Below are positions 1-64,000 of a DNA stretch of 64,000 bases, piece by piece. Numbering within the stretch: position 1 is the stretch's first letter; the number at the start of each line of letters is the position of its first letter. Under the pieces are notes generated by a model. That model was not told the origin of the DNA and ran no database searches. It saw nothing but the letters and a program-made list of their open reading frames with translations. The position numbers and the translations under genes are program-made. Source of the DNA: Exiguobacterium acetylicum (GTDB taxonomy: Bacteria > Bacillota > Bacilli > Exiguobacteriales > Exiguobacteriaceae); contig NZ_CP081878.1 in assembly GCF_022170825.1 (NCBI RefSeq), positions 1,514,001 through 1,578,000 of the forward strand, in the 5' to 3' direction.

Positions 1-172
1 ATGTTTCGATGAAACGCGCATCGGTAAACGGACGCATGCGTTTTTCAAGCACGGTCGTATTCTCGAACGGTAAATGGTAGGCGAAGGCTTCCAGTAAGCT
101 CGGTAACTGATCAAATGTAATCGTCTCAAGCGGATACGCAATCCGCTGTGCTAAGTCTTTCATCCAAGGCAT
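1..172 (-). CDS. Arylamine N-acetyltransferase-like protein, 3' end cut by window
   Basis: Only the first 57 codons are present; the rest lies left of the window. The start is ATG at 172, eight bases after an AAAGGAGG ribosome binding site. The translated segment contains AFAYHLPFENTTV, which matches the conserved N-terminal region of arylamine N-acetyltransferases (a histidine, then PFEN). This family moves the acetyl group of acetyl-CoA to arylamines in the cytoplasm. The catalytic Cys-His-Asp residues would lie further in and cannot be checked. The gene is divergent from the siderophore operon to its right. Assignment rests on one motif, so it is moderate. Confidence 0.6.
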   Translation of the reverse strand, partial: MPWMKDLAQRIAYPLETITFDQLPSLLEAFAYHLPFENTTVLEKRMRPFTDARFIET

Positions 173-284
173 CTCTAGTTCCTCCTTTATTCACTACCTG
201 ATTATCCCATATTACTTCAGAAAATGTGGATTTTAGCCTATATTATCTGAAAATAAGGATAACCCTTTTGTTCGATGGAAATCT

Positions 285-323
285 TTGATATGCTGAGACA
301 GGATTAATTAAGAATGATTCTCA
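285..323 (+). promoter_or_regulatory. Promoter with overlapping Fur box for siderophore operon
   Basis: A -35 like TTGATA (285-290) and a -10 like TAAGAA (309-314) are separated by 18 bases. The stretch 309-323, TAAGAATGATTCTCA, fits the 7-1-7 Fur core TGATAATnATTATCA with 11 of 14 arm positions, and it covers the -10. Iron-bound Fur would therefore block RNA polymerase and the operon would be made when iron is scarce. The function of the downstream genes supports this reading. Confidence 0.65.
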
Positions 324-355
324 ATGTCGAATCACGAATTAAAGGGGGTCTCACC

Positions 356-1276
356 ATGAGACGGAAAACTTGGATGACAGCGTTGACGCTCCTCGTGTTG
401 AGCAGTTTGATGCTTGCAGCTTGTTCAGGTCAAGCAGAACAAACAGATCAAAAGACGCGGACGATCACGCACGAAGCAGGAAAAACGAAGGTACCAGAAA
501 AGCCGAAAAAGGTCGTCGCGCTCGAATTCTCATTCGTTGATGCACTAGACGAGCTCGGTATCACACCAGTCGGGATCGCACAAGAAAACAAGACCGATGT
601 TTCCGGACTACTCGGAAAAGACATCTCGTTCACGGAAGTCGGTACACGCCAACAACCGAACCTTGAGGTGATCAGTTCTTTGCAGCCAGATTTAATTATC
701 GGTGACTTCAATCGTCACAAAGGGATTTATAAACAATTACAGGAAATTGCACCGACGATCATCCTGAAGAGTCGCAATGCAACGTACGAAGAGAATATCG
801 ATTCGTTCAAGACGATTGCGGAAGCGGTCGGTAAAACAAAACAGATGGACGATCGTCTTGCGCTGCATGAAGAGCGGTTAGAGGCAGCAAAGAAAAAGGT
901 TGATCCAAACGATGACCGGAAAGTCATGGTCGGTGTCTTCCGCGCTGATTCACTGACAGCACACGGTGAGACGTCGTTTGACGGTGAATTGCTCGAGAAG
1001 ATCGGGATCGAGAATGCTGTTACAAAAACAGCGGAACCGACTGTGACGATCACGTTAGAGCAGATGGTCAAGTGGGATCCGGATGTCATCTTCATGGCGG
1101 AAGCCGATCCGAAACTGCTGAAGGAGTGGAAAAACAATCCGCTCTGGAATCAGATCACTGCGGTCAAGAACGAGGAAGTCTACGAAGTCAATCGTGACCT
1201 CTGGACACGCTATCGTGGTCTTGACGCTGCAGAACAGATCGTCGACGAAGCGATTCAATTACTACAACAGAAATAA
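356..1276 (+). CDS. Iron-siderophore ABC transporter substrate-binding lipoprotein
   Basis: A 306-residue FecB/BtuF-type binding lipoprotein that would capture a ferric chelate outside the membrane and pass it to the two permeases encoded next. The start at ATG 356 is set by the site AAAGGGGG; an in-frame ATG at 314 lies inside the Fur box and has no such site. The N-terminus has a lysine/arginine head, a hydrophobic core and the lipobox LAAC with Cys23 as lipidation site. The following chain shows the family pattern KVVALEFSFVDALDELGI and a later substrate-binding lobe with VDEAI near the end. Closest functional relatives are the Bacillus YfmC/YhfQ/YfiY group; which siderophore is bound cannot be told. 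Confidence 0.88.
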   Translation: MRRKTWMTALTLLVLSSLMLAACSGQAEQTDQKTRTITHEAGKTKVPEKPKKVVALEFSFVDALDELGITPVGIAQENKTDVSGLLGKDISFTEVGTRQQPNLEVISSLQPDLIIGDFNRHKGIYKQLQEIAPTIILKSRNATYEENIDSFKTIAEAVGKTKQMDDRLALHEERLEAAKKKVDPNDDRKVMVGVFRADSLTAHGETSFDGELLEKIGIENAVTKTAEPTVTITLEQMVKWDPDVIFMAEADPKLLKEWKNNPLWNQITAVKNEEVYEVNRDLWTRYRGLDAAEQIVDEAIQLLQQK

Positions 1277-1284
1277 TGAACGAC

Positions 1285-1308
1285 AAAAGCCGGAGCAATC
1301 TGGCTTTT
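1285..1308 (+). terminator. Intergenic hairpin between binding protein and permease genes
   Basis: AAAAGCC (1285-1291) pairs with GGCTTTT (1302-1308) around a ten-base loop. It has only a short U run after it, so it may be a partial terminator or an mRNA-stabilising hairpin that lets the lipoprotein be made in excess of the permeases. Confidence 0.5.
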
Positions 1309-1334
1309 CGTCTTGATGAAAGGGGAAACATCCG

Positions 1335-2318
1335 GTGCAGCGGAAACGTCTGATCTTCGTACTCCTATTACTCGGCTGCTTAGCAGTTTATAGTAGCTTG
1401 TTTTTTGGCATCACACAGATGAATCCGATTCACTTAGTTCAAGAGTGGATCAGTGGCACGACATCAAAAGCGGGACTCGTCTTGACGAATCTGCGTTTAC
1501 CACGGCTCTTACTCGGATTGTTGCTCGGAGCGAATCTTGCCGTCGCGGGGGCGATCATGCAAGCCGTGACGCGTAATCCGCTTGCTTCGCCACAAGTGTT
1601 CGGGGTCAACGCTGGCGCATCGTTTCTCGTTGTCGTCAGTCTGCTTGTCTTTCCGTCGCTCGGAACGGCAAATCTAATCTATTTTGCTTTTGCTGGCGCC
1701 TTAGTCGGTGGAGTGCTTGTCTTTTCGTTCGCCTCCGTCCGCGGGATGACAGCGTTGAAACTCGCTCTCGTCGGGATGGCGATTCATCTCTTACTGACGT
1801 CACTGACGAAAGGCTTAATTCTGTTCAACGACCGGATCACAAACGTTTTGTACTGGTTGTCCGGTTCGCTCAGTGACGCGAGCTGGCTCGAACTTCGGAT
1901 TGTCTTACCGTGGTCGCTTGCCGGATTGCTGCTTGCTGCGAGTCTTGCGAAATCGCTCGCTGTCTTCCAACTCGGACAAGACGTCGCGGTCGGTCTCGGT
2001 CAAAAAGTGACGCGGATTCGCTTGCTTGCCGGAATCAGCGTCGTCTTACTCGCAGGCGTCACCGTTGCCGTCGCTGGAGCGATCGGCTTCATCGGATTAA
2101 TGGTTCCGCACATCACGCGGCGACTCGTCGGTGAAGATTACCGAATCGTCTTACCGGTATCTGCCGTCATCGGTGGACTTCTGTTGACGTATGCCGATGT
2201 CCTCGCGCGGTTCATCGCCTATCCGTATGAGTCACCGGTCGGCATCGTGACATCGCTACTCGGCGCACCATTCTTCCTTGTTCTGGCACGACGCCAGATG
2301 AAAGGGGGATTACGATGA
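1335..2318 (+). CDS. FecCD-family iron-siderophore permease 1
   Basis: A 327-residue polytopic membrane protein of the FecCD family. It would form half of the channel that carries ferric siderophore into the cell. The GTG start at 1335 follows GAAAGGGGAAA. Typical family features are the early NLRLPRLLLGLLLGANLAVAG helix region (arginines before the glycine-rich helix), NPLASPQVFG, and the late segment GAIGFIGLMVPHITRR, which holds the cytoplasmic coupling loop facing the ATPase. The gene overlaps the next permease by four bases (ATGA), so the two are translationally coupled. It resembles Bacillus YfmD. No ATPase gene is present in the operon. Confidence 0.9.
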   Translation: MQRKRLIFVLLLLGCLAVYSSLFFGITQMNPIHLVQEWISGTTSKAGLVLTNLRLPRLLLGLLLGANLAVAGAIMQAVTRNPLASPQVFGVNAGASFLVVVSLLVFPSLGTANLIYFAFAGALVGGVLVFSFASVRGMTALKLALVGMAIHLLLTSLTKGLILFNDRITNVLYWLSGSLSDASWLELRIVLPWSLAGLLLAASLAKSLAVFQLGQDVAVGLGQKVTRIRLLAGISVVLLAGVTVAVAGAIGFIGLMVPHITRRLVGEDYRIVLPVSAVIGGLLLTYADVLARFIAYPYESPVGIVTSLLGAPFFLVLARRQMKGGLR

Positions 2319-3283
2319 AAGACATGCGTCGGATCCTGATTGTAGCTGTCCTCGTGTTCTGCGCGAGTTTTGCTTTACTGTCGGTCGGCTCGATTCAATT
2401 ATCGGTAATGGAACTATGGCAGTCGTTCTTTGGTGGGAAGGATGCTTTCATCGTCCAAAACTACCGCCTGCCGCGAACCGTTCTTGCCTTTTTAGCAGGT
2501 GCGAGTTTCGCCATAGCAGGAGTCATCTTACAGAGTGTCATCCGTAATCCATTGATTTCTCCGGACGTAATCGGTGTGACGAACGGTGCATCCTTGTTTG
2601 CCGTCTTGACGATCGCTCTCGTGCCGGATGGTCCGCTCTTGTTAACGCCAATCGCTGCTTTCATTGGTGCGGCGCTCGTCATGGTTGCCTTGATGATGCT
2701 TGAGCGGGGCGGGAATGTCTCCCGTAGTTCGTTTGCGTTGCTCGGGATTGCGGTCAGTGCGATCTGTGCTTCCGGGACGGAGTACCTGTTGATCAAGTTT
2801 CCACTTCAGACGAACGATTCGCTCGTCTGGCTCGCCGGGAGTCTGTTCGGGAAAGGGTGGCAGGAAGTGTTGATCTTAGCGCCCGTGCTCGTTGTGATTG
2901 GAGCGATCCTCTTCTATCGCCATCGTCAACTTGATGTCTTATCACTAAGTGAAGAAGTCAGTATCGGTCTCGGGTTACCGATCCAGCGGACGCGGCACGT
3001 TTTCTTAGCGCTCGCGGTTATTCTAGCTGGTGTTGCTGTCGCGACGGTCGGTGCGATTGGCTTCATCGGTCTGATTGCCCCACATATGGCGCGGCGTCTC
3101 GTCGGTCATAAGCATCTCGCTGTGTTGCCGATGGCGCTGTTGCTCGGCGGCGGGTTACTCGTCGTCGCGGATGCGATCGGTCGGGGGATTCATCCGCCGC
3201 TTGAAGTACCAGCCGGATTGATCACAGCAATCATCGGTGTACCGTATTTCCTGTATCTTTTACGGAGAGAACGGACGGCATGA
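2315..3283 (+). CDS. FecCD-family iron-siderophore permease 2
   Basis: A 322-residue FecCD permease, partner of the preceding one. It has the same landmarks: NYRLPRTVLAFLAGASFAIAG, NPLISPDVIGV and GAIGFIGLIAPHMARR, the last being the loop that docks to the ATPase. Start ATG 2315 overlaps the TGA of the upstream gene, and a GGGGG ribosome site lies inside that gene. The operon ends here at a strong terminator without an ATPase gene. In Bacillus several such systems share one ATPase (YusV), so the missing subunit is probably encoded elsewhere; this is inference. Confidence 0.9.
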   Translation: MKDMRRILIVAVLVFCASFALLSVGSIQLSVMELWQSFFGGKDAFIVQNYRLPRTVLAFLAGASFAIAGVILQSVIRNPLISPDVIGVTNGASLFAVLTIALVPDGPLLLTPIAAFIGAALVMVALMMLERGGNVSRSSFALLGIAVSAICASGTEYLLIKFPLQTNDSLVWLAGSLFGKGWQEVLILAPVLVVIGAILFYRHRQLDVLSLSEEVSIGLGLPIQRTRHVFLALAVILAGVAVATVGAIGFIGLIAPHMARRLVGHKHLAVLPMALLLGGGLLVVADAIGRGIHPPLEVPAGLITAIIGVPYFLYLLRRERTA

Positions 3284-3293
3284 TGTTTGATAT

Positions 3294-3338
3294 ATAAAAA
3301 ATGGAGTCCTAGCGATTACGCGAAGGACTCCATTTTTT
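3294..3338 (+). terminator. Rho-independent terminator of the siderophore operon
   Basis: AAAAAATGGAGTCC pairs with GGACTCCATTTTTT around a short loop and ends in a T run. The A run on the left side means it can also stop the convergent gene at 3391-3966. Confidence 0.9.
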
Positions 3339-3390
3339 ATGAAAGGAAAGAAGTACGCACCTGACGAATCATGACGACATCTTTCTATAT

Positions 3391-3966
3391 TTATTGGGCT
3401 TCAAGCTTGTTTGATTTTTCTACTTCTTCTTTATACTTTTCTAAAAAGTCGTCGACAGAAACGTTTTTAGGATTGTTATTAGATGTAATGGTTAATTTAC
3501 TCGAAGAGATTGGTGTGTTTTGATCGGCAACATGTGATGGAATTTCAAGTACCATTTGATCACCTAAACCCGTTTCAAGACCACTTTTTCCGAAATTGAA
3601 AGTTCGTGAGACATACGCTTCAGCATAATTTTTTTGGTTTTCTGAATAGACTTTGACATCAGAAATTTTGTATTTGAATGAATTCAGCTGAATTTTATCC
3701 ACTTCTGTAGTGGACAGAAAAATCAATACAGCTTCGTCCCCTTTAGATAACTTTGAAAGGTTACTATGTGCTAACGGTGTATTGTTTAAGAAATCCGTTT
3801 TTTGTTGTTCAAGAACTGTAGTGAAAAAATTGAAGGCTTGTTCCTCGGTGATGCTACTCTTAGATTTTTCTTGTGCAACATTCGAATCGGCAATCGCATT
3901 ACTCCATAAGAAACCAGCATATAGGATGACACCTAAAGTGAGGGTGGAAAAAATAGTTTTTTTCAC
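3391..3966 (-). CDS. Unrecognised secreted or membrane-anchored protein
   Basis: A 191-residue protein starting at GTG 3966, seven bases after AGAGGT. Residues 1-25 form a signal-like segment (MKKTIFSTLTLG then a hydrophobic stretch ending WSNAIA), so the protein probably leaves the cytoplasm. The rest is hydrophilic, with predicted strand-rich text around FKYKISDVKVYSENQKNYAEAY and a lysine/glutamate tail. I do not recognise a family. It is divergent from the small membrane gene at 4042 and convergent with the siderophore operon. The local sequence is more AT-rich than the neighbours, which hints at an accessory gene. Confidence 0.75.
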   Translation of the reverse strand: MKKTIFSTLTLGVILYAGFLWSNAIADSNVAQEKSKSSITEEQAFNFFTTVLEQQKTDFLNNTPLAHSNLSKLSKGDEAVLIFLSTTEVDKIQLNSFKYKISDVKVYSENQKNYAEAYVSRTFNFGKSGLETGLGDQMVLEIPSHVADQNTPISSSKLTITSNNNPKNVSVDDFLEKYKEEVEKSNKLEAQ

Positions 3967-4041
3967 GATCGTGACCTCTTTCTGTTATTTGGATTATGTT
4001 ATTATATAACAAAAAAAACCAAAAAAGGAAAGGGTATAAAA

Positions 4042-4374
4042 ATGAGTAAATCGAATTCTAAGAAAAAAAGGAAAAAGAAATTATTGGCACTCTTTTTAGG
4101 AGTTATAGCCCTCATTGTATTACTCATGCCGGTCCTTTCACCTATTCTGTTTACGGATGCTACGCCTAGAGGAGCTCTTCGACACGAACTATACAAACAA
4201 GGCTATTACTATCAAAACTACTTTGCGATCATTACGGAACAAGATCCAGTGACGGAACGTTACCATATGTTTTGGTATGACTGGAAAAGTGAAACGGGAG
4301 GCACGCCGTTTATCTGTTATTCGAAAAAAGTAAACGCGGAAAAATATGCTGTATCCTGTGGTACGGGTCCTTAA
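4042..4374 (+). CDS. Small single-pass membrane protein, function unknown
   Basis: A 110-residue protein. The start at ATG 4042 is preceded by AAAAAGGAAAGGG. Its first 15 residues are almost all lysine, serine and arginine, followed by one membrane helix (about residues 15-38) and an outer domain with many aromatic residues (GYYYQNYFA, YHMFWYDW) and two cysteines near the end (ICYS, VSCGTG) that could form a disulfide. The positive-inside rule places the outer domain on the external face. No family was recognised. It is a single-gene unit that ends at its own terminator. Confidence 0.75.
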   Translation: MSKSNSKKKRKKKLLALFLGVIALIVLLMPVLSPILFTDATPRGALRHELYKQGYYYQNYFAIITEQDPVTERYHMFWYDWKSETGGTPFICYSKKVNAEKYAVSCGTGP

Positions 4375-4410
4375 AGGAACATCTAAAATAAAATAGAAAT
4401 AAGCTATCTA

Positions 4411-4461
4411 AAATAGGCTTCCTACCATCGTCTATTCACGATGCTAGGAAGCCTATTTTTT
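4411..4461 (+). terminator. Long bidirectional terminator
   Basis: AATAGGCTTCCTA and TAGGAAGCCTATT pair with additional ACGAT/ATCGT pairing inside; a T run follows on the right and an A run precedes on the left. It serves the gene ending at 4374 and the convergent ABC operon ending at 4493. Confidence 0.9.
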
Positions 4462-4492
4462 AATTCATAGTGGATCGATTCGAGGAGAATGT

Positions 4493-5422
4493 TTATGCCG
4501 AGCGACTTTCTGTACCTAGATTCAAGAAGATTTCTTCTAAAGACGCTTCCTCTACCTCGAGTCGATAGATATGGATGTGTTGTGAGACAAGATAAGCATT
4601 GATCGTCGCAATATCCTGTTCACTTTGGACGATGAACGTTGACTGAGTAGGCGAGACATTGACGTCTTTCGCAAGCGTCGACAACTTGGACTGCAAGTGT
4701 AGTTGCATCTCATTGTCGAGCAACGCATGTTTGACGTGAACGGTAATGTTGTTCTGATGCTGTTCCCGTAACTCCTCCATCGTACCTTGCGTTTGAATCG
4801 ATCCATCTTGCATGATCGCGATTTCCGTACACAATTTTTCGACCTCGTCCAAGTTGTGAGACGTTAGAAAAATCGTCGTTCCGTCTGCAGCGATCTTACG
4901 AATCAAGGTATGGATGCCAAGAATCGAGTTGGCATCGACGCCAGAGGTCGGTTCATCTAAAAACAAGATATCCGGTCGATTGATTAAAGCTTGGGCGATG
5001 CCGAGCTTTTTTTTCATCCCGAACGAATAGTTCTTTGTTTTCATATCAATCGCGTCTTCGAGTTGTACTTCACGGAGGACTTGTTTCAACTCGTCCGTCG
5101 TTGTCTTAAGGCCAAGGACTTTACTGAAATACTTCAAGTGATCAAGTGCTGTGAAATTTTCGTAAAAGGTCGAGTAATCCGGTAGGACACCAATGCGTGC
5201 CCGGACGTCTTTTAAGGAAGCATTCGTTGCTCCAAGTAACTCGAACGTCCCGGACGTCGGGCGGACCAGTCCAGTGATCATATTAATGAATGTTGATTTA
5301 CCGGCGCCATTTTGACCAAGGAATCCGAAGATAGCCCCTTGCTCAATCTCGAGATTCAGCTGGTTGACGACGGTCTTGTTGCCGTATTGTTTCGTTAAAT
5401 TGGTGGCACGAAGGGCTAACAT
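4493..5422 (-). CDS. ABC transporter ATP-binding protein (drug/envelope exporter type)
   Basis: A 309-residue ATPase of the ABC-2 exporter class. It has Walker A GQNGAGKST (about residue 37), the Q-loop region, signature YSFGMKKKLG, Walker B ILFLDEPTSG and the switch histidine in FLTSHN. A C-terminal extension of about 90 residues follows, as usual in CcmA/YhcH-like exporters. The start ATG 5422 sits after AAAAGGAGAG and shares one base with the stop of the permease gene upstream, so permease and ATPase are coupled. Expected role is to drive export by the partner permease at the inner face of the membrane; the substrate is unknown. Confidence 0.92.
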   Translation of the reverse strand: MLALRATNLTKQYGNKTVVNQLNLEIEQGAIFGFLGQNGAGKSTFINMITGLVRPTSGTFELLGATNASLKDVRARIGVLPDYSTFYENFTALDHLKYFSKVLGLKTTTDELKQVLREVQLEDAIDMKTKNYSFGMKKKLGIAQALINRPDILFLDEPTSGVDANSILGIHTLIRKIAADGTTIFLTSHNLDEVEKLCTEIAIMQDGSIQTQGTMEELREQHQNNITVHVKHALLDNEMQLHLQSKLSTLAKDVNVSPTQSTFIVQSEQDIATINAYLVSQHIHIYRLEVEEASLEEIFLNLGTESRSA

Positions 5423-6111
5423 CAGAGATCTCTCCTTTTAAAGATAATTAGACTCGTCATGACGAAAACAGCGATATGAATCAAGACAAGGTAAGTGTAG
5501 GCAGTATTTTCTTGTGTATAGTAGTAATACGGCGTCAGGTAAGAGATCGTATCGACGATGACATTCTTCGAAAGAAGACTCCACATCCCGATGACCGGTA
5601 GCGCGATCGAGATGAAGATTCCGACGAACATCGTCATCGAAGAATTATTAACGACAGTTGAAAGAAACAACGACAATCCGATGAAGTAAGAGACGAAGAT
5701 GATGCTTTGAATCAAATCGACGAAATGAAACGACTTTGAAAACGGGACGATCAATAAGAGGGAAACTGTCAGACAGAGCACCCAAAATGATACGTTTCCT
5801 AAAAACTTACCGAAAATGATGTTCTCACGGGACGTTTTCGTCGCAAGGAAACGAATCGTCTTTGACTCGATCTCTTTATTGACGCTACTGTGGGAGATGC
5901 TCGTTACGAATAGGGGAGCAGCTAAGAACAGAAGTAACATCAATCCGATGATATACGCATTGTTACCTAGACCAAGATCACTGAGTTGTCCTTTGAACTG
6001 ACTGACGAGTTTAGCGGAACCAATCGTCACGCCGAACAAGACGACAATGATGAGGATGGCACGGATGCTTTGAAAAAGCGATTTGAATTCGCGAAGCGTT
6101 ATGGCAAACAT
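5422..6111 (-). CDS. ABC-2 type permease subunit
   Basis: A 229-residue membrane protein with about six hydrophobic helices. It forms the membrane channel partner of the ATPase that follows. I place the start at ATG 6111, nine bases after AGAAAGGTG; an in-frame GTG at 6123 is too close to that site. The text MFAITLREFKSLFQSIR, an amphipathic entry helix with basic residues before the first membrane span, and a cytoplasmic loop with NKEIESKTIRFLATK (the ABC-2 coupling region) support the ABC-2 family. It is second in a three-gene operon read leftward. Confidence 0.85.
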   Translation of the reverse strand: MFAITLREFKSLFQSIRAILIIVVLFGVTIGSAKLVSQFKGQLSDLGLGNNAYIIGLMLLLFLAAPLFVTSISHSSVNKEIESKTIRFLATKTSRENIIFGKFLGNVSFWVLCLTVSLLLIVPFSKSFHFVDLIQSIIFVSYFIGLSLFLSTVVNNSSMTMFVGIFISIALPVIGMWSLLSKNVIVDTISYLTPYYYYTQENTAYTYLVLIHIAVFVMTSLIIFKRRDL

Positions 6112-6139
6112 ATGTAAACGCACCTTTCTCTAAGTAAGA

Positions 6140-6553
6140 TTAATATTGCCGTGCTAGCTTTTTGTTCTTCGATACATTGGTGATACCGGCAATCAAGTAA
6201 GCGAGTGAACCGAAGAGCCCGGCGAGTAACGTAAAGATGCCTACGAGAATCGCCGTAATGATCAATAGCTTTCCAGCAGAACCACTTTTGCGGATTCGGA
6301 CGATCGAGAAGATACCTCCTAATGTACATAAGAGCGAGACGGCGCCGATGTACAAGAAGAATTGTTGGAAAGATGTGAGGATTTGAGAAGCTGTGACGTC
6401 CGTGATGTTCTCGTCACGAATGAATTGATCGACCAAGTCCTTCATTCCAGAGTGATCCGCAATCGATCCAGATAACAGGAAACCTCCTAAACACAGTGAG
6501 CCGAACAAAACGATACCGATGACAGCAAATATGTATTCCGTTGTTCTTTTCAA
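6140..6553 (-). CDS. DUF4064-type membrane protein
   Basis: A 137-residue protein with four membrane helices. It begins MKRTTEYIFAVIGIVLFGS, the typical opening of DUF4064 proteins. The TTG start at 6553 lies eight bases after AAGGAG; a GTG nine bases upstream would overlap that site. It is the first gene of the operon with the ABC permease and ATPase, 28 bases upstream of the permease. Function is unknown; the linkage suggests an accessory or sensing role for the exporter, which is inference only. Confidence 0.8.
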   Translation of the reverse strand: MKRTTEYIFAVIGIVLFGSLCLGGFLLSGSIADHSGMKDLVDQFIRDENITDVTASQILTSFQQFFLYIGAVSLLCTLGGIFSIVRIRKSGSAGKLLIITAILVGIFTLLAGLFGSLAYLIAGITNVSKNKKLARQY

Positions 6554-6601
6554 GTAAAACACTCCTTTTCCTTATTTTTCCGATTTTACTTTCCTAAACT
6601 A

Positions 6602-6622
6602 CCATGACTTGAAACCCATGAC
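6602..6622. promoter_or_regulatory. Direct repeat CCATGAC in divergent promoter region
   Basis: CCATGAC occurs at 6602-6608 and again at 6616-6622, 14 bases apart start to start. The spacing places the copies on nearly one face of the helix, a pattern seen with response-regulator sites. It lies upstream of the exporter operon read leftward. No regulator is assigned. Confidence 0.35.
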
Positions 6623-6739
6623 AAGTGAAAAAATGAATATATCTTAATTGTTTATTGGTTAAATGTTTAATTAATATGAAAAATACTTTAACTTTATTTA
6701 AATAAATGCTATTGTGAATACATGGGAGGGAAATGGTAA

Positions 6740-7042
6740 ATGAAGAAAGAGGATGTTCCGGATTGGATTTTATCTCTAGAATTGGAAGAAGTGGAATTCG
6801 TAAAAAAATTCATTGTAAGCTCAGGTTCCTTGAAAGAACTAGCAAAACATTATGATGTCTCCTATCCGACCGTCCGAATTCGTGTCGATCGTATCATTCA
6901 GAAAATCGAAGTGAATGAGAAAATCGAGAATGAACCGTTCATCACATACATTAAACAAATGGCAATCGAGGATCGCATCACGATTGAGGATGCAAAAAAA
7001 ATAATCGAAAAATATCGACTGGAGAGGGGGAACAACCAATGA
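6740..7042 (+). CDS. DUF2089-family helix-turn-helix protein
   Basis: A 100-residue cytoplasmic protein starting at ATG 6740 after GGGAGGG. The middle, SLKELAKHYDVSYPTVRIRVDRII, reads as a helix-turn-helix like that of DUF2089 and sigma-like proteins: a repressor-type recognition helix following a Val-Ser-Tyr-Pro-Thr turn. The C-terminal half is acidic/basic helical. It overlaps the next gene by four bases (ATGA). The pair looks like a regulator and its membrane partner. The DNA target is unknown, though the CCATGAC repeats just upstream are a candidate. Confidence 0.8.
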   Translation: MKKEDVPDWILSLELEEVEFVKKFIVSSGSLKELAKHYDVSYPTVRIRVDRIIQKIEVNEKIENEPFITYIKQMAIEDRITIEDAKKIIEKYRLERGNNQ

Positions 7043-7323
7043 ATTTTATCATTTCGGCTTTATTTATTACGGTAGGATTAGGATTACAGCAGTTATTATC
7101 GAGTCGGCATAATCCGTATCTCGGCATCATCATGCCCGTTTTGCTAACAATCGTCATGACATGGCGATATTTCAATGGTGGATATAACAGTTTTCTTGCC
7201 TATGCCTTGATTTTGGGGTTTGGATGGATTGTACTTTCAGTAGAATGGTCGCGCGGTCGAGAAACCTTCAAAAAGAATCAAGAAAAAGAACTAGAACGGA
7301 TGCGCGTACATGATACGCTGTAA
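7039..7323 (+). CDS. Small membrane protein paired with DUF2089 regulator
   Basis: A 94-residue protein with three hydrophobic segments (about residues 2-17, 26-42 and 50-68) and a charged C-terminal tail, KKNQEKELERMR, predicted to be cytoplasmic helix. Start ATG 7039 overlaps the stop of the upstream regulator gene and has GAGAGGGGG as its ribosome site, so expression is coupled. No family name is certain. Pairs of a small regulator and a small membrane protein often act as a membrane-tethered control unit; that is inference here. Confidence 0.75.
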   Translation: MNFIISALFITVGLGLQQLLSSRHNPYLGIIMPVLLTIVMTWRYFNGGYNSFLAYALILGFGWIVLSVEWSRGRETFKKNQEKELERMRVHDTL

Positions 7324-7349
7324 AGTCGTACATATAGCTTCACATGAAG

Positions 7350-7376
7350 ACGATCTTGAAAGAGATCGTTTTTTTT
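7350..7376 (+). terminator. Terminator of the DUF2089 operon
   Basis: ACGATCT (7350-7356) pairs with AGATCGT (7363-7369) and is followed by a run of seven T. Confidence 0.85.
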
Positions 7377-7380
7377 CATG

Positions 7381-7427
7381 AAAAATGAGAGTAGCCTCTG
7401 TTTTGAAGAAACAGGGGCTACTCTCTT
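7381..7427 (-). terminator. Terminator of the FtsX-type permease gene
   Basis: GAGAGTAGCC with CTGTTT pairs with AAACAG and GGCTACTCTC; on the minus strand the stem is followed by ATTTTT. It lies just downstream of the permease stop at 7460. Confidence 0.85.
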
Positions 7428-7459
7428 TACGTGTTATGCGCTCGATTCATATACCGTTT

Positions 7460-10400
7460 TTAATCGAGTTCAATCTTTACTGTCGTATCCTTTGGAATAG
7501 ATTCGTCTGTTGCATAGAGAACAAATGTCTTTTGGTCGACAGGGACTTGATAGACTAAGTCGACAAGCGACTTATACGGGGCGAAATATTGATAGCCGTT
7601 CTTGAACGCTTTTTCATTGTGATTGACGTAATCAACAGTGGAATATTCTTTGCCGTCGAGCGAAGTCAGCGTAAATGTTCCTGGTCTGTAAGTTGAATAG
7701 GCACCTTTACTTTGTGTATCTGAGTTGTGCATGAAGACTGGAATCGTGACATAGCGATATCCGGTCTTTTCCTTTAGATTGAGTTCTTTTGGCGTCGGAG
7801 CGAGTGATTTTACGTAAAACAGTTCAGATGTTGCTTCCGGATCGCCCGGATAGGTTTGGATGACCCCTTTCTCCATTAGTTTTTTAAGTGCAGCATCTTG
7901 ATTGCTTGTTTTTTTGTCAGCTGATGCTTTTGTTTCCGAAGCCAAGTCCTTTAGTTTTTGTCCGCTCGTCTGTTGTTGAGGAGCACTCTGTGGTGTAGTC
8001 GTCGAGGATTCCGTTGAGGCGAACAAGAACAGGCTCGCAACCCCGACACATAAGGAAGCAGCGATGGATCCGAGTGCCCACTTGAAACGCCGTTCTGTCG
8101 CCTGTGTATTCTCGACGATGCTGCCGAGTGCGGCATTCGGTGTGATCCGGACGGCACGCTCGGCGGGAAGTAAGGCACCTAACACGCCGGTGATTACCGG
8201 AATCAAGAGCATAATGCTAAGGAAACCAAGTTCTTGGACCGGGAATTGTCCGTAAACGAAACCGATCATTCCAAGTGCAGTCAAAAGACCGATTACACCA
8301 GCACAGAGACCCGTCATCATCCCTTCACTTAGTACGAGTAAACGAACTTGTCGGTCTTGCCAACCCGTTGCTTTGAGGACAGCGAGCTGATTCTTCCGTT
8401 CATTAACGTTTTGCCACATGATTTCGGTCGTCGTCAGGATGGCGATCAGTAGAGCGACGCCCATTGCGACATAATGCATCGTACCGACTTCGAGCGCGAC
8501 ATATTCGCCGAGCCATGTTGCATACAAGACGCCTTTTAAGCGGAACGTGATGAACAGGAAGAAGATGAACAAACTTGTCGGTAAGGCAATCGCGACGATG
8601 GACAGTAATGTCCGTTGCCAGTAGGTGACGAGCTGGTTGATGCTCATCCCAAGGACGCTACGCGCACGGACGAAACGGCGACCTTTCGAAACTTCGCCAG
8701 AACGCATGCTTTCGTATGGTTTGATACGACGAATCAACGTCATCGGCACGAGCGTTCCACCCCAGTAAATGAGTAAACCAGCAAGACCGATCAATAGAAT
8801 CCGACCGATTGCAATCGGATTGTCCGTCGTGACCCAGAACGAACCGAGAATCGTCCAAGCAATCAAGACGACGAGTGTACCGAGTAGCGTTGCTTCCAGG
8901 AACAGTAGTTTCGAAAGCTGACGCGGGCGCCAACCGAGCGATAGTAAAATCGCGAACTCTTTTTTTCGAGCATAGAGCAAGATGATATTCGAGCTAAAGA
9001 CATAGACGAGTGCAACGGCGATGACACTAGCGATGATGCCGCTCATCCCAACTTTTGCTTCTTGGAAAATGGCGATCGACGACCCGAGTTTGATCCACGG
9101 TTGTTGAACCCAGCCGAGCGCTGATTCGTCTTTTAGACCCGGTAAATAGGTCAAAGCAAGCTGCGGGGAGGAACCAAGTGTCACGTCCGTAATTAAGCCT
9201 GTCTTTTGTTCAATTTCTGTTGCGACTTGCTGGAGCTTCTTTTCGCTATCAGCGTTCATCGTCTCGACGCCTTTGACGTTGACGCGGATGGCAGAGATTG
9301 CTTTATCGCCACGAATCTTGAACGCGGCATCGAGCGTCGTCAGCATCGATGGTGGTTTTGTCAAGAAATCGTACGGATCATTTGTCGGTTTGACGTCTCG
9401 AACTGGATTGACAGGACGTTCATTCTTGTCCATCACCCACTGAGCTTTCGACGGGAAGTATGTCTCCATCGGTAGTTCCGTCAACGGATCTTTCGAGATA
9501 TTCAACTTTTTTGGATCGAAGACCCCGATATAGTTCAAGTTGACTTTTGGCCAGTCCGCGCTGTCTTTTCCGAACATCCTCGCTTCCCGGTACATGCTGC
9601 GTTTAGCGAGTAAGGAATCTTGGTCGACTTGTTTCGGTTGGACTTGATAGGTGAACGGCCAACGTGAAGCATAAGGACTTTTGATCGAGCGATAGTCAAT
9701 CGGGGACGGTTTTAAGGCGATCCACGTAAAGGAATTGCTGTTCGTCTCTTCAGCAGTAGGTAACGTGTGTTTTAAGATATCATTGACGAGTTTCTTCTGG
9801 ACATCTTGGGTCGTGATTGTATAACGTTTAGCACCGCTAGCAGGTAAGGACTGTAAATATTCTTTTCCGCCTTTTTGTTCAACGTGTTGTACTATATCAT
9901 TGATGGATTTTTCTTTCGATGGAAGCTCGACCTTTTCGTACGTGTAAATGCGTGTCGCATCGACATATTCACGATTGTTCAACAAGATCGGAATTTGGAC
10001 ACCGTCTTCACCAAACGAGGTGACTTGATCTTCTTTTGAAAAATAATTACTATAGGCTCCTTTTGTCGTCGCTTGATCCAAACCGACGAGTGCTGCCTCC
10101 GCTTCGGGATCAACACCCGCAATCATCACCTGACTCCCGTATTCATATAGAGGCTGCTTTCCAAGGGGGAGGGGCGACACACCTGATTTTACTGCATTTC
10201 CTGTAGGTTCCCATCCTGCTGCTAAGAAGGTGACCCCACTCGATGATTCGTTTTGTAACCCAGTATCTTGCGTGTCTTTAATCGTCAGTTTATAAATACC
10301 TTCTTGATCGATCGTATGCGTACCGATACTCGAAAGTGTTTGGTTATAACCGATCATCGCGATCGGAGCAGCAATCTCGATGTCAGCAATTTTTTTGATC

Positions 10401-10681
10401 GTTTCATATTGTTTGCGCGTGATCCCACCATCGAGACCACTCATATAGTTTGGCTCGAGTAACTTCAAGTCTTCCGTCACGCTCCGGCTACCTTCTGGTC
10501 GGACGACGATATCGTAAGAAGAGCCCCAACGCTTTTGCAGTTCATCGACGACGGTCCCGTTATTGGCTTGCGTCGTTCCGATCAAATAGCTCAGTCCGGT
10601 ACTGACGATTAGGACACCGACGAGAAGTAAGATGAATCGTTCTTTGTTGCGCCACCAGGAGTTCCAGATGAATTTAAGCAT
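7460..10681 (-). CDS. Large FtsX-type ABC permease without a linked ATPase
   Basis: A 1073-residue membrane protein. The first helix (about residues 10-32) is followed by a long outer domain of roughly 500 residues, then FtsX core helices (near VYVFSSNIILLYARKKEFAI, where the cytoplasmic ARKKEFAILLSLG loop contacts an ATPase), a second FtsX unit with NERKNQLAVLKATG, and a last helix. After this helix comes an unusual outer tail of about 155 residues rich in serine, threonine and glutamine, then a folded-looking end. Start ATG 10681 is nine bases after GGAGG. MacB-type systems work with an ATPase, yet none is beside it; see the relic at 10674-10769. Role is probably extracytoplasmic mechanotransmission or export. 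Confidence 0.85.
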   Translation of the reverse strand: MLKFIWNSWWRNKERFILLLVGVLIVSTGLSYLIGTTQANNGTVVDELQKRWGSSYDIVVRPEGSRSVTEDLKLLEPNYMSGLDGGITRKQYETIKKIADIEIAAPIAMIGYNQTLSSIGTHTIDQEGIYKLTIKDTQDTGLQNESSSGVTFLAAGWEPTGNAVKSGVSPLPLGKQPLYEYGSQVMIAGVDPEAEAALVGLDQATTKGAYSNYFSKEDQVTSFGEDGVQIPILLNNREYVDATRIYTYEKVELPSKEKSINDIVQHVEQKGGKEYLQSLPASGAKRYTITTQDVQKKLVNDILKHTLPTAEETNSNSFTWIALKPSPIDYRSIKSPYASRWPFTYQVQPKQVDQDSLLAKRSMYREARMFGKDSADWPKVNLNYIGVFDPKKLNISKDPLTELPMETYFPSKAQWVMDKNERPVNPVRDVKPTNDPYDFLTKPPSMLTTLDAAFKIRGDKAISAIRVNVKGVETMNADSEKKLQQVATEIEQKTGLITDVTLGSSPQLALTYLPGLKDESALGWVQQPWIKLGSSIAIFQEAKVGMSGIIASVIAVALVYVFSSNIILLYARKKEFAILLSLGWRPRQLSKLLFLEATLLGTLVVLIAWTILGSFWVTTDNPIAIGRILLIGLAGLLIYWGGTLVPMTLIRRIKPYESMRSGEVSKGRRFVRARSVLGMSINQLVTYWQRTLLSIVAIALPTSLFIFFLFITFRLKGVLYATWLGEYVALEVGTMHYVAMGVALLIAILTTTEIMWQNVNERKNQLAVLKATGWQDRQVRLLVLSEGMMTGLCAGVIGLLTALGMIGFVYGQFPVQELGFLSIMLLIPVITGVLGALLPAERAVRITPNAALGSIVENTQATERRFKWALGSIAASLCVGVASLFLFASTESSTTTPQSAPQQQTSGQKLKDLASETKASADKKTSNQDAALKKLMEKGVIQTYPGDPEATSELFYVKSLAPTPKELNLKEKTGYRYVTIPVFMHNSDTQSKGAYSTYRPGTFTLTSLDGKEYSTVDYVNHNEKAFKNGYQYFAPYKSLVDLVYQVPVDQKTFVLYATDESIPKDTTVKIELD

Positions 10682-10769
10682 AGGCATAGACCTCCAATAA
10701 TGCGAACGTCTCGTCGTCACCTGTCTGGTTCGACTTGATGATATGTTTACTCGTGAACGAATACGGCAT
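10674..10769 (-). pseudogene. 31-codon relic of a MacB/LolD-type ATPase gene (or leader peptide)
   Basis: A short open frame with an excellent ribosome site (AGGAGGG, seven bases before ATG 10769). Its text, including IIKSNQTGDDETFALLEV, resembles the first strand region of MacB/LolD ATPases, which usually read like KSYQTGDEEVFAL before the next strand. The frame then ends YAYA and its TAA overlaps the ATG of the permease gene. No Walker A, signature or Walker B motif remains. The simplest reading is a large internal deletion that kept the ribosome site, the first codons and the coupled last codons. A genuine leader peptide is the alternative. Confidence 0.5.
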
Positions 10770-10807
10770 AATGTATCCCTCCTGAAGGTTATTTTTATTC
10801 CATATGT

Positions 10808-10838
10808 AAGTAATAAAAACCATTACTTTCCTATTATA
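10808..10838 (-). promoter_or_regulatory. -10 element with downstream inverted repeat
   Basis: On the minus strand TATAAT (10838-10833) is followed at once by a perfect inverted repeat: AAGTAAT (10808-10814) and ATTACTT (10822-10828), seven bases apart. No clear -35 was found at standard spacing (TTCGACA is nearby). The repeat would overlap the transcription start of the permease unit, as repressor operators do. The regulator is unknown. Confidence 0.45.
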
Positions 10839-11128
10839 GTCATAATTAAATGATGTCGAACCATTAAAATCCATAAATTTTTGAATAATAAGTTAATTTT
10901 TGTTCTAATCTTTTTAAAGTGATTTACTTGATGTGTTAATAAAAGTGGCTCTTCTAACATGTACTGAGAGAGTTGGAACGAAAATTTCTACAGGCTTATT
11001 TTACTGTGAGAAATCTTTTTTATAATTAATTGACTAAATAGAACAGTATCTTGTGAGTTCTGACGTCAATGAACGAAATATCAGTGTCATCTAGCAATAT
11101 GTCTATTTCATTGTCTTCATAGGTTGAA
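10839..11128. other. Non-coding AT-rich stretch, nothing recognised
   Basis: The 290 bases between the permease promoter and the promoter of the small membrane gene show no plausible ribosome site with an open frame, no strong hairpin and no repeat. An AT-rich accessory spacer is all that can be said. Confidence 0.5.
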
Positions 11129-11157
11129 TTGGTAAATAATAAATGTCATTATATAAA
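11129..11157 (+). promoter_or_regulatory. SigA-type promoter
   Basis: TTGGTA (11129-11134) and TATAAA (11152-11157) are 17 bases apart, about 75 bases before the small membrane protein gene. Confidence 0.55.
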
Positions 11158-11232
11158 TATAGGAAATGGTGAATGTGTTTTTGTCTATAAAAGTAAAAAT
11201 TATTATGAGTAATAGAGGAGATGAATAGTGAA

Positions 11233-11430
11233 ATGAAAACCCAGGTTTTAGAAAGTATTTTTGCAGCATTGTTTTTTCTTATTTTTCTAATGTTTTTTGA
11301 GGGAGTACCGAAGTCGACTGATACATGGATCGAGTATGGAATTAAGACTGTGGCAATTGTCTTCATTTTTCTATTAACTGAAGGTATTTTTTCTAAAAAG
11401 TCGATTAAGAAAAATACATCACATCAATAA
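11233..11430 (+). CDS. Small two-helix membrane protein
   Basis: A 65-residue protein, MKTQVLESIFAALFFLIFL at the start, with two membrane helices (about residues 7-26 and 39-56) and a lysine-rich end. The ribosome site GAGGAG ends at 11220; ATG 11221 is adjacent to it and too close, so ATG 11233 is preferred although its 12-base spacing is long. A good promoter lies upstream and a strong terminator downstream, which supports a real gene. No family recognised. Confidence 0.55.
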   Translation: MKTQVLESIFAALFFLIFLMFFEGVPKSTDTWIEYGIKTVAIVFIFLLTEGIFSKKSIKKNTSHQ

Positions 11431-11481
11431 TGTAAAATTCAATTATTCTAATCTTAGACATCGTATTATGTATAAACGAAT

Positions 11482-11525
11482 AGAAAGAAAGCCCGCATTT
11501 GCGTCAAGATGTGGGCTTTCTTTCT
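11482..11525 (+). terminator. Strong hairpin terminator
   Basis: AGAAAGAAAGCCC pairs with GGGCTTTCTTTCT around an 18-base loop. T-rich on the right and A-rich on the left. Confidence 0.85.
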
Positions 11526-11602
11526 ATTTGTTGATCGAGTTAAGGTTCTTATATTGTGATGACGTATATATTCTTCATAAATATTTGCAATACTAAATGA
11601 TT

Positions 11603-11770
11603 TCATCGCTTGATCTATTTTGCATTCCGACCAAGACTAGATGGAGCAATGACGCCTTCATCCCGTATGAAACGCAACACGCGATTGATCGTCACTGCAC
11701 TGATAGCAGGACAAGCATTTCGGACATCTACTTTCGTGCACGGTGCAGTCCGCCCTTCAGCAAAGATATC
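11603..11770 (-). pseudogene. Decayed winged-helix-like coding remnant
   Basis: Read leftward, the frame gives DIFAEGRTAPCTKVDV, then SAVTINRVLRFIRDEGVI and SSLGRNAK before a TAG; reading past it gives IKR and TGA. The pattern of helix, Thr-containing turn, recognition helix, then GVI and GR resembles the C-terminal winged helix of Fic-type or similar DNA-binding proteins. Upstream in the same frame there are stops after LLT and earlier, and no start with a ribosome site. The GRNAK-stop-IKR end suggests a Trp codon turned into TAG. I read it as debris of a lost gene; family assignment is weak. Confidence 0.3.
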
Positions 11771-11895
11771 GAAGCGTTACGTCAAAAGCGGACCATTCGT
11801 AGCTCTTTCGTATTAGTGAAACTTGACATGACGTTAGATCGTAGATGGATTGATGGTGCGACATCTATTCAAACAAGAGATAGGAGTGTATGGTC

Positions 11896-12219
11896 TTGAA
11901 CGAATCCATCGTTTACTTTGTAATCCTAGTCCCCATGTTAGTGTTTGCGATCGTTTTATCAAGAGGGAAGGGCGCCTCATTACTTGCAGGATATAATACG
12001 ATGTCTGAAAGTAAAAAGGAAACATATGACGAAGTCGCCTTATGTAAATTCATGGGTAAAATCATGTATGGGATTAGCTTTAGCCTATTACTGATCGCAT
12101 TCAGTGAGATGTTTAAGTATTCATATTTATTCATAGTAGGTTTCGTTCTCTTGTTGTTTTTTATACTATTTGCTGGGGTTTACGCGAACACGAAGGATCG
12201 ATTCAAAAAAGTCAGGTAA
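11896..12219 (+). CDS. DUF3784-type small membrane protein
   Basis: A protein of about 107 residues with three membrane helices. It contains GKGASLLAGYNTMSESKKETYD, whose core matches the conserved GKG..LIAGYNTMS..EK..YD motif of DUF3784 proteins. Start TTG 11896 is nine bases after TAGGAG; ATG 11890 is also in frame but only three bases away from it. It stands alone between the remnant gene and the acetyltransferase. The function of this family is not known. Confidence 0.8.
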   Translation: MNESIVYFVILVPMLVFAIVLSRGKGASLLAGYNTMSESKKETYDEVALCKFMGKIMYGISFSLLLIAFSEMFKYSYLFIVGFVLLLFFILFAGVYANTKDRFKKVR

Positions 12220-12329
12220 TAACGTTCGTGTCAACAAGTCCTTAGTCATTTAAATCATACTGTAATCGAGAAAGAGAACGACTAATCTTAAAGTTGAAGT
12301 CAATCCGCGTTATCCTTTCCGTGAGTGAT

Positions 12330-12797
12330 TCATGCGTCCACAACTTTATATGCAAAAATATGTAGGGGTGAACCTGAAGTCTCGATCGTTTCGATCGATA
12401 GCCATCCTAATTTTTTATAATAATCAGAAGCGTTATCTGTTTTTAGATAGATGGTTGGAATCTGCTGTGACTTCGCGTAATCAATTAATTGGTCGATGAG
12501 TTGTTGTGCGATACCTTGACTTCGATACGCTTTTTCAACAAACAAAGAAGCGAGCCAAGGCGAATAGGCGGATCGTTCTTTCAAGTCATTTTCAAATAGA
12601 GAGACGGTTCCTACACACGTAACATTGTCTAAAGCTACGAATGTCACAGGATACGACTCATCTGATTTTTTGTCTAAAAATGCTCTTACTTTTTCATAGG
12701 GTGTTGTCCCTTTTTTCTTTTGAACGAATTCGTTATGAATCATTTTAGCGACTACTTCTAGATATTCAGGACGATTAAAAAGTGTATCAATGATCAT
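12330..12797 (-). CDS. GNAT-family N-acetyltransferase
   Basis: A 155-residue GNAT enzyme that would transfer acetyl from acetyl-CoA to a small substrate. The acetyl-CoA loop is seen as EKAYRSQGIAQQLIDQLIDYA (the Q/R-x-x-G-x-A/G pattern), preceded by strand VGTVSLFE and SPWLASLFV, with YYKKLGW near the end of the fold. Start ATG 12797 follows GGGGG by nine bases. It is a single gene, leftward. Substrate unknown. Confidence 0.85.
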   Translation of the reverse strand: MIIDTLFNRPEYLEVVAKMIHNEFVQKKKGTTPYEKVRAFLDKKSDESYPVTFVALDNVTCVGTVSLFENDLKERSAYSPWLASLFVEKAYRSQGIAQQLIDQLIDYAKSQQIPTIYLKTDNASDYYKKLGWLSIETIETSGSPLHIFAYKVVDA

Positions 12798-12924
12798 GAG
12801 CTTATTCCCCCATCTAAAGTAAGTGAATTAGTATCGGATAGTTGCGTTAGAGACATATCGACATCTTCAGTCAAACATAGATGTAATAACACTATAATTT
12901 TAAAAGAAGATAAGGAGAACTAGA

Positions 12925-13536
12925 ATGAGATTAGGACAATACTTGCAGAAAAATTATGGAAAAGTGAATTTATTTGATCGTTCCTTTGTCAAAAAAGATT
13001 TAGTATTTCACGTAGACTTAGTGAAGGAGCTGTATCAGTTAAAGGATGATTCAGATGAAATCAATGAGGAATACTTCAATCAGGTGTACGAAAAATCGAT
13101 TGCCATGTTTGAAGATATATTCCGAGAGGAGGATCAACTTTATTTAGTCACTCACGTAAGAAGTGAACGGGGATATTATCAAAAAACAGCGACGAAAGTG
13201 CTTCGCCAGTTGAAGCGTAAAGAAGATAAATACAAAGTAAAGTATGTAGAGAAAGTGATTGATAAAGAAGAGGAAGTGGTCGAATATGCCGTTTTATTAC
13301 CGAACAAAAAAGCGTTAAAATACAAACGTGTAATTAAAGCGATTTGCAATCAGGACTTCCCACCGCTACAACCAAGATTTCATCAAACCTATACATACTA
13401 TCCCGAAGTCTTTTTCATAAACGTAGATCGAAATATCATCATGAATATCTATGATGATCGCGGTTGTTTCCTTCTGTTCGGTGATTCAGAGACGTATGAC
13501 GTGTTCAAGAATATATATCGTAATGATATTAGTTAA
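12925..13536 (+). CDS. DUF3885-type protein
   Basis: A 203-residue soluble protein starting at ATG 12925 after AAGGAGA. The C-terminal half, with YYPEVFFINVDRNIIMNIYDDRGC and FGDSETYDVFKNIY, matches the DUF3885 pattern in which a conserved Asp-Arg-Gly segment is followed by an aromatic C-terminus. The middle is lysine-rich. A TATAAT at about 12889 suggests its own promoter, though the -35 is weak. These proteins are often encoded singly or beside immunity-like genes; no function is established. Confidence 0.75.
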   Translation: MRLGQYLQKNYGKVNLFDRSFVKKDLVFHVDLVKELYQLKDDSDEINEEYFNQVYEKSIAMFEDIFREEDQLYLVTHVRSERGYYQKTATKVLRQLKRKEDKYKVKYVEKVIDKEEEVVEYAVLLPNKKALKYKRVIKAICNQDFPPLQPRFHQTYTYYPEVFFINVDRNIIMNIYDDRGCFLLFGDSETYDVFKNIYRNDIS

Positions 13537-13570
13537 TCGTCAACCGTATTTTCATCGGTTCGCGAAACGC

Positions 13571-13810
13571 TCAAGCTAGTGCTAAGAAGCCGATCACTGA
13601 AAAAATGAAAAGGATCAATAGAGAAGCGAGTAGTGTTAAAGCGAGGATTTTCCCCGTATTTCTTAGACTTATGATGGCGCACACTAGCGCAAGCAACAGT
13701 CCGGCTAACATATAGTTCGTACCCCAAAAACCATTGAACGGTAAGAGTTTAACAGTTAGGAAAGTAAAAACCACGATGCCAATCGAGATCCATCCTAGAT
13801 TTTCCCTCAT
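13571..13810 (-). CDS. Small membrane protein, three helices
   Basis: A 79-residue, highly hydrophobic protein with helices at about residues 5-23, 32-49 and 54-77. Start ATG 13810 follows GGAGGAGG by a good spacing. No charged catalytic residues stand out and no family was recognised. The gene is convergent with the DUF3885 gene. Confidence 0.7.
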   Translation of the reverse strand: MRENLGWISIGIVVFTFLTVKLLPFNGFWGTNYMLAGLLLALVCAIISLRNTGKILALTLLASLLILFIFSVIGFLALA

Positions 13811-14000
13811 AAACTACCTCCTCCAAAAAAACATATAGTCATAAATTGTCTCTTTTAAGCATATCATTACAAATGTTGGTATATAAAGAGTTTTGTGGTA
13901 GTCGCTTAAATATTGCCTAAATTAAATTTGTGTCATACATTTTATTGTCAAAAGACATGACAACAAGCAGGAAACCATTGAACATTTATCGATCAACAAG

Positions 14001-14032
14001 CAATCCCTCACTCTATTTAGAATGAGGGATTG
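14001..14032 (-). terminator. Terminator after the ROK-MFS-VOC operon
   Basis: CAATCCCTCA (14001-14010) pairs with TGAGGGATTG (14023-14032). It lies just downstream of the VOC gene on the minus strand; the T run is weak. Confidence 0.7.
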
Positions 14033-14045
14033 TTTCGTTTCATCA

Positions 14046-14423
14046 TTAGACTGTCAACTCGATCACATTACCTTCCGGGTCTGCGACCGTACTTTCATAA
14101 TAACTGTCACCCGTCGTCCGGGGACCGTCAAGATGTTGTACACCTGCTTCCCGTAAACGAGCCGTCCAGTCGTCGACAGCTTGTTTACTTCCAAGTGAAA
14201 AGGCGAAATGAGCATAACCGAGTGTATTGGATGCTTTTTCTGTAATGTCCGTCCGTTTCATCAATTCAAGGCGTGCACCACTTGAGAACGTCAGGAAATA
14301 CGATGTAAAGCCTTTCGTCGGATTATGGTACTGCTCGCCTGCCGTCGCATCAAAATGCGTTTCGTAGAATTGACGCATTCCTTCCAGATCTGCCACCCAG
14401 AGAGCGATATGTTCAATCTTCAT
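14046..14423 (-). CDS. VOC-family (glyoxalase fold) protein
   Basis: A 125-residue single-unit vicinal oxygen chelate protein. It opens MKIEHIALWVADLEGMRQFYE, the standard first strand-helix with a metal-binding His5, and ends with SYYESTVADPEGNVIELT, whose final Glu is another typical metal ligand; GYAHFAF supplies the third. Start ATG 14423 follows AAAGGATG. It begins 20 bases after the MFS gene, so it is the third gene of the ROK operon. Enzymes of this fold act as glyoxalases, dioxygenases or resistance proteins; which one applies is not clear. Confidence 0.85.
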   Translation of the reverse strand: MKIEHIALWVADLEGMRQFYETHFDATAGEQYHNPTKGFTSYFLTFSSGARLELMKRTDITEKASNTLGYAHFAFSLGSKQAVDDWTARLREAGVQHLDGPRTTGDSYYESTVADPEGNVIELTV

Positions 14424-14443
14424 TTTTACTCATCCTTTCTTCA

Positions 14444-15607
14444 TTAAGAGGCTTTGGCTAACCGTTGTTTGAATAACATCCGGTTCAAGCCTTCCGTTGC
14501 GATCAGCATCAAGAAAATCAATCCAATCGTGAACCAATGGAACAGCGACAAGGAGTAAGAAGTCGCGAGCCAACCGAACAGTGGTGGCATGAACGTACTG
14601 CCGGTATAGGCGAATGCCATCTGCACGCCCATCAGACGTTGCGCCGCGGCCTCCCCGAACCGAACCGGTGTCTCGTGAAGCATTGCCGGATAAATCGGTG
14701 CGAGACCGAGCCCGACAAGGACGAAGCCGAGCGGCATCCAGGCAGCGGGTGCGAGGATGAAGCAGGCAGCACCAACTAAGGCGGTCCATTGACCGACGCG
14801 AATTAAGCGACGATTCGACCAACGGAGAGAAAGGAAACCACTAATGAAGCGACCCGCTGTGATACTACCGTAATAGACGGAGATCCAAGTTGCGGCCGAC
14901 GTCACCGAAAACGACCGGACTTGGACGAGATAACTGCTGCCCCACAGACCGACGACCGCTTCGACGCCGCAATAAAAGCAAAATGCAGCGAGGGCAGCCA
15001 GCAGTCCGCGTGGTTTACCGGACGATGTATGAGTAGTCTGAACCTGTTCTAGATTGTGTTTCGGAGCGCGTTTCCAGAGCGGTAAACTGACGATCAAGAT
15101 GATCATCAAGACAAGTTGTAGCGCACCAACGATGAGGTACCCAGTACGCCATCCGGAATCGAGCAACACACCAGCCATGATGAGCGGACCAGCTGTCGCG
15201 CCGACGCCCCAGAAGCAATGAAGCCAGTTCATATGATGGGCTTGATAGTGAGTAGCGACGAAATGATTCAGTGCCGCGTCAACGACACCGGCACCCAGTC
15301 CAAGCGGAATTGCAAGGACGAAGAGCCAAATCAAGGACGGAGCAATGAAAAAGCCGAGCAATGCAAGTGCTGTCAGTCCAGCGGAAGCTGCCGTGATGGG
15401 TCCTGTCGAATAACGCTCAATCAATCGACCGCTAAATAGACTCGAGACAATCGTTCCGGCAGCAATCGTCATGAAGAGCCAACCTGCCATATCAAGTGGT
15501 GCACCGAGATCGAGCCGCATCACCGGCCACGCTGTGCCGAGCAAGGCGTCCGGTAGTCCGAGGCTGATGAAAGCTAGATAAATCAGAGGTAACAATAAAC
15601 GAGTCAT
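14444..15607 (-). CDS. MFS transporter (sugar/unknown substrate)
   Basis: A 387-residue transporter with 12 predicted helices. It begins LLLPLIYLAFISLGLPDALLG, typical of the FucP/YfkF-like group, where an early Gly-Leu-Pro-Asp segment is conserved, and it contains SGRLIERYSTG as the MFS loop-2-3 motif. Helix six region contains LHCFWGVGATAGPL, another landmark of that group. The start ATG 15607 overlaps the ROK gene by four bases. Control by a ROK protein suggests a sugar or sugar-derived substrate; this is inference from the partner. Confidence 0.87.
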   Translation of the reverse strand: MTRLLLPLIYLAFISLGLPDALLGTAWPVMRLDLGAPLDMAGWLFMTIAAGTIVSSLFSGRLIERYSTGPITAASAGLTALALLGFFIAPSLIWLFVLAIPLGLGAGVVDAALNHFVATHYQAHHMNWLHCFWGVGATAGPLIMAGVLLDSGWRTGYLIVGALQLVLMIILIVSLPLWKRAPKHNLEQVQTTHTSSGKPRGLLAALAAFCFYCGVEAVVGLWGSSYLVQVRSFSVTSAATWISVYYGSITAGRFISGFLSLRWSNRRLIRVGQWTALVGAACFILAPAAWMPLGFVLVGLGLAPIYPAMLHETPVRFGEAAAQRLMGVQMAFAYTGSTFMPPLFGWLATSYSLSLFHWFTIGLIFLMLIATEGLNRMLFKQRLAKAS

Positions 15608-16587
15608 CGGGGTAGTCCTCCTAACGGAATCTGTTCAATGAACGACTGAATGCCGAGTTGCATCAGACCGTCCAGATAATCGGTTTCCCAGTTGCTTTCG
15701 CGCAACTGTGGTAATTTGTCGAGCGGAAATCGCTTGGCGCATTGGTCCGTCAAACGTGTCAACACGTCATTTGTGACGTCTGATGCCGCAAATAAGATGA
15801 CGTCCGGATTCAATGTGACGGTAAAGGAGAGAATGATCCGGCTTAATGCTTCGTACCACTCGTCAGTATGTGGTGAAGTATTTGCGAGGACTTGACCGAC
15901 GTTCCGCTGCTCGTCAAACGGAATGAACGAGATTTCTCCAGCGAAGTGATGTGCGCCACGGACGATGCGCCCGGATACAGCGACACCGGCGCCCGGACCG
16001 TTCGTTCCGAGGTAAACGTAAACAGTCGTCTTGCTTTCCTGAGACGGAGCGATGACAGCCGCGTTCATGTCATTTTCGACGACGACCGGTCGAGCGAACC
16101 GGTCAGTCAGTTCTTGCTGTAAGCGGAGACCGTCTAGCGTCGGATAATCCGGGGCAAACAGGACCAATCCCGTAGCATCAACGGCACCCGCTACACCAAT
16201 CGCAAGAGTTTGAACGGACGGGTGATTGTCTAGTAACGTTGTCAGCGTTTTCAATAAAGTCGAAAAATGATCCGACGAATCAATCGATAAGCGATCCGTC
16301 GTGATCAGGTTGCCACCGACGTCGTGGATCCGATACTTGAGATACGTCCGTTCGATGAATAGGGCGAGTCCATGAAAGCGATCCGTCCGGTAGCGGTACC
16401 GTTTTGCTGGACGTCCCCCACGAATTAACTCAAGCGGCGTCTCTTCGATTTCTTGAGCAACGAGCAACTGATCGATCTGTTTACTCGTTGTCGGAAAACT
16501 GACGTCTAATACTTGGCGAATGGCAGGAATCGTATCGAAATGTTCCATTAAAAAAGCGTGACGAGTCCGTGAAATGAGATCAGTCAA
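15604..16587 (-). CDS. ROK-family transcriptional regulator
   Basis: A 327-residue protein with an N-terminal winged-helix (about residues 1-60; FPTTSKQIDQLLVAQEI) and a ROK sugar-kinase fold. GVAGAVDATG and VVENDMNAAVI are the family landmarks. The usual zinc-binding cysteine cluster of ROK proteins after the GAG.. loop is absent: the protein reads HHFAGEISFIPFDEQRNVG there. TTG start at 16587 follows AGGAGG by eight bases. It heads the operon with the MFS and VOC genes and has a long palindrome upstream, so it probably represses itself and the operon. Confidence 0.85.
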   Translation of the reverse strand: MTDLISRTRHAFLMEHFDTIPAIRQVLDVSFPTTSKQIDQLLVAQEIEETPLELIRGGRPAKRYRYRTDRFHGLALFIERTYLKYRIHDVGGNLITTDRLSIDSSDHFSTLLKTLTTLLDNHPSVQTLAIGVAGAVDATGLVLFAPDYPTLDGLRLQQELTDRFARPVVVENDMNAAVIAPSQESKTTVYVYLGTNGPGAGVAVSGRIVRGAHHFAGEISFIPFDEQRNVGQVLANTSPHTDEWYEALSRIILSFTVTLNPDVILFAASDVTNDVLTRLTDQCAKRFPLDKLPQLRESNWETDYLDGLMQLGIQSFIEQIPLGGLPR

Positions 16588-16611
16588 TAGGAAGTCCTCC
16601 TAATCCGAATT

Positions 16612-16635
16612 ACTTATTAAATTATTTTAATAAGT
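16612..16635. promoter_or_regulatory. Palindromic operator for the ROK regulator
   Basis: ACTTATTAAA (16612-16621) and TTTAATAAGT (16626-16635) form perfect ten-base arms around TTAT. It is AT-rich like known ROK (XylR/NagC type) operators and sits 25 bases before the ROK start codon. Binding by the ROK protein is inferred. Confidence 0.7.
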
Positions 16636-16856
16636 GTCGTTTTGAGTATATCAGATTAGGCAGAGAAGGCAAGTTTAAAAAGGAGGTGTAGGAGTAGAAT
16701 AATTAAGAAAATAACGTTTCATTTTTCATGGGTCTGGTTAATAGTATAAATAGATAAAAAAATTTTAGTCATATATCTTTAATTCATACTATTCCGATTT
16801 GTAATATCTTGGGTAGCTTGTAACGGGAGGTAGATGGCGAGAGGAGTTTTATAATC

Positions 16857-17762
16857 ATGACCACCCCACTATCAACTGATCTAGGGTCCCAAGATATTTT
16901 AGTTGCGATGCGCGATAACGTCGCAATGATCCGCTTCGACCGTCAACGTCGCGTCGTCGACGTCAATGGGTTGTTTGCGAAGACAATGAAATATAAACGA
17001 GAAGAAATGATTGGAATGCAACATCATCTGTTTTGTACGACAGAGTTTGCGATGAGTGATAGTTATCAAGCATTTTGGCATAAATTGTTCAGTGGCTTCA
17101 GTGCAGCGGATAAAATTGAACGAATTGATGCTCATGGTCAGTCCATTTGGCTTGAAGCAACCTACATGCCAATTTACGATGGAACAGAAGTGACGGGCGT
17201 CTTGAAGATCGCTTCTGATATCACGGACCGCCAGCAGATAATTCAACAGTTCGCGACATCGTTTGACACGATTGCGAGTGATTTGAATACACGTTCGATG
17301 CAGGGCGAGAAAGAGAGTCTTGCGTTACGTCAAACGATTGAGCAAATGGCAGAGACGACCCGTGATAATCATCAGACGATTGAACGCCTGCAACGCCAGG
17401 CGCAAGATATCGCGCAAGTGACCGAGACAATCAAAACGATTGCGTCACAGACGAATCTCTTGTCACTCAATGCATCGATCGAGGCAGCGCGAGCTGGTGA
17501 ACACGGAAAAGGATTCAACGTCGTGGCAACAGAAGTTCGGAACCTATCGAAACTTGTTGAACAAGCCGTCGTCGATGTCCGACAGACGACGCAGCGAATG
17601 AATGATGAATTGCAGCGGATTGCCCGCGCAATGACACACGCAACTGTCGATGCAAAGGAGAGTGTTACCGTCGTCGCAGAAACAGTCGAACGGTTCCATG
17701 ACGTCCAGAGTGCGGCATCGACGTTGACCGAGACGGCACGTGATTTTACAAAAGCGATATAA
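16857..17762 (+). CDS. Soluble PAS-domain chemoreceptor
   Basis: A 301-residue methyl-accepting chemotaxis-type signalling protein without membrane helices. An N-terminal PAS domain (about residues 10-125) ends [20 protein letters not shown] shortened signalling domain follows, with the hairpin tip [20 protein letters not shown], which contacts CheA and CheW. The adaptation region is short. Start ATG 16857 lies ten bases after GAGGAG. PAS domains sense redox state, oxygen or ligands in the cytoplasm; a flavin or haem cannot be inferred from the sequence. It is one of three receptors in this window. Confidence 0.9.
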
Positions 17763-17778
17763 GCTAGCAAAGGTTAGG

Positions 17779-17814
17779 CGGCATTCCGGTAAAACGGGGT
17801 GTTGTATTTTTTTT
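17779..17814 (+). terminator. Terminator of the PAS chemoreceptor gene
   Basis: CGGCATTCCG (17779-17788) pairs with CGGGGTGTTG (17795-17804) using several G-U pairs, and a T-rich run follows. Confidence 0.7.
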
Positions 17815-17879
17815 GAAGACTATTCGGATGTTGGAATAATATGTTAATATACAACAAAACGAAAGGGAGCGATTTTTGA

Positions 17880-18368
17880 ATGACTATTCGCACAGCCCGT
17901 CCTGATGATTTTCAGGCATTGATTCCACTATTCCAGCAAATCCACGATCAGCATGTTGCCTTACGCCCTGACCACTACCGTCCGCATGAGATGCCGGTAC
18001 CGGAAGACTTATTCTTGTCCCAACTCGAGAACCCGGCTTATACCTTACTCGTCGCCGAGCATGACGGACTTGCTGGTGTGATCGTCTTAAAAGAAGACAT
18101 CGTCGAAGGAAGTGGCTTCGTCTTCGATAAACATTACTTACGTGTCATCAGTTTAGTTGTTTCAGATACGCATCAAAAACAAGGTGTCGGAAAACGATTG
18201 ATGCAAGCGGCTTACGCACATGCTGAAACGATCGGGTGCGACCGGATTGAGCTCGGCGTCGATGATGCTAATCTAGAGGCAATCGCCTTTTACGAAGCGC
18301 TTGGGATGGATGTCCGCTCAAGACGAATGGAATGGAAAGTGACGTCAAGCAGGGAAACGACGACGTGA
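17880..18368 (+). CDS. GNAT-family N-acetyltransferase
   Basis: A 162-residue GNAT enzyme. The acetyl-CoA-binding stretch is LVVSDTHQKQGVGKRLMQAA, followed by AIAFYEALGMDV, the conserved C-terminal strand region. Start ATG 17880 follows AAAGGGAG. It is the first of three adjacent GNAT genes read in the same direction, with a 34-base gap to the second. The three are unlike in sequence, so this is not a recent tandem duplication. Confidence 0.87.
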   Translation: MTIRTARPDDFQALIPLFQQIHDQHVALRPDHYRPHEMPVPEDLFLSQLENPAYTLLVAEHDGLAGVIVLKEDIVEGSGFVFDKHYLRVISLVVSDTHQKQGVGKRLMQAAYAHAETIGCDRIELGVDDANLEAIAFYEALGMDVRSRRMEWKVTSSRETTT

Positions 18369-18402
18369 CGTCAAACAACAGATACTAGAAAGGGGAGATG
18401 TC

Positions 18403-18984
18403 ATGTTCGCTTTACACGTTTCAGAGAAAATTTCATTACGCTTGATTGAGAGGCATCATGCAGAGGAATTATTCGCACTCGTCGATGCCAACCGTGAACA
18501 TCTGCGCGAATGGCTCGGCTGGGTCGACGGCGCGACAGATGCGACTACATATCGGGAAACGGTCATTCCTGCCTGGCTAGAAGAGTTCGCAAACGGTAAC
18601 GGCTTTACGTGCGGCATCTATTTAGAAAATGAACTCGTCGGAACGATTGCCCTACATGAAATCAACCGTCGTCTCGACATGACATCGATCGGTTATTATT
18701 TAGCGGGAAACGGTCTTAGAAAAGGCATCATGACCGACGTCGTCCGATACGTGACGAACTATTGCTTCGAGACACTCGACTTGAACCGGGTCGTCATCGA
18801 GTGTGCGACGCGGAACATGCGGAGTAGACGGGTTCCAGAGCGGCTTGGTTTTACGGAAGAGGGTGTCTTACGGGACACTGAGAAATTGTACGGTGTCTAT
18901 CATGATGTCGCGGTCTATGCGATGTTACGTCGAGACTGGTCAGCGAAAACGCAGGAGGTGACGACATGCGCATCGAGCAAATGA
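18403..18984 (+). CDS. RimL-type GNAT acetyltransferase
   Basis: A 193-residue protein of the RimJ/RimL branch, which acetylates protein N-termini or related amines. It shows LRLIERHHAEELFALVDANREHLREWLGWVDG at the N-terminus split by the typical Arg-Glu-Trp-Leu motif, then IGYYLAGNGLRKGIMTDVVR as the cofactor loop, and ERLGFTEEGVLRDTEKLYG. It resembles Bacillus YdaF. Start ATG 18403 follows AAAGGGGAG. Its 3' end overlaps the next GNAT gene by 19 bases, so the two are co-translated. Confidence 0.88.
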   Translation: MFALHVSEKISLRLIERHHAEELFALVDANREHLREWLGWVDGATDATTYRETVIPAWLEEFANGNGFTCGIYLENELVGTIALHEINRRLDMTSIGYYLAGNGLRKGIMTDVVRYVTNYCFETLDLNRVVIECATRNMRSRRVPERLGFTEEGVLRDTEKLYGVYHDVAVYAMLRRDWSAKTQEVTTCASSK

Positions 18985-19436
18985 ATCAAGCGACGTATGA
19001 TACTTATCTACCGGTCGCGATCGAAGAATATGCTGCGGAAAAATGTCGTGCTGGTACGTGGGCGGAAAACGAGGCGCTTGAGAAGGCGAGAGCAGATTTC
19101 GCGACGTTATTACCAGATGGTTTGAAGACAAAAGATCATTATTTGTTTACGTTTCGCGACGAGACAGGGCATGATATCGGGATGGTTTGGATTCATGTGA
19201 CGGAGGAGTCACGCGGACGTGAAGCGTTCATCTTCGACGTCAAGATTTCGTCCGATAAACAGAACCAAGGCTACGGGAAGGAAGCGCTACGCTTGCTTGA
19301 AGTGATAGTAAAACGGATGAACGTCAAGAAAATTTCGTTACACGTCTTCGCGCACAACGAACGGGCGATTCATGTCTATGACTCGCTTGGGTACGAGAAG
19401 ACGGATTACTATATGTCGAAGTCGTTGACGGATTAA
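18966..19436 (+). CDS. GNAT-family N-acetyltransferase
   Basis: A 156-residue GNAT enzyme with the cofactor loop SSDKQNQGYGKEALRLLEVI and the end region NERAIHVYDSLGYEKTDYYM. Start ATG 18966 follows GGAGGTGACGAC inside the preceding gene. It is the last gene of the three-GNAT unit, which ends at a strong terminator. Substrate unknown. Confidence 0.87.
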   Translation: MRIEQMNQATYDTYLPVAIEEYAAEKCRAGTWAENEALEKARADFATLLPDGLKTKDHYLFTFRDETGHDIGMVWIHVTEESRGREAFIFDVKISSDKQNQGYGKEALRLLEVIVKRMNVKKISLHVFAHNERAIHVYDSLGYEKTDYYMSKSLTD

Positions 19437-19441
19437 TGGAG

Positions 19442-19470
19442 AAAACCCGCCCAGATGGAGGGCGGGTTTT
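19442..19470 (+). terminator. Bidirectional terminator
   Basis: AAAACCCGCCC (19442-19452) pairs with GGGCGGGTTTT (19460-19470). It serves the GNAT genes and the convergent cls gene. Confidence 0.93.
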
Positions 19471-19471
19471 C

Positions 19472-20911
19472 TTATAAAATCGGCGATAATAATCGGGAGA
19501 TACTCTCTTTGAAACGGATTATCCGTGGACGAGCAGCATATTTTTCAATCGTTAGTCGTTCGCTATCCGCGATATCGGACAAAAAGAGCAGCTCTAGTTC
19601 CTCTGCTACGGCTTGATGATACAGAATCGCATTCATCTCGAAATTCAATCGAAAACTACGCGCGTCGATGTTCGTTGTTCCGACCGAAGCGATCTTACCG
19701 TCGACGACGATTGTCTTCGCATGCATGAAACCGAGTTCATACGTATAGACTTCGGCACCATGTTGAATCAATTCACCGACAGAGGCATAGGTTGCCCAGT
19801 AGACAAACGGATGATCCGGTTGATTCGGAATCATGATTTTTAGTGTCACGCCTGAGGCGAGAGCGATTTTGCAAGCATCCATGAAACTAGCATCTGGGAT
19901 GAAGTAGGGAGACTGGATGTAAATCGATTTTTCAGCGGAATGGATCATTTGAATCAGCATGTTCTTCAAGTATTCCGTTTCAGAATTCGGACCAGATGTG
20001 ACGATTTGAATCGGAACGTGATCGTTTGATGTTTCAAGCGGCGGAATCGGTGCGGTCGACCAATCCGTTCGCTCCCTACTTGCTGCATCCCAGTCTTGTT
20101 CAAAATGATATTCGAGCTCTTCGACGACGGGACCGAGAACGCGCAGATGCGTATCACGCCAGTAACCGAACTGTTCGTCCTCTCCCAGATACTCTGATCC
20201 AACATTAAAACCACCGATATAGCCGATTTGTCGATCAATCGTACATAGTTTTCGATGATTTCGATTATTGATTCGCAGGTTTAGAATGCCGAGGGGGGAA
20301 GAGAAGAACGAACGAACTTCACCGCCATCTTGTTTGAATACTTCAAAGTCCTTTGATTTAAGCTTCCAAGAGCCAACAGCATCATAAAGGATGCGGATCT
20401 TGACGCCTTGTTTTGCCTGTTCGAATAAAGCAGACAGCAATCGCTCCCCAAGCGGATCGCGTTTTAAGATGAAATATTGAATATTGATTTCTACGCGAGC
20501 GTTTCGAATATCGGCGAGCAAGGTATCGAATTTCTGATGACCATCGAACAAGGTCCGAACGTCCGTCGCTTCCGTTAAGAGGGCGTCCGCCGTCCGGTTC
20601 GCTTGAACAATCTTGCGGTACTGGAAAATCGGATTGTCAGAATGGAGTGGTTCGTTCTCTTGCATCTTGATGTCGTGGTCCCGTAAACGTCGGCGTTCTT
20701 TTGGCACATGGTAAAACGTATCCTGTTTTAAAGAACGACCGAGCAGTAGATAGATCAAGAATCCAAGGACTGGCACGAAAAAGAGAATCATCAACCATGC
20801 CCACGTCGCACTGACGTCACGTCGCTCAAAGAACAGGATGGCAATCGCTGCTGCAATATTTGCGATGACGATCGCGTAGAGCAAGATTGATAAAATCAGG
20901 GTATAGTCCAT
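19472..20911 (-). CDS. cls: Cardiolipin synthase
   Basis: A membrane phospholipase D-type enzyme of about 479 residues that joins two phosphatidylglycerol molecules to cardiolipin and glycerol. Two N-terminal helices (about residues 3-25 and 33-57) are followed by two HKD motifs: NHRKLCTIDRQIGYIGGFN and HAKTIVVDGKIASVGTTN. The end region RLLSPIL is typical of the family. I place the start at ATG 20911; TTG 20914 is equally possible after GAGGTG, while the in-frame GTG 20923 lies inside that site. It is divergent from the DedA-like gene; both act on membrane lipids. Confidence 0.93.
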   Translation of the reverse strand: MDYTLILSILLYAIVIANIAAAIAILFFERRDVSATWAWLMILFFVPVLGFLIYLLLGRSLKQDTFYHVPKERRRLRDHDIKMQENEPLHSDNPIFQYRKIVQANRTADALLTEATDVRTLFDGHQKFDTLLADIRNARVEINIQYFILKRDPLGERLLSALFEQAKQGVKIRILYDAVGSWKLKSKDFEVFKQDGGEVRSFFSSPLGILNLRINNRNHRKLCTIDRQIGYIGGFNVGSEYLGEDEQFGYWRDTHLRVLGPVVEELEYHFEQDWDAASRERTDWSTAPIPPLETSNDHVPIQIVTSGPNSETEYLKNMLIQMIHSAEKSIYIQSPYFIPDASFMDACKIALASGVTLKIMIPNQPDHPFVYWATYASVGELIQHGAEVYTYELGFMHAKTIVVDGKIASVGTTNIDARSFRLNFEMNAILYHQAVAEELELLFLSDIADSERLTIEKYAARPRIIRFKESISRLLSPIL

Positions 20912-20964
20912 CAATACGAACACCTCGTTTTCAATTAGAATGATTTTGACGGGAGGGAGAAAGG

Positions 20965-21531
20965 GTGATTTTAGAGTGGTTCCGTTTCATCTCGAGTATC
21001 GTGTTCATCCCGATTTCAGATGATTTATTAGTCATTCGTCAAATAAGTAGTTGGTTGCGACACGGACACCAACCAATCGTGATTTTTCTATTAGTCTGGT
21101 CTGCCTGTTTCGTTTGCTTTAATCTCTTCTACGGTATTCCTCGTTTGTTTCGAAAACTCCCTTTCTTTCAAAAGCTCTTAACGAATAAACATCTAGCAAA
21201 AGCAGAAGCGGTTCTTCAGGAGAAAGGAACGGTTGCCATCGCCACCTCATTTTTCCTTCCTGGTGTTCGTCGTCCGATTCATTATATGGCAGGGTTGCTC
21301 GCCTATCCATTTCGCCCTTATATCATCGTGACGTTCGCTGGTACAGGCATCTATGCGTTACTCTGGACGATTCTGATCAATCGTTTAGGAGCCTATGGAC
21401 TATTGAATCGATTTTCTATCTGGTGGGCAACGCATAGTGGTGTTTTGTTACTTCCTGGTATCGTGGTCTTATGTGGCATCTTATGTTGGATCTTCCGGGA
21501 CACGATCCGGAACTGGTTCGTCCGTTCGTAG
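20965..21531 (+). CDS. DedA/VTT-family membrane protein
   Basis: A 188-residue protein with five or six membrane segments. The centre, SFFLPGVRRPIHYMAGLL followed by YPFRPYIIVTFAGTGIYAL, fits the DedA family, where a Phe-x-Pro-Gly-x-Arg motif enters a re-entrant helix. Such proteins move phospholipids or undecaprenyl phosphate between membrane leaflets. GTG start 20965 follows GGGAGGG. The gene is adjacent to cls and its last 51 bases overlap the 3' end of the convergent AI-2E-type gene. Confidence 0.8.
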   Translation: MILEWFRFISSIVFIPISDDLLVIRQISSWLRHGHQPIVIFLLVWSACFVCFNLFYGIPRLFRKLPFFQKLLTNKHLAKAEAVLQEKGTVAIATSFFLPGVRRPIHYMAGLLAYPFRPYIIVTFAGTGIYALLWTILINRLGAYGLLNRFSIWWATHSGVLLLPGIVVLCGILCWIFRDTIRNWFVRS

Positions 21532-22623
21532 GGCATGGTTTCGCAGTCGTGCCAGCTTCATGATGTTAAGCACCGTGACTTTAGCGACAGCATAAAATGG
21601 AACGGCAAGTAACATGCCGAGAATCCCTGCGAGTTGCCCGGCGACAAGTAAGACGACCGTGATCGTGATCGGATGAACTTTTAGTGACTTTCCTTGAACG
21701 AGTGGGGATATGACGTTGGCATCAAGTTGTTGCACGATCGTAATCCCGATGATGGCATATAATCCTTTGATCGGTTCATCCAAAAAGCCGATCACGACTG
21801 CTGGGGCGGCACCAAGAAATGGTCCGAGATACGGGATGATGTTCGTCGCGAAGATGAATAGTCCGAGTGGTAAAAAATACGGAATATCGAGCCACCAGAG
21901 AACAACTGTTGCGAGACTCCCGACGAATGTACAGACGATTAATTGAGCTCGGACATACGAGCGAATCGTTCCGTTCATATCCTTTAAAATGAGCAAGGCT
22001 TCCTCTCGATAACTCGTCGGAATGAAGCGAACGATGGCGGAAGGCAACTTCTTCCCATCAACGAGCATGAAGACATATAAGAACAGGGCGATGAATAACG
22101 TGAAGACTGTTGAAGCGATGAACTGAATCAACCACAAGATGGATCCAGCGATCGACGAGAAGAGATTTCCAAGAAGTGACGATGCACTTTTCAGCGAATT
22201 CTCAAAGGATGAAACATTGTTGTCAAAGGATGGAATGGATGTTCCGTACTTCGCGAATAAGGATAAGACTTGAGCATACAAGCGTTCAGCGAATCCAGGT
22301 ACGGCAGCGATGAAGGCGAAAAGCTGTTTTGTGATGAGCGGGAATAAGGTTAGGAAGAATAGGATGACGAGACTGAACAAGAGTACTAAGACGATGAAAA
22401 TCGCCAATTTCCGGGAGTGGAGACGACGTTCGAGTAAATCGACGAAGCCGACAGATAGATAAAATAAGATACCAGCTAAGATGAAAGGGGTGAAAATCGT
22501 CGTGAAGAGGACAAATAACGGATAAAAGAGAAAGTCGACGAGCCGTGCCATATAGATGATGCTGAGGATAAGTAAGATGAACAGACCAATACGAAAGGAA
22601 CGATTGGAAATCAATCTGGACAA
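21481..22623 (-). CDS. AI-2E family transporter
   Basis: A 380-residue membrane protein with about eight helices. The late segment LGLFIFATNIIPYLGPFLG and then DANVISPLVQGKSLKVHP are hallmarks of the AI-2E (YdbI/YtvI-like) family, members of which include exporters and Na+/H+ antiporters. TTG start 22623 follows AGGAGGT by six bases; a further ATG upstream would put this site inside the coding region. The C-terminal tail is basic, then acidic and proline-rich, and it overlaps the DedA gene on the opposite strand by 51 bases. Substrate is unknown. Confidence 0.85.
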   Translation of the reverse strand: MSRLISNRSFRIGLFILLILSIIYMARLVDFLFYPLFVLFTTIFTPFILAGILFYLSVGFVDLLERRLHSRKLAIFIVLVLLFSLVILFFLTLFPLITKQLFAFIAAVPGFAERLYAQVLSLFAKYGTSIPSFDNNVSSFENSLKSASSLLGNLFSSIAGSILWLIQFIASTVFTLFIALFLYVFMLVDGKKLPSAIVRFIPTSYREEALLILKDMNGTIRSYVRAQLIVCTFVGSLATVVLWWLDIPYFLPLGLFIFATNIIPYLGPFLGAAPAVVIGFLDEPIKGLYAIIGITIVQQLDANVISPLVQGKSLKVHPITITVVLLVAGQLAGILGMLLAVPFYAVAKVTVLNIMKLARLRNHALRTDEPVPDRVPEDPT

Positions 22624-23018
22624 GGCAATACCTCCTCTAAGATTCATGGATATGATATCCTTTCCCCAAAATAACTAAAATAATTGGAAAAGGATGAATT
22701 AGCGATTCTTTTTTCACATATATTTGTTAATTTTTCGATGGAATGGGTAATGGTAAGTTATGCTGTTTAGACATGTGATTTGTCGTCAGTCTATCCCTTT
22801 TTTCCACCTCAAGACGTTCCTTTACCTCATCCTTCATGCGTACATAGTCAGTCCTGAACGTCACTCTTCCTTTCTCGTCCGTATAATCACTCGTACCCCC
22901 TCATCAATCACTTCAATTCTTTCATCTCAGATATCTAATTAGTTCACTAAATACCTTTGGATACGTCTTGTCCTGTTTTTTTATAATGACAAAGTTGCTT
23001 AGATGAAAAGGAGGAATC
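22624..23018 (+). promoter_or_regulatory. Intergenic region with promoter of the M20 peptidase gene
   Basis: 395 bases without a gene. TATAAT at 22982-22987 with TTGGAT 19 bases upstream is a possible promoter. The middle is pyrimidine-rich on the plus strand (runs such as CCCTTTTTTCCACC). An open frame of 60 codons at 22760 has no ribosome site. No hairpin, riboswitch or repeat was recognised. Confidence 0.4.
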
Positions 23019-24143
23019 ATGATGTCAACGGCTCGACTCATTCAAGAATTCAAGGAACTCGTACGCATCGACTCCGTCTCTTTTGCGGAAGGTCCATTCC
23101 AGAAAGAGTTGATTCAGCGTTTTCAAGGTCTTGGTCTGACCATTGAGGAAGATGCATCAAAAGAAAAAACGGGACTTGGAGCGAATAACTTCATTGCAAG
23201 GCTTGAAGGTGATACCTCAATCAAACCACTCTTTTTTTCATCGCATATGGATACGGTCTCTCCTGGTCAAGGCATTCAACCCCGCGAACGAGACGGTCGG
23301 ATCGAATCTGACCAGACGACGATTCTTGGAGCGGATGATAAGGCAGGAATTGCGATCATGATTGAGATGATTCAGTGTCTAAAAGAGCAACAGATCCCAC
23401 ATGGTCCAATCGAATTCATTCTGACGGCAGGCGAGGAAGTCGGATTGTTAGGCGCAAAAGCTGTCGATATGACAATGTTACGGGCAACGTATGGTTATGT
23501 CCTTGATAACGGTGGTCCGGTCGGTGGAATCATCACGACGAGTCCATCGATGTATCGATTAGATGTAAAAGTGACTGGTCGAGCTGCTCACGCTGGTCTG
23601 GAACCGGAAAAAGGGATATCAGCAATCGAAGTCGCTACTCATGCGATCAGTCGGATGAAGTTAGGACGGATTGATCACGAAACGACAGCGAACATCGGTC
23701 TCGTGCAAGGTGGAACGGCGATGAACGTCGTCATGGAACAGTTGGAATTCGTTGGAGAAGTCCGCTCGTTTGATCATCATAAGTGCTTAGAGCAAGTCAA
23801 CATGATGGAAACGCTGTTAAACGAAGCGGTCTCGACATACGGAGCAAAATTGGAATTTCATGCGACACCACTCATCACAGGGTATCACTTTGAAGAGACA
23901 CATCCGTTACTCGTTCATGCCAAAACATGTCTTGAGACAATCGGACGACGTGTTCGCTTTGAACGAAGTGGTGGAGGCACGGATGCCAATGTCTTCAATG
24001 AACAAGGTAAAGTCGTCGTGAATCTATCGATTGGATATGATGAAATTCATACGGTAAATGAATATATTCCGGTTGATGAGTTCGAACAGGCCGTCATCCT
24101 CACTCTTGAGCTCGTGCGGCAGATGCCTTCGTTCCCAGCATGA
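23019..24143 (+). CDS. M20-family metallopeptidase, PepT/YqjE-like
   Basis: A 374-residue cytoplasmic zinc peptidase. The metal ligands are visible in order: SSHMDTVSPG, GADDKAGIA (bridging Asp), TAGEEVGLLG (catalytic and metal Glu pair), GYVLDNGG, and the C-terminal His of NEYIPVDEF region preceded by EIHTVNEYIP. A dimerisation domain (about residues 180-290; RAAHAGLEPEKG) lies between. Start ATG 23019 follows AAAAGGAGG, with a second ATG directly after. It probably removes N-terminal residues from short peptides. The membrane carrier 198 bases downstream may supply a substrate, which is not certain. Confidence 0.9.
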   Translation: MMSTARLIQEFKELVRIDSVSFAEGPFQKELIQRFQGLGLTIEEDASKEKTGLGANNFIARLEGDTSIKPLFFSSHMDTVSPGQGIQPRERDGRIESDQTTILGADDKAGIAIMIEMIQCLKEQQIPHGPIEFILTAGEEVGLLGAKAVDMTMLRATYGYVLDNGGPVGGIITTSPSMYRLDVKVTGRAAHAGLEPEKGISAIEVATHAISRMKLGRIDHETTANIGLVQGGTAMNVVMEQLEFVGEVRSFDHHKCLEQVNMMETLLNEAVSTYGAKLEFHATPLITGYHFEETHPLLVHAKTCLETIGRRVRFERSGGGTDANVFNEQGKVVVNLSIGYDEIHTVNEYIPVDEFEQAVILTLELVRQMPSFPA

Positions 24144-24341
24144 CGGTGTTTACTTTGGAAAACGACTACTCCGACGAACCGAAAAAAGACGAATCTTGAT
24201 CATGAAGCGTTCCGAATATTCTTCTGCCATTCGAATACTGCATTTTATCACCTGTCGTTCCTTCATTATCGTTTTCAGCGTCGCCGATGTTCACGGTTTA
24301 GGGTTTACTACCAACCGGTCGTCTGAAAAGGAGGAACACGC

Positions 24342-25511
24342 ATGCAACCGATCATCGCCTTTACGATCATCATGCTCATCTGGACAGTCAGCGATTATAT
24401 CTCGAAAAAAACGAAGGCCTTATTATCTTCCTTATTCGTTGCTTCAATCATCTTCTTGATCGGATTTAAGACGAATCTTTTTCCAGAAGATTTGTTACCG
24501 ACATCTTCGTTGTTACCACTCGGTCAAACCGTCGTCGGGATGATCATCGTCCACCTCGGAACATTGATCAGCCTTGATGAATTCAAACGTCAGTGGAAAA
24601 CGTTTTTGATTGGGGTATCAGCGGTGATCGGGATTAGTGTCTTATTGTTTACGATTGGTCGATTACTACTGGATACCAATTATGTATTAAGTGCGATTGC
24701 CGCTGTCAGTGGTGGTACGATTTCCGTCATCATCGTTCAAGAGCAAGCACTGAATGCCGGACTGATCTCTGTCGCGGTGTTTCCAGTTTTGATTGCTGCC
24801 TTACAAGGATTGATCGGTTTTCCGTTGACATCGATCATTCTTCGAAAAGAAGCACTTCGAATTCGAGAGGGTGTTCGGGATGGTAGTATCACGAAACGAG
24901 TAGAGATCAATCCAGAACAAGCGACAAAGAAACAAACAATTCTTCCGGAGCCGTTTCAAACGACGGCAGGTACGTTGTTCGTCGTTGGTGTCGTCGTCAT
25001 CGTCTCCTCATTTCTGAGCGGTTTGACGAATGGATGGCTCAATACGTTCGTCATTGCCTTGTTACTTGGTATCGCTTTACGGGCAACAGGTGTATTGAAA
25101 CCAAATGTTTTAAACGGAATCGATGCCTACGGTCTGATGATGCTGGCGATTTTGTTGATCATCTTTGGACCGCTTGCAACGACTTCATTTGCGGACCTCG
25201 TCGAACTACTCGTTCCACTTTTGATCGCCTTTTTCCTTGGCGTACTTGGCATCGTCTTATTCGCGATGCTTGCAGGGAAGTTGCTCGGGTATTCCTATCC
25301 GATGGCGATTGCGATCGGTTTGACGTCTTTATATGGGTTTCCAGGTACATTGATCCTCAGTCAAGAAGCAGCTAAAAATATCGGGGAGACGGAAGATGAG
25401 GTCCGAATCATTGAAGATGAAATCTTACCAAAGATGGTCGTTGCCGGTTTTTCGACGGTGACGATCACATCCGTCTTCATTACCGGTATATTAGCGTCGT
25501 TCATATATTGA
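24342..25511 (+). CDS. Polytopic membrane protein, possible organic-anion/sodium symporter
   Basis: A 389-residue protein with about ten membrane helices in two halves around a hydrophilic loop (residues 170-205). Each half carries a glycine-rich break, SAIAAVSGGTISVIIVQEQ and IAIGLTSLYGFPGTLIL, as in secondary carriers with inverted repeats (GltS or similar). That assignment is from the pattern only. Start ATG 24342 follows AAAAGGAGG. The next gene begins 15 bases downstream, so it is co-transcribed with the VLRF1-like gene. Confidence 0.7.
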   Translation: MQPIIAFTIIMLIWTVSDYISKKTKALLSSLFVASIIFLIGFKTNLFPEDLLPTSSLLPLGQTVVGMIIVHLGTLISLDEFKRQWKTFLIGVSAVIGISVLLFTIGRLLLDTNYVLSAIAAVSGGTISVIIVQEQALNAGLISVAVFPVLIAALQGLIGFPLTSIILRKEALRIREGVRDGSITKRVEINPEQATKKQTILPEPFQTTAGTLFVVGVVVIVSSFLSGLTNGWLNTFVIALLLGIALRATGVLKPNVLNGIDAYGLMMLAILLIIFGPLATTSFADLVELLVPLLIAFFLGVLGIVLFAMLAGKLLGYSYPMAIAIGLTSLYGFPGTLILSQEAAKNIGETEDEVRIIEDEILPKMVVAGFSTVTITSVFITGILASFIY

Positions 25512-25526
25512 ATGGAGGGATAGAAA

Positions 25527-26276
25527 ATGGGGTTTCAAGAAGATATCAGTCGTTTGAAACAGTATTCTGGTGAGCCAGTCTTGTCGGTTTACTTGAGTAC
25601 GACACCTGACAAACGGAATCAATGGCAAACGGTCTTACGGAATGAACGAAAACGGATCCTGTCTGAACACGAAAATCAAACAGCGATTGAAACTTGCTTT
25701 GATGCCGTGGAACGGGCGATTCAAGAACATCGGACACAACTCTTACGTAGTGTCGTAGCTTTCTTTACGAACGATGGTCAATTGAAGGAATTACATCTGC
25801 TTCAAGTAGATGTGACTGACGAAATCAGTTACGGTCCAAAAGCGAACGTCAATCAATTAGAGGTTCTTGATCATCAGTTTCCGAGAACGGGTATCGTCTT
25901 GACGCATCTCGACTCTGCGACGATTCTCGATGTCCGGGTTGGCGAAATCGAGACGAGACGGGATTATGAACTTGATTTAGACACGGGACAGTGGCGTCGT
26001 TATCAAGGACGAAGTGCAAGGCAAGGCGCGTCAAGTAGTAGTCAGTCAGACGATTTTCAAGCACGTGTCAATCAGCAAGCAGAGCGCTTTTATCGCGATT
26101 TAGCGTCTGAAATCGATACATTACGACGGACACAAGACTGGGAACGGCTGATTTTAATTGGTGAGCGGAGTCAGGCGAGTTACTTGGAACAAGCGTTGAA
26201 GGCGAAACCGGATCAAGTGATTCATAAAAACTTATCGCAAGCGAGTAATCAACAGCTACTACAACATGTATTTTGA
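25527..26276 (+). CDS. VLRF1/eRF1-like release-factor family protein
   Basis: A 249-residue cytoplasmic protein that I assign to the bacterial aeRF1/VLRF1 (baeRF) group. It begins with VLSVYLSTTPDKRNQWQTVLRNE, the usual first strand and helix, and has a central strand region ending GEIETRRDYELDL. The flexible loop RQGASSSSQ with Gln173 sits where the family carries its peptidyl-tRNA hydrolysis loop, followed by AERFYRDLASEI. Start ATG 25527 follows GGAGGG. Relatives release nascent chains from stalled ribosomes; activity of bacterial members is inferred. It is encoded with a membrane carrier. Confidence 0.7.
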   Translation: MGFQEDISRLKQYSGEPVLSVYLSTTPDKRNQWQTVLRNERKRILSEHENQTAIETCFDAVERAIQEHRTQLLRSVVAFFTNDGQLKELHLLQVDVTDEISYGPKANVNQLEVLDHQFPRTGIVLTHLDSATILDVRVGEIETRRDYELDLDTGQWRRYQGRSARQGASSSSQSDDFQARVNQQAERFYRDLASEIDTLRRTQDWERLILIGERSQASYLEQALKAKPDQVIHKNLSQASNQQLLQHVF

Positions 26277-26282
26277 ACAAAA

Positions 26283-26315
26283 ACTCCCCTAGTGAATCGT
26301 TCGCTAGGGGAGTTC
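26283..26315 (+). terminator. Bidirectional terminator
   Basis: AACTCCCCTAG (26283-26293) pairs with CTAGGGGAGTT (26305-26315). It separates the convergent VLRF1-like and C45-like genes. Confidence 0.88.
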
Positions 26316-26320
26316 GTCTA

Positions 26321-27373
26321 TTAACGCCAGGTTTGTAATGTATTTGCGAACTGAATGTTCGTCTCTAGTTCGCCCGTGATCTCACGTGCTGCAAAGTCAT
26401 TACCAGCTAGCCAGTCAGCAAAGTCGAACGTCACCGGTTCCTGGTCACCACCGAGAGCGAACCAGACCTTCAATTCCTCAGGGAAATAAGCCGATGTGTG
26501 AATCGTACCTGCCCACTGGGCGTACAGATCAGCAAAGACTCCTTTATCGGTATCGTTGAGAAGGCGAAAAGCAGATTCTGCGTCTTGAATCATGTGTTGG
26601 TGGGTCTTTAACTCCATCATCCGACGTTTCGAGTCATCGAGGTGGTAACGGTTCTCGTGTTGGAGCAAATCGAAGTGATTCGTACACATGTTTGTCTCGC
26701 GCACCAGCACATCCCGTGCCGTTGCTTCGATGACGAATGAACGCGCTGATTTATCGTGGACGACATATGTGAACGATCCCCGATGCGGAATTTCTTTTAC
26801 GAGTGAAATCGCATCATCAACCGACGTACACATTTCTAAGATGATGCGACCGATCATGAAGCTGACGAACCCGTCACCCGGACGACGGCGATTGATGAAA
26901 TTATAGCCCATCGCAAGACCATGTTCGTTCATCCCGTCCATTCGTCCGGTCACACGCGATGCCGGACCGATGATTGCGGAACCACCATCGTTCGGTTGAA
27001 AGACAGAAAATCGCCCATCGTACGTCATCGGATGGTAGTCATAATTGCGGACGAGAAAGTTATCGCCGGTCATGATCGAACAACCACTTTTTGGTCCTTC
27101 GACGCGGTAATGACCGAAATGGAGTAACGTATCCGGAAGTGATAGTTCGAGTTCATCCTGAAGTCCGAGTAACTCGTCCCAAATATGCGGAGCATACCGA
27201 AGGAACATCTCCTTCGTTTCGACCGGATCGACTTGAAAGCGCGGGACACGGATTTTCCAGTTGTCCTCCCGATTATGGAGCAACTGGTTTCGTTTGACGT
27301 AACGCCCTTGTTCGCGACCGAATTCATAATGACTGCCGCGAAATTGTGTGATCTCATTGGCTACACGTTGCAT
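26321..27373 (-). CDS. C45-family acyltransferase/peptidase-like protein
   Basis: A 350-residue Ntn-hydrolase-fold protein like acyl-coenzyme A:6-aminopenicillanic acid acyltransferase (peptidase family C45). The expected autocleavage residue is Cys98 in PKSGCSIMTGDNFLVRNYDY, the standard Gly-Cys-Ser context with the Arg-Asn-Tyr-Asp segment after it. MNEHGLAMGYNFINRR is the second landmark. Start ATG 27373 follows AAAGG by nine bases; the open frame reaches further upstream without a ribosome site. Bacterial members hydrolyse or transfer acyl groups on amides; the substrate is not known. Confidence 0.85.
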   Translation of the reverse strand: MQRVANEITQFRGSHYEFGREQGRYVKRNQLLHNREDNWKIRVPRFQVDPVETKEMFLRYAPHIWDELLGLQDELELSLPDTLLHFGHYRVEGPKSGCSIMTGDNFLVRNYDYHPMTYDGRFSVFQPNDGGSAIIGPASRVTGRMDGMNEHGLAMGYNFINRRRPGDGFVSFMIGRIILEMCTSVDDAISLVKEIPHRGSFTYVVHDKSARSFVIEATARDVLVRETNMCTNHFDLLQHENRYHLDDSKRRMMELKTHQHMIQDAESAFRLLNDTDKGVFADLYAQWAGTIHTSAYFPEELKVWFALGGDQEPVTFDFADWLAGNDFAAREITGELETNIQFANTLQTWR

Positions 27374-27488
27374 ACGATTCACCCTTTCTTTGACTGCTGT
27401 ACGCTGATTATATCGAACGGAAGAGAGAAAGTCGTATGGCAAGTCTTTCTTTGAGCACATCTAAAGTATGGGAATATTAAGAAAATAG

Positions 27489-27515
27489 TCAACTTTTTCA
27501 TTCTTGAACCGATAA
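27489..27515 (+). promoter_or_regulatory. SigD-type promoter of the membrane chemoreceptor gene
   Basis: TCAA (27489-27492), 15 bases, then ACCGATAA (27508-27515). The Bacillus SigD consensus is TAAA-N15-GCCGATAT. It lies 20 bases before the start codon. Confidence 0.6.
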
Positions 27516-27535
27516 CAAAAACGGGAGGGGATGGA

Positions 27536-29242
27536 ATGAAACATATGTCAGTCAGACGGAAGATACAAGCTTTGATCGCAACAGCCGTCGTTGCGATGCT
27601 TTTAATTGCGGGGGCAGGACTCTATTTCTTAAATCAGATGTCGAACGCTTCACGCGCGATGTATCAGGAAAACTTGATACCAATCCAGGAAGTCGCTCAA
27701 ATCCGAATCGATACGCGCGCGCTCGATTCTTTTTTGGTCGAGATGATGTTAACGAAGGACGAGGCGCGGGTCGCTGAACTACAAGCTGATATCGATACGC
27801 GGCAAGAACAGATTCGCTCGTCAGTCACGAAGGTCGAAAAAACAGGGCAATTCGATGCTAAAGAAAAGAAACAGCTTGAAGAATTAAAAGATAATGTCCT
27901 CGCCTATGATAACTCGATGACGATCGTTCAAGACGCAGCGACGCGTAACGAGACAGAAGAAGCGTATACGGCGTATTCGCAAGGTCTCGAACAAGTTCGG
28001 GATAACGTCGCGGATTCAGCAAAAAACTTAATGGCTTCGATGACGAAACAAGCGAAGACGCTTGACGCTCAGAATCAAGCAGAAAAACAAACGGCCTTTT
28101 ACTTAATGCTCGGCATCTTTTTACTTGCAGTCCTCTTGTTTGCAGGACTTGCGATGTACATTACACGCCTCATCACGCGACCGATTCGACAGCTCCAAGG
28201 TTGGATGGATCAATCGGGTAATGGAGATTTAACGATTCGAGGCAATTACGACTCAAAAGACGAACTCGGTCAATTGACGACGTCCTTCAACGAGATGATT
28301 GCGTCACAACAACAAGTCGTGCTTGAACTAACAGGTACGGCAGATCGTGTCGCTGTTGCGTCAGACGAATTAAGCGTCAATGCGGAGTCGACGACGAAAG
28401 CGACGGAAATGGTCGCCGTGACGATGGAAGAGATGGCAAGCGGGGCAAGTCAACAACTGCATCAAGTGTCCGACGCCTCACGGACAATCGAAGAATTGAC
28501 GACGTCGGTCCGTTACGTCGCGGGCAATGCGCAACAGATGACGGAACGTACGGCGGATGCGATGGAAAAGGTCGCACTCGGTGGTCAAGTCGTCGGAACA
28601 CTCGGCACGCAGATGGGTCGGATTCAAGACGATTTTAATCGTCTCAGCCACGTCATTGATGGTCTTGGTAATCGTTCACAAGAAATCGGACAAATCACGG
28701 ACTCGATCAAGGGTGTTGCAGCACAGACGAACTTGCTCGCACTAAACGCAGCGATCGAAGCAGCGCGTGCTGGCGAACAAGGACGCGGATTCGCTGTTGT
28801 TGCTGCTGAAGTCAAGACGCTCGCTGAGCAATCAGCGGTCTCAGCAAAACAAATCGAGACATTGATTCGTGTCATCCAACAAGAGACGGAAGCATCCGTC
28901 GTCTCGATGGAGAAAGTTTCGACGGAGATGACGAGTGGGATCGCAGTCGTCGATCAAGCTGGTGCTTCGTTTGCCGATATCGAGACAGCCATCACCGACG
29001 TGACAGGGCACGTCGAAGAAGTATCGGGTGCCGTTCAAGAAATGGCGGCAGCAAGTGAACAGATTGCCTCTGTCATGCGGACGATTCAAGCGGTGACAGA
29101 AGGAACTGCTGCTGGTACACAAAACATCTCAGCCTCGACTGAAGAACAGATGGCATCGATGGAAGAAATTTCATCGGCGTCACAGTCGCTTGCGACGATG
29201 GCAGATGATTTAAAACAAGTCACGGGCAGGTTTACTGTCTAA
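27536..29242 (+). CDS. Methyl-accepting chemotaxis protein
   Basis: A 568-residue transmembrane chemoreceptor. It has a first membrane helix (about residues 10-32), a four-helix-bundle outer sensor (33-185), a second helix (about 185-210), a HAMP unit starting [15 protein letters not shown], and a long signalling domain. The tip reads [21 protein letters not shown]. Glutamate/glutamine-rich stretches such as [15 protein letters not shown] are likely methylation sites. Start ATG 27536 follows GGGAGGGG. A SigD-like promoter links it to motility control. The ligand of the outer domain cannot be read from the sequence. Confidence 0.95.
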
Positions 29243-29248
29243 GTGATT

Positions 29249-29290
29249 AAAAACGACGACCATGAGGGGAAACCCGTCATGGTCGTTTTT
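29249..29290 (+). terminator. Terminator of the chemoreceptor gene
   Basis: AAAACGAC with ACCATGA pairs with TCATGGTCGTTTTT with one bulge; the right arm ends in a T run. Confidence 0.85.
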
Positions 29291-29395
29291 ATATTTACGG
29301 TAATGACTGGAAAATAGGCAGGGGAGTAAGGTTGTTTCGTCGTATGTACATGTTAAGTAAGAATGACGCAAGGCAATCGAATCGGTGGATGGATA

Positions 29396-29899
29396 TTATG
29401 AAAGTGATTGAAGAAACTGTTTGACGGCGCGGCGGGACCTTAAGTGAATGATCTGTTTATCGGAAGTAGCTTCAAGTGTTGAAAGGATTTCTGGGCGCTT
29501 ATCAACCGGAAAACGCCAAATCCACTTTAGAAAATCGAGTGACAACTTCTCGGGGCAACCTGTCGCCATGTCCGGTCGACTGGTCTTGCGATAGCGCCAT
29601 GTCCGTTTGAGTGCCCGGTAAAGACAAAGCGTCCGAGGTAAATCAAGGAAGATGATCGTATCGGCTGCATCGATCCGTAAGTCAAGCGTTCCACCGTAAT
29701 TGCCGTCGATGATCCACGTGTCGCGTGACGTGAGTGTTTGTTGAATCAAGCGTTGTTCCTCACGCGAGACCGCCTCCCAGTTCGGACGCCATAATAAGGT
29801 GTCAAGGTGATTGACGGGATAGCCGAGTTTCTCTCCCAGCGCCCGCGCAAGAGTTGATTTGCCGGATCCACCAGACCCTATCAAAATGATTTTCTGCAT
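29396..29899 (-). CDS. P-loop kinase of the FlaR/topology-modulation type
   Basis: A 167-residue nucleotide kinase-like protein. Walker A is GSGGSGKST at about residue 8; the chain continues VNHLDTLLWRPNWE and DTWIIDGNYGGTLDLRI, both standard in proteins named topology modulation protein or FlaR, which are adenylate-kinase-like. ADTIIFLDLPR is the Walker B region. Start ATG 29899 follows GGAGGTATTTC. The natural substrate is not established. It is a single gene, leftward. Confidence 0.85.
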   Translation of the reverse strand: MQKIILIGSGGSGKSTLARALGEKLGYPVNHLDTLLWRPNWEAVSREEQRLIQQTLTSRDTWIIDGNYGGTLDLRIDAADTIIFLDLPRTLCLYRALKRTWRYRKTSRPDMATGCPEKLSLDFLKWIWRFPVDKRPEILSTLEATSDKQIIHLRSRRAVKQFLQSLS

Positions 29900-29980
29900 G
29901 AAATACCTCCTATTTTTTGTCATAGGAATTGATCATACCACGTTTTTCTAGTTGAGGATAGAACGAAAGGAGTGAATGAG

Positions 29981-30403
29981 ATGGTACCAAATTTTATAAT
30001 CGAAGGGATGACGATCGTTTTTGTACTACTCGTGATTGGCTGCGGCGTGATTTTTCTGCCGGTACGCTGGAAGCGGTATGGATTGATTTTGCTTGGTTTG
30101 GTGGCAATCGGATGTAGTTCCTTTTGGTATGTCCGACCGACGCTCGTGAATCAGCAGATTGCTGAGAATGCGAAGTTGCTTAAGATGGAACTGGCACGTC
30201 AATTCCCTGATGAAGTCTACACTACAAAAACACAAAAATTTTCATACGAATCTTCTTCAAGTCCATACGAAGTTGAAGTCAAATTTGAGAACGAACCTAA
30301 CGTAACCTATTATTTAGAGATGGATGGGGACAGGATTAACCTGTCGAGTTTTACATTTAAAAACGGAGGATTTCCGAGTGAACTACAGCATGAATTTAAA
30401 TAA
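29981..30403 (+). CDS. Two-helix membrane protein, function unknown
   Basis: A 140-residue protein with two membrane helices (about residues 9-28 and 35-52) and an outer domain of about 85 residues ending ELQHEFK. The outer domain reads as two or three strands (SYESSSSPYEVEVKFE, VTYYLEMDGDRINL). Start ATG 29981 lies eight bases after AAAGGAG; GTG 29972 overlaps that site. No family recognised. It is divergent from the kinase gene and convergent with the rhodopsin gene. Confidence 0.7.
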   Translation: MVPNFIIEGMTIVFVLLVIGCGVIFLPVRWKRYGLILLGLVAIGCSSFWYVRPTLVNQQIAENAKLLKMELARQFPDEVYTTKTQKFSYESSSSPYEVEVKFENEPNVTYYLEMDGDRINLSSFTFKNGGFPSELQHEFK

Positions 30404-30432
30404 AGACCGGATGCCACAACATCCGGTCTTTT
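30402..30432 (+). terminator. Bidirectional terminator
   Basis: AAAGACCGGATG (30402-30413) pairs with CATCCGGTCTTT (30420-30431) around six bases. It ends the membrane-protein gene and the rhodopsin gene. Confidence 0.9.
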
Positions 30433-30434
30433 GA

Positions 30435-31181
30435 TTAAAGGGATTTTGTTTTTTGCGCAGCGGACATCGTCTTGACAGCGAAGAAGGCGATCAGACCGAA
30501 TCCGACCTTGTTGATCAAGTCGGCAAAGTTATAAATCAATTCGCGGACGAGCTGTACCTCGATGCCGGGTGCAAATAAGGTGACGGCGTAACCGACCGGA
30601 TAGATCGCCCAGCCAATCAAAATGAACAAGCGCATTTGTAACAGTGCTTTTCGAATCGGTGCGGGTTTGTCTTCAGCGGCTTTCGTGACATTCGTGAACA
30701 AGAGATAAATGATATAAAACCATGCGATACAACCGGCGACGTATGCCCAAAGACCGAGTTGTGTGAAGCCACCTGCTAGATTGATCGACGACTCTCCGAT
30801 GTAACCACCGATGATCATGATGATGTCCGCGATGACGAGTTTCGTCAACAACGCACGTCCTTTTCCTTCCTTTAATCCAAGCAGTAAAGGAAACTTAATC
30901 AGCAAGAGAGGCGTCGTCACAAGCCAGTCGATGTAGCGGATTTCAGTCGGAAAGCCATCGATCTCCGACAACAAACCGGATTCCCCGACAGCTTGCTTCA
31001 TGAAATAGTAATGAATCGCAGCGACGAACGTGACGAGTGCAGCGACTGTTGCGGTCGAACGGTATTCCGGGGCGAGGGAATTTCGTTCGACGAGAAAATA
31101 GAGCGTACCGGCGGCCATTCCGACGAATCCGACCCAGAACATGTACTGGGTCGCAAGAACGAGAAGGTTGACATCTTCCAT
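30435..31181 (-). CDS. Proton-pumping rhodopsin, Exiguobacterium type
   Basis: A 248-residue, seven-helix retinal protein. Counting from the chosen start gives His57, Asp85 in RYIDWLVTTP (proton acceptor), Lys96 in LLLIKFPLL at the proton-donor position and Lys225 in ADLINKVGFG (retinal Schiff base). Lys96 in place of the usual Asp or Glu is the hallmark of the Exiguobacterium sibiricum rhodopsin, a light-driven outward proton pump. Start ATG 31181 follows AAAAGGAGT; an upstream frame of ten codons has no site. It is a single gene. No carotenoid or retinal-forming gene lies in the window, so the chromophore must come from elsewhere. Confidence 0.96.
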   Translation of the reverse strand: MEDVNLLVLATQYMFWVGFVGMAAGTLYFLVERNSLAPEYRSTATVAALVTFVAAIHYYFMKQAVGESGLLSEIDGFPTEIRYIDWLVTTPLLLIKFPLLLGLKEGKGRALLTKLVIADIIMIIGGYIGESSINLAGGFTQLGLWAYVAGCIAWFYIIYLLFTNVTKAAEDKPAPIRKALLQMRLFILIGWAIYPVGYAVTLFAPGIEVQLVRELIYNFADLINKVGFGLIAFFAVKTMSAAQKTKSL

Positions 31182-31229
31182 GTGATTCGACTCCTTTTCG
31201 TAAGTGGGCACGACCTTTCATACTTCTAT

Positions 31230-31259
31230 TTTATAAAGAATGAAGGAGTTAAACGTCAT
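31230..31259 (-). promoter_or_regulatory. Promoter of the rhodopsin gene
   Basis: On the minus strand ATGACG (31259-31254) and TATAAA (31235-31230) are 18 bases apart, about 50 bases before the start. The -35 is weak. Confidence 0.5.
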
Positions 31260-31331
31260 GTCGGAACGCTTTGAATGTGCTGTCTATCAACGGTTTGACA
31301 ACATTTCGACACACTTGAGGAGGAGTGACAG

Positions 31332-31772
31332 ATGACGATCAAACGAATGGATCATATCAGCTTGAATGTCGAAGATTTCGAAGAAGCGATTCGTTTTTTT
31401 ACGCTTTGCGGTCTTGAAGTGCGCGGACGGTGGGAGATGGAAGGAACACTGCTCGATCAGCTATTAGACTTACAGGGAGCAAAAACGGGATGTGTCGCAC
31501 TCGGATTACCAGATGAACCGATCTGGATTGAGCTCGTTCGCTTTAAGGAGCCGCGCGATTCGTCTAAGGAAATTCATCCGGTCTACGCGAATGGATTCCG
31601 TCATCTCTGTTTTGAGGTGACGGCACTCGACGCACTCATCAATCGTCTAGCGAATATTGGCTATCATCCGATCGGAAGCATAGCGGATTATGAACGCGAC
31701 TATCGTCTCTGTTATGTACGTGGACCAGAAGGTGTGATTGTTGAGCTGGCAGAAAAAATCGATCCCGAATAA
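31332..31772 (+). CDS. VOC-family protein
   Basis: A 146-residue vicinal oxygen chelate protein. It begins IKRMDHISLNVEDFEEAIRFF (a metal-site His in the first strand) and ends CYVRGPEGVIVELAEKID, with the terminal Glu ligand. The middle has WIELVRF and GFRHLCFEV, the other two ligand strands. Start ATG 31332 follows GAGGAGGAG. It is divergent from rhodopsin. Possible roles are glyoxalase or ring-cleavage type; no substrate evidence. Confidence 0.85.
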   Translation: MTIKRMDHISLNVEDFEEAIRFFTLCGLEVRGRWEMEGTLLDQLLDLQGAKTGCVALGLPDEPIWIELVRFKEPRDSSKEIHPVYANGFRHLCFEVTALDALINRLANIGYHPIGSIADYERDYRLCYVRGPEGVIVELAEKIDPE

Positions 31773-31788
31773 CAATGGGATCGATTTT
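31754..31788 (+). terminator. Terminator overlapping the VOC stop codon
   Basis: AAATCGATCCC pairs with GGGATCGATTT. The left arm is within the last codons of the VOC gene and the right arm ends in T. Confidence 0.85.
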
Positions 31789-31793
31789 TGCAT

Positions 31794-33062
31794 TCATGAA
31801 CAACACGAAGTCGATGATTCTGGTAAGGAGACTTTGCAGACACCGGTTTCCGGCAGCGTCAACTCAACTCGTTTAGCGCGTTTCTCGTCTCCGACAAGAT
31901 AAGCGACGATCGACCGGATCTGTTCATACCCCGTCGCAAGCAGAAAGGTTGGCGCACGCCCGTAACTCTTCGCACCGACAAGATATATTCCGTGATCCGG
32001 ATGACGTAATTCCTCTTCCCCATGTGGACGGACGGTACCACAACTGTGAAGGTTCGGGTCAATCAGGGGAGCGAGCGTCCGGTTGCTTTCGGTCACTGGA
32101 TCGATATCAAGCCGTACTTCCCCAAGGAATGAGAAGTCAGGTCGACTTCCCGCGTTGACGATCAGCTGATCGATAGCAAAGAGTGATTGACCGTCTTGTG
32201 AGGTGATGGCGAACGAAGTTCCCTCAGATTCAATCGATTGAGTTTTGAAACCAGTGTGTAGATTGATTTGCTCTCGTTCAACGAGCTGACGGATGCGTGA
32301 ACCGAGGGCACCGCGACCTTCCAATGCATCCTTATCTTCTCCGCCGTAGGCTTGAACTGGGTCCGATTTGCGAAGGATCCAATGAATCTCCGTTTCAGGG
32401 TGTTGCGCTTTAATGGAAACAAGTTCAAGGAGTGAGTTCAAAGCCGAGTGCCCGCTACCGATGACAGCGACGGATTGATTAGCGAAAACAACAGTATCAC
32501 GTTTTGCATTTACGATCGAATACCGAACAGGTAAGTTCTGTTCGATTTCGACTCGATGTCCGGAACTGATAGCGGGGTTTGGTCGCCCGAGGACGCCAGA
32601 CGCATCGATGACCGCGAAAGCGAGAATATGTTTACGTCCATTCGGCGTGTCTATGACTAATTCGAACGGCGTCGTTTCACGTGAGGCGTTCGTCATTTTA
32701 TCAAGACCTGCTCGAGAGACGGAGAGGATCTCGTGATGAAAGTGAAGAGATGGAGCAATTTCTGGCAAAGTAGCGAGGGGAGCAAGATACTGTTCAATTA
32801 GTGCCGATCCGGTTGGTGTATCATCGTCTGCTGGTGCGATCCAATCCGTCATTTCGAGCAACAGACGTGCTGCATCGCTGATGTTGTATTGCCATGTTGA
32901 AAACATCCGAACGTGTTCCCATTGTTTGACGTGATGGGCGATTGAAGACCCTTTTTCGAACAAAAGAAAAGGTTGTTCTTCCACCGCAAGTTGCGCAGCA
33001 GCGGCAAGACCAATTGGACCGGCACCAATGATTACAACGGGATAAGTTGAAAGATTTGTCAT
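31794..33062 (-). CDS. FAD/NAD(P)-binding oxidoreductase with C-terminal Cys-Cys
   Basis: A 422-residue flavoprotein. The FAD site is VVIIGAGPIGLAAAAQL (residues about 8-24) and a second dinucleotide site is VAVIGSGHSALNSLLEL. Between them is EHVRMFSTWQYNISDAA, a signature of a flavoprotein group that in other bacteria sits in metalloid or stress operons; I recall that linkage and have not verified it. The C-terminus reads ETGVCKVSLPESSTSCCS with vicinal Cys420-Cys421. Start ATG 33062 follows AGGAGG. It is transcribed after marR, and a copy of the MarR operator lies 20 bases before its start. The reaction, a monooxygenase or reductase step, is inferred. Confidence 0.82.
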   Translation of the reverse strand: MTNLSTYPVVIIGAGPIGLAAAAQLAVEEQPFLLFEKGSSIAHHVKQWEHVRMFSTWQYNISDAARLLLEMTDWIAPADDDTPTGSALIEQYLAPLATLPEIAPSLHFHHEILSVSRAGLDKMTNASRETTPFELVIDTPNGRKHILAFAVIDASGVLGRPNPAISSGHRVEIEQNLPVRYSIVNAKRDTVVFANQSVAVIGSGHSALNSLLELVSIKAQHPETEIHWILRKSDPVQAYGGEDKDALEGRGALGSRIRQLVEREQINLHTGFKTQSIESEGTSFAITSQDGQSLFAIDQLIVNAGSRPDFSFLGEVRLDIDPVTESNRTLAPLIDPNLHSCGTVRPHGEEELRHPDHGIYLVGAKSYGRAPTFLLATGYEQIRSIVAYLVGDEKRAKRVELTLPETGVCKVSLPESSTSCCS

Positions 33063-33081
33063 ACGTAACTCCTCCTTTTAT

Positions 33082-33094
33082 TTGTAATTTGCAA
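33082..33094. promoter_or_regulatory. MarR operator copy 2, before the flavoprotein gene
   Basis: TTGTAATTTGCAA is an imperfect 13-base palindrome of the MarR type (TTGnAAnTTnCAA). Nineteen bases around it are identical to those at 33593-33611 in front of marR. It lies between the marR stop and the flavoprotein ribosome site. Confidence 0.75.
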
Positions 33095-33097
33095 GTA

Positions 33098-33544
33098 TTA
33101 AAGACATGGTTTACAGCAGGCGTCACTTTCTGCCATCTTCGTATTCAACAAATCAATCGCTTGGAGGACATGTGCCTTTTCAAAGGATGTCATCGAGGAG
33201 AAGATGCTATCGAGGTAGACGTTCATTTCTTGATCGATGGCTTCAGCGACACGATTTCCTTTTTCAGACAAACGAAGAAGGTGGATGCGTCGGTCATTGA
33301 CAGCAGGGCGTTTTACTAGTAAGTCTCGCTTGATTAACGTCTGGACTTGGCGACTAAACGTCGTAATGTCTAGTGCAAGTTGATCGGCAATTTCTTGCAT
33401 TGAGGAATCGGGATGTTTTGCGACTTGATACAAGAGATGACTCTGAACGAGTGAAATCTCTTCATCTAGGACGGCACAACAATTCTTATTGAGTAACCCA
33501 AAACGTCGAGTGAACGTTTGGAATAGTTCGCGGGTTTCATTCAA
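33098..33544 (-). CDS. Cysteine-rich MarR-family regulator
   Basis: A 148-residue winged-helix regulator. DNA-binding helices are seen in SMQEIADQLALDITTFSRQVQTLIKR and the wing in RPAVNDRRIHLLRL. Cys22-Cys23 occur before the first long helix (LLNKNCCAVLDEEISL) and the C-terminus ends SDACCKPCL, giving Cys143, Cys144 and Cys147. Such vicinal cysteines suggest sensing of a thiol-reactive compound or a metalloid. TTG start 33544 lies eight bases after AAAGGAG. The palindrome at 33599-33611 overlaps its -35, so autorepression is likely. Confidence 0.85.
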   Translation of the reverse strand: MNETRELFQTFTRRFGLLNKNCCAVLDEEISLVQSHLLYQVAKHPDSSMQEIADQLALDITTFSRQVQTLIKRDLLVKRPAVNDRRIHLLRLSEKGNRVAEAIDQEMNVYLDSIFSSMTSFEKAHVLQAIDLLNTKMAESDACCKPCL

Positions 33545-33572
33545 GATCCGTGCTCCTTTCTCGTAATAACTT

Positions 33573-33611
33573 TTATGAATCATTTATATAATAATTATTT
33601 GTAATTTGCAA
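33573..33611 (-). promoter_or_regulatory. marR promoter with overlapping MarR operator copy 1
   Basis: On the minus strand TTGCAA (33611-33606), 17 bases, then TATAAA form a good SigA promoter. The palindrome TTGTAATTTGCAA (33599-33611) covers the -35. It also lies 50 bases upstream of the divergent acetyltransferase start, so one bound repressor could control both directions. Confidence 0.72.
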
Positions 33612-33660
33612 GTGATTATATGATGATTTTACTAAATCACTAAGAAATGGAGGGATTCGG

Positions 33661-34140
33661 ATGCGAATTCGTTGGATGGAAGAAGAAGACCGTTATCGCG
33701 TACATGAGATTTACCAGCAAGGAATCGAAGATGGTAACGCAACATTCGAAACGATGATTCGTGAAGAGGTGTGGTGGATAGGAATGTTACAAGCAGAGCG
33801 ATTCGTTCTGATCCACGAGATACATGTCGTTGGATGGGGGAAACTAAGTCGTGTCTCCGAACGTGAAGTCTACAGTGGCGTTCGGGAAATCAGTATTTAT
33901 GTCGATCGGTCGTTTCGCGGTAACGGCGGTGGTCGATGTATATTAGCGGCGATGATTCAGTTTGCGGACACGCACGGAATTTGGACACTCCAATCGCATC
34001 TTTTCCCTGAAAATGTAGCAAGTAGACGATTGCACGAGCGATTTGGATTTGAACTTGTTGGTCGAAGACGGGCGATTGCTAGGCATCATGGTGTTTGGCG
34101 AGATACATTATTGTTCGAACGACGAACTACTATCCGTTGA
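33661..34140 (+). CDS. Phosphinothricin/arsinothricin-type N-acetyltransferase (ArsN1-like)
   Basis: A 159-residue GNAT enzyme of the PAT/ArsN1 branch. Family landmarks in order: IYQQGIEDGNATFET, VGWGKLSRVSEREVYSGVRE, ISIYVDRSFRGNGGGR (the acetyl-CoA loop), HLFPENVASRRLHERFGFE and HHGVWRDTLLFERR. Members acetylate the free amine of phosphinothricin, methionine sulfoximine or the organoarsenical arsinothricin and so inactivate them. Start ATG 33661 follows GGAGGGATTCGG. The gene is divergent from marR with the operator between them. Which amine it acts on is not shown by the sequence. Confidence 0.82.
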   Translation: MRIRWMEEEDRYRVHEIYQQGIEDGNATFETMIREEVWWIGMLQAERFVLIHEIHVVGWGKLSRVSEREVYSGVREISIYVDRSFRGNGGGRCILAAMIQFADTHGIWTLQSHLFPENVASRRLHERFGFELVGRRRAIARHHGVWRDTLLFERRTTIR

Positions 34141-34265
34141 CTGCAGAATCACGTTAAAGATAGCTAGAAGAATGCCGTAAAGCGGAGTTTTTTGTTTATG
34201 GGTTGTTCACAAAAGGAAAGTAATAAAAGTGATATTGATTACAAGTGGCGGAGGAGGATGAACGA

Positions 34266-34880
34266 ATGATACGAGCTGTATTTCTGAACTGCACTTTAAA
34301 GGCATCAACGGAACCTTCGAACACGGAAGCGTTGATTCAAGATGTCATTAAATATTGGGGCGATCAAGTCGAGTCCGAGATCGTACGTGTCGTTGATCAT
34401 GATGTGGCGTTTGGTGTCACGGACGACGAAGGAGACGGAGATGGGTGGCCGGTCATCTTCGAAAAAGTGAAACAAGCTGATATCGTCGTTATCGGAACAC
34501 CGCTTTGGCTTGGCGAGAAGAGTAGTGTCGCGACACAAGTCATTGAACGGCTCTACGGTGGAAGTGCTTTGACGAATGATGTCGGTCAAGCCATTTATTA
34601 CAATAAAGTAGGTGGTGTCGTTGTTACTGGAAACGAAGATGGTGCTAAGCACGCATCGGCTTCAATTTTATATGGGTTATCGCACATCGGTTTTACGATC
34701 CCACCGAACGTCGATGCTTATTGGGTCGGAGAAGCAGGACCCGGACCGTCTTATATTGAAGCGGGACGAGAAAATGACTTCACGAAACGACATGCTCAGT
34801 TTTTAGCGCATAACTTGTTACACCTTGCACGTATGCTTAAAGAACATCCGATACCAGCGGAAGGGAATGTGATGGAATGA
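34266..34880 (+). CDS. Flavodoxin-family (FMN reductase-like) protein
   Basis: A 204-residue flavodoxin-fold protein. The phosphate-binding loop is near LNCTLKASTEPSNTEALI, and VKQADIVVIGTPLWLGEKSS is the second FMN-contact strand typical of NADPH-dependent FMN reductases and WrbA-like proteins. GGVVVTGNEDGAKHASASIL continues the fold. Start ATG 34266 follows GGAGGAGG; a GTG 21 bases upstream is too far. The gene is followed by a lipoprotein gene with a four-base overlap. A redox role with the neighbouring flavoprotein is possible but not shown. Confidence 0.8.
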   Translation: MIRAVFLNCTLKASTEPSNTEALIQDVIKYWGDQVESEIVRVVDHDVAFGVTDDEGDGDGWPVIFEKVKQADIVVIGTPLWLGEKSSVATQVIERLYGGSALTNDVGQAIYYNKVGGVVVTGNEDGAKHASASILYGLSHIGFTIPPNVDAYWVGEAGPGPSYIEAGRENDFTKRHAQFLAHNLLHLARMLKEHPIPAEGNVME

Positions 34881-35380
34881 AAAAGCGACGTTTGACGGGA
34901 TACGGTGTCGCAACATTATTCGCCATGAGTTTGATGGTGGCAGGTTGCGGAAATGACGAAACTTCGACAGACAAGGTCGAAGAAGGATCGACGAATTCAA
35001 ATACGACCGACGATACGATGAATAATGACGATACGATGCAAGATCAGGATACTGTGACGAAAAATGCCGATACGGACTATGGATTCAACAGTCTATCGAT
35101 TGAGGCGGACGTCGACGGGGATAACGATGCTATTGATATTAGTTATGACCGGGATAACGATGGAACCGAAGCAGAATACCGTTATAAGGGAGAGCAAAAG
35201 CAAGGGGACGATGCGATGACGGAACTCGATTCGAAGTTCAAGAACTTAAAGATTGATGCGGATACATCAGAAGCAGACGTCATCGGAGAGGTCGAGCGTG
35301 TGTTTGCGATTCAAGATGCTTCCCGTTTAGAGGTCGAAATTGAATTCTCAGACGGGACCGAAAAAGAATATCAAAAATAA
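34877..35380 (+). CDS. YusW-like lipoprotein
   Basis: A 167-residue lipoprotein. A basic head and hydrophobic helix are followed by MVAGCGN, with the lipobox cysteine near residue 24. A long stretch of Asp, Thr, Asn and Met repeats (TDDTMNNDDTMQDQDT) forms a linker. The C-terminal domain, from YGFNSLSIEADVDGDNDAIDIS on, resembles the Bacillus YusW-like domain. Start ATG 34877 overlaps the flavodoxin stop. It would sit on the outer face of the membrane. The role is unknown. Confidence 0.8.
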   Translation: MKKRRLTGYGVATLFAMSLMVAGCGNDETSTDKVEEGSTNSNTTDDTMNNDDTMQDQDTVTKNADTDYGFNSLSIEADVDGDNDAIDISYDRDNDGTEAEYRYKGEQKQGDDAMTELDSKFKNLKIDADTSEADVIGEVERVFAIQDASRLEVEIEFSDGTEKEYQK

Positions 35381-35420
35381 ACAAGAGGTCTGCGCTCGTA
35401 AGGGGCGTAGACCTCTTGTT
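35379..35420 (+). terminator. Bidirectional terminator
   Basis: AACAAGAGGTCT pairs with AGACCTCTTGTT with an inner CGC/GCG. It ends the lipoprotein gene and the convergent phosphatase gene. Confidence 0.9.
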
Positions 35421-36206
35421 TTAGTAAATCGTCAAATGAGCGAGAACGCCATAATGGTCGCTTGGTAATAGATGATGTGTCAGTCGCTTGTTTCCGATCA
35501 GTTGCACATGCTGTAACGTCACAGGTAGGGGCGAACGCTGACAAAGTAACCAATCATACCGAACCGGTGTCGTGACGCCGTCATTCGATGCCAAATGCGA
35601 ATTCGTTACGGGATCAAGCGTCGCAGCTGCGACTTGATCGGTTCGCGTAGCATAACTGTCCGCGAGATCAACCCACTCGCGTAGCGCAGCGTGATGAACG
35701 GGCGACCCCGGACAATCATTGAAGTCTCCGCCTAAGAACTCGATCGTCGCGTCATCTGATTGCGAGGCGATCCATTCGTTGACGAATTGAAGTTGATCAA
35801 GTCGGATGTCAGAGGCGCGCCAGTTAAAATGAATATTCGTTACCGCAAATTGGATACCATCAATTGTGAAGGGGATTCGAATCGCACAGTGGTGGTTGAT
35901 GTTCACTGTCGCGGCAGCACTCGAATCCGTTCGCTCAAACGGCAGTTTTGTTAAAATGGCAAGTCCCTCATCCGGTGAATCCATGTAAGGATCCATCATC
36001 CAATAAGGGTATCCGGTTGCTTGCGCCAAATGCTCGGCGATCGAGACGAACGGTTCGTCTGGATGAAACGTCGACATGACTTCTTGCAACAGGAGAATGT
36101 CCGGTTGGTGTTGATTGATCTCCGCGCACAATGCCTTGAACCGTTCTTGTCGTTTGTGCGGATGGTGCCAAATGTTATAGGTCGCAATCGATAACGAGTG
36201 ACTCAT
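35421..36206 (-). CDS. Endonuclease/exonuclease/phosphatase-family hydrolase
   Basis: A 261-residue protein of the EEP fold. Catalytic landmarks are IATYNIWHH, ILLLQEV (metal Glu), TNIHFNW, LGGDFNDCPGSP and PSDHYGVLAHL (the final Ser-Asp-His). The fold hydrolyses phosphodiesters in nucleic acids, inositol phosphates or sphingomyelin. There is no signal peptide, so action is cytoplasmic. Start ATG 36206 overlaps the stop of the GNAT gene upstream by four bases, so both are translated together. Confidence 0.88.
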   Translation of the reverse strand: MSHSLSIATYNIWHHPHKRQERFKALCAEINQHQPDILLLQEVMSTFHPDEPFVSIAEHLAQATGYPYWMMDPYMDSPDEGLAILTKLPFERTDSSAAATVNINHHCAIRIPFTIDGIQFAVTNIHFNWRASDIRLDQLQFVNEWIASQSDDATIEFLGGDFNDCPGSPVHHAALREWVDLADSYATRTDQVAAATLDPVTNSHLASNDGVTTPVRYDWLLCQRSPLPVTLQHVQLIGNKRLTHHLLPSDHYGVLAHLTIY

Positions 36207-36733
36207 AGGTGTAAGCCCATCAGAACGGTATCGTAATAACAGCCGTCCGATAGTAACCGGTCGTGACGAAGCCGTCCTTCTTCTTGAAACCCATGCCGCT
36301 GATAAAGCCGAATGGCACCAAGATTCGTTTCAACGACCTCAAGCTGAATTTTGAGGAGTGATTGCGCTTTCGCCCAAGCAATCATCCGATCCATGAGTTG
36401 GCTCCCAACGCCTTGTCCCCAATCGGATTGAAGTACACCGAGTCCGAATGATGCCTTATGCGCGAAGCGTTTCAAATGAAATCCGCGACAGCGAGCATAA
36501 GCGATCAGTCGCCCTTCACTCTCGACGACAAGGATACGGTCTGGCACTGATGTTTGACGTAACTGGTTCGCGAAATCCGTCGCCGTCATCACGTCCTCAC
36601 CGGGCATCCGGTCAAAATATTCCGTTTCCGCGTCGAGTGCTTGGCGGAGTTCAGCGAGAGCCTCAGCGTCACTCAGCCGAGCTGGTCGAATCTGATAACG
36701 TTGTGTGTCAAACGTGTGGTGCATCGTCTGCAT
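36203..36733 (-). CDS. GNAT-family N-acetyltransferase
   Basis: A 176-residue GNAT enzyme. ARLSDAEALAELRQALDAE opens the fold, FGLGVLQSDWGQGVGSQLMD is the acetyl-CoA loop and AIRLYQRHGFQEEGRLRHD the C-terminal segment. I place the start at ATG 36733, seven bases after CGGAGG; the frame continues upstream without a site. It heads a two-gene unit with the EEP hydrolase. It is divergent from another GNAT gene at 36814. Substrate unknown. Confidence 0.88.
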   Translation of the reverse strand: MQTMHHTFDTQRYQIRPARLSDAEALAELRQALDAETEYFDRMPGEDVMTATDFANQLRQTSVPDRILVVESEGRLIAYARCRGFHLKRFAHKASFGLGVLQSDWGQGVGSQLMDRMIAWAKAQSLLKIQLEVVETNLGAIRLYQRHGFQEEGRLRHDRLLSDGCYYDTVLMGLHL

Positions 36734-36813
36734 ATGTAATCCTCCGATCGAGTTGGAATATGCTATCATTATGGCATTAATGGTATCATTTGTAAATTTA
36801 AGGGGGGAGCAGT

Positions 36814-37230
36814 GTGGAAATTCATACGGGAACGAAGGAAGACGGGACATTCATCCGCGAGCAATTGATTGCCTATAATCGGCAACATGTTCCTGAAGCC
36901 TTATATGAACAATCGGAAGAACTTTGTTTTACAGCTTATAATGAGACGGGCGAATGCATCGGAGGCATTACCGCCTCTTTCGGTTGGCAACACATTCATG
37001 TCCAGTTTCTTTGGGTGAGCGATACAGCACGACAGGCAGGTGTCGGAACCCGCCTGCTGCAAGTAATTGAAGAATATGCGAAGGGAGCGGCGTGTACGAA
37101 AATCCTTTTGGATACGTTTGATTTTCAAGCACCAGACTTTTACCGCAAACATAGTTATGAAGAGTATGGACGCCTGACTGATCATCCGTCGATTGGACAA
37201 ACACACTATTTCTTCGTCAAGCGACTTTAA
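36814..37230 (+). CDS. GNAT-family N-acetyltransferase, short
   Basis: A 138-residue GNAT enzyme. The cofactor loop is WVSDTARQAGVGTRLLQVIE and the end shows APDFYRKHSYEEYGRL. GTG start 36814 follows AGGGGGGAGC. An AT-rich stretch with TATCATT elements lies in the 80-base divergent gap to the GNAT gene at 36733. It overlaps the convergent membrane-protein gene by four bases at the stop. Seven GNAT genes occur in this window. Confidence 0.85.
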   Translation: MEIHTGTKEDGTFIREQLIAYNRQHVPEALYEQSEELCFTAYNETGECIGGITASFGWQHIHVQFLWVSDTARQAGVGTRLLQVIEEYAKGAACTKILLDTFDFQAPDFYRKHSYEEYGRLTDHPSIGQTHYFFVKRL

Positions 37231-37688
37231 CGCCGGACGTGCACGATCCAAGCTGACATGTACGTAAGTGTTCCGATCGATAAGACAAGAGCAATCGCAT
37301 AAAATGGAAATGCTGGATACAGTTGAAGTAACGGTTGCTCAAATAAAAAGGCAAGCATTAGGACGGGAAGGCTGATCATAAAAGCGACGTACGCTGCACG
37401 CGTCGCTTTCCCGGTGATGAGTGCCTCGCGTTCGTCTGAGTCAGAAAATTCTGCTGTTGCAAACGAACGTGACCGGTCTTCTCGTAAGAAATAACTGACG
37501 ACCGAAAGGATAATCGCAATCACTAGAACTGGAAGGACGCCAATTAGATTTAATTCCAGCGACAATCCCGTACCGGATACCGGGTCATCTTGAAATAACT
37601 GCAGATTAGCATGAATGGCACTGATGAGATAAGCAGCTAAAAAGTAGAGACAGCAATTAAGTAAGGATTGAGTGACGACACGTTTCAT
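37227..37688 (-). CDS. DUF2178-like membrane protein paired with XRE regulator
   Basis: A 153-residue protein with four membrane helices. Its first helix is followed by an outer loop LFQDDPVSGTGL, and the central cytoplasmic loop REDRSRSFATAEFSDSDEREALITGKAT is charged. DUF2178-type proteins show this layout and commonly follow a small HTH gene. Start ATG 37688 overlaps the regulator stop by four bases. The pair may be a membrane stress or differentiation switch; the exact role is unknown. Confidence 0.78.
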   Translation of the reverse strand: MKRVVTQSLLNCCLYFLAAYLISAIHANLQLFQDDPVSGTGLSLELNLIGVLPVLVIAIILSVVSYFLREDRSRSFATAEFSDSDEREALITGKATRAAYVAFMISLPVLMLAFLFEQPLLQLYPAFPFYAIALVLSIGTLTYMSAWIVHVRR

Positions 37689-37894
37689 CGGGATTCCTCC
37701 TCTAATTGAAATAGTTCTTCGATGGGTCGATCGAAAACACGAGCAATCTGCATCGCTAGTAAGAGCGACGGCGTATAGCTCCCTTTTTCAAGCGAGATGA
37801 CGGTCTGGCGCGTCACGCCGATTCGTTCCGAGAACTGTTCCTGCGTCCACTTATGCTGTTGGCGATAGAGGCGGACATGGTTCGTCAGCTTCAT
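37685..37894 (-). CDS. XRE-family small HTH regulator
   Basis: A 69-residue DNA-binding protein consisting of one XRE domain: VRLYRQQHKWTQEQFSERIG then VTRQTVISLEKGSYTPS and LLLAMQIARVFDRPIEELF. This is the YozG/Cro-type arrangement. Start ATG 37894 follows GGAGG. It overlaps the membrane protein gene and is preceded by a promoter with nested inverted repeats, which it probably binds. Confidence 0.9.
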   Translation of the reverse strand: MKLTNHVRLYRQQHKWTQEQFSERIGVTRQTVISLEKGSYTPSLLLAMQIARVFDRPIEELFQLEEESR

Positions 37895-37921
37895 CTGACG
37901 ACCTCCTTTCCAGTTGTTTAC

Positions 37922-37961
37922 ATTGTAAAGTCTGTTTTACAATTTGTAAAGCGGACTTTAC
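37922..37961 (-). promoter_or_regulatory. Promoter and inverted repeats for the XRE operon
   Basis: On the minus strand TTTACA (37950-37945) and TACAAT (37927-37922) are exactly 17 bases apart. GTAAAGTC (37925-37932) and GACTTTAC (37954-37961) form an inverted repeat enclosing the promoter, and TTTACAA/TTGTAAA is nested inside. Self-repression by the XRE protein is likely. Confidence 0.72.
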
Positions 37962-37998
37962 TTTTTATGATAAGAAAAAATTAGTAGCAAAATGAATA

Positions 37999-38023
37999 GC
38001 CGTCACCTTATTAAGGTAACGGC
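37999..38023 (-). terminator. Terminator after the Pr6Pr-type gene
   Basis: GCCGTCACCTTA pairs with TAAGGTAACGGC with one mismatch; on the minus strand a T-rich stretch follows. Confidence 0.7.
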
Positions 38024-38050
38024 CATTAACTTTGTTGAAGGAAATGTGAT

Positions 38051-38650
38051 TCAACGATACGTTTGTAAGCGATTAAATAAGAAACGAAGGATGATACTTA
38101 AAATAACAAAGACTATCATAATAACGAAGCTAATAAACAAGACGTTTCCGATACCTTGTGTTGTTACATTTAAGAACGGATACGGATAAAAGTCGGTATA
38201 TCTTCCGCGCACTAGGCTGTAAACTAAATATACTAACGGGAACACTAGCCATAACAATGCATGAATTCGACGTAACGAATAACGAGGAATGAAAATCAAC
38301 CAATTGATTAAAGAAAAAGTCGGCATGATGTAATGCAAAACGGTATTGACCCAAGGAATAGGTGTCTGAAGACTTTCTTCCAAACCACGAAGTAATGTTA
38401 TGTACACAAGTCCAGTGATAATCATATATAAGGTCGTAGCACCTCGAACGGGTGTCGTTTTTGTGTAGGCTGTTTTCGACCAGCCCGTGAGTAAGAGAAG
38501 AATTGCGAATAGTAAATTACTAAGGATTGTAAAATAACTAAAAAAGTTGATCGGATTAAAGGTCGGGCGACTTAATCCTGCTTGAAACTGAAAGATAACA
38601 GCAGTAAGACCTAGTAACCCAAACGCAATACGAATAAGATAAATTAACAT
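38051..38650 (-). CDS. Pr6Pr-type membrane protein
   Basis: A 199-residue protein with six membrane helices. It matches the Pr6Pr (FAR-17a/AIG1-like) family: the early NFFSYFTILSNLLFAILLL, a central LHYIMPTFSLINWLIF and late FYPYPFLNV are typical. Start ATG 38650 lies eight bases after AAAGGAAG; GTG 38659 overlaps that site. Family members in bacteria have no agreed function, though some eukaryotic relatives hydrolyse fatty acid esters of hydroxy acids. It is a single leftward gene. Confidence 0.82.
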   Translation of the reverse strand: MLIYLIRIAFGLLGLTAVIFQFQAGLSRPTFNPINFFSYFTILSNLLFAILLLLTGWSKTAYTKTTPVRGATTLYMIITGLVYITLLRGLEESLQTPIPWVNTVLHYIMPTFSLINWLIFIPRYSLRRIHALLWLVFPLVYLVYSLVRGRYTDFYPYPFLNVTTQGIGNVLFISFVIMIVFVILSIILRFLFNRLQTYR

Positions 38651-38839
38651 TCGAAACACTTCCTTTATTGGTAGACTAACTATTTTAATTCGGTAAGAAA
38701 GATATAGTTCCTGTTCTATAAGAATTTAAAGATGATTATCAAAAATCCTTGCTTCTGCACACCAAACGGAATATTCAGACAATTATCGGGTATTCTCTTG
38801 AAAACACCATCGCCGATTCAGTGGAGAGGAGAAGAGAAA

Positions 38840-39016
38840 ATGATGCCTGAACTGATACCGGATGACCGGGAGCTCGAACGAAGGATTCGAATCGTCCGTT
38901 TGTTAAGAAAACTCGGTAAGACAGACGAAGCGATTGCCCGATCTCTGTATGTGCCGGTTGATTGGGTTCAATCCATTTATGAAGAAGACGACTGGCAGCA
39001 AATGCAATCATCCTAA
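38840..39016 (+). CDS. Small HTH-like protein
   Basis: A 58-residue protein, start ATG 38840 (or the ATG directly after it), eight bases after AGGAG. It reads RRIRIVRLLRKLGKTDEAIARSLYVPVDWVQSIYEED: two helices and a turn that look like a homeodomain-like or resolvase-type HTH (Gly-Lys-Thr-Asp-Glu-Ala-Ile-Ala). A strong terminator follows three bases after the stop, so it is a compact one-gene unit. It could bind DNA, but no partner is visible. Confidence 0.7.
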   Translation: MMPELIPDDRELERRIRIVRLLRKLGKTDEAIARSLYVPVDWVQSIYEEDDWQQMQSS

Positions 39017-39018
39017 GG

Positions 39019-39043
39019 CAAGGACGTCTCGTCCTTGTTTTTT
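39019..39043 (+). terminator. Terminator of the small HTH gene
   Basis: CAAGGACG (39019-39026) pairs with CGTCCTTG around TCT or so and a run of six T follows. Confidence 0.9.
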
Positions 39044-39096
39044 CGCGTGTTCCGCTATACTGAAACAAGAATCACAGCTAGAGAGGATGAAAAGTG

Positions 39097-40152
39097 ATGC
39101 ACATTGCCATCATTGGGGCAGGAATCAGTGGGCTGTATCTCGCGACACGCCTGCAGGAGCTTGGACACGACGTGACAATCTATGAAGCACGTGACCGAAT
39201 TGGCGGACGAATCGAGACGGTCGATTTCGACCTAGCAGGACAAACGTACGCTTTTGATCTTGGACCAACCTGGTTTTGGCCGGATAACGAACCACTAATG
39301 GTCGATTTGATCCATCGATTTCATTTACCGACACTAGAACAATATTCGACGGGAGCGCTTCGACTCGAACGGGCGGGACAACCGATTGAGTCACATCTCG
39401 TTTCGAATCAACCAACGGCGTTGCGTATCCGAGACGGAATTCGCTCCGTTGCTAGGGCTCTCGCTGCACAACTCCGACCGGGAACGATTCAACTCAAGTC
39501 TCCCATCAGTCAGATCGATGTGACGAATCGTAGCGTCATCAGTTTCGGAAAGAAGAGTCAGTCGTTCGACGAGATTGTCCTCGCACTACCACCGCGTCTA
39601 GCAGCGAAACTATCGTACGAACCTGCCTTACCGGAAGCGGTCTTAGATGAACTCGAAGCATTACCGACCTGGATGGCGCAACAAGCTAAATGTCTTGTTC
39701 TTTATGAAAGACCGTTTTGGCGTGATTCGGATTTGTCTGGTCAGGCAATCAGCTGGTCCGGGATGGTACAAGAGATGCATGACGCGTCTCCACAAGACGG
39801 ACCAGGAGCGTTGTTTGGTTTTTTCCGGACACCGGCACATGAACGACAATCACTGACAGAGGCTGAAATCAAAGAAGCTGTCCTTGCGCAGTTGACTCGT
39901 TTGTTCGGTGAACAGGCGCTTCATCCAATTGGTTGGTTTTATAAAGATTGGTCGACCGATGCGTGGACAGCATCACGCGCGGATGCTGCTCCACTAGTGG
40001 CTTTCCCCGACTATCATACGATGGATTTCGGAGCGGAACATGCAGCGATTTCATTGATCGGGACAGAGACGGATGCTAGTCACGGTGGGCATCTAGAAGG
40101 TGCCTTACGATCTGTTGAACGTTATTTAGAAAAGAGAGGAGAAGAAAAATAA
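39097..40152 (+). CDS. Flavin amine oxidase-like FAD protein
   Basis: A 351-residue FAD protein of the monoamine oxidase superfamily. The dinucleotide site is IAIIGAGISGLYLATRLQELG, preceded by MH; the family second motif is YEARDRIGGRIETV with GPTWFWPDNEP. The C-terminal FAD-contact stretch ISLIGTETDASHGGHLEGAL closes the fold. Start ATG 39097 follows GAGAGG by a long spacing, and GTG 39094 is a close alternative. It shares overlapping codons with the PhzF gene and is first in a three-gene operon. It would oxidise an amine or a related substrate to an imine. Confidence 0.87.
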   Translation: MHIAIIGAGISGLYLATRLQELGHDVTIYEARDRIGGRIETVDFDLAGQTYAFDLGPTWFWPDNEPLMVDLIHRFHLPTLEQYSTGALRLERAGQPIESHLVSNQPTALRIRDGIRSVARALAAQLRPGTIQLKSPISQIDVTNRSVISFGKKSQSFDEIVLALPPRLAAKLSYEPALPEAVLDELEALPTWMAQQAKCLVLYERPFWRDSDLSGQAISWSGMVQEMHDASPQDGPGALFGFFRTPAHERQSLTEAEIKEAVLAQLTRLFGEQALHPIGWFYKDWSTDAWTASRADAAPLVAFPDYHTMDFGAEHAAISLIGTETDASHGGHLEGALRSVERYLEKRGEEK

Positions 40153-41060
40153 TCAAGACGCTACATTATGATGTGTTTACTTCGACGCCAGGAAGCGGTA
40201 ATCCGGCTGGAGTCGTCTTAGACGCCAATCAATTATCAGAGCTTGAGATGCAACGGATTGCGCGGGCGAATGGATTCACCGAGACGACGTTTGTCCTGAC
40301 TTCCGATCAGGCAGACTATCGCATGCGTTACTTTGCACCGGACCGGGAGATGAATCTATGCGGACACGGCACGATTGCTGCACTGACTGCTTTAGAGACA
40401 ACCGGACGTTTACCGATGACGCTTCAAATCGAGACGAAATCAGGAACCTTACCAGCATCACGTTTAGCAAACGGGATGTTTCGTTTGCAACAAGGGCGAC
40501 CTGAGCTACAACCATTCGAAGGTAAGATTGATCGAGTCTTAGCATCGATTGGTTTAGAGTTAAAACATCTCGATGACCGATGGCCAGTCGTTTACGGTAG
40601 TACAGGCAACTGGACACTTGTGTTGCCGATTCGACGTCTCGAAGACTTTCAGCAGATGATACCTGATAATGCACGTTTCGCAGACGTTCTTTCAGATCAT
40701 CCCGAGGCATCGATTCATCCGATTTGTTTCGATACATATGAAGAACAGGCGACCATGCATGGACGCCATTGTTCAGCGACGGGAGCAGGTAGTATCGAGG
40801 ATCCAGTCACAGGAACAGCGAGTGGGGTGATGGGCGTTTATTACCGACAATTCATCCAACCAGCAACAACGGAAACAACGATCATCGTCGAACAAGGACA
40901 CGAAATGGGACGACCTGGGCAGGTCGGAATCCGGATTTCCGGAGCAGGTCTTGATCACAGCAAATGGAAGGTCGAGATGGACGGGCAAGCTGTTTTTGTT
41001 GGTATAAAGAAAGTGGGAGAGGAAGAGGCAGATGTTGAAACATTTCATTTGGGATTTTGA
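40149..41060 (+). CDS. PhzF-family isomerase/epimerase-like protein with apparent AUA start
   Basis: A 303-residue PhzF-like protein. Landmarks are TSTPGSGNPAGVVLD, ARANGFTETTFVL (the catalytic Glu), MNLCGHGTIAALTAL and the late DPVTGTASGVMGVY. Homologues begin a few residues earlier with a strand like LHYDVF, which here is read from ATA at 40149. The only canonical start in frame is GTG 40173, without a ribosome site and missing that strand. ATA lies seven bases after GAGAGGAG and overlaps the stop of the amine oxidase gene (ATAA). It looks like an ATGA overlap in which G became A. The reaction is probably isomerisation; substrate unknown. Confidence 0.78.
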   Translation: MIKTLHYDVFTSTPGSGNPAGVVLDANQLSELEMQRIARANGFTETTFVLTSDQADYRMRYFAPDREMNLCGHGTIAALTALETTGRLPMTLQIETKSGTLPASRLANGMFRLQQGRPELQPFEGKIDRVLASIGLELKHLDDRWPVVYGSTGNWTLVLPIRRLEDFQQMIPDNARFADVLSDHPEASIHPICFDTYEEQATMHGRHCSATGAGSIEDPVTGTASGVMGVYYRQFIQPATTETTIIVEQGHEMGRPGQVGIRISGAGLDHSKWKVEMDGQAVFVGIKKVGEEEADVETFHLGF

Positions 41061-41637
41061 TGGAACGTTGTTTGATACGTATCCCGTACTGGTCGATGTA
41101 TTCGTTGAATTGCTCGAACGTGAGGGACGACTGGTCGATCGCGTTGAAGTCGCGGAGCTGATGGCGATGTCGGCTAAAACGACGTATGAGGCATTTGGTG
41201 TATCGGATGAATTCATTACGACATACAAACAACAGAAAACAACGATCGAGTTCGACCGCTCGCATCCATTTCCGGGAATTCAGAAACTGTTAGAGACGCT
41301 GTCGGAGAGAGGTGCGACCCACCATATCGTCACCCACCGGGGGCAGTCGATTCACGCTTTACTTACCAAGCATCAGCTGACACATTATTTTCAAGATGTT
41401 CTGACGGCAGAACAAGGCTTCGCACGGAAACCGGATCCAGAAGCCGTTCAGTACCTGATCGAACAGCATCAGTTGCAACTATCTGAAACGATCATGATTG
41501 GCGACCGGGAACTCGACGTCTTAGCCGGACATCACGCTGGCATCGCAACGTGTCTCATCAGTAATCAACCGAGTGAGACGGTTGCGACCTACACGGTGTT
41601 GTCTCCAGACCGATTAAAGGAACTCTTCCTGACATAA
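41032..41637 (+). CDS. HAD-family phosphatase
   Basis: A 201-residue HAD hydrolase. The nucleophile motif is FIWDFDGTLFD (Asp8 and Asp10), motif II the Thr in HHIVTHRGQS, motif III Lys in FARKPDPEA and motif IV MIGDRELDVLAGHHAG. The cap domain (about residues 17-80) is alpha-helical, as in phosphoglycolate-phosphatase-like enzymes. Start ATG 41032 lies inside the PhzF gene (29-base overlap), ten or so bases after GAGAGGAAG. It ends the operon. It should dephosphorylate a small metabolite; the substrate cannot be read. Confidence 0.9.
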   Translation: MLKHFIWDFDGTLFDTYPVLVDVFVELLEREGRLVDRVEVAELMAMSAKTTYEAFGVSDEFITTYKQQKTTIEFDRSHPFPGIQKLLETLSERGATHHIVTHRGQSIHALLTKHQLTHYFQDVLTAEQGFARKPDPEAVQYLIEQHQLQLSETIMIGDRELDVLAGHHAGIATCLISNQPSETVATYTVLSPDRLKELFLT

Positions 41638-41675
41638 CAACAGCCCCGCTTCCATTTAAGGAAACGGGGCTGTTG
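41638..41675 (+). terminator. Bidirectional terminator
   Basis: CAACAGCCCCG pairs with CGGGGCTGTTG around a 16-base loop; it separates the HAD and MFS genes. Confidence 0.88.
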
Positions 41676-41677
41676 CG

Positions 41678-42859
41678 TTAAGAGGACAATCGATCGACTT
41701 CGGTTGCTTCGGTGCGTGGGGCGTGCCAGAAGTACGTCAGCAAAATACCGACTGCAAGCATCGCTGTCGCAAAATAGAACGGATAGTTCAGGTTGACGTC
41801 AAACAATAATCCACCGACGATCGGTCCAAGAATGTTTCCGATACTCGTAAACATCGAGTTCATCCCACCGACGAATCCTTGTTCATTTCCCGCGATCTTC
41901 GAGAGATAGGTCGTAACGGCAGGTCGCATCAAGTCGAACCCGACGAACACGACCATCGTCACAAGAATGATCGAGATGTAGCTCGTGACGAACGTCATCA
42001 AGACGACGAGTAAGGTCGAACCGATCAAACTATAGCGAATCAAGCGAATCTCACCGAACCAGCGTGTCAATCGATCGAACAATCCAACTTGGACGATGAC
42101 ACCGACAATCGCTCCAAGCGAAATCGCAAGGGCAATATCTTTCGCTGTGAAGCCGAACTTGCGGTCGACGAACAAGGCGAATAATGACTCAAACGAAGCA
42201 AGACCGAACGACGAGATCAACAGGACAAGAAAGGCGATGAAATAGAGTGGACTGAAGACTTTACGGAAACCAGTCTGTTGTTTGACCATCGTTGTCTCAT
42301 GGTGACGATTTGGTTCTTTGAGCGTAAAGACCGATAAGACCATCGCTATCAAACCGAACGCAGCAGCGAAGAAGAACGGTGTTCGCGTTCCGAAATCAGC
42401 GAGGAATCCACCGATTCCTGGTCCGATGATGAAACCAGTCGAGATCGCAGCAGACATATAACCGAGCGCTTTCGGGCGAGTCTCGTTCGTCGTGATATCA
42501 GCAATGAATGCCGTGACGGCAGGCATGATGAAAGCAGCACTGACACCACCGAGAATTCGGGAGGCGAACAGGACTTCGACGCTTTGACCGAGACCGAACA
42601 AGAGCTCGGACATACTGAAGATGAACAAGCCGATGATGATCATCGGTTTACGCCCATATTTGTCAACGGCGCGTCCAGCAAGCGGAGAGAGAATCAGTTG
42701 CGCAAAGGCAAAGGCGGAGACCATGTATCCGACCGTCGCTCCGGAAATGTTGAGCTCGTTCATGATCGTCGGTGTGACAGGAATGACGAGACCGATACCT
42801 AAAAAGGCGATAAATAAGTTGAGCAACAATGTACTCAGAATCAATGTATTGTTTTGCAT
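41678..42859 (-). CDS. MFS multidrug efflux transporter
   Basis: A 393-residue drug:H+ antiporter of the 12-helix DHA1 type. It shows the loop motif GRAVDKYGRKPM (motif A), the LSPLAGR lead-in, and GPGIGGFLADFG (motif C, antiporter marker) in helix five. It begins MQNNTLILSTLLLNLFIAFLG and resembles Bmr/NorA/YttB. Start ATG 42859 follows GAGGTGAACT. It lies 17 bases behind the TetR gene, so both are in one transcript controlled by the palindrome at 43474. Probable role is export of toxic compounds. Confidence 0.88.
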   Translation of the reverse strand: MQNNTLILSTLLLNLFIAFLGIGLVIPVTPTIMNELNISGATVGYMVSAFAFAQLILSPLAGRAVDKYGRKPMIIIGLFIFSMSELLFGLGQSVEVLFASRILGGVSAAFIMPAVTAFIADITTNETRPKALGYMSAAISTGFIIGPGIGGFLADFGTRTPFFFAAAFGLIAMVLSVFTLKEPNRHHETTMVKQQTGFRKVFSPLYFIAFLVLLISSFGLASFESLFALFVDRKFGFTAKDIALAISLGAIVGVIVQVGLFDRLTRWFGEIRLIRYSLIGSTLLVVLMTFVTSYISIILVTMVVFVGFDLMRPAVTTYLSKIAGNEQGFVGGMNSMFTSIGNILGPIVGGLLFDVNLNYPFYFATAMLAVGILLTYFWHAPRTEATEVDRLSS

Positions 42860-42876
42860 AGTTCACCTCAGTTAAA

Positions 42877-43470
42877 TTAAATCGTTTTTGACATACCTCG
42901 CCAGACGATTGGCCAAACAGCTTGTTGTCTCGCGTGAAACGCATCGACGCCGTTATAGACGAGTTCCGTCAATGTGCCTTCAGCAACGGTCAAATAGGCG
43001 AGTGCGGCACTTTTGTAGTCCGTTGAATACAGAATCTGTTCTGTCCGGTCTCGTTCGCGAAGTAAACGCGTCAAGAGATCGTGTAGCGAATCAAAAAATG
43101 GATTGAATCGTTCTGTCATCTCTTGTTCGAGCTTCTCCGGTGGAAAATAGGCTGCTCGTAGAATGAATCGCATCAGGATATCATCTTGCTGCTCCGTAAT
43201 AAACCAGTCGAAGAAGCCATGCAACGATTGTTCGAGCGGTTGTTGGCGCGTTTTCGTAAAGTACGTCGCGAAGCGTCGTTTTTGTTCCTGCAAGGCATAC
43301 GTCGTCGCTTGCAGGAATAAGTCATCCTTGCCTTTATAATGCGCATAGATTGACGGTTTCTTAATACCGACTTCTGTCGCAATCTCTTGCAGCGATGCTC
43401 CTTCATAGCCGTGCGCGGCAAAATGATGGATGCTCGTCTGAAGTAATTGTTGGGCTTTCAGGTCAATCAC
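42877..43470 (-). CDS. TetR-family repressor of the MFS pump
   Basis: A 197-residue TetR/AcrR regulator. The N-terminal HTH is GASLQEIATEVGIKKPSIYAHYKGKDDLF, a full match to the family. The ligand domain is helical with DAFHARQQAVWP near the end. GTG start 43470 follows AGGAAG very closely, and the palindrome at 43474-43489 ends three bases upstream, so the mRNA leader is short. It is transcribed first with the MFS gene and should be relieved by the exported drug. Confidence 0.9.
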   Translation of the reverse strand: MIDLKAQQLLQTSIHHFAAHGYEGASLQEIATEVGIKKPSIYAHYKGKDDLFLQATTYALQEQKRRFATYFTKTRQQPLEQSLHGFFDWFITEQQDDILMRFILRAAYFPPEKLEQEMTERFNPFFDSLHDLLTRLLRERDRTEQILYSTDYKSAALAYLTVAEGTLTELVYNGVDAFHARQQAVWPIVWRGMSKTI

Positions 43471-43473
43471 CTT

Positions 43474-43489
43474 CCTAACGGTCGTTAGG
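43474..43489. promoter_or_regulatory. TetR operator
   Basis: CCTAACGGTCGTTAGG has perfect seven-base arms (CCTAACG and CGTTAGG) around two bases. Its position directly before the tetR start codon fits a self-repression site. Confidence 0.8.
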
Positions 43490-43541
43490 TAACACTTTAA
43501 CAGGAGAATTTAGATGAAGTCAATCAGATTGTTTTACTGCA

Positions 43542-43575
43542 CAAAAAAACTGACTCCGCGTATGCGGAATCAGTT
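43542..43575 (-). terminator. Terminator after the coiled-coil membrane protein gene
   Basis: ACTGA/TCAGT and TCCGC/GCGGA pair around GTAT with one mismatch; on the minus strand TTTTTTT follows. Confidence 0.88.
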
Positions 43576-43587
43576 CAGTAGTACATC

Positions 43588-44640
43588 TTATTTGTTCATG
43601 ACACGACCGCGAGTAGCGACGCGTGAGCCGACGATACCAGCAAATGACGTGAAGATGAGTGTCAGAAGCAGTCCGACGAATGCCCAGATTGAAACTTTTG
43701 ATGCCGTTTGTGTTGCTTGTTCCGTTTGCTCACGGACATCTTGGACTGTTTTTTTCAAGTCTGCTGAAGTTTCGTCAAGCGTTTGTTTAGCATTTTCGAT
43801 TTGTTGCGTTGTTTCTTTTGTTGCTGTATTAAGACCGTCAACGATGTTTTGTGTCGCTTCTTCTGCCTCAGCACCTGTGAGGTCGGTGTTTTTCGCGACA
43901 GCGTCAGCGATTTTATCTTCATCGACCGATTTCTCGATTTTTTCAGCACGTGCTGTTAACGAATCCCCGAGATCTTGGACGATTGTATCGAAGTTTTCTG
44001 GTTTTGTGATCGCTTCCTTACCAGCAGCTGTGACGTCTTCTTGGACAGCGTCAAGCTCATTTTGCAAGTAGCCTGGTTGTAACTCTTTAATATCCGTGTC
44101 TTTCAAAATCTCATCGACGTTTCCTTCAAGCTCTTTCGTGTCGACTTGTGAGACGTTTTTAGTAATCGAATCAAAGCCTTTTGTTGCAGCGTCTTGAGCG
44201 GTTGAAGCAACAGATCCGATACCGTTACCTGCCGCACCACCAACTGTTCCGAGTAATGAGCCAACCGATTGTAACGTATTGACTGTCGTGAATGTCAAGA
44301 GAGCGAACAAGAGGATGACGCTTGTTGACCATGTCAAGAAACCGTGAACGAGACCAGCACGAGCGGACGTCACACCGGAGACGAATCCAGCGACGAATAG
44401 CGAGATGAGCAATGAAAGGATTGCCCAGATGATCAAGCCAGTTCCGACACCATCAAACGGATTGTTCGACGTTACGTCCGTGACACCGAGTCCGATGGCT
44501 GAACCGATGAGACTAAATAAAATCAATAAGGATAAGAATGATACCACACCTGCAAAAATCGAGCTCCATGAGATGTTACGACCTGCGTCGTCCGCTTCCG
44601 GTCGGAAATGGGACGAAAAGCCTCTGTTTGTTTTTTCCAT
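43588..44640 (-). CDS. Membrane protein with large coiled-coil region
   Basis: A 350-residue protein. Three hydrophobic helices are near residues 28-50, 68-90 and 103-125, then a long acidic/lysine helical region (about 155-310; TKELEGNVDEILKDTDIKEL and KETTQQIENAKQTLDETSAD), then one C-terminal helix (about 318-340). The glycine-rich GSLLGTVGGAAGNGIGSVAS precedes the helical part. It may form helical bundles on the outer or inner side. I do not know the family with certainty. Start ATG 44640 follows AGAGGT by ten bases. Single gene. Confidence 0.75.
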   Translation of the reverse strand: MEKTNRGFSSHFRPEADDAGRNISWSSIFAGVVSFLSLLILFSLIGSAIGLGVTDVTSNNPFDGVGTGLIIWAILSLLISLFVAGFVSGVTSARAGLVHGFLTWSTSVILLFALLTFTTVNTLQSVGSLLGTVGGAAGNGIGSVASTAQDAATKGFDSITKNVSQVDTKELEGNVDEILKDTDIKELQPGYLQNELDAVQEDVTAAGKEAITKPENFDTIVQDLGDSLTARAEKIEKSVDEDKIADAVAKNTDLTGAEAEEATQNIVDGLNTATKETTQQIENAKQTLDETSADLKKTVQDVREQTEQATQTASKVSIWAFVGLLLTLIFTSFAGIVGSRVATRGRVMNK

Positions 44641-44887
44641 AATAAGCACTACCTCTCCCCAAATTGGTCTTTCAAGTTCGAGATGTTCATGAATGTAAAA
44701 GCTTCATCTCAAGTTTCTTACGCGCATAGCTCTTATATTACCGCTCAATGAGATGGAGAAACCTAGTATTACAAGTACATGATTAATGGTCGTCTGAACT
44801 CCAATGAAGGGTTATGGATTGCGTTTGAAGAAAAAGCATCGTACACTTTTATCAAGTATCACGTTGTACTGTACAGTTTAAAAATTA
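44641..44887. other. Divergent intergenic region with short palindrome
   Basis: About 250 bases between two divergent genes. TGTACTGTACA (44865-44875) is a perfect 5-1-5 palindrome about 50 bases before the CNNM gene. No clear -35/-10 pair could be chosen for either gene. Confidence 0.4.
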
Positions 44888-44923
44888 AAAGGAGGTGATC
44901 CCCCGCTTTTAGGGGGATACAAG
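44888..44923 (+). promoter_or_regulatory. Extended ribosome site with hairpin before the CNNM start
   Basis: AAAGGAGGTGATCC (44888-44901) is a 14-base perfect complement of the conserved 3' end of Bacillales 16S rRNA. ATCCCCC (44898-44904) pairs with GGGGGAT (44912-44918). The TTG start is 28 bases from GGAGG, but folding the hairpin shortens the path to about seven bases. It could act as a translation switch. Confidence 0.7.
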
Positions 44924-46225
44924 TTGGACATCGTCTTAACACTGAATTTGTTGTTGCTCGTCGTATTGATTGGTTTGACCGCGTTTTTCGTCGGATCGGA
45001 GTTTGCGGTCGTCAAAGTCCGGATGTCTCGTCTCGACCAGATGGTGCAAGAAGGGAAAAAAGGAGCTGTGCTTGCAAAGAAGGTGGCGGGCGATCTGGAT
45101 TACTATTTGTCTGCCTGTCAGCTTGGTATCACGATTACAGCACTTGGTCTCGGGGCACTCGGGAAACCGACCGTTGAGAAGTTATTGACACCGCTCTTTG
45201 ATGAACTCGGTGTTGCAGTAGCGGTCTCCACGCTTCTGTCTTATAGTATTGCCTTCATCTTCGTCACGTTCTTACACGTCGTCGTCGGTGAACTGGCACC
45301 GAAAACGCTCGCGATTCAGTATGCAGAACGCATGACGTTGCTACTTGCACCGGCGCTCTATATATTTGGGAAAGTCATGTATCCGTTCATCTGGATCATG
45401 AACGGATCTGCCCGTGTTCTCCTTCGAATGTTCGGTGTAAAACCAGCCGGTCACGAACAAGCCCATTCGGAAGAAGAGTTGAAAATCATCATGGCGCAAA
45501 GTTTTCAAAGTGGTGAAATCAATCAATCAGAACTCGACTTGATGCAAAATGTCTTCGCTTTTGATGAGCGTGTCACGCGCGACATCATGGTGCCACGGAT
45601 GAACATGTTGGTCATTTCGGACGAGATCGACTGGGAAAGTCTATTGCAGACGATGTCAGACAATCCGTACACCCGTTATCCGGTCAGTGAAGGAACGGAT
45701 AAGGACCGGATTAGCGGCTATATCAATGTCAAGGAAGTGCTCGCACATCATGCTGTACAACATGAACGAGAACTTGCATCGTTCATCAAGCCACTTCCAG
45801 TCGTCTCAGAATTGACGCCGCTGCAAGAAACACTCTTGAAGATGAAACAGACACGCTCGCACATCGCACTCGTCATTGACGAGTATGGTGGAACATCCGG
45901 TTTGATCACGATGGAAGATATCTTGGAGGAAATCGTCGGTGATATCCGTGATGAATTCGATGAAGCGGAACAGGCAGAAATCGAACAGTTACCGGACGGT
46001 TCTTATCGCTTAGCAGGTACTGTCCTGTTGGTTGAGATGGAAGAGCGATTTGGTCTTCGGTTTGCAGATGCAGAGGCGGTCGATACGGTCGGTGGTTACA
46101 TTCAATCGCGAACGACTGCCTTTGAAGAAGGAACCATCGTCACGGATGAAGCCTTTACGCTTGAAATCATGCGTTCTGCCCACTATCAGATTCAGGATGT
46201 CAAGTTGACATTGACGCCTCGTTAA
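44924..46225 (+). CDS. CNNM/CorC-type (hemolysin family) membrane transporter
   Basis: A 433-residue protein. An N-terminal DUF21/CNNM domain with four helices (about residues 5-150; FFVGSEFAVVKVRMSRLDQM and VVVGELAPKTLAIQYAERM) is followed by two CBS modules (FDERVTRDIMVPRMNML and ALVIDEYGGTSGLITMEDILEEIVGDIRDEFD), and a CorC/HlyC end domain. Relatives move or regulate Mg2+ and Co2+ or export Na+. TTG start 44924 is reached through a hairpin (see the leader). It is a one-gene unit, and leader control would suit ion homeostasis. Confidence 0.9.
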   Translation: MDIVLTLNLLLLVVLIGLTAFFVGSEFAVVKVRMSRLDQMVQEGKKGAVLAKKVAGDLDYYLSACQLGITITALGLGALGKPTVEKLLTPLFDELGVAVAVSTLLSYSIAFIFVTFLHVVVGELAPKTLAIQYAERMTLLLAPALYIFGKVMYPFIWIMNGSARVLLRMFGVKPAGHEQAHSEEELKIIMAQSFQSGEINQSELDLMQNVFAFDERVTRDIMVPRMNMLVISDEIDWESLLQTMSDNPYTRYPVSEGTDKDRISGYINVKEVLAHHAVQHERELASFIKPLPVVSELTPLQETLLKMKQTRSHIALVIDEYGGTSGLITMEDILEEIVGDIRDEFDEAEQAEIEQLPDGSYRLAGTVLLVEMEERFGLRFADAEAVDTVGGYIQSRTTAFEEGTIVTDEAFTLEIMRSAHYQIQDVKLTLTPR

Positions 46226-46229
46226 CATA

Positions 46230-46277
46230 AAGACCCGTCGTGCCTAGTAGTCCAATCTACTGAGCATAACGGGTCTT
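46230..46277 (+). terminator. Terminator of the CNNM gene
   Basis: AAGACCCGT pairs with ACGGGTCTT at the base, and TAGTAG/CTACT pair inside the loop. A T-containing run follows. Confidence 0.78.
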
Positions 46278-46407
46278 GTTCATTGGGCAGAAGAGAGATT
46301 CGTCTCGTCCGATGGTAACTGTTCTTTCAAATACAGAGAAAAAGCTTCCATAGACAAGGGACGAGGAAATGGTTTTAACTCGTCCAAAAATATTATGATT
46401 TTTCCAT

Positions 46408-46434
46408 TCAATTGTCAGAAGATCGAGACGATAT
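46408..46434 (+). promoter_or_regulatory. SigD-type promoter of hemAT
   Basis: TCAA (46408-46411), exactly 15 bases, then GACGATAT (46427-46434), against the consensus TAAA-N15-GCCGATAT. It lies 40 bases before the start. Confidence 0.65.
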
Positions 46435-46473
46435 AGAAAGTGAAGTCCACCTATGAATGAAGGAGAGAAGCAT

Positions 46474-47766
46474 ATGAAGTGGTTCACGAAATCAGCATCA
46501 CCGTCCTTTGATGAACGTATCGAAGTCGAACGGTCCCATGTCGTGTTGAATGTTCCGACATCCTTACATGAACAATTGCGTTTAATCGATTTACAAGCTG
46601 TCGATTTACAAATTGTACGGGTCATCCGCGAAGATGTCTCCGATTGGATGCCGAGCATGGTCGACGCGTTCTACGAGGAGCTGGTCCGTGTTCCATCCCT
46701 TCGTCAGTTAATCGAACAGCATTCGACACTCAAACGATTAAAAGGTACGCTCGCTCAGCATATCTTACAAATGTTCGACGGTCAGGTGACGATGGAGTAC
46801 ATCGAAGCACGCCGCCGGATTGCCGAGCGTCATGTTCAAATCGGATTGCATAATAAGTGGTACATTGCTGCGTTCCAAAAAGTCTGGAACGTCCTCAGTG
46901 AGAAGATTGACGGCAGTGATTGGCCGGAAGTTGAACGTGTCCGGATCATGCGCTCGGCAGGGAAACTGTTCAACTTGGAACAACAGATCGTCATGACGAT
47001 GTATGAAGATCAAATCGATGAAGAACGACAAGCGATCGCGACAGCGAAACGTCACGTCGGAGATGGCGTGCAAAAATCGACCGAAGAACTCGCTGCCATG
47101 AGTGAAGAATCATCGGCGAACTTCCAAGAAATCGAGCGGCATGCAAAACATGTCTCGACGACGACGGATGCCATTTCACTTCAATTGACGGAAGCAGTCG
47201 GCGAAGCAGAAGCAGGTGTCGTTCTCGTTGAAGAGGAGACACGACGCTTCCAGGATGTCGTCGCGGATTTATCACGGACGACCGAACAAGTCGCTGAACT
47301 GTCACGCTTGTCGCAAGAAATCGAGCGGATTGCCGGGATGGTGACGACGATTTCCGATCAAACAAACTTGCTCAGTCTGAATGCTTCAATCGAAGCGGCA
47401 CGTGCTGGTGAGATGGGGCGTGGCTTCACCGTCGTCGCGCAAGAGATTCGTAAACTTGCTGAAGAGAGTAAACAATCGGCTGCAGAGACGTCGCGGATCG
47501 CACAAGAAATCACACAAAAAATGTTCGTCGTCTCAGAGCGGATGGGAACGACGGAGACGGCGGTCGTCCGGACGACGTCCGAGATGCAACAAGTCGTCCG
47601 TGCCTTCTCGCGGATTTCTGAACAGACAGACAATGTCTCGCGTCAAATTCACGAACTATCGACGGATACGAAGGATGTCGCCGGAACGATCGAAGGTATG
47701 CGCAAGATCGCTGAGGCGATTGCTGAGACCGCAGATGATTTGCAGGAAGTCGCGGCGACGCTCTGA
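46474..47766 (+). CDS. hemAT: Haem-based aerotaxis transducer HemAT
   Basis: A 430-residue soluble oxygen receptor. A sensor globin occupies residues about 20-175, with the proximal histidine expected at His120 in [15 protein letters not shown] and the distal tyrosine at Tyr67 in DAFYEEL. The signalling domain follows, with tip [21 protein letters not shown]. Start ATG 46474 follows AAGGAG; an upstream in-frame ATG lies before that site. The protein binds O2 at haem and signals to CheA. A SigD-type promoter connects it to motility. Spacing of globin and receptor fits HemAT of Bacillus. Confidence 0.95.
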
Positions 47767-47771
47767 ATTGT

Positions 47772-47803
47772 TCCTCCTTTCTCCAAGAAAGGAGGATTTT
47801 TTT
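47772..47803 (+). terminator. Terminator of hemAT
   Basis: TCCTCCTTTCT pairs with AGAAAGGAGGA around three bases and a run of seven T follows. Confidence 0.92.
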
Positions 47804-47843
47804 GTCGATTTATGGAAAATGTAAGGGGAGGTGTTGGTGATTC

Positions 47844-48539
47844 ATGATGAAAAGCCTTGGATTGCTCGTCGTATGTATTGTTGCATTCATAGGAAATTAT
47901 GTAATAGCAGAAGATCTTGCTCCGCGTGAGTTCTACGCCTTACTCGGTTTAACAGGTGTCGCTTTCTTGATTGGCGGAATCGAGTGGTGGCAAATCCGGC
48001 GCGATTTACGATATCAGGGACAAGCAGAGGGCGTATCGGTCCGACTTGCTGACCGTGCTTCACGCAAGACGAATACGATTTTTTTAGCACATCAGAAATG
48101 GGTGACATTTTCACGAAGTTACGCCAACTGGTGGCAGGCAATCCTTGCACGCTTCGAAAAGTTCGAATCGTTTTTTATTGACGTGACGTTCGAAGGGGAG
48201 GGGAAGCGTCTCCAAATCAAAGAAACGAAAACAGAGTGGTTACGTAATACGACGCATTTCGTGATTCGCGAAGACGGGTACGACGTCGGAACGATTCGTA
48301 CCGACGCGGCACTTCGTCAGCAATTGCGACTGCAGGAAGTATTACTCGTCACGTATGACAATCAAGAGTACCAGATCAATTCCTCGACGATCACAAGGAA
48401 AATCGGAGTTTATAAAGAAGGCGTCTGTATCGCGACGGGGTCGCGTCGAGGAACGCGACTCGTCTTTCACTGTGATACGAGTGAGCGCTTATTAGCCGTC
48501 GCCAGTATGATCGTCTTTCGTCTCGTATACACGAAATGA
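47844..48539 (+). CDS. Two-helix membrane protein, function unknown
   Basis: A 231-residue protein. Two hydrophobic helices (about residues 3-20 and 32-48) are followed by a 180-residue domain that reads as beta-rich (FFIDVTFEGEGKRLQIKE, THFVIREDGYDVGTIRTD, CIATGSRRGTRLVFHCD), probably cytoplasmic. The pattern is like tubby/LURP-type lipid-scaffold folds, but this is a loose impression. Start ATG 47844 (or 47847) follows GGGGAGG at a long distance. Unrecognised family. Confidence 0.7.
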   Translation: MMKSLGLLVVCIVAFIGNYVIAEDLAPREFYALLGLTGVAFLIGGIEWWQIRRDLRYQGQAEGVSVRLADRASRKTNTIFLAHQKWVTFSRSYANWWQAILARFEKFESFFIDVTFEGEGKRLQIKETKTEWLRNTTHFVIREDGYDVGTIRTDAALRQQLRLQEVLLVTYDNQEYQINSSTITRKIGVYKEGVCIATGSRRGTRLVFHCDTSERLLAVASMIVFRLVYTK

Positions 48540-48637
48540 ATTTATTTCACTGACCGTATGTATAGTCTAAAAAAAATTAGTACGTAAAGAATCAACAAGA
48601 CGATCCATCAATCCGAGTATTATCTGGATGCATAAAG

Positions 48638-48680
48638 AAGCGCGCTAGGTCTCGATTAAAGAGAACCAGCGCGCTTTTTC
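48638..48680 (+). terminator. Bidirectional terminator
   Basis: AAGCGCGCT pairs with AGCGCGCTT with inner GGT/ACC. It separates the membrane-protein and kinase genes. Confidence 0.85.
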
Positions 48681-48681
48681 A

Positions 48682-49311
48682 TTATCCTGTTTTTCGAATC
48701 GACTCGAACAATCGCCCCTTATAGACATCAGCAATTGTATTGAGGAAGGTCTCACTTAACTTCTTAGGGAAGAATGGTTTTGCGTAGACATAATGATACG
48801 CCTTCTTCAAGTCATCCCATTGTGTACATGGTTCTGTTTGCCGGAAACGGGCGACATCGATGATCCGTGTTCCATTCGCCGTCAAGAGAATGTTTCGCAA
48901 GTGGATGTCTGACGGGTTCAAACCGACGGACCGTGCTTGTGCTAAAGCCGTATCGACCGTCGTCAAGACGGATTCCGGGATGAACGTCCCGCTGACGAGA
49001 CATTCGAAAAGTGTTTGACCTTCAATGTATTCAAGCACGATATAATCCGCACCATATTCGTAGACTTGCGCGTACGTCGGAAAATCAGTCAACTGCGCGT
49101 AGATACCACCCTCGAGCTCGGCAAGCGTTCGAAACGACGGGTAAAACTTCTTGATGACGCGATCCGTTCCCAGGACTCGAAAGACGAACGCACTCCGTCC
49201 TGTTCCGATCAACTCGAGTTCGCTCGGAAGACTTTCGATCGTACAAACCAAACCTGTTTCCTTCAATTGGATCGCGTGCGCTAACTCAGCGTCTGTTTTC
49301 AATGCTGTCAC
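48682..49311 (-). CDS. Protein kinase-like protein (YrzF type)
   Basis: A 209-residue protein with a compact Ser/Thr-kinase-like fold. The glycine loop is IGTGRSAFVFRVL, the ATP lysine is in DRVIKKFYP, the hinge region is YIVLEYIEGQTL, the catalytic loop is PSDIHLRNILL and the metal site IIDVARFRQ (DVA in place of DFG). It lacks the C-terminal lobe helices of larger kinases, as in Bacillus YrzF. GTG start 49311 follows AAGGAGG by seven bases. Phosphorylation targets are unknown. Confidence 0.85.
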   Translation of the reverse strand: MTALKTDAELAHAIQLKETGLVCTIESLPSELELIGTGRSAFVFRVLGTDRVIKKFYPSFRTLAELEGGIYAQLTDFPTYAQVYEYGADYIVLEYIEGQTLFECLVSGTFIPESVLTTVDTALAQARSVGLNPSDIHLRNILLTANGTRIIDVARFRQTEPCTQWDDLKKAYHYVYAKPFFPKKLSETFLNTIADVYKGRLFESIRKTG

Positions 49312-49456
49312 TTCCTTTCCTCCTTCAATTCTTATACCCATTATACGCTCATCTGACAGGAAAAGTTTCAAAAATCGCTTGTGTGTGAAAGTTTTGAACA
49401 TTATGTGATATGCTAAAAATGCTATACTGTTACATACTTTAAGGGGGTTTTTAATC

Positions 49457-50935
49457 ATGTCAACGACACAACAATGGCGCGACCATTTTGATGGTCTTCG
49501 CGCATACGAAGAAGCCGTCGCATTACTATACTGGGATATGCGGACATACATGCCGGATCAAGGCGCAACAAACCGGTCTGCTTCAATCGGATTCCTCTCA
49601 ACCGAGAGCTTCCGTCGCCGAACAGGTGCGACGTACCAACAACTACTCGCGGCGATGGAGCAAGAGACGTTAACGGGGATTGAAGCGATCTCGTTCGCAA
49701 AAGCAAAAGAAGCGTTCGACCGCGATTCGAAAATTCCGGAAGCCGAGTATCAAACGTTCATCACGTTGATCTCTGAAGCCGAGAGTGTCTGGGAAAAGGC
49801 AAAAGATGCGAACGATTGGTCACTGTTTGAACCATACCTCGAGAAAATCGTCGCGATGGAACGCAAATTCGTCGAGTACTGGGGCTATGATGCGCACCCG
49901 TACGACGCACTGCTCCATGACTATGAGCCGGGGATGACAGTCGCGACACTCGATCCATTGTTCGCTGAACTTCGTCAAGCCATCATCGGTCTGCTCGGGC
50001 AGCTTGAAGGAAAAGACTTCCCGACGCTCGATTGGTCAGCAGAACGCGAGACACAAATCGCCTTGAACCAAGAATGGCTCCGCGATATCGGCTACGACTT
50101 CACGTCGGGTCGTTTAGATGAGACGGTCCATCCGTTCCAGACGACGATCAACCGGAAGGACGCACGGATTACGACGAAGTACGATGAAAACGACTACCGG
50201 AACTCGGTCTTCGGCACGATGCACGAAGCCGGGCACGCGACATACGAGCAAGGCATCGAACCAGAACTTGACTCACTCGGTCTCGGTGACGGTGCATCGA
50301 TGGGGATTCATGAATCACAATCGTTGTTCTTTGAGAACTTCATCGGACGGAACCAAGGCTTCCTAGAAGCCCGTTATCATGGCTTACAACAGGCGATTCC
50401 GTCACTTGCTGACGTCCCGTTCGAACGTTTCTATGCAGCGGTCAACGAAGTCAAACCGTCACTGATTCGGATTGAAGCCGATGAACTGACGTATGCACTG
50501 CATATCATCATCCGCTATGAGCTTGAAAAACGTCTGATGACAAACGAACTCGAAGTCAAGGATCTGCCGCAAGAATGGAATCGTCTCTATAAAGAGTATC
50601 TCGGCGTCGATGTCCCGAGTGACGATAAAGGCGTCCTACAAGACGTCCATTGGTCGGGTGGATCGTTTGGTTACTTCCCAAGTTACGCCCTCGGTCTCGT
50701 TTACGCGGCACAACTGAACGAAGCGCTTCGTCGTGACGTCGACAACGTCGACGGTCTAATCGCAGCCGGAACGCTTGCCCCGATCAAAGGCTGGTTGAAG
50801 GAAAACATTCACCGTCACGGAAAATCGAAGACACCAGCTGAATTGATTGAAGCAGCAACAGGACAATCGATTTCGGTCGCACCACTCGTCAATTACTTGA
50901 CGAAGAAATACACACGCGTCGTCGAGGCACTCTGA
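49457..50935 (+). CDS. Metallocarboxypeptidase, M32 family
   Basis: A 492-residue cytoplasmic zinc carboxypeptidase. The active-site motif is MHEAGHATYEQG (His-Glu-x-x-His, about residues 257-261), and IHESQSLFFENFIGR is the M32-specific segment with the third ligand Glu. Length near 500 residues matches the family, such as thermostable carboxypeptidase 1 and Bacillus YpwA. Start ATG 49457 follows AAGGGGG. It is first in a four-gene operon and overlaps the glycerophosphodiesterase gene by one base. It removes C-terminal residues from peptides. Confidence 0.95.
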   Translation: MSTTQQWRDHFDGLRAYEEAVALLYWDMRTYMPDQGATNRSASIGFLSTESFRRRTGATYQQLLAAMEQETLTGIEAISFAKAKEAFDRDSKIPEAEYQTFITLISEAESVWEKAKDANDWSLFEPYLEKIVAMERKFVEYWGYDAHPYDALLHDYEPGMTVATLDPLFAELRQAIIGLLGQLEGKDFPTLDWSAERETQIALNQEWLRDIGYDFTSGRLDETVHPFQTTINRKDARITTKYDENDYRNSVFGTMHEAGHATYEQGIEPELDSLGLGDGASMGIHESQSLFFENFIGRNQGFLEARYHGLQQAIPSLADVPFERFYAAVNEVKPSLIRIEADELTYALHIIIRYELEKRLMTNELEVKDLPQEWNRLYKEYLGVDVPSDDKGVLQDVHWSGGSFGYFPSYALGLVYAAQLNEALRRDVDNVDGLIAAGTLAPIKGWLKENIHRHGKSKTPAELIEAATGQSISVAPLVNYLTKKYTRVVEAL

Positions 50936-51657
50936 TGTTATGGTTCGCACACCGCGGCGTCAGTGAGCGTTTTCCCGAAAATACGCTTGAAGCCATCGCT
51001 GCTGCGATCGAAGACGATGTCGATGGCGTTGAGTTCGATGTCCATTTTTCAAAGGACGGTGTCGGTGTCATAATTCATGATGAGACCGTCAACCGGACGA
51101 CGAATGGGAAAGGGCGCGTCGTCGACATGACGGTTGCTGAACTGCAAGCGCTCGACGCAGGAGCACGATTTAAAGGGGAAGCGATCAAGACGAAGATTCC
51201 GACGCTTGACGAAGTGTTGACGATTCTTGCACCAGCAACACTCCGACTCAACGTCGAGCTGAAGACGGATACGATCCGCTATGATGGGCTTGAAGCCTAT
51301 GTCCTCGAACGCTGCGCCGCTCACGGGATTACGTCAGATCGACTACTCTTCAGCTCGTTCAATCATTATTCGGTCGCCTTGATTCGTAAGCTCGATCCAA
51401 GCGTCGAGACGGCGATTCTCTATCCGTACCCGATCTATCATCCGGAAGAACAAGCCCTCCGGATCGGTGCGACTGGAATCCATCCCGATTATCGACGGGT
51501 GACGGAAGCGGACGTCGCGTTTGCTCACGCGCAAGACGTCACGGTCCGCGTCTATACACCGAAGACGGTCGATGATGTCCGGCAGATGCAAGCGATCGGT
51601 GTCGATGCCGTCATCGTCAATGATCCGAAAGGCATGCGTGACAGACTTAAAGGATAA
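50935..51657 (+). CDS. Glycerophosphodiester phosphodiesterase
   Basis: A 240-residue enzyme of the GDPD/UgpQ family that splits glycerophosphodiesters into glycerol-3-phosphate and an alcohol. It has FAHRGVSERFPENTLEAI, DGVEFDVHFSKDGVGVIIHDETVNRTT, with the catalytic His of AHRG and the second His of IHDE, and LNVELKTD with the metal Glu. There is no signal peptide, so it is cytoplasmic. ATG 50935 overlaps the previous stop (TGATG). Second gene of the operon. Confidence 0.94.
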   Translation: MLWFAHRGVSERFPENTLEAIAAAIEDDVDGVEFDVHFSKDGVGVIIHDETVNRTTNGKGRVVDMTVAELQALDAGARFKGEAIKTKIPTLDEVLTILAPATLRLNVELKTDTIRYDGLEAYVLERCAAHGITSDRLLFSSFNHYSVALIRKLDPSVETAILYPYPIYHPEEQALRIGATGIHPDYRRVTEADVAFAHAQDVTVRVYTPKTVDDVRQMQAIGVDAVIVNDPKGMRDRLKG

Positions 51658-51670
51658 GGAGGAGGAAGGG

Positions 51671-52141
51671 ATGCGTAAGGACTACGTTTTCGTCATCAGT
51701 TTGTCGCTCGTCGCCTTATTCGTCGGACTTCAGCTCGGTTTTTCCCGTTTGCCGGAACCGAAACCGAAGCAAGTCGCAACGACACCGATGCGCCCGGCTG
51801 ACTATAAGACAGGCCTAGCGTCAGCGAAACGTGAATTGAAGCAGATTCAACGCTTCACCTTAAAAAGTACCCTTCCTGCTAACGGAACGACCGTGACGTG
51901 GATCTATGAGACGCCATCTGATGAACGGATTGCGGTCGATTGGTATTACGTCGAAAGTTATCCGGAAGCCCAGGTTCAGATGACACGTAACGAGACGTCA
52001 CGCATCATCTCGTATGAACGCTATTTAATTGTCATCCGACCGATTTACGGAACGGTCGTCGACAGTGAACTGGAACAGTTCGCACTCCGTTTTACCGGTT
52101 ACTTCACGACACAACAACAGGGGGAAAACGATGTCAGGTAA
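51671..52141 (+). CDS. Membrane-anchored protein, function unknown
   Basis: A 156-residue protein with an N-terminal helix (about residues 5-24) ending FSRLPEPKPKQVATTP, a proline linker, and an outer or luminal domain with WIYETPSDERIAVDWYYVES and YERYLIVIRPIYG. Start ATG 51671 follows AGGAGGAGGAAGGG directly. Third gene of the carboxypeptidase operon, 13 bases after the GDPD gene, and it overlaps the kinase-like gene by 11 bases. No family recognised. Confidence 0.78.
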   Translation: MRKDYVFVISLSLVALFVGLQLGFSRLPEPKPKQVATTPMRPADYKTGLASAKRELKQIQRFTLKSTLPANGTTVTWIYETPSDERIAVDWYYVESYPEAQVQMTRNETSRIISYERYLIVIRPIYGTVVDSELEQFALRFTGYFTTQQQGENDVR

Positions 52142-52688
52142 AATCATTCTCTTGATTGGTGGATCGGGCAGCGGAAAGTCTTCCCTGATCAAACGCTTGC
52201 GGACAGAATATTCGCATGTCCGGTTCATTCCATCGGTCACGACACGACCGAAACGTCCGACGGAAATCGATGGAGCAAGTTATCACTTTGTTGACGTCAA
52301 GACGTTCCAGCAACTGATCCAAGACGATGGATTCATCGAATACGCCCACGTCCACCGGGCGTGGTACGGCACACCGCGCCAAGCATACGTCGATGTCCTC
52401 GAACAGGATCAGATTGTCATCAAGGATATTGATCCAAAAGGAGCAGCGAACTTCAAACGCTTGTTTAACGACCAAGTGATCACGATCTTCGTTTCGGTCC
52501 CACCCGACTTGATGAAGGAACGACTGTTGATGCGCGGCGATACACCGGAGTTCGAAGCACGACTCGTTGATTACGAGGAAGCGTGGAAAGAACGCGATCA
52601 TTATGATTACATGATCGAAAATATTGATTTTGAGACAGCGTACGCCGATTTGCTCAAAATCATCGCCGGTTATATTCCAAAGGCATGA
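52131..52688 (+). CDS. Guanylate kinase-like protein
   Basis: A 185-residue nucleotide kinase. Walker A is LLIGGSGSGKSSLIKRL; PSVTTRPKRPTEIDGASYHFV is the GMP-binding region, and FIEYAHVHRAWYGTPRQA continues the family pattern. The lid is in MKERLLMRGDTPEFEARLVD. A housekeeping gmk is not seen here, so this may be a paralogue with another role. Start ATG 52131 follows GGGGGAAAACG. Last gene of the operon, ending at a good terminator. Confidence 0.88.
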   Translation: MSGKIILLIGGSGSGKSSLIKRLRTEYSHVRFIPSVTTRPKRPTEIDGASYHFVDVKTFQQLIQDDGFIEYAHVHRAWYGTPRQAYVDVLEQDQIVIKDIDPKGAANFKRLFNDQVITIFVSVPPDLMKERLLMRGDTPEFEARLVDYEEAWKERDHYDYMIENIDFETAYADLLKIIAGYIPKA

Positions 52689-52690
52689 CC

Positions 52691-52718
52691 AAGAGGACGC
52701 ACGTGAGCGTCCTCTTTT
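52691..52718 (+). terminator. Terminator of the carboxypeptidase operon
   Basis: AAGAGGACGC pairs with GCGTCCTCTT around six bases and is followed by TTTT. Confidence 0.88.
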
Positions 52719-52739
52719 CGTCTGCAGAAAGGAGTGTTT

Positions 52740-53615
52740 ATGTTACCGAACCATCCATTATTACAAAAGATTCAAACCGTGAAGCGGCTTCCGGGTCGAT
52801 CAGATCAAGCTGTTTGGTCCGTCAAGACGTTGACAGACCACTTTATCGTCAAGACTGTCATAGACCCAGCTAGCCTTCGGTATGAACAAGAAGCGACCTT
52901 ATTGATTCCAGAACAACAGGGCATCGCTCATGCCTTACCACTTGCGACCGGACGAACAGCAACGATTGCGTACGGCATTTATCCGTATTTATCTGGACGA
53001 ACCGTCCGAAGCGTGCTCCGTGAGACGCCGGAATTAGCGACCGAACTCGGTCAGGAGACGGGGAAAGCATTGAAACGCATCCATGCAGTGCCTGCTCCAA
53101 GCGAGATGATGTCTTGGAGTATACGTTGTCAGGCGAAACATGACCGTTACCGCGCAGCGATTGAGGACTTGCTTGCATCCGAGTGGGTCGAGCGACTCGA
53201 CCGATTTATCGGCGAACGACTTGCGTTACTTCAGACGCGACCGAATCGATTGCAGCATGACGATGTTCATCTCGATAATCTACTTGTCGAGGATGGGCAT
53301 CTATCTGCTTTCCTTGATTACGGCAACCATGACTATGGCGATCCGTGGCATGATTTCGTCAAATGCGGGTTGTTTCAGGTCGAGACGAGTCCCGTCTTTG
53401 CAAGTCATATGATCAATGGATACTTTAAGAACGAAGTGCCGTCCGCCTTTTGGCAGGTCTATAGTCTTTACGCGGCGATGGTTGTTTTCTCATCACTCGT
53501 CTGGACAAAGCGGTTTGACGCAAGCCAGGTGCCAGTGATGCAACGACGTGTCCAACGGATCATTCAGGATCACGATGGTTTTCGACGCGACATGCCGCTT
53601 TGGTATGAGGCGTAA
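52740..53615 (+). CDS. Aminoglycoside phosphotransferase-family protein
   Basis: A 291-residue APH-fold kinase. The active site is RLQHDDVHLDNLLVEDGHL (catalytic Asp and Asn), followed by AFLDYGNHDYGDPWHDFVKC (metal Asp). The N-terminal lobe is shortened, with VKTVIDPASLRYEQEATLL near the ATP lysine. Start ATG 52740 follows AAAGGAG; GTG 52734 overlaps that site. Such proteins phosphorylate antibiotics, sugars or amines, and sequence alone does not tell. Confidence 0.87.
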   Translation: MLPNHPLLQKIQTVKRLPGRSDQAVWSVKTLTDHFIVKTVIDPASLRYEQEATLLIPEQQGIAHALPLATGRTATIAYGIYPYLSGRTVRSVLRETPELATELGQETGKALKRIHAVPAPSEMMSWSIRCQAKHDRYRAAIEDLLASEWVERLDRFIGERLALLQTRPNRLQHDDVHLDNLLVEDGHLSAFLDYGNHDYGDPWHDFVKCGLFQVETSPVFASHMINGYFKNEVPSAFWQVYSLYAAMVVFSSLVWTKRFDASQVPVMQRRVQRIIQDHDGFRRDMPLWYEA

Positions 53616-53620
53616 AAAAA

Positions 53621-53668
53621 AGACGGGTCCGTCTCTCACTTGAAGAGAAACGAACCCGCTATTTTTTT
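53621..53668. terminator. Bidirectional terminator
   Basis: A CGGGT/ACCCG base with CGT/ACG and TCTC/GAGA steps forms a long hairpin; A and T runs flank it. It ends the phosphotransferase gene and the small gene at 53683. Confidence 0.85.
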
Positions 53669-53682
53669 GAAGTTATTGAATA

Positions 53683-53931
53683 TTACCATTCAAAGCCTTC
53701 TTCACTATACTTGCCGTTCGAGTTGAAGAATCGTTCTTCTGTTTTACCATTGACGGTATTCGTATAAATAACATAGACGTCGAGATGATCATTCTGATCC
53801 GCCATTTTTTTAGCAGCTTTCTTAGCGTCGGCCTCAGTCGTATATGTTTCCGACTTACTTGCCTTCCCGTGTTTTTCTTGCCCTTGTTCTTCATATCCTT
53901 CTACTGTCCATACTTTTTTTGATGACATCAT
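53683..53931 (-). CDS. Small soluble protein, function unknown
   Basis: An 82-residue protein (start ATG 53931 or the adjacent ATG) following GAAAGGATG. It reads KKVWTVEGYEEQGQEKHGKASKSETYTTEADAKKAAKKM and then VYVIYTNTVNGKTEERFF, a beta-hairpin, helix and two strands. Highly charged. A short stress- or envelope-related protein is possible, but nothing supports a function. The gene is followed by a bidirectional terminator. Confidence 0.7.
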   Translation of the reverse strand: MMSSKKVWTVEGYEEQGQEKHGKASKSETYTTEADAKKAAKKMADQNDHLDVYVIYTNTVNGKTEERFFNSNGKYSEEGFEW

Positions 53932-54012
53932 TAACATCCTTTCCTGCAAAAGCGAGTTCGCTTGGCTGTTACATTATGCTGTGCAGACCAATCCATCGTC
54001 AACTGTTGCTGT

Positions 54013-54498
54013 TCATTCTGTGACGATCTCGTCTAAATGATCGGCATAATAACGGAGTGCCCGGTCAAATGTCTGGATCGATGTATCCGACGACGTCGTA
54101 GCAAGCGTCTTCAGTAAGCGACTGACCGCTCGATCCGTTTGACCGAGATTATACTCCGTCATTGCGAGGAATGCGTGTAAGGCGTGGGCATCCGGAAACT
54201 CAAGCAATGCGCGGTGGAACACGGCTGACGCTTCTTCAAACTGTCCGGTGACGCGATACGTACTGCCGAGCCCGATATAGGCTTGCAAGCGGTCTTCTCC
54301 TGTAAGACCGAGCGCTAGTGCTTGTTCATAGTAGGGGACAGCAGCATGCTCCTCACCAAGGCTATCGTAACACCACGCCATCTGATAGAGGACGATTGGG
54401 TCGTCAGGTGCCGTTTCAACATACTGACGGACGACTTCTTTTGCTGTTTCATACTGGCCCGTCTTTCGTAATTGATGAACCGATTCGAAATCAAACAT
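54013..54498 (-). CDS. TPR-repeat protein
   Basis: A 161-residue protein consisting of tetratricopeptide repeats. Repeat copies are VVRQYVETAPDDPIVLYQMA, AVPYYEQALALG, AYIGLGSTYRVTGQFEEASAV and FLAMTEYNLGQTDRAVSRL. Start ATG 54498 follows GGAGGAGG. Such folds bind partner proteins; the partner is not visible. It lies downstream of the MarR gene, behind a terminator. Confidence 0.88.
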   Translation of the reverse strand: MFDFESVHQLRKTGQYETAKEVVRQYVETAPDDPIVLYQMAWCYDSLGEEHAAVPYYEQALALGLTGEDRLQAYIGLGSTYRVTGQFEEASAVFHRALLEFPDAHALHAFLAMTEYNLGQTDRAVSRLLKTLATTSSDTSIQTFDRALRYYADHLDEIVTE

Positions 54499-54523
54499 TT
54501 CGTTTCCTCCTCCTACGCTATCA

Positions 54524-54558
54524 AAAAACGGACCCGGTCGTCCTTGACCGGATCCGTT
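54524..54558 (-). terminator. Terminator after the MarR gene
   Basis: AACGGA/TCCGTT and CCGGTC/GACCGG pair with a one-base mismatch; on the minus strand TTTTTT follows. Confidence 0.88.
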
Positions 54559-54570
54559 CCATCGAACAGC

Positions 54571-55014
54571 TTAGACTGTTTTTTCAAGCTTCGTTAAAAG
54601 GGTCCGGAACAGTTCAAGTTCCTGATCCGAGAAGTCTTCGAAGACGTCCGCGAGGTAATCCATCTTCATCGACTCGAGTTTTTCGTATAACTCGATGCCT
54701 TTTGGTGTTGCCCGGAGTTCGACGACACGACGATCGAGTTCGCTCCGCTCGCGAGAAATCAACTCTTTTTTCGTCAATTCGTCAGCTAGTGCCGTGATCA
54801 TGCTCGCTGAGAACTGAAACTCTTGCGAGAGGGCAGAGGCGATTTGTGGACTGTTCGTACAAAGTGATTTCAAGATGAAGAACTCGTTGCGTGTCAAATA
54901 CGTCGTGAACATGCTACGCACGTCCTTCTTGATCGCGCGGTAGTTCATCCGTAATCCTTTTTCCGTATCAACGATCAACTGATCGCGTTGTGCCACTTCT
55001 AGTGTAGTTGCCAT
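54571..55014 (-). CDS. MarR-family regulator
   Basis: A 147-residue winged-helix protein. RNEFFILKSLCTNSPQIASALSQEF, then ASMITALADELTKKELISRERSELDRRVVEL, are the HTH and wing. It has one cysteine. Start ATG 55014 follows GAAGGATAC. A textbook promoter lies upstream (TTGATT, 17 bases, TATACT), whose -35 overlaps the stop of the RelA/SpoT-domain gene. Its target is not known. Confidence 0.88.
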   Translation of the reverse strand: MATTLEVAQRDQLIVDTEKGLRMNYRAIKKDVRSMFTTYLTRNEFFILKSLCTNSPQIASALSQEFQFSASMITALADELTKKELISRERSELDRRVVELRATPKGIELYEKLESMKMDYLADVFEDFSDQELELFRTLLTKLEKTV

Positions 55015-55060
55015 GTATCCTTCACTCTTTCTATACCGTAGTTTCTTTCACTCGTGATTT

Positions 55061-55089
55061 AGTATAGTGAAAAATTTTAGTTTAATCAA
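55061..55089 (-). promoter_or_regulatory. SigA promoter of the marR gene at 54571
   Basis: TTGATT (55089-55084) and TATACT (55066-55061) on the minus strand are 17 bases apart. Confidence 0.8.
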
Positions 55090-56162
55090 TATTTTTCTCT
55101 TGAATCATCTGTTTCGACAGCACGGGCGACTTGGGCGACGATTTCTTCGACGTTGCGTAGCTCTGGGTAGAAGCGACGGAAGAAGTAATCGATCCGGTGT
55201 GTATCTTCTCCGGCAATCGTCAGTGCCATACAGATATAAGCGATCCCGATTCCTTGACGGGGGAGGAACGGATTCGGCATGACCTTCGCACAACGCAGGG
55301 CGAGCGGACTGTGCGTCGTCACGGCTTCAATCAACTCCCCGTATGTTCGGATATCAACATAATGGAACATCCGAATCAGTTCGTTGATCAACTGTTGATC
55401 GGAATCAAGCATCATCTGCGACGTGACGAGCCGTTTATCGAGCTCGTTGATGACTGGGGAGTGATCGATGAAGTAGTTTAAGTTGTCCGCCGTGATCCGG
55501 ACTTGGTGTGGGTCAGACAAGATTTGTTGAACGGTCTCGTCTTCGAATTGTTTCAACTGTTTTTTGATGTTGACGAATTCCTGATCGGCGATCTCAAGCA
55601 ATCCTGCTACCCGACTAAAGCTGCGCCGGACTTCTGCCGGAACACTGTTCGGATTTTTATACCCGAGGTCATGCTCGATCTCTGCCCAGGCGTGCTGAAG
55701 AATCGACCGAATTTGAATTTCGGCCGTGTAGTCCTTAAAGCGACCATACTCGCTTAGAGCAAGTCGCTGTTCGCTGAGTGACGCGACGAAGTGAACTGAG
55801 AGGTAACCGAACTCCGTCGTATCAAGCAAGGTCGACTTATCGACGGACTGATCCCGGTCGATCGCAAACTCGTTTTCAATGATGCGTGCTGCTTCCCGGA
55901 CGTCGTCATGGAAATAAGTGACGATCCGGATCCCGGTCAAGTCATGGACGTCCTTAAGCGAACGGTATTTGTTCGGTTGCCGTAAGACTTTCTGATACAG
56001 ACTTTCAGAGTCTTTCGTCCGGGCGACGATCGAGTGGTATTTGATCCCTGCCGCGTCCAGTAGCTCGGACAGAAGCATCTTCAATTTGTCGGCGTACGCA
56101 TCATATTCTTCCTTATCGTTGACATATTCAAGCATCATCGTATTTAAATCTTGTGATTGCAC
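55086..56162 (-). CDS. RelA/SpoT-domain (p)ppGpp synthetase-like protein
   Basis: A 358-residue protein with one RelA/SpoT synthetase domain and no hydrolase domain. DVHDLTGIRIVTYFHDD, TEFGYLSVHFVASL and EIQIRSILQHAWAEIEHDLGYK match the synthetase core; the usual GYRSLH step here reads GYLSVH. A C-terminal region of about 150 residues (from ADLDNLNYF-like text to the end) is longer than in typical small alarmone synthetases of roughly 210-260 residues. GTG start 56162 follows GAGGAAGG. It would make (p)ppGpp in stress, if active. Confidence 0.83.
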   Translation of the reverse strand: MQSQDLNTMMLEYVNDKEEYDAYADKLKMLLSELLDAAGIKYHSIVARTKDSESLYQKVLRQPNKYRSLKDVHDLTGIRIVTYFHDDVREAARIIENEFAIDRDQSVDKSTLLDTTEFGYLSVHFVASLSEQRLALSEYGRFKDYTAEIQIRSILQHAWAEIEHDLGYKNPNSVPAEVRRSFSRVAGLLEIADQEFVNIKKQLKQFEDETVQQILSDPHQVRITADNLNYFIDHSPVINELDKRLVTSQMMLDSDQQLINELIRMFHYVDIRTYGELIEAVTTHSPLALRCAKVMPNPFLPRQGIGIAYICMALTIAGEDTHRIDYFFRRFYPELRNVEEIVAQVARAVETDDSREKY

Positions 56163-56302
56163 CGTTTCGCACCTTCCTCATCCTGTAGTCATCTAGCCAT
56201 ATTGTAGCACTCTGCTTTGTTCAACGCACAGTAAGACCCTGTTTGAAGCAGTACGATTCGTGGGAAAAAGACAAGTAGTACGTTTCCGGGAGGAGATTGA
56301 AA

Positions 56303-57439
56303 ATGGAAATAGTGGATGCCCGTGCTTTACCCGCCGATCATATGGATGTTTTACATGTCACCCCGTCGTCAATCTATTTTCGACGCCGTCTTGATGACGC
56401 CCGCTATCATATCAGCCGCTATGATCTTGAAGATCAAGAACAGGTTGATCTGACGCCAGAAGCCTTGACCGATCACGGACCAACCCGTCCGTTCGTCCGG
56501 CACGGGAAGGTCTATTGCCTGAATGAACATACGCAAGAGCAGGGTGGCGAGACAGAAGTACTCGTCATCGATCTGATGTCCGGTAAACGGGAACAGATTG
56601 CTTCGTTTTACGTTGAAGGGGACTTGACGCTTTACTGGGTGCTCAATGAAAACTATCTCGTGTTCTTGCAGACGACGGATACGACGTCCGCATTTCTCTA
56701 TGACGTCACAGATGAATCGCGTCAAACGATTCGCGATCAACGGCTTTACGGGATGACAGAGAATTACCGGGAGCTCTATTTCTTTCTCGTCACGCTTGAA
56801 GACAAGGAATACATCGTCTGTAATGCTCGGCTTGACGAGTTCTCGTTTTATGACGCGCTTGAAAGTGGCGTCATCTCACCGGAAGATCCGATCGACCACT
56901 CGGAAAGCTTGTTGATTGCTCCGCTCCCGACTTTGATCGAGGAGATTGAACAAGGCGTTGAGCACTTATCGTTTGCAACCTTACTAAAGTTAGAAGGAGA
57001 AGGGGACACCGTCCAGTATCTCGGGGAACAGGAAGGTCACTTGATTTTCAGTGCCTATACCGACCGGCTGAACGAAGAAGTCTTTTACCGGATCGATACG
57101 GAAGCGAGTGTTGAAGAGGTCGCACGAATCAATTGGAGTGACTATGAACCACTCGACTTCACCTATGACGACGTCGAGTCGACGATCTTCATCGTCAATG
57201 ACCGGTCCGAACAGCATCATGAAGTAATCAATTTACGCAACGGTGCCCGATTCCTTGATAAGGAACCGTTTGAGCGTGTCTTACGGGAACGTTTCTATTT
57301 ACACGAAGCGATCGGTGACGACGCGGAGCCGATGGTTACGGTGTACGACGCGGAACACAACGAACGGTATCGGTTCGAAGATGCCTATTACGTGACCGTG
57401 TCCGGGGAACTCGTCATCTTATCGGTCCACCAGTTATGA
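56303..57439 (+). CDS. Large soluble protein, function unknown
   Basis: A 378-residue, acidic protein with repeated strand-turn units, such as VLHVTPSSIYFRRRLDDARYHIS, KVYCLNEH, TEVLVIDLMSGKREQIASFY and STIFIVNDRSEQHHEVINLR, which suggest a beta-propeller. There is no signal peptide and no enzyme motif. Start ATG 56303 follows GGGAGGAG by nine bases; a TTG two codons upstream is less likely. Unrecognised; single gene with its own terminator. Confidence 0.75.
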   Translation: MEIVDARALPADHMDVLHVTPSSIYFRRRLDDARYHISRYDLEDQEQVDLTPEALTDHGPTRPFVRHGKVYCLNEHTQEQGGETEVLVIDLMSGKREQIASFYVEGDLTLYWVLNENYLVFLQTTDTTSAFLYDVTDESRQTIRDQRLYGMTENYRELYFFLVTLEDKEYIVCNARLDEFSFYDALESGVISPEDPIDHSESLLIAPLPTLIEEIEQGVEHLSFATLLKLEGEGDTVQYLGEQEGHLIFSAYTDRLNEEVFYRIDTEASVEEVARINWSDYEPLDFTYDDVESTIFIVNDRSEQHHEVINLRNGARFLDKEPFERVLRERFYLHEAIGDDAEPMVTVYDAEHNERYRFEDAYYVTVSGELVILSVHQL

Positions 57440-57440
57440 T

Positions 57441-57480
57441 ACAAGCGGTTGTTCTCGTTATGAGAGCAGCCGCTTGTTTA
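57441..57480 (+). terminator. Terminator of the unknown protein gene
   Basis: ACAAGCGG pairs with CCGCTTGT with further TCTC/GAGA pairing inside; TTTA follows. Confidence 0.85.
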
Positions 57481-57512
57481 AAAATAAAATTATTTCAACT
57501 ACCAAATTCATA

Positions 57513-57553
57513 TTAAAAAATAAAAACCAGCCAAGAATAAACCTCAGGCTGGC
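57513..57553 (-). terminator. Terminator of ohr
   Basis: CCAGCC pairs with GGCTGG; on the minus strand TTTTTA follows. It is 15 bases after the ohr stop. Confidence 0.8.
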
Positions 57554-57567
57554 TAGAAATGCTACAC

Positions 57568-57990
57568 TTATTCTGCGTCAGTTGTACGTGTATAGACATC
57601 GACTTGGATGTTTCCAGCAGTCGCACGTGAGTAAGGGCAGACCGTATGCGCGACTTTCGCGAGTTCAGCAGCCGCTTCTTCCGAGATTCCACGGACGAGA
57701 ACGTCAAGTTCGACTGAAAGCATGAATCCGTCAGCTGCTTCGTTTAATGTAACGTGCGCTGTAACTTCACTACCGTCATGTTTGATACCTTGTTTGCGAG
57801 CGACCATGTTTAAAGCAGAGTCGAAGCATGCAGAGTATCCTGCAGCAAAGAGTTGTTCTGGGTTCGTTGCTTGTTTTTTCGATCCTGGTACTGGCATTGC
57901 GAGGGCGACGTCAAGAATTCCGTCCTCTGATACGACGCGTCCGTCGCGACCTCCGACAGCTGTTGCAGATGATGTGAACATTGGTTTCAT
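57568..57990 (-). CDS. ohr: Organic hydroperoxide resistance protein Ohr
   Basis: A 140-residue OsmC-fold thiol peroxidase that reduces organic hydroperoxides in the cytoplasm. The two redox cysteines are Cys55 in GYSACFDSAL and Cys118 in HTVCPYS. NPEQLFAAGYSACF is the family signature. Start ATG 57990 lies after GAAAGGGAG. It is divergent from ohrR, with the OhrR operator in the 108-base gap between the two starts, so it should be derepressed by peroxide. Confidence 0.96.
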   Translation of the reverse strand: MKPMFTSSATAVGGRDGRVVSEDGILDVALAMPVPGSKKQATNPEQLFAAGYSACFDSALNMVARKQGIKHDGSEVTAHVTLNEAADGFMLSVELDVLVRGISEEAAAELAKVAHTVCPYSRATAGNIQVDVYTRTTDAE

Positions 57991-58031
57991 GTGTGTAACT
58001 CCCTTTCGTTGTTAGAATCAAATAAGTAGCT

Positions 58032-58067
58032 TACAATTAGATTGTATACAATTTAAATCGAATTGCA
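58032..58067. promoter_or_regulatory. OhrR operator
   Basis: TACAATTAGATTGTA (58032-58046) is a perfect 6-3-6 inverted repeat and the second half TACAATTT followed by GAATTGCA (58047-58067) is a weaker copy. This is the layout of the Bacillus ohrA operator. It overlaps the region expected for both divergent promoters. Confidence 0.88.
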
Positions 58068-58098
58068 ACTCGTTTGCTCACGATTGGAGGAATTTTTT

Positions 58099-58530
58099 AT
58101 GAACCCGTTAGCCTTAGATGAACAACTCTGTTTTCCGTTCTATGCGATTTCACGCGAAATCACGCGTCGATACCGACCGTTACTCGAACCACTCGGTCTG
58201 ACGTACCCGCAATATCTCGTCATGCTCGTCGTCTGGGAAGAAGAGGGACAGTCGCTTAAAGAAATCGGTGAACGGCTCCATCTCGATTCCGGAACGTTGA
58301 CACCACTTCTTAAAAAACTCGAAGCTGCTGATTTGTTGCGACGGGTTCGAAAACCGGAAGACGAACGACACATTCAAATCTTTTTGACGGACGCCGGTCG
58401 CGCGTTACGAACTCATGCGGAGAGCGTTCCGCTTGATCTCGTCCGGACACTTGACGTCGACGAAGAGGACTTACAAGTCGTCAAAGCAGCCTTAAATCGT
58501 CTCGTCATGAAAATGAGCGACCCGGATTAA
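58099..58530 (+). CDS. ohrR: Organic hydroperoxide-sensing repressor OhrR
   Basis: A 143-residue MarR-family repressor. The reactive cysteine is Cys11 in LDEQLCFPFYAISREI, the expected position and context for OhrR. LTYPQYLVMLVVWEEEGQSL and IGERLHLDSGTLTPLLKKLEA are the DNA-binding part. Start ATG 58099 follows TTGGAGG by eight bases. Oxidation of Cys11 by an organic peroxide should release DNA and induce ohr. A terminator overlaps its stop codon. Confidence 0.95.
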   Translation: MNPLALDEQLCFPFYAISREITRRYRPLLEPLGLTYPQYLVMLVVWEEEGQSLKEIGERLHLDSGTLTPLLKKLEAADLLRRVRKPEDERHIQIFLTDAGRALRTHAESVPLDLVRTLDVDEEDLQVVKAALNRLVMKMSDPD

Positions 58531-58541
58531 CCGGATCGCTC
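58513..58541 (+). terminator. Terminator overlapping the ohrR stop
   Basis: GAGCGA/CGCTC with CCGG/CCGG pairing around ATTAA; it works in both directions and also ends the gene at 58548. Confidence 0.75.
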
Positions 58542-58547
58542 ATTGTC

Positions 58548-59003
58548 TTATTTGCGGCGGAAGCCTTCTTCTTCAAGATAGTTTGCTGCTTCCTTATACG
58601 AGTTGAACGCACCGTCTAAAAGATCGCCAGCGTAGACGAGCCACGTATCGATGTCTTCATTGAGTAACGTCAATTCGAACTGGTTATCGTTGACCCATGT
58701 TTCTTCAAGTGTTTCGACAGACTGGACCGTCGAGAGCGCTTTGATCGCATCTTCTAATAAGAGAATTAAAGCAGGCTCTGAGAATTCGCGGATATTGACG
58801 AAGCCTTTTTCATCCGTTTCGTATCCTGGTAGACCAGCTGCATAGACAAAACCATTTCCGTTCGGATGCAAATGATAGACGAGATTCTTCTTCTCATATT
58901 GGCTATCCGGAAATTGGAAATTGACGCGCTTCAGCGAGACATCTTTGCGGACGAGTTGTGGGAACGTCTCGATAATTCGTAGTTTTTCTTCAAAAGTTAA
59001 CAT
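58548..59003 (-). CDS. Conserved Bacillales-like soluble protein, function unknown
   Basis: A 151-residue, acidic cytoplasmic protein. Start ATG 59003 follows AAGGAGG. The text IIETFPQLVRKDVSLKRVNFQF opens, and FVNIREFSEPALILLLEDAIKAL and YAGDLLDGAFNSYKEAANYLEEE follow, giving a small alpha/beta fold. I do not recognise a named family. It lies between ohrR and the envelope operon and appears to be its own unit. Confidence 0.78.
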   Translation of the reverse strand: MLTFEEKLRIIETFPQLVRKDVSLKRVNFQFPDSQYEKKNLVYHLHPNGNGFVYAAGLPGYETDEKGFVNIREFSEPALILLLEDAIKALSTVQSVETLEETWVNDNQFELTLLNEDIDTWLVYAGDLLDGAFNSYKEAANYLEEEGFRRK

Positions 59004-59129
59004 GGTTCCTCCTTGGTGTTACAGTTCTTCACTTCTATATATGCGATGAAATCGAACAAAATGTCAACCACTGCAATGAAACCCAGCAATGATTTTAACC
59101 GTAAATGGAAACGAAAGGAAGTGTTTTTG

Positions 59130-59621
59130 ATGTCTACTGTACAATGGCATACGTTGCCAGAACGTTCGATCCGGGCAGAACGACTCGGATTGATTCCGCT
59201 CCACGGCTTGATTGCCATCATCTTAATCGGCACGACGATCACCCAAGTCATGTGGCTCGACCTGACGCCTTGGTGGATGGGGATCGCTGCTTTGCTTTGG
59301 CTCATTTACTTCATTCCCCGTATCGTCTACATACCCGTTCTTCGTGTGAAGTATATGCGTTTTCGAATCGATGAGGAATTTCTGATTGTTCGTAACGGGA
59401 TCTTTTTCCGCCGCGAAGTGACGGTGCCACTCGTGAAGGTGCAACTGATTGACAGTCAAACAGGACCAATCTTGCGGCGCTATGACTTGATCACGCTCGA
59501 CGTCCGGACAGCATCCGGCTTCGTCACGTTAGCTCGTCTTGATCGTGCGCAAGGGGACGATCTGCGCAAACAAGTCGAACGATTCGCGAAACTTGAGGAG
59601 CGGGAGGAGGAATCGTTATGA
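59130..59621 (+). CDS. ydbS: PH-domain (bPH2) membrane protein YdbS
   Basis: A 163-residue protein with two membrane helices (about residues 27-45 and 55-75) and a bacterial PH domain (DUF304, bPH2): RFRIDEEFLIVRNGIFFRREVTVPLVKVQLIDSQTGP. The last part, LITLDVRTASGFVTL, is standard. Start ATG 59130 follows AAAGGAAG. It overlaps ydbT by four bases. The pair corresponds to Bacillus ydbS-ydbT, membrane proteins of the cell-envelope stress regulon, and may act against cationic peptides. Confidence 0.9.
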   Translation: MSTVQWHTLPERSIRAERLGLIPLHGLIAIILIGTTITQVMWLDLTPWWMGIAALLWLIYFIPRIVYIPVLRVKYMRFRIDEEFLIVRNGIFFRREVTVPLVKVQLIDSQTGPILRRYDLITLDVRTASGFVTLARLDRAQGDDLRKQVERFAKLEEREEESL

Positions 59622-61066
59622 CACGGCGCGTTCATCCGCTGTTCATCTTGATGTCGAGCATCTCGATCATCCGTTCACTCCTGATTCCGTTTGCCGCCTT
59701 GATTTTAAATGCAATCCGTAAAGGGGAAATCAATACCTATACGTGGATCGGGATCAGTGTCGGGATGTTGTTCGTCATCCTCTACGGGATCGCTTCTTGG
59801 TACTTTTATACTTTTACGATTGATGCCGAGACGATTCGTGTCCGCAAAGGCATTTTTCAAAAAAGTGAACGGACGACGCAACGCAAACGCATCGAGTCGA
59901 TCGGGATTCAGCAAAACGTCATCGAACGTCTGTTGCGTCTTGCGACATTGACGGTCGAGACGTCGTCCGAGAGCGGAACACCGGAAGTCGAGCTGAAGGG
60001 AATCCGGCTTGATTTTGCGAAAGAATTGAAGTCGTCGATAAAAAACGACGGACCTAGCGTCGCGAAGGAAGAATCTGAAGAAATCGCCTATACGATTCCC
60101 GTCCGTGATTTAGCGTTAGCAGGTGCGTTGTCTGGACGCGTCGGACTGGCACTCGTCGGGATCGGAACCGCTTATCAGTTCATCGACCAATTCATCGAAC
60201 GCTATGTCGACCGGTTGTTCTCGGAACTCGCCCATTTGTCATTACTCGTCTTGAGTGGACTCGGCATCCTTGTCCTCCTCGTCATCTATATCGGTTCGAT
60301 CATCGTCTATATTTTGAAATACGGCTCATACCGCGCTGTGTTGCAGCACAATCGTTTGTTAATCGGCTACGGCATGTTGAACCGGACCGAAGTGGCGTTT
60401 CACGCCGATAAGATTCAAGCTCTCGTCATTCAAGAAAGTTGGATTCAGCGTTTGATTGGTCGGGCGAGTCTGTCCTTACACATCATCTCGGCGACTGGGG
60501 AAAAGGAGCGTCTGTTGCTCCATCCATTCATCCGGACGAACGAGATCGGTGGCTTTCTTGCAACGTATCTACCGCGCTTTCGCCAGTTCAAGCCACAGTA
60601 CGATGTCGCACCGATCGGCTTCCGTTACCGGGTCCGTTGGCCGCTACTTGGTTATGCGCTTTTGTTTACTGCACTGAGCAGTGTCGTGATCATCGTCCTT
60701 GACTCTTCCTGGCGCTTCTTGATCTTGCTGCTATTCATCTGGTTACCGTTCTATTATCTGGCTGTGCGAAGCGGCTACCGGAAGACACGGTTTGGAACGG
60801 GACACGATCTCTTGATGTTACGCAAACAATGGGTGCAAAAAGAAACGGTCTATACGCCACGACTGAAGATTGAGGAATTAACCTGGTCTGTCTCCCGCTG
60901 GCTCGAAGCAAAGGAGATTGCCCGGATTCAGATTCAACTGCGCGGCAATACGGCGTTTCATGCCCTCTATTTTGAACGAACGGACATTGACACCTTACAA
61001 CGGTGGTATAAACAATCGTTCCTTTCGACACCGCTAGCAGGGGAAGCTGAAACCGACGACGAATAA
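59618..61066 (+). CDS. ydbT: PH-domain (bPH2) membrane protein YdbT
   Basis: A 482-residue protein with three PH-like domains set among membrane helices. The first (about residues 60-130; IDAETIRVRKGIFQKSERTT and KRIESIGIQQNVIERLL), the second near VLQHNRLLIGYGMLNRTEVAFHADKIQ, and the third at the C-terminus around RTDIDTLQRWY. Helix pairs occur near residues 8-50, 160-245 and 345-385. Start ATG 59618 overlaps ydbS. It is the membrane partner of YdbS. Role in the envelope is inferred from the Bacillus pair. Confidence 0.9.
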   Translation: MTRRVHPLFILMSSISIIRSLLIPFAALILNAIRKGEINTYTWIGISVGMLFVILYGIASWYFYTFTIDAETIRVRKGIFQKSERTTQRKRIESIGIQQNVIERLLRLATLTVETSSESGTPEVELKGIRLDFAKELKSSIKNDGPSVAKEESEEIAYTIPVRDLALAGALSGRVGLALVGIGTAYQFIDQFIERYVDRLFSELAHLSLLVLSGLGILVLLVIYIGSIIVYILKYGSYRAVLQHNRLLIGYGMLNRTEVAFHADKIQALVIQESWIQRLIGRASLSLHIISATGEKERLLLHPFIRTNEIGGFLATYLPRFRQFKPQYDVAPIGFRYRVRWPLLGYALLFTALSSVVIIVLDSSWRFLILLLFIWLPFYYLAVRSGYRKTRFGTGHDLLMLRKQWVQKETVYTPRLKIEELTWSVSRWLEAKEIARIQIQLRGNTAFHALYFERTDIDTLQRWYKQSFLSTPLAGEAETDDE

Positions 61067-61100
61067 GGAAAGACTCACTGTCGGAAAGGAAGCGAATCAC

Positions 61101-62018
61101 ATGCGCAAATGGGGAATCGGCATCGTGGTGCTCGTCACGTGTCTGCTATTATATATCGTCTATGACGGATACCGGATTCAGCAAACATTGATCGGTCAGT
61201 CGGACGCCTCTCCGATTTTAAAATCAACGAGCGAGCAACAAGTGAGCCAAGACGAGACGTGGTTCAAACAAACGAGCGAGACACAACAATGGTCAAAAGA
61301 CGGAGTCGTCCGTTTCGGTCGTTATCTACCTGCTACTGGTAGCAAACAGACAGTCCTTCTCGTACCAGACGAGATCGGCTTTTCGCAGACTGGTGCCTAT
61401 GCACTAGCTCGCTATTATCATGATGCTAAGTTTAACGTCCTACTCATTGAACGACGTGGACAGGAACGAAGTGGTGGGGTCCGAAACTACGGTTGGCTCG
61501 ATCGACTCGATGTCTTGGAGTGGACGCAGCGCCTGCTTGCTGAAAACGGAGATGATACTCGGATTGTCTATCACGGACTAGGTGTTGGCGCTGCAACTGT
61601 CTTACTCGCTACTGGTGAGACTTTACCGACTCAAGTCCGTGCCGTCGTCGCTGAAGGAGCTTACGCCCGGCTTGACGACTGGTTCAGCCTACTCGCAGAC
61701 GAACAGATTCGTTACCCGGCACTCCCGTCTCTGACGGTCGCAAGCATGTGGAATAAGGGCGAACAGGACTTCTTTTATGGCGACGTCTCCGTGACACGCC
61801 AAGCGACGAAAAGTCGTATTCCGACGATGTTCATCCACGGACTGAAGGACGAACTCGTTCCGGTCCGGATGATGTATGAACTGTATCAAGCAAAAACCGG
61901 TCTTAAACAATTGTACCCGGTCCGTAATGCTGGGCATGATGAGACGTATACGCTAGACCCAGACAACTACGAAAAACGATTACGCTTATTCTTGCAGCCA
62001 TACTTGCGGGATATGTAA
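61101..62018 (+). CDS. Membrane-anchored alpha/beta hydrolase lacking the nucleophile
   Basis: A 305-residue protein with an N-terminal membrane helix (about residues 3-21) and an alpha/beta-hydrolase fold of the YqkD type. Expected landmarks are present or altered: the nucleophile elbow reads YHGLGVGAATVLLATGE, so Gly161 replaces the Ser of GxSxG. Asp250 (GLKDELVP) and His279 (NAGHDETY) of the triad remain, while the early oxyanion HG is replaced by PD. Start ATG 61101 follows AAAGGAAG. It may be a non-catalytic relative. It is third in the ydbS operon. Confidence 0.82.
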   Translation: MRKWGIGIVVLVTCLLLYIVYDGYRIQQTLIGQSDASPILKSTSEQQVSQDETWFKQTSETQQWSKDGVVRFGRYLPATGSKQTVLLVPDEIGFSQTGAYALARYYHDAKFNVLLIERRGQERSGGVRNYGWLDRLDVLEWTQRLLAENGDDTRIVYHGLGVGAATVLLATGETLPTQVRAVVAEGAYARLDDWFSLLADEQIRYPALPSLTVASMWNKGEQDFFYGDVSVTRQATKSRIPTMFIHGLKDELVPVRMMYELYQAKTGLKQLYPVRNAGHDETYTLDPDNYEKRLRLFLQPYLRDM

Positions 62019-62036
62019 AGCAGAGGAGACGTCGTC

Positions 62037-62828
62037 ATGCACACTACACAAGTATCCCATTACTGGGTCGGTTCCGACGAACCGTTCGTCGATCAACAAC
62101 AAATCGACCAGTTTGGTCCAATTACACTTGGACGTTTCGGTGGTTGCTCAAACAGTGGCCAGTATAAAAACGAAGATGGGGCTGCCATCCTAATCGGAGA
62201 TGATTGGGAGATGACCGTCGTTTTAGATGCTCACAAAACAGCAGATAGCGCAGCATTTGTCTTACAGCAATTGGCACAACATGAGTCGCGAATCCGAGAT
62301 GATTTAGATGCACCACTTGCTGAAGCATTCGGACGAATCGAGACAACCGTGCTGGATCTGTTTCAAGACCCGGATTTTTTAGCAGCCTGCACAACGTTAC
62401 AAGGCGAAACGGCATGTCTGATCGCCGTCCGCAAAGAACGCTTCATCTGGTGGTTATCGGTCGGCGACGTCGTCTTGTATCTGTTTCATTCGGATTTGAT
62501 GAAGATGGGACAAGCCGCCTTGAATCAGCGACAGTTCTATGAATGGATTGGACGTGCGAACACATTCGCGTTACCGGTCCCGAGTTATACCCGTGGCGTC
62601 CGCGAATTGCGGCAAGGGGAGAACCGATTGTTCGTGACGACGGACGGTCTGCTTGAATGCCCACATGCACCGTATGCTGAACCGAGACAGATCGAGAACG
62701 CATTACAATCAGGTGGTGTCGCTGAACTGCTCTCGACGATCGAAGCATATGGCGTTCGCGACAGCACGACGGTCGTCACGTGGACGGTCACGATTGAAGA
62801 GACGGTCACTCAACCCAGCGATACATGA
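62037..62828 (+). CDS. PP2C-like protein phosphatase
   Basis: A 263-residue protein of PP2C-like fold. Landmarks are NEDGAAILIGDDWEMTVVLDAH (the metal-binding region, in which the usual Asp-Gly-His reads Asp-Ala-His), GETACLIAVRKERFIWWLSVGDVVLYLF, TTDGLLE and VRDSTTVVTWTV. The metal set is mostly retained. Start ATG 62037 lies 18 bases after the previous gene behind GCAGAGGAG. It is last in the operon with ydbS, ydbT and the hydrolase-like gene, and it might reverse phosphorylation of an envelope kinase. Confidence 0.78.
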   Translation: MHTTQVSHYWVGSDEPFVDQQQIDQFGPITLGRFGGCSNSGQYKNEDGAAILIGDDWEMTVVLDAHKTADSAAFVLQQLAQHESRIRDDLDAPLAEAFGRIETTVLDLFQDPDFLAACTTLQGETACLIAVRKERFIWWLSVGDVVLYLFHSDLMKMGQAALNQRQFYEWIGRANTFALPVPSYTRGVRELRQGENRLFVTTDGLLECPHAPYAEPRQIENALQSGGVAELLSTIEAYGVRDSTTVVTWTVTIEETVTQPSDT

Positions 62829-62830
62829 AA

Positions 62831-62868
62831 CAACCCGCGCTCTTGATTGAGCGCGGGTTGTTATTATT
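62831..62868 (+). terminator. Terminator of the ydbS operon
   Basis: CAACCCGCGCTC pairs perfectly with GAGCGCGGGTTG around six bases, with a T-rich tail. Confidence 0.95.
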
Positions 62869-63010
62869 CTGTTTCAGGCGTTTGTTCCTGTTGCTGATCG
62901 AGTTCGACCGGCTCTTGGTCAACAGGTGGCTTTGCTTCAGCCAAAGGGAAGGCGATGCCCGCGCTTGTCAGCAAGGTGATCAAAGCGGCGCTCGTCAACG
63001 TTTGACGCAT
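62864..63010 (-). CDS. Small exported or membrane peptide
   Basis: A 48-residue peptide: MRQTLTSAALITLLTSAG followed by a likely cleavage or anchor region and an acidic, proline- and glutamine-rich tail (EQTPETE at the end). Start ATG 63010 lies 11 bases after AAAGGA, a long distance. The compositional pattern of signal-like head and charged tail favours a real small secreted peptide. No family recognised. Confidence 0.5.
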   Translation of the reverse strand: MRQTLTSAALITLLTSAGIAFPLAEAKPPVDQEPVELDQQQEQTPETE

Positions 63011-63158
63011 AGTCCAACACGTCCTTTCTGTCTCATTCCGACACCATATTTTAATAATTCTGAACATTCTTCATCGTTTCGTCAAGCAATCTTTTACTTC
63101 CACTACGTATTTTTCCCAAAAACCCAGTATACTTAAACATGAAAAAGGGGGAAATCGA

Positions 63159-63755
63159 TTGAAATTAACGAAAGCCAACACTCGTCTATTAGAAACTGTT
63201 TTACCACGATTGAATCTGAATGTCGCAGAACCAGACCGAACGGAGATTGAAGACCGCCTGCGGGCAGATATCTACGAAGCGCAGCGGAAACAACGACCAT
63301 TTGAGGAGATACACGGTCTATCCGTCGAAGCGCGACTTGATCAGATGATCGCCGAATTACCACAACGGCACCGGATGGAGACGCAAAAGCGATGGACGCG
63401 AAACTACGTCTCATCGATTTTGATGTTCATCTTCATCGAAGGCATCGATGGGTTGTTCCAGTTCGCTTTGATCGATTACTTATTCTTCTCGATCATCGCC
63501 TTGTTCTTGATTGACGCGATGTCACAAGTCATCACGGCGCCGAAAATCAAGCAAGTCAAGCCGAAGGTGTGGATTCAATTCATCATCAGCTTCATATTAT
63601 TCTCAACCTACAAGGCACTGCTCGTAACGGTCTTCCCGGCACCAGACGTCTTGATCCAAGTCAGTGGAACGCCGTCTTATATCATCGGCATCGCGGGACT
63701 GGTCGGTCTTTACATCTACTGGTCAAAGAATCCGTTACGAAAACGCGGCGCATAA
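63159..63755 (+). CDS. Membrane protein with soluble N-terminal domain, function unknown
   Basis: A 198-residue protein. The first 85 residues are helical and charged (DRTEIEDRLRADIYEAQRK); four membrane helices follow (about residues 86-185). This layout resembles DUF1129-like Bacillus proteins, but the match is loose. TTG start 63159 follows GGGGGAAATCGA. It is followed after 21 bases by a further gene. Confidence 0.72.
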   Translation: MKLTKANTRLLETVLPRLNLNVAEPDRTEIEDRLRADIYEAQRKQRPFEEIHGLSVEARLDQMIAELPQRHRMETQKRWTRNYVSSILMFIFIEGIDGLFQFALIDYLFFSIIALFLIDAMSQVITAPKIKQVKPKVWIQFIISFILFSTYKALLVTVFPAPDVLIQVSGTPSYIIGIAGLVGLYIYWSKNPLRKRGA

Positions 63756-63776
63756 TTCGCGAGAGGGGATGGTTGC

Positions 63777-64000
63777 GTGGAGTTCACACATTGGAAACGA
63801 CGACTGCAAGATCATTTCGAACGTATGGGGTTTTCCCTACTGACCGAACGCTTAGCATCGCAGGACATGGTTAAGCTCGAAGCGACACACGGTGCGTTCC
63901 TGTTCTTTCCGGTGACGATCCATCTCTATGAACGATCCGGTTGGAAGATGATCGCGTTTGAAGCAGAGACAGAGGAAGATCCCGAACTCGTCGAGCAACA
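63777..64000 (+). CDS. Cut gene, soluble protein of unknown function
   Basis: Only the first 74 codons are in the window. GTG start 63777 follows GAGAGGGG by eight bases. The text MEFTHWKRRLQDHFERMGFS then FLFFPVTIHLYERSGW suggests a small alpha/beta protein. No family can be named from this piece. Confidence 0.6.
   Translation, partial: MEFTHWKRRLQDHFERMGFSLLTERLASQDMVKLEATHGAFLFFPVTIHLYERSGWKMIAFEAETEEDPELVEQ

Follow-up and report, generated by a model that had tools for sequence, protein, structure and literature searches.

A predicted alpha/beta hydrolase without its nucleophile

What does an esterase-shaped protein that has lost its catalytic serine do in an envelope operon? The question is raised by a gene at 61101-62018 on the forward strand of the window (the whole 64,000-nucleotide stretch of Exiguobacterium acetylicum DNA that was analysed, from contig NZ_CP081878.1), which begins with ATG and encodes a protein of 305 aa, referred to here as the pseudo-hydrolase. 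An AlphaFold2 model built from a 36-row alignment reached a mean pLDDT of 92.2 and displayed the usual order of strands and helices, with the Pyrococcus esterase Pf2001 as its best PDB match (Z 27.9, rmsd 3.0 over 262 residues; Foldseek, VIA-align). The Abhydrolase_1 profile matched at 29.2 bits, above its cut-off, and model and profile together indicate a predicted alpha/beta-hydrolase fold, with its strand/helix core and a nucleophile elbow after strand 5. Ahead of the hydrolase domain, the predicted structure has an N-terminal helix (residues 2-30) that is likely to be a membrane anchor. A search of NCBIfam with the protein returned no named family, and we take its family to be YqkD-like. 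Limited literature searches found nothing on YqkD as a Bacillus hydrolase and, for bacterial hydrolase-fold pseudoenzymes with a changed nucleophile, surfaced only work on human and plasmodium hydrolases.

The sequence-only reading of this DNA had described an elbow of HGLGVGAA with intact codons, a retained Asp250 and His279, and PD at the oxyanion position, all of which were located as claimed when the reading frame was re-read. Residues 158-165 are HGLGVGAA, the core of the elbow (HGLGVG, residues 158-163) lies at 61572-61589 with codons 159-163 reading GGA CTA GGT GTT GGC, and Gly161 (61581-61583) stands in place of serine. The former oxyanion HG is now Pro89-Asp90 (61365-61370), whereas the triad acid Asp250 (61848-61850) and the triad histidine His279 (61935-61937) are kept. 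Thus, among the features of YqkD-like serine hydrolases, the triad Asp and His are present, and the serine of GxSxG and the oxyanion HG are missing.

Conservation and origin of the glycine

An orthologue was found in all 19 Exiguobacterium genomes searched, and the elbow residue is Gly in every one, including the most divergent copy (that of genome G007, at ~42% identity). A strain-specific loss of serine, the outcome that would have overturned the earlier reading, is thereby ruled out. One copy, in genome G016, is frameshifted near codon 230, and this may be genuine or an assembly error. Across the 18 intact copies, codon 161 is GGT, GGG or GGA, indicating that the residue has been kept while the codon drifts. 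Position 89 is P, A or D in these copies and position 90 is Asp in all 18, and Asp250 and His279 are likewise present in 18/18. The claim that the protein is not a serine esterase is therefore well supported across the genus, with the nucleophile absent from 19/19 genomes and the oxyanion motif from all intact copies.

To place the loss, relatives were collected by a search of 398 genomes of the class, all but the 20 weakest rows being read. The elbow was read in 141 related rows, 121 with Ser and 20 with Gly; the latter comprise the 19 Exiguobacterium orthologues and a single further row, so that all but one of the 122 rows from outside these orthologues keep Ser. No Gly clade outside Exiguobacterium was seen among the class-search rows read, or in the family's second genus, where the 19 genomes listed gave no match at E 1e-25. 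The lone exception (L206, positions 17-970, forward strand, genome G275, from another family of the class) represents an independent Ser-to-Gly change, with an elbow of HGEGMG and the oxyanion HGY kept.

For the phylogeny, four rows were dropped (L009, frameshifted; L021 and L149, duplicates of L057 and L020; L059, an outlier), the remaining 137 were thinned to 74 at 85% identity, and the tree was built without the elbow and oxyanion columns. The Exiguobacterium Gly rows formed one group on a long stem (SH-aLRT 99), although the placement of the G007 copy within the tree is less sure because of its long branch. Two Ser-to-Gly changes were needed on the 74-row tree, the second being that of L206. 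These results suggest a single origin in the Exiguobacterium ancestor, from a serine-hydrolase relative. Such a relative is encoded in the same genome, where a serine paralogue (L045), one of the YqkD-like or S9-S15-like membrane-anchored hydrolases of Bacilli, has 32% identity to the pseudo-hydrolase. The YqkD-like serine hydrolases and the pseudo-hydrolase have in common the fold, the N-terminal hydrophobic helix, Asp250, His279 and the Gly/Pro core, but the elbow and oxyanion motifs are HGxSMG and HGY in the relatives and HGxGxG and xD in the pseudo-hydrolase.

Conserved residues lost and gained

Column conservation was counted without L206 and the four rows dropped from the tree. In the 118 serine rows, 22 columns are conserved at ≥95%; the Gly clade retains 12 of them, and the other 10 are lost, a lost column being one with the family residue in <90% of Gly-clade rows. 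The losses (L71, H89, G90, G110, R119, G122, S124, S161, M162 and H246) fall chiefly on the nucleophile, on the oxyanion positions and on the RGxGxS loop, with R119 changed in 2/18 and H246 in 4/18; the kept columns are mostly core Gly and Pro together with D137, D250, H279 and Y290. The roles given here to the nucleophile, oxyanion and RGxGxS motifs are their usual ones in the alpha/beta-hydrolase fold. Taken together, this pattern indicates that the serine-esterase mechanism is gone, as far as can be read from sequence, by a coordinated genus-wide loss in which the protein was retained. The nucleophile and the oxyanion hole were lost, but the fold was kept, as were the Asp and His of the triad and many invariant positions of the C-terminal half.

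Each of the 18 intact copies has also gained two acids, Asp90, exactly at the oxyanion Gly of the relatives, and Asp223 (61767-61769), which is Gly in at least 90% of the Ser relatives. A pure scaffold would not need an invariant Asp250 and His279, a point against a non-catalytic reading, and together with the gained acids these residues would be compatible with an acidic ligand site or with residual chemistry. One alternative is accordingly an enzyme of another kind, in which Asp90, His279 and Asp250 would serve in acid/base chemistry without a covalent serine step. The invariance of these three residues and of Asp223 speaks for it, but given that the oxyanion motif, the RGxGxS loop and the nucleophile have all eroded, and that the elbow residue was not replaced by Ser, Cys or Asp, we consider such an enzyme unlikely.

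Selection on the pseudo-hydrolase

For the pseudo-hydrolase, the 28 pairs of the near subclade gave a median dN/dS of 0.085 and the 22 usable pairs of the other subclade one of 0.112, indicating that the gene is under purifying selection. The nucleophile has thus been lost while the gene is retained under selection, as in a non-catalytic alpha/beta hydrolase. The serine paralogue of the same genomes is far more constrained (omega 0.013 and 0.026), and per-column pairwise identity of the pseudo-hydrolase lies below that of the paralogue in every region. The deficit is largest across the linker, the oxyanion strand and the helix that follows the oxyanion loop, and smallest for the helix that follows strand 7. 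The pace of divergence is in line with that of its operon neighbours: identity to the distant subclade is 52-56% for the pseudo-hydrolase, 53-58% for YdbT, 52-57% for PP2C and 47-50% for YdbS (the last from the three distant-subclade loci holding YdbS). A shift of conservation toward the C-terminal half was also tested for and was not significant, 18/248 circular shifts being equally large.

The faster evolution relative to the paralogue and the one frameshifted copy among 19 might indicate a decaying gene heading for loss. However, 18 of the 19 copies are open, omega is well below 1, 73 columns are invariant and the Gly codon has changed only synonymously, and we regard decay as very improbable. 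An esterase-shaped protein that has lost its serine yet is kept by selection probably binds rather than cuts. The tighter constraint on the paralogue, the G016 frameshift and the lack of a significant C-terminal shift count against this explanation.

Operon and promoter

The sequence-only reading had placed the gene in an envelope operon with ydbS, ydbT and a PP2C-like phosphatase. Domain searches upheld this, detecting bPH_2 in a 163-aa ydbS-like product (59130-59621), two bPH_2 stretches in a 482-aa ydbT-like product (59618-61066) and PP2C_2 in a 263-aa phosphatase-like product (62037-62828), and all four genes run in the same, forward direction. The envelope assignment is extended by a sigmaW-type promoter, TGAAAC-N17-CGTA (59077-59103, forward strand), 26 bases upstream of the ydbS ATG, and by a terminator-like hairpin after PP2C (62829-62862, forward strand; 14 pairs with a T-rich tail), the latter a pattern match only, in a region with 8 such sites against 5.7 expected.

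The exact -35/-10 pair precedes ydbS in 18/18 ydbST-bearing Exiguobacterium genomes, with 11 distinct spacers, so that each has the TGAAAC-N16/17-CGTA pattern of the SigW regulon at the operon head. It is also found, with N16 or N17, upstream of ydbS in 4/4 second-genus loci examined, and among six other genomes of the class it is present in two (G050 and G038) and absent in four (G047, G048, G037 and G045). Across the genome that contains the window, 35 occurrences of the N16/N17 pattern were counted, versus 11 for a reversed control. One copy lies upstream of the sigW gene (256.7 bits, above cut-off), and others lie upstream of NfeD- and Spo0M-family genes. The B. subtilis ydbS-ydbT pair is described as part of the sigmaW regulon (PMC3498285), and B. 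subtilis ydbST as protecting against amylocyclicin (PMC8144471). On this evidence the operon most likely belongs to the SigW envelope-stress response. A limited literature search found nothing on sigma W envelope stress in Exiguobacterium. Further sigmaW-type matches in the window lie at 11817-11843 (forward strand) and 49344-49370 (reverse strand), respectively 46 and 2 bases upstream of reading frames.

Retention of the protein without YdbST

Given that ydbST lies directly upstream in 18/19 Exiguobacterium genomes, the pseudo-hydrolase might be a dedicated accessory subunit of a YdbS-YdbT membrane complex, of the sort implicated elsewhere in bacteriocin resistance or transport; the YdbS/YdbT-like proteins DdE/DdF are reported to be required for transport of the leaderless bacteriocin enterocin DD14 (PMC8657885). 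The remaining genome, G007 (100% complete), argues against this. There, the Gly protein sits between its usual neighbours, DUF1129 and a homologue of the reverse-strand ORF (58548-59003), but ydbS-ydbT are missing from the site; no YdbT match was found anywhere in the genome at E 1e-5, PP2C is on another contig, and a sigmaW-type site looked for before the Gly-protein gene was not found. That G007 retains the protein with none of ydbST, PP2C and the promoter nearby implies a function that goes beyond serving as a YdbST subunit and must be independent of YdbST, at least in that genome. Moreover, both second-genus loci listed have ydbST without the pseudo-hydrolase. A dedicated subunit is therefore rather doubtful, if somewhat more plausible than an enzyme of altered chemistry. 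As for the structural or binding role that had been proposed within the operon, the envelope setting stands, while tying the role to the operon alone is weakened by G007.

A probable binding protein and its known counterparts

We consider it probable, if by no means certain, that the pseudo-hydrolase is a non-catalytic, extracytoplasmic, membrane-anchored binding protein with an alpha/beta-hydrolase fold, recruited to the SigW response. Its N-terminal helix is most likely a membrane anchor, with the hydrolase domain on the outer side. Encoded with YdbS, YdbT and the PP2C phosphatase behind the putative envelope-stress promoter, the protein would most likely bind a partner (a peptide, a lipid or another protein) when the membrane is under stress. 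A bolder version, which we hold to be improbable, is that the dead site was rebuilt as an acidic one (Asp90, Asp223, Asp250 and His279), where a metal or a cationic, membrane-active peptide would be bound on the outer side of the cell. The protein would then be a bacterial counterpart of neuroligin-type receptors and would serve the SigW response to bacteriocins as a sensor or as a decoy.

Non-catalytic alpha/beta hydrolases are already known, and the Exiguobacterium clade is probably a further case. Neuroligins, gliotactin, neurotactin and the thyroglobulin C-terminal domain are described as having a similarly non-catalytic fold, with partner-binding or chaperone roles (PMC5943944, PMC8526735). 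That group belongs to the animal cholinesterase family, to which the pseudo-hydrolase gave only a weak phmmer match, over 60 residues around the elbow (E 0.006). The NDRG family is likewise reported to be non-enzymatic through catalytic substitution (PMC7022630), but NDRG3 is described as having lost all three triad residues, whereas the pseudo-hydrolase keeps Asp and His. The cases in the cited literature are animal proteins. The Exiguobacterium clade is bacterial, and its single traced nucleophile loss, the serine paralogue in the same genomes and a defined stress promoter would allow the proposed change of an enzyme into a binder to be tested in a genus that is small and can be cultured. 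The protein is also a new candidate component of SigW-controlled protection against membrane-active peptides. Compared with the same bPH_2 gene pair in the B. subtilis sigmaW regulon (PMC3498285), where ydbST is described as reading into acpS, that of Exiguobacterium reads into the pseudo-hydrolase and PP2C.

Other features were also observed. After the operon, a DUF1129 membrane protein is encoded at 63159-63755 (forward strand) and occurs in 19/19 Exiguobacterium genomes and 0/18 others searched. In genome G002, ydbT is split by a frame change, and a TnpB-like gene (locus L003, 2567-3745, reverse strand; Cas12f1-like_TNB at 82.6 bits, OrfB_IS605 below cut-off) lies between the pseudo-hydrolase and PP2C genes. 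Finally, genome G000 has a second YdbT-like gene, a distant one at 23% identity, on the reverse strand of contig C1 (1470065-1471030); such a gene was seen in G002 and G005 as well.
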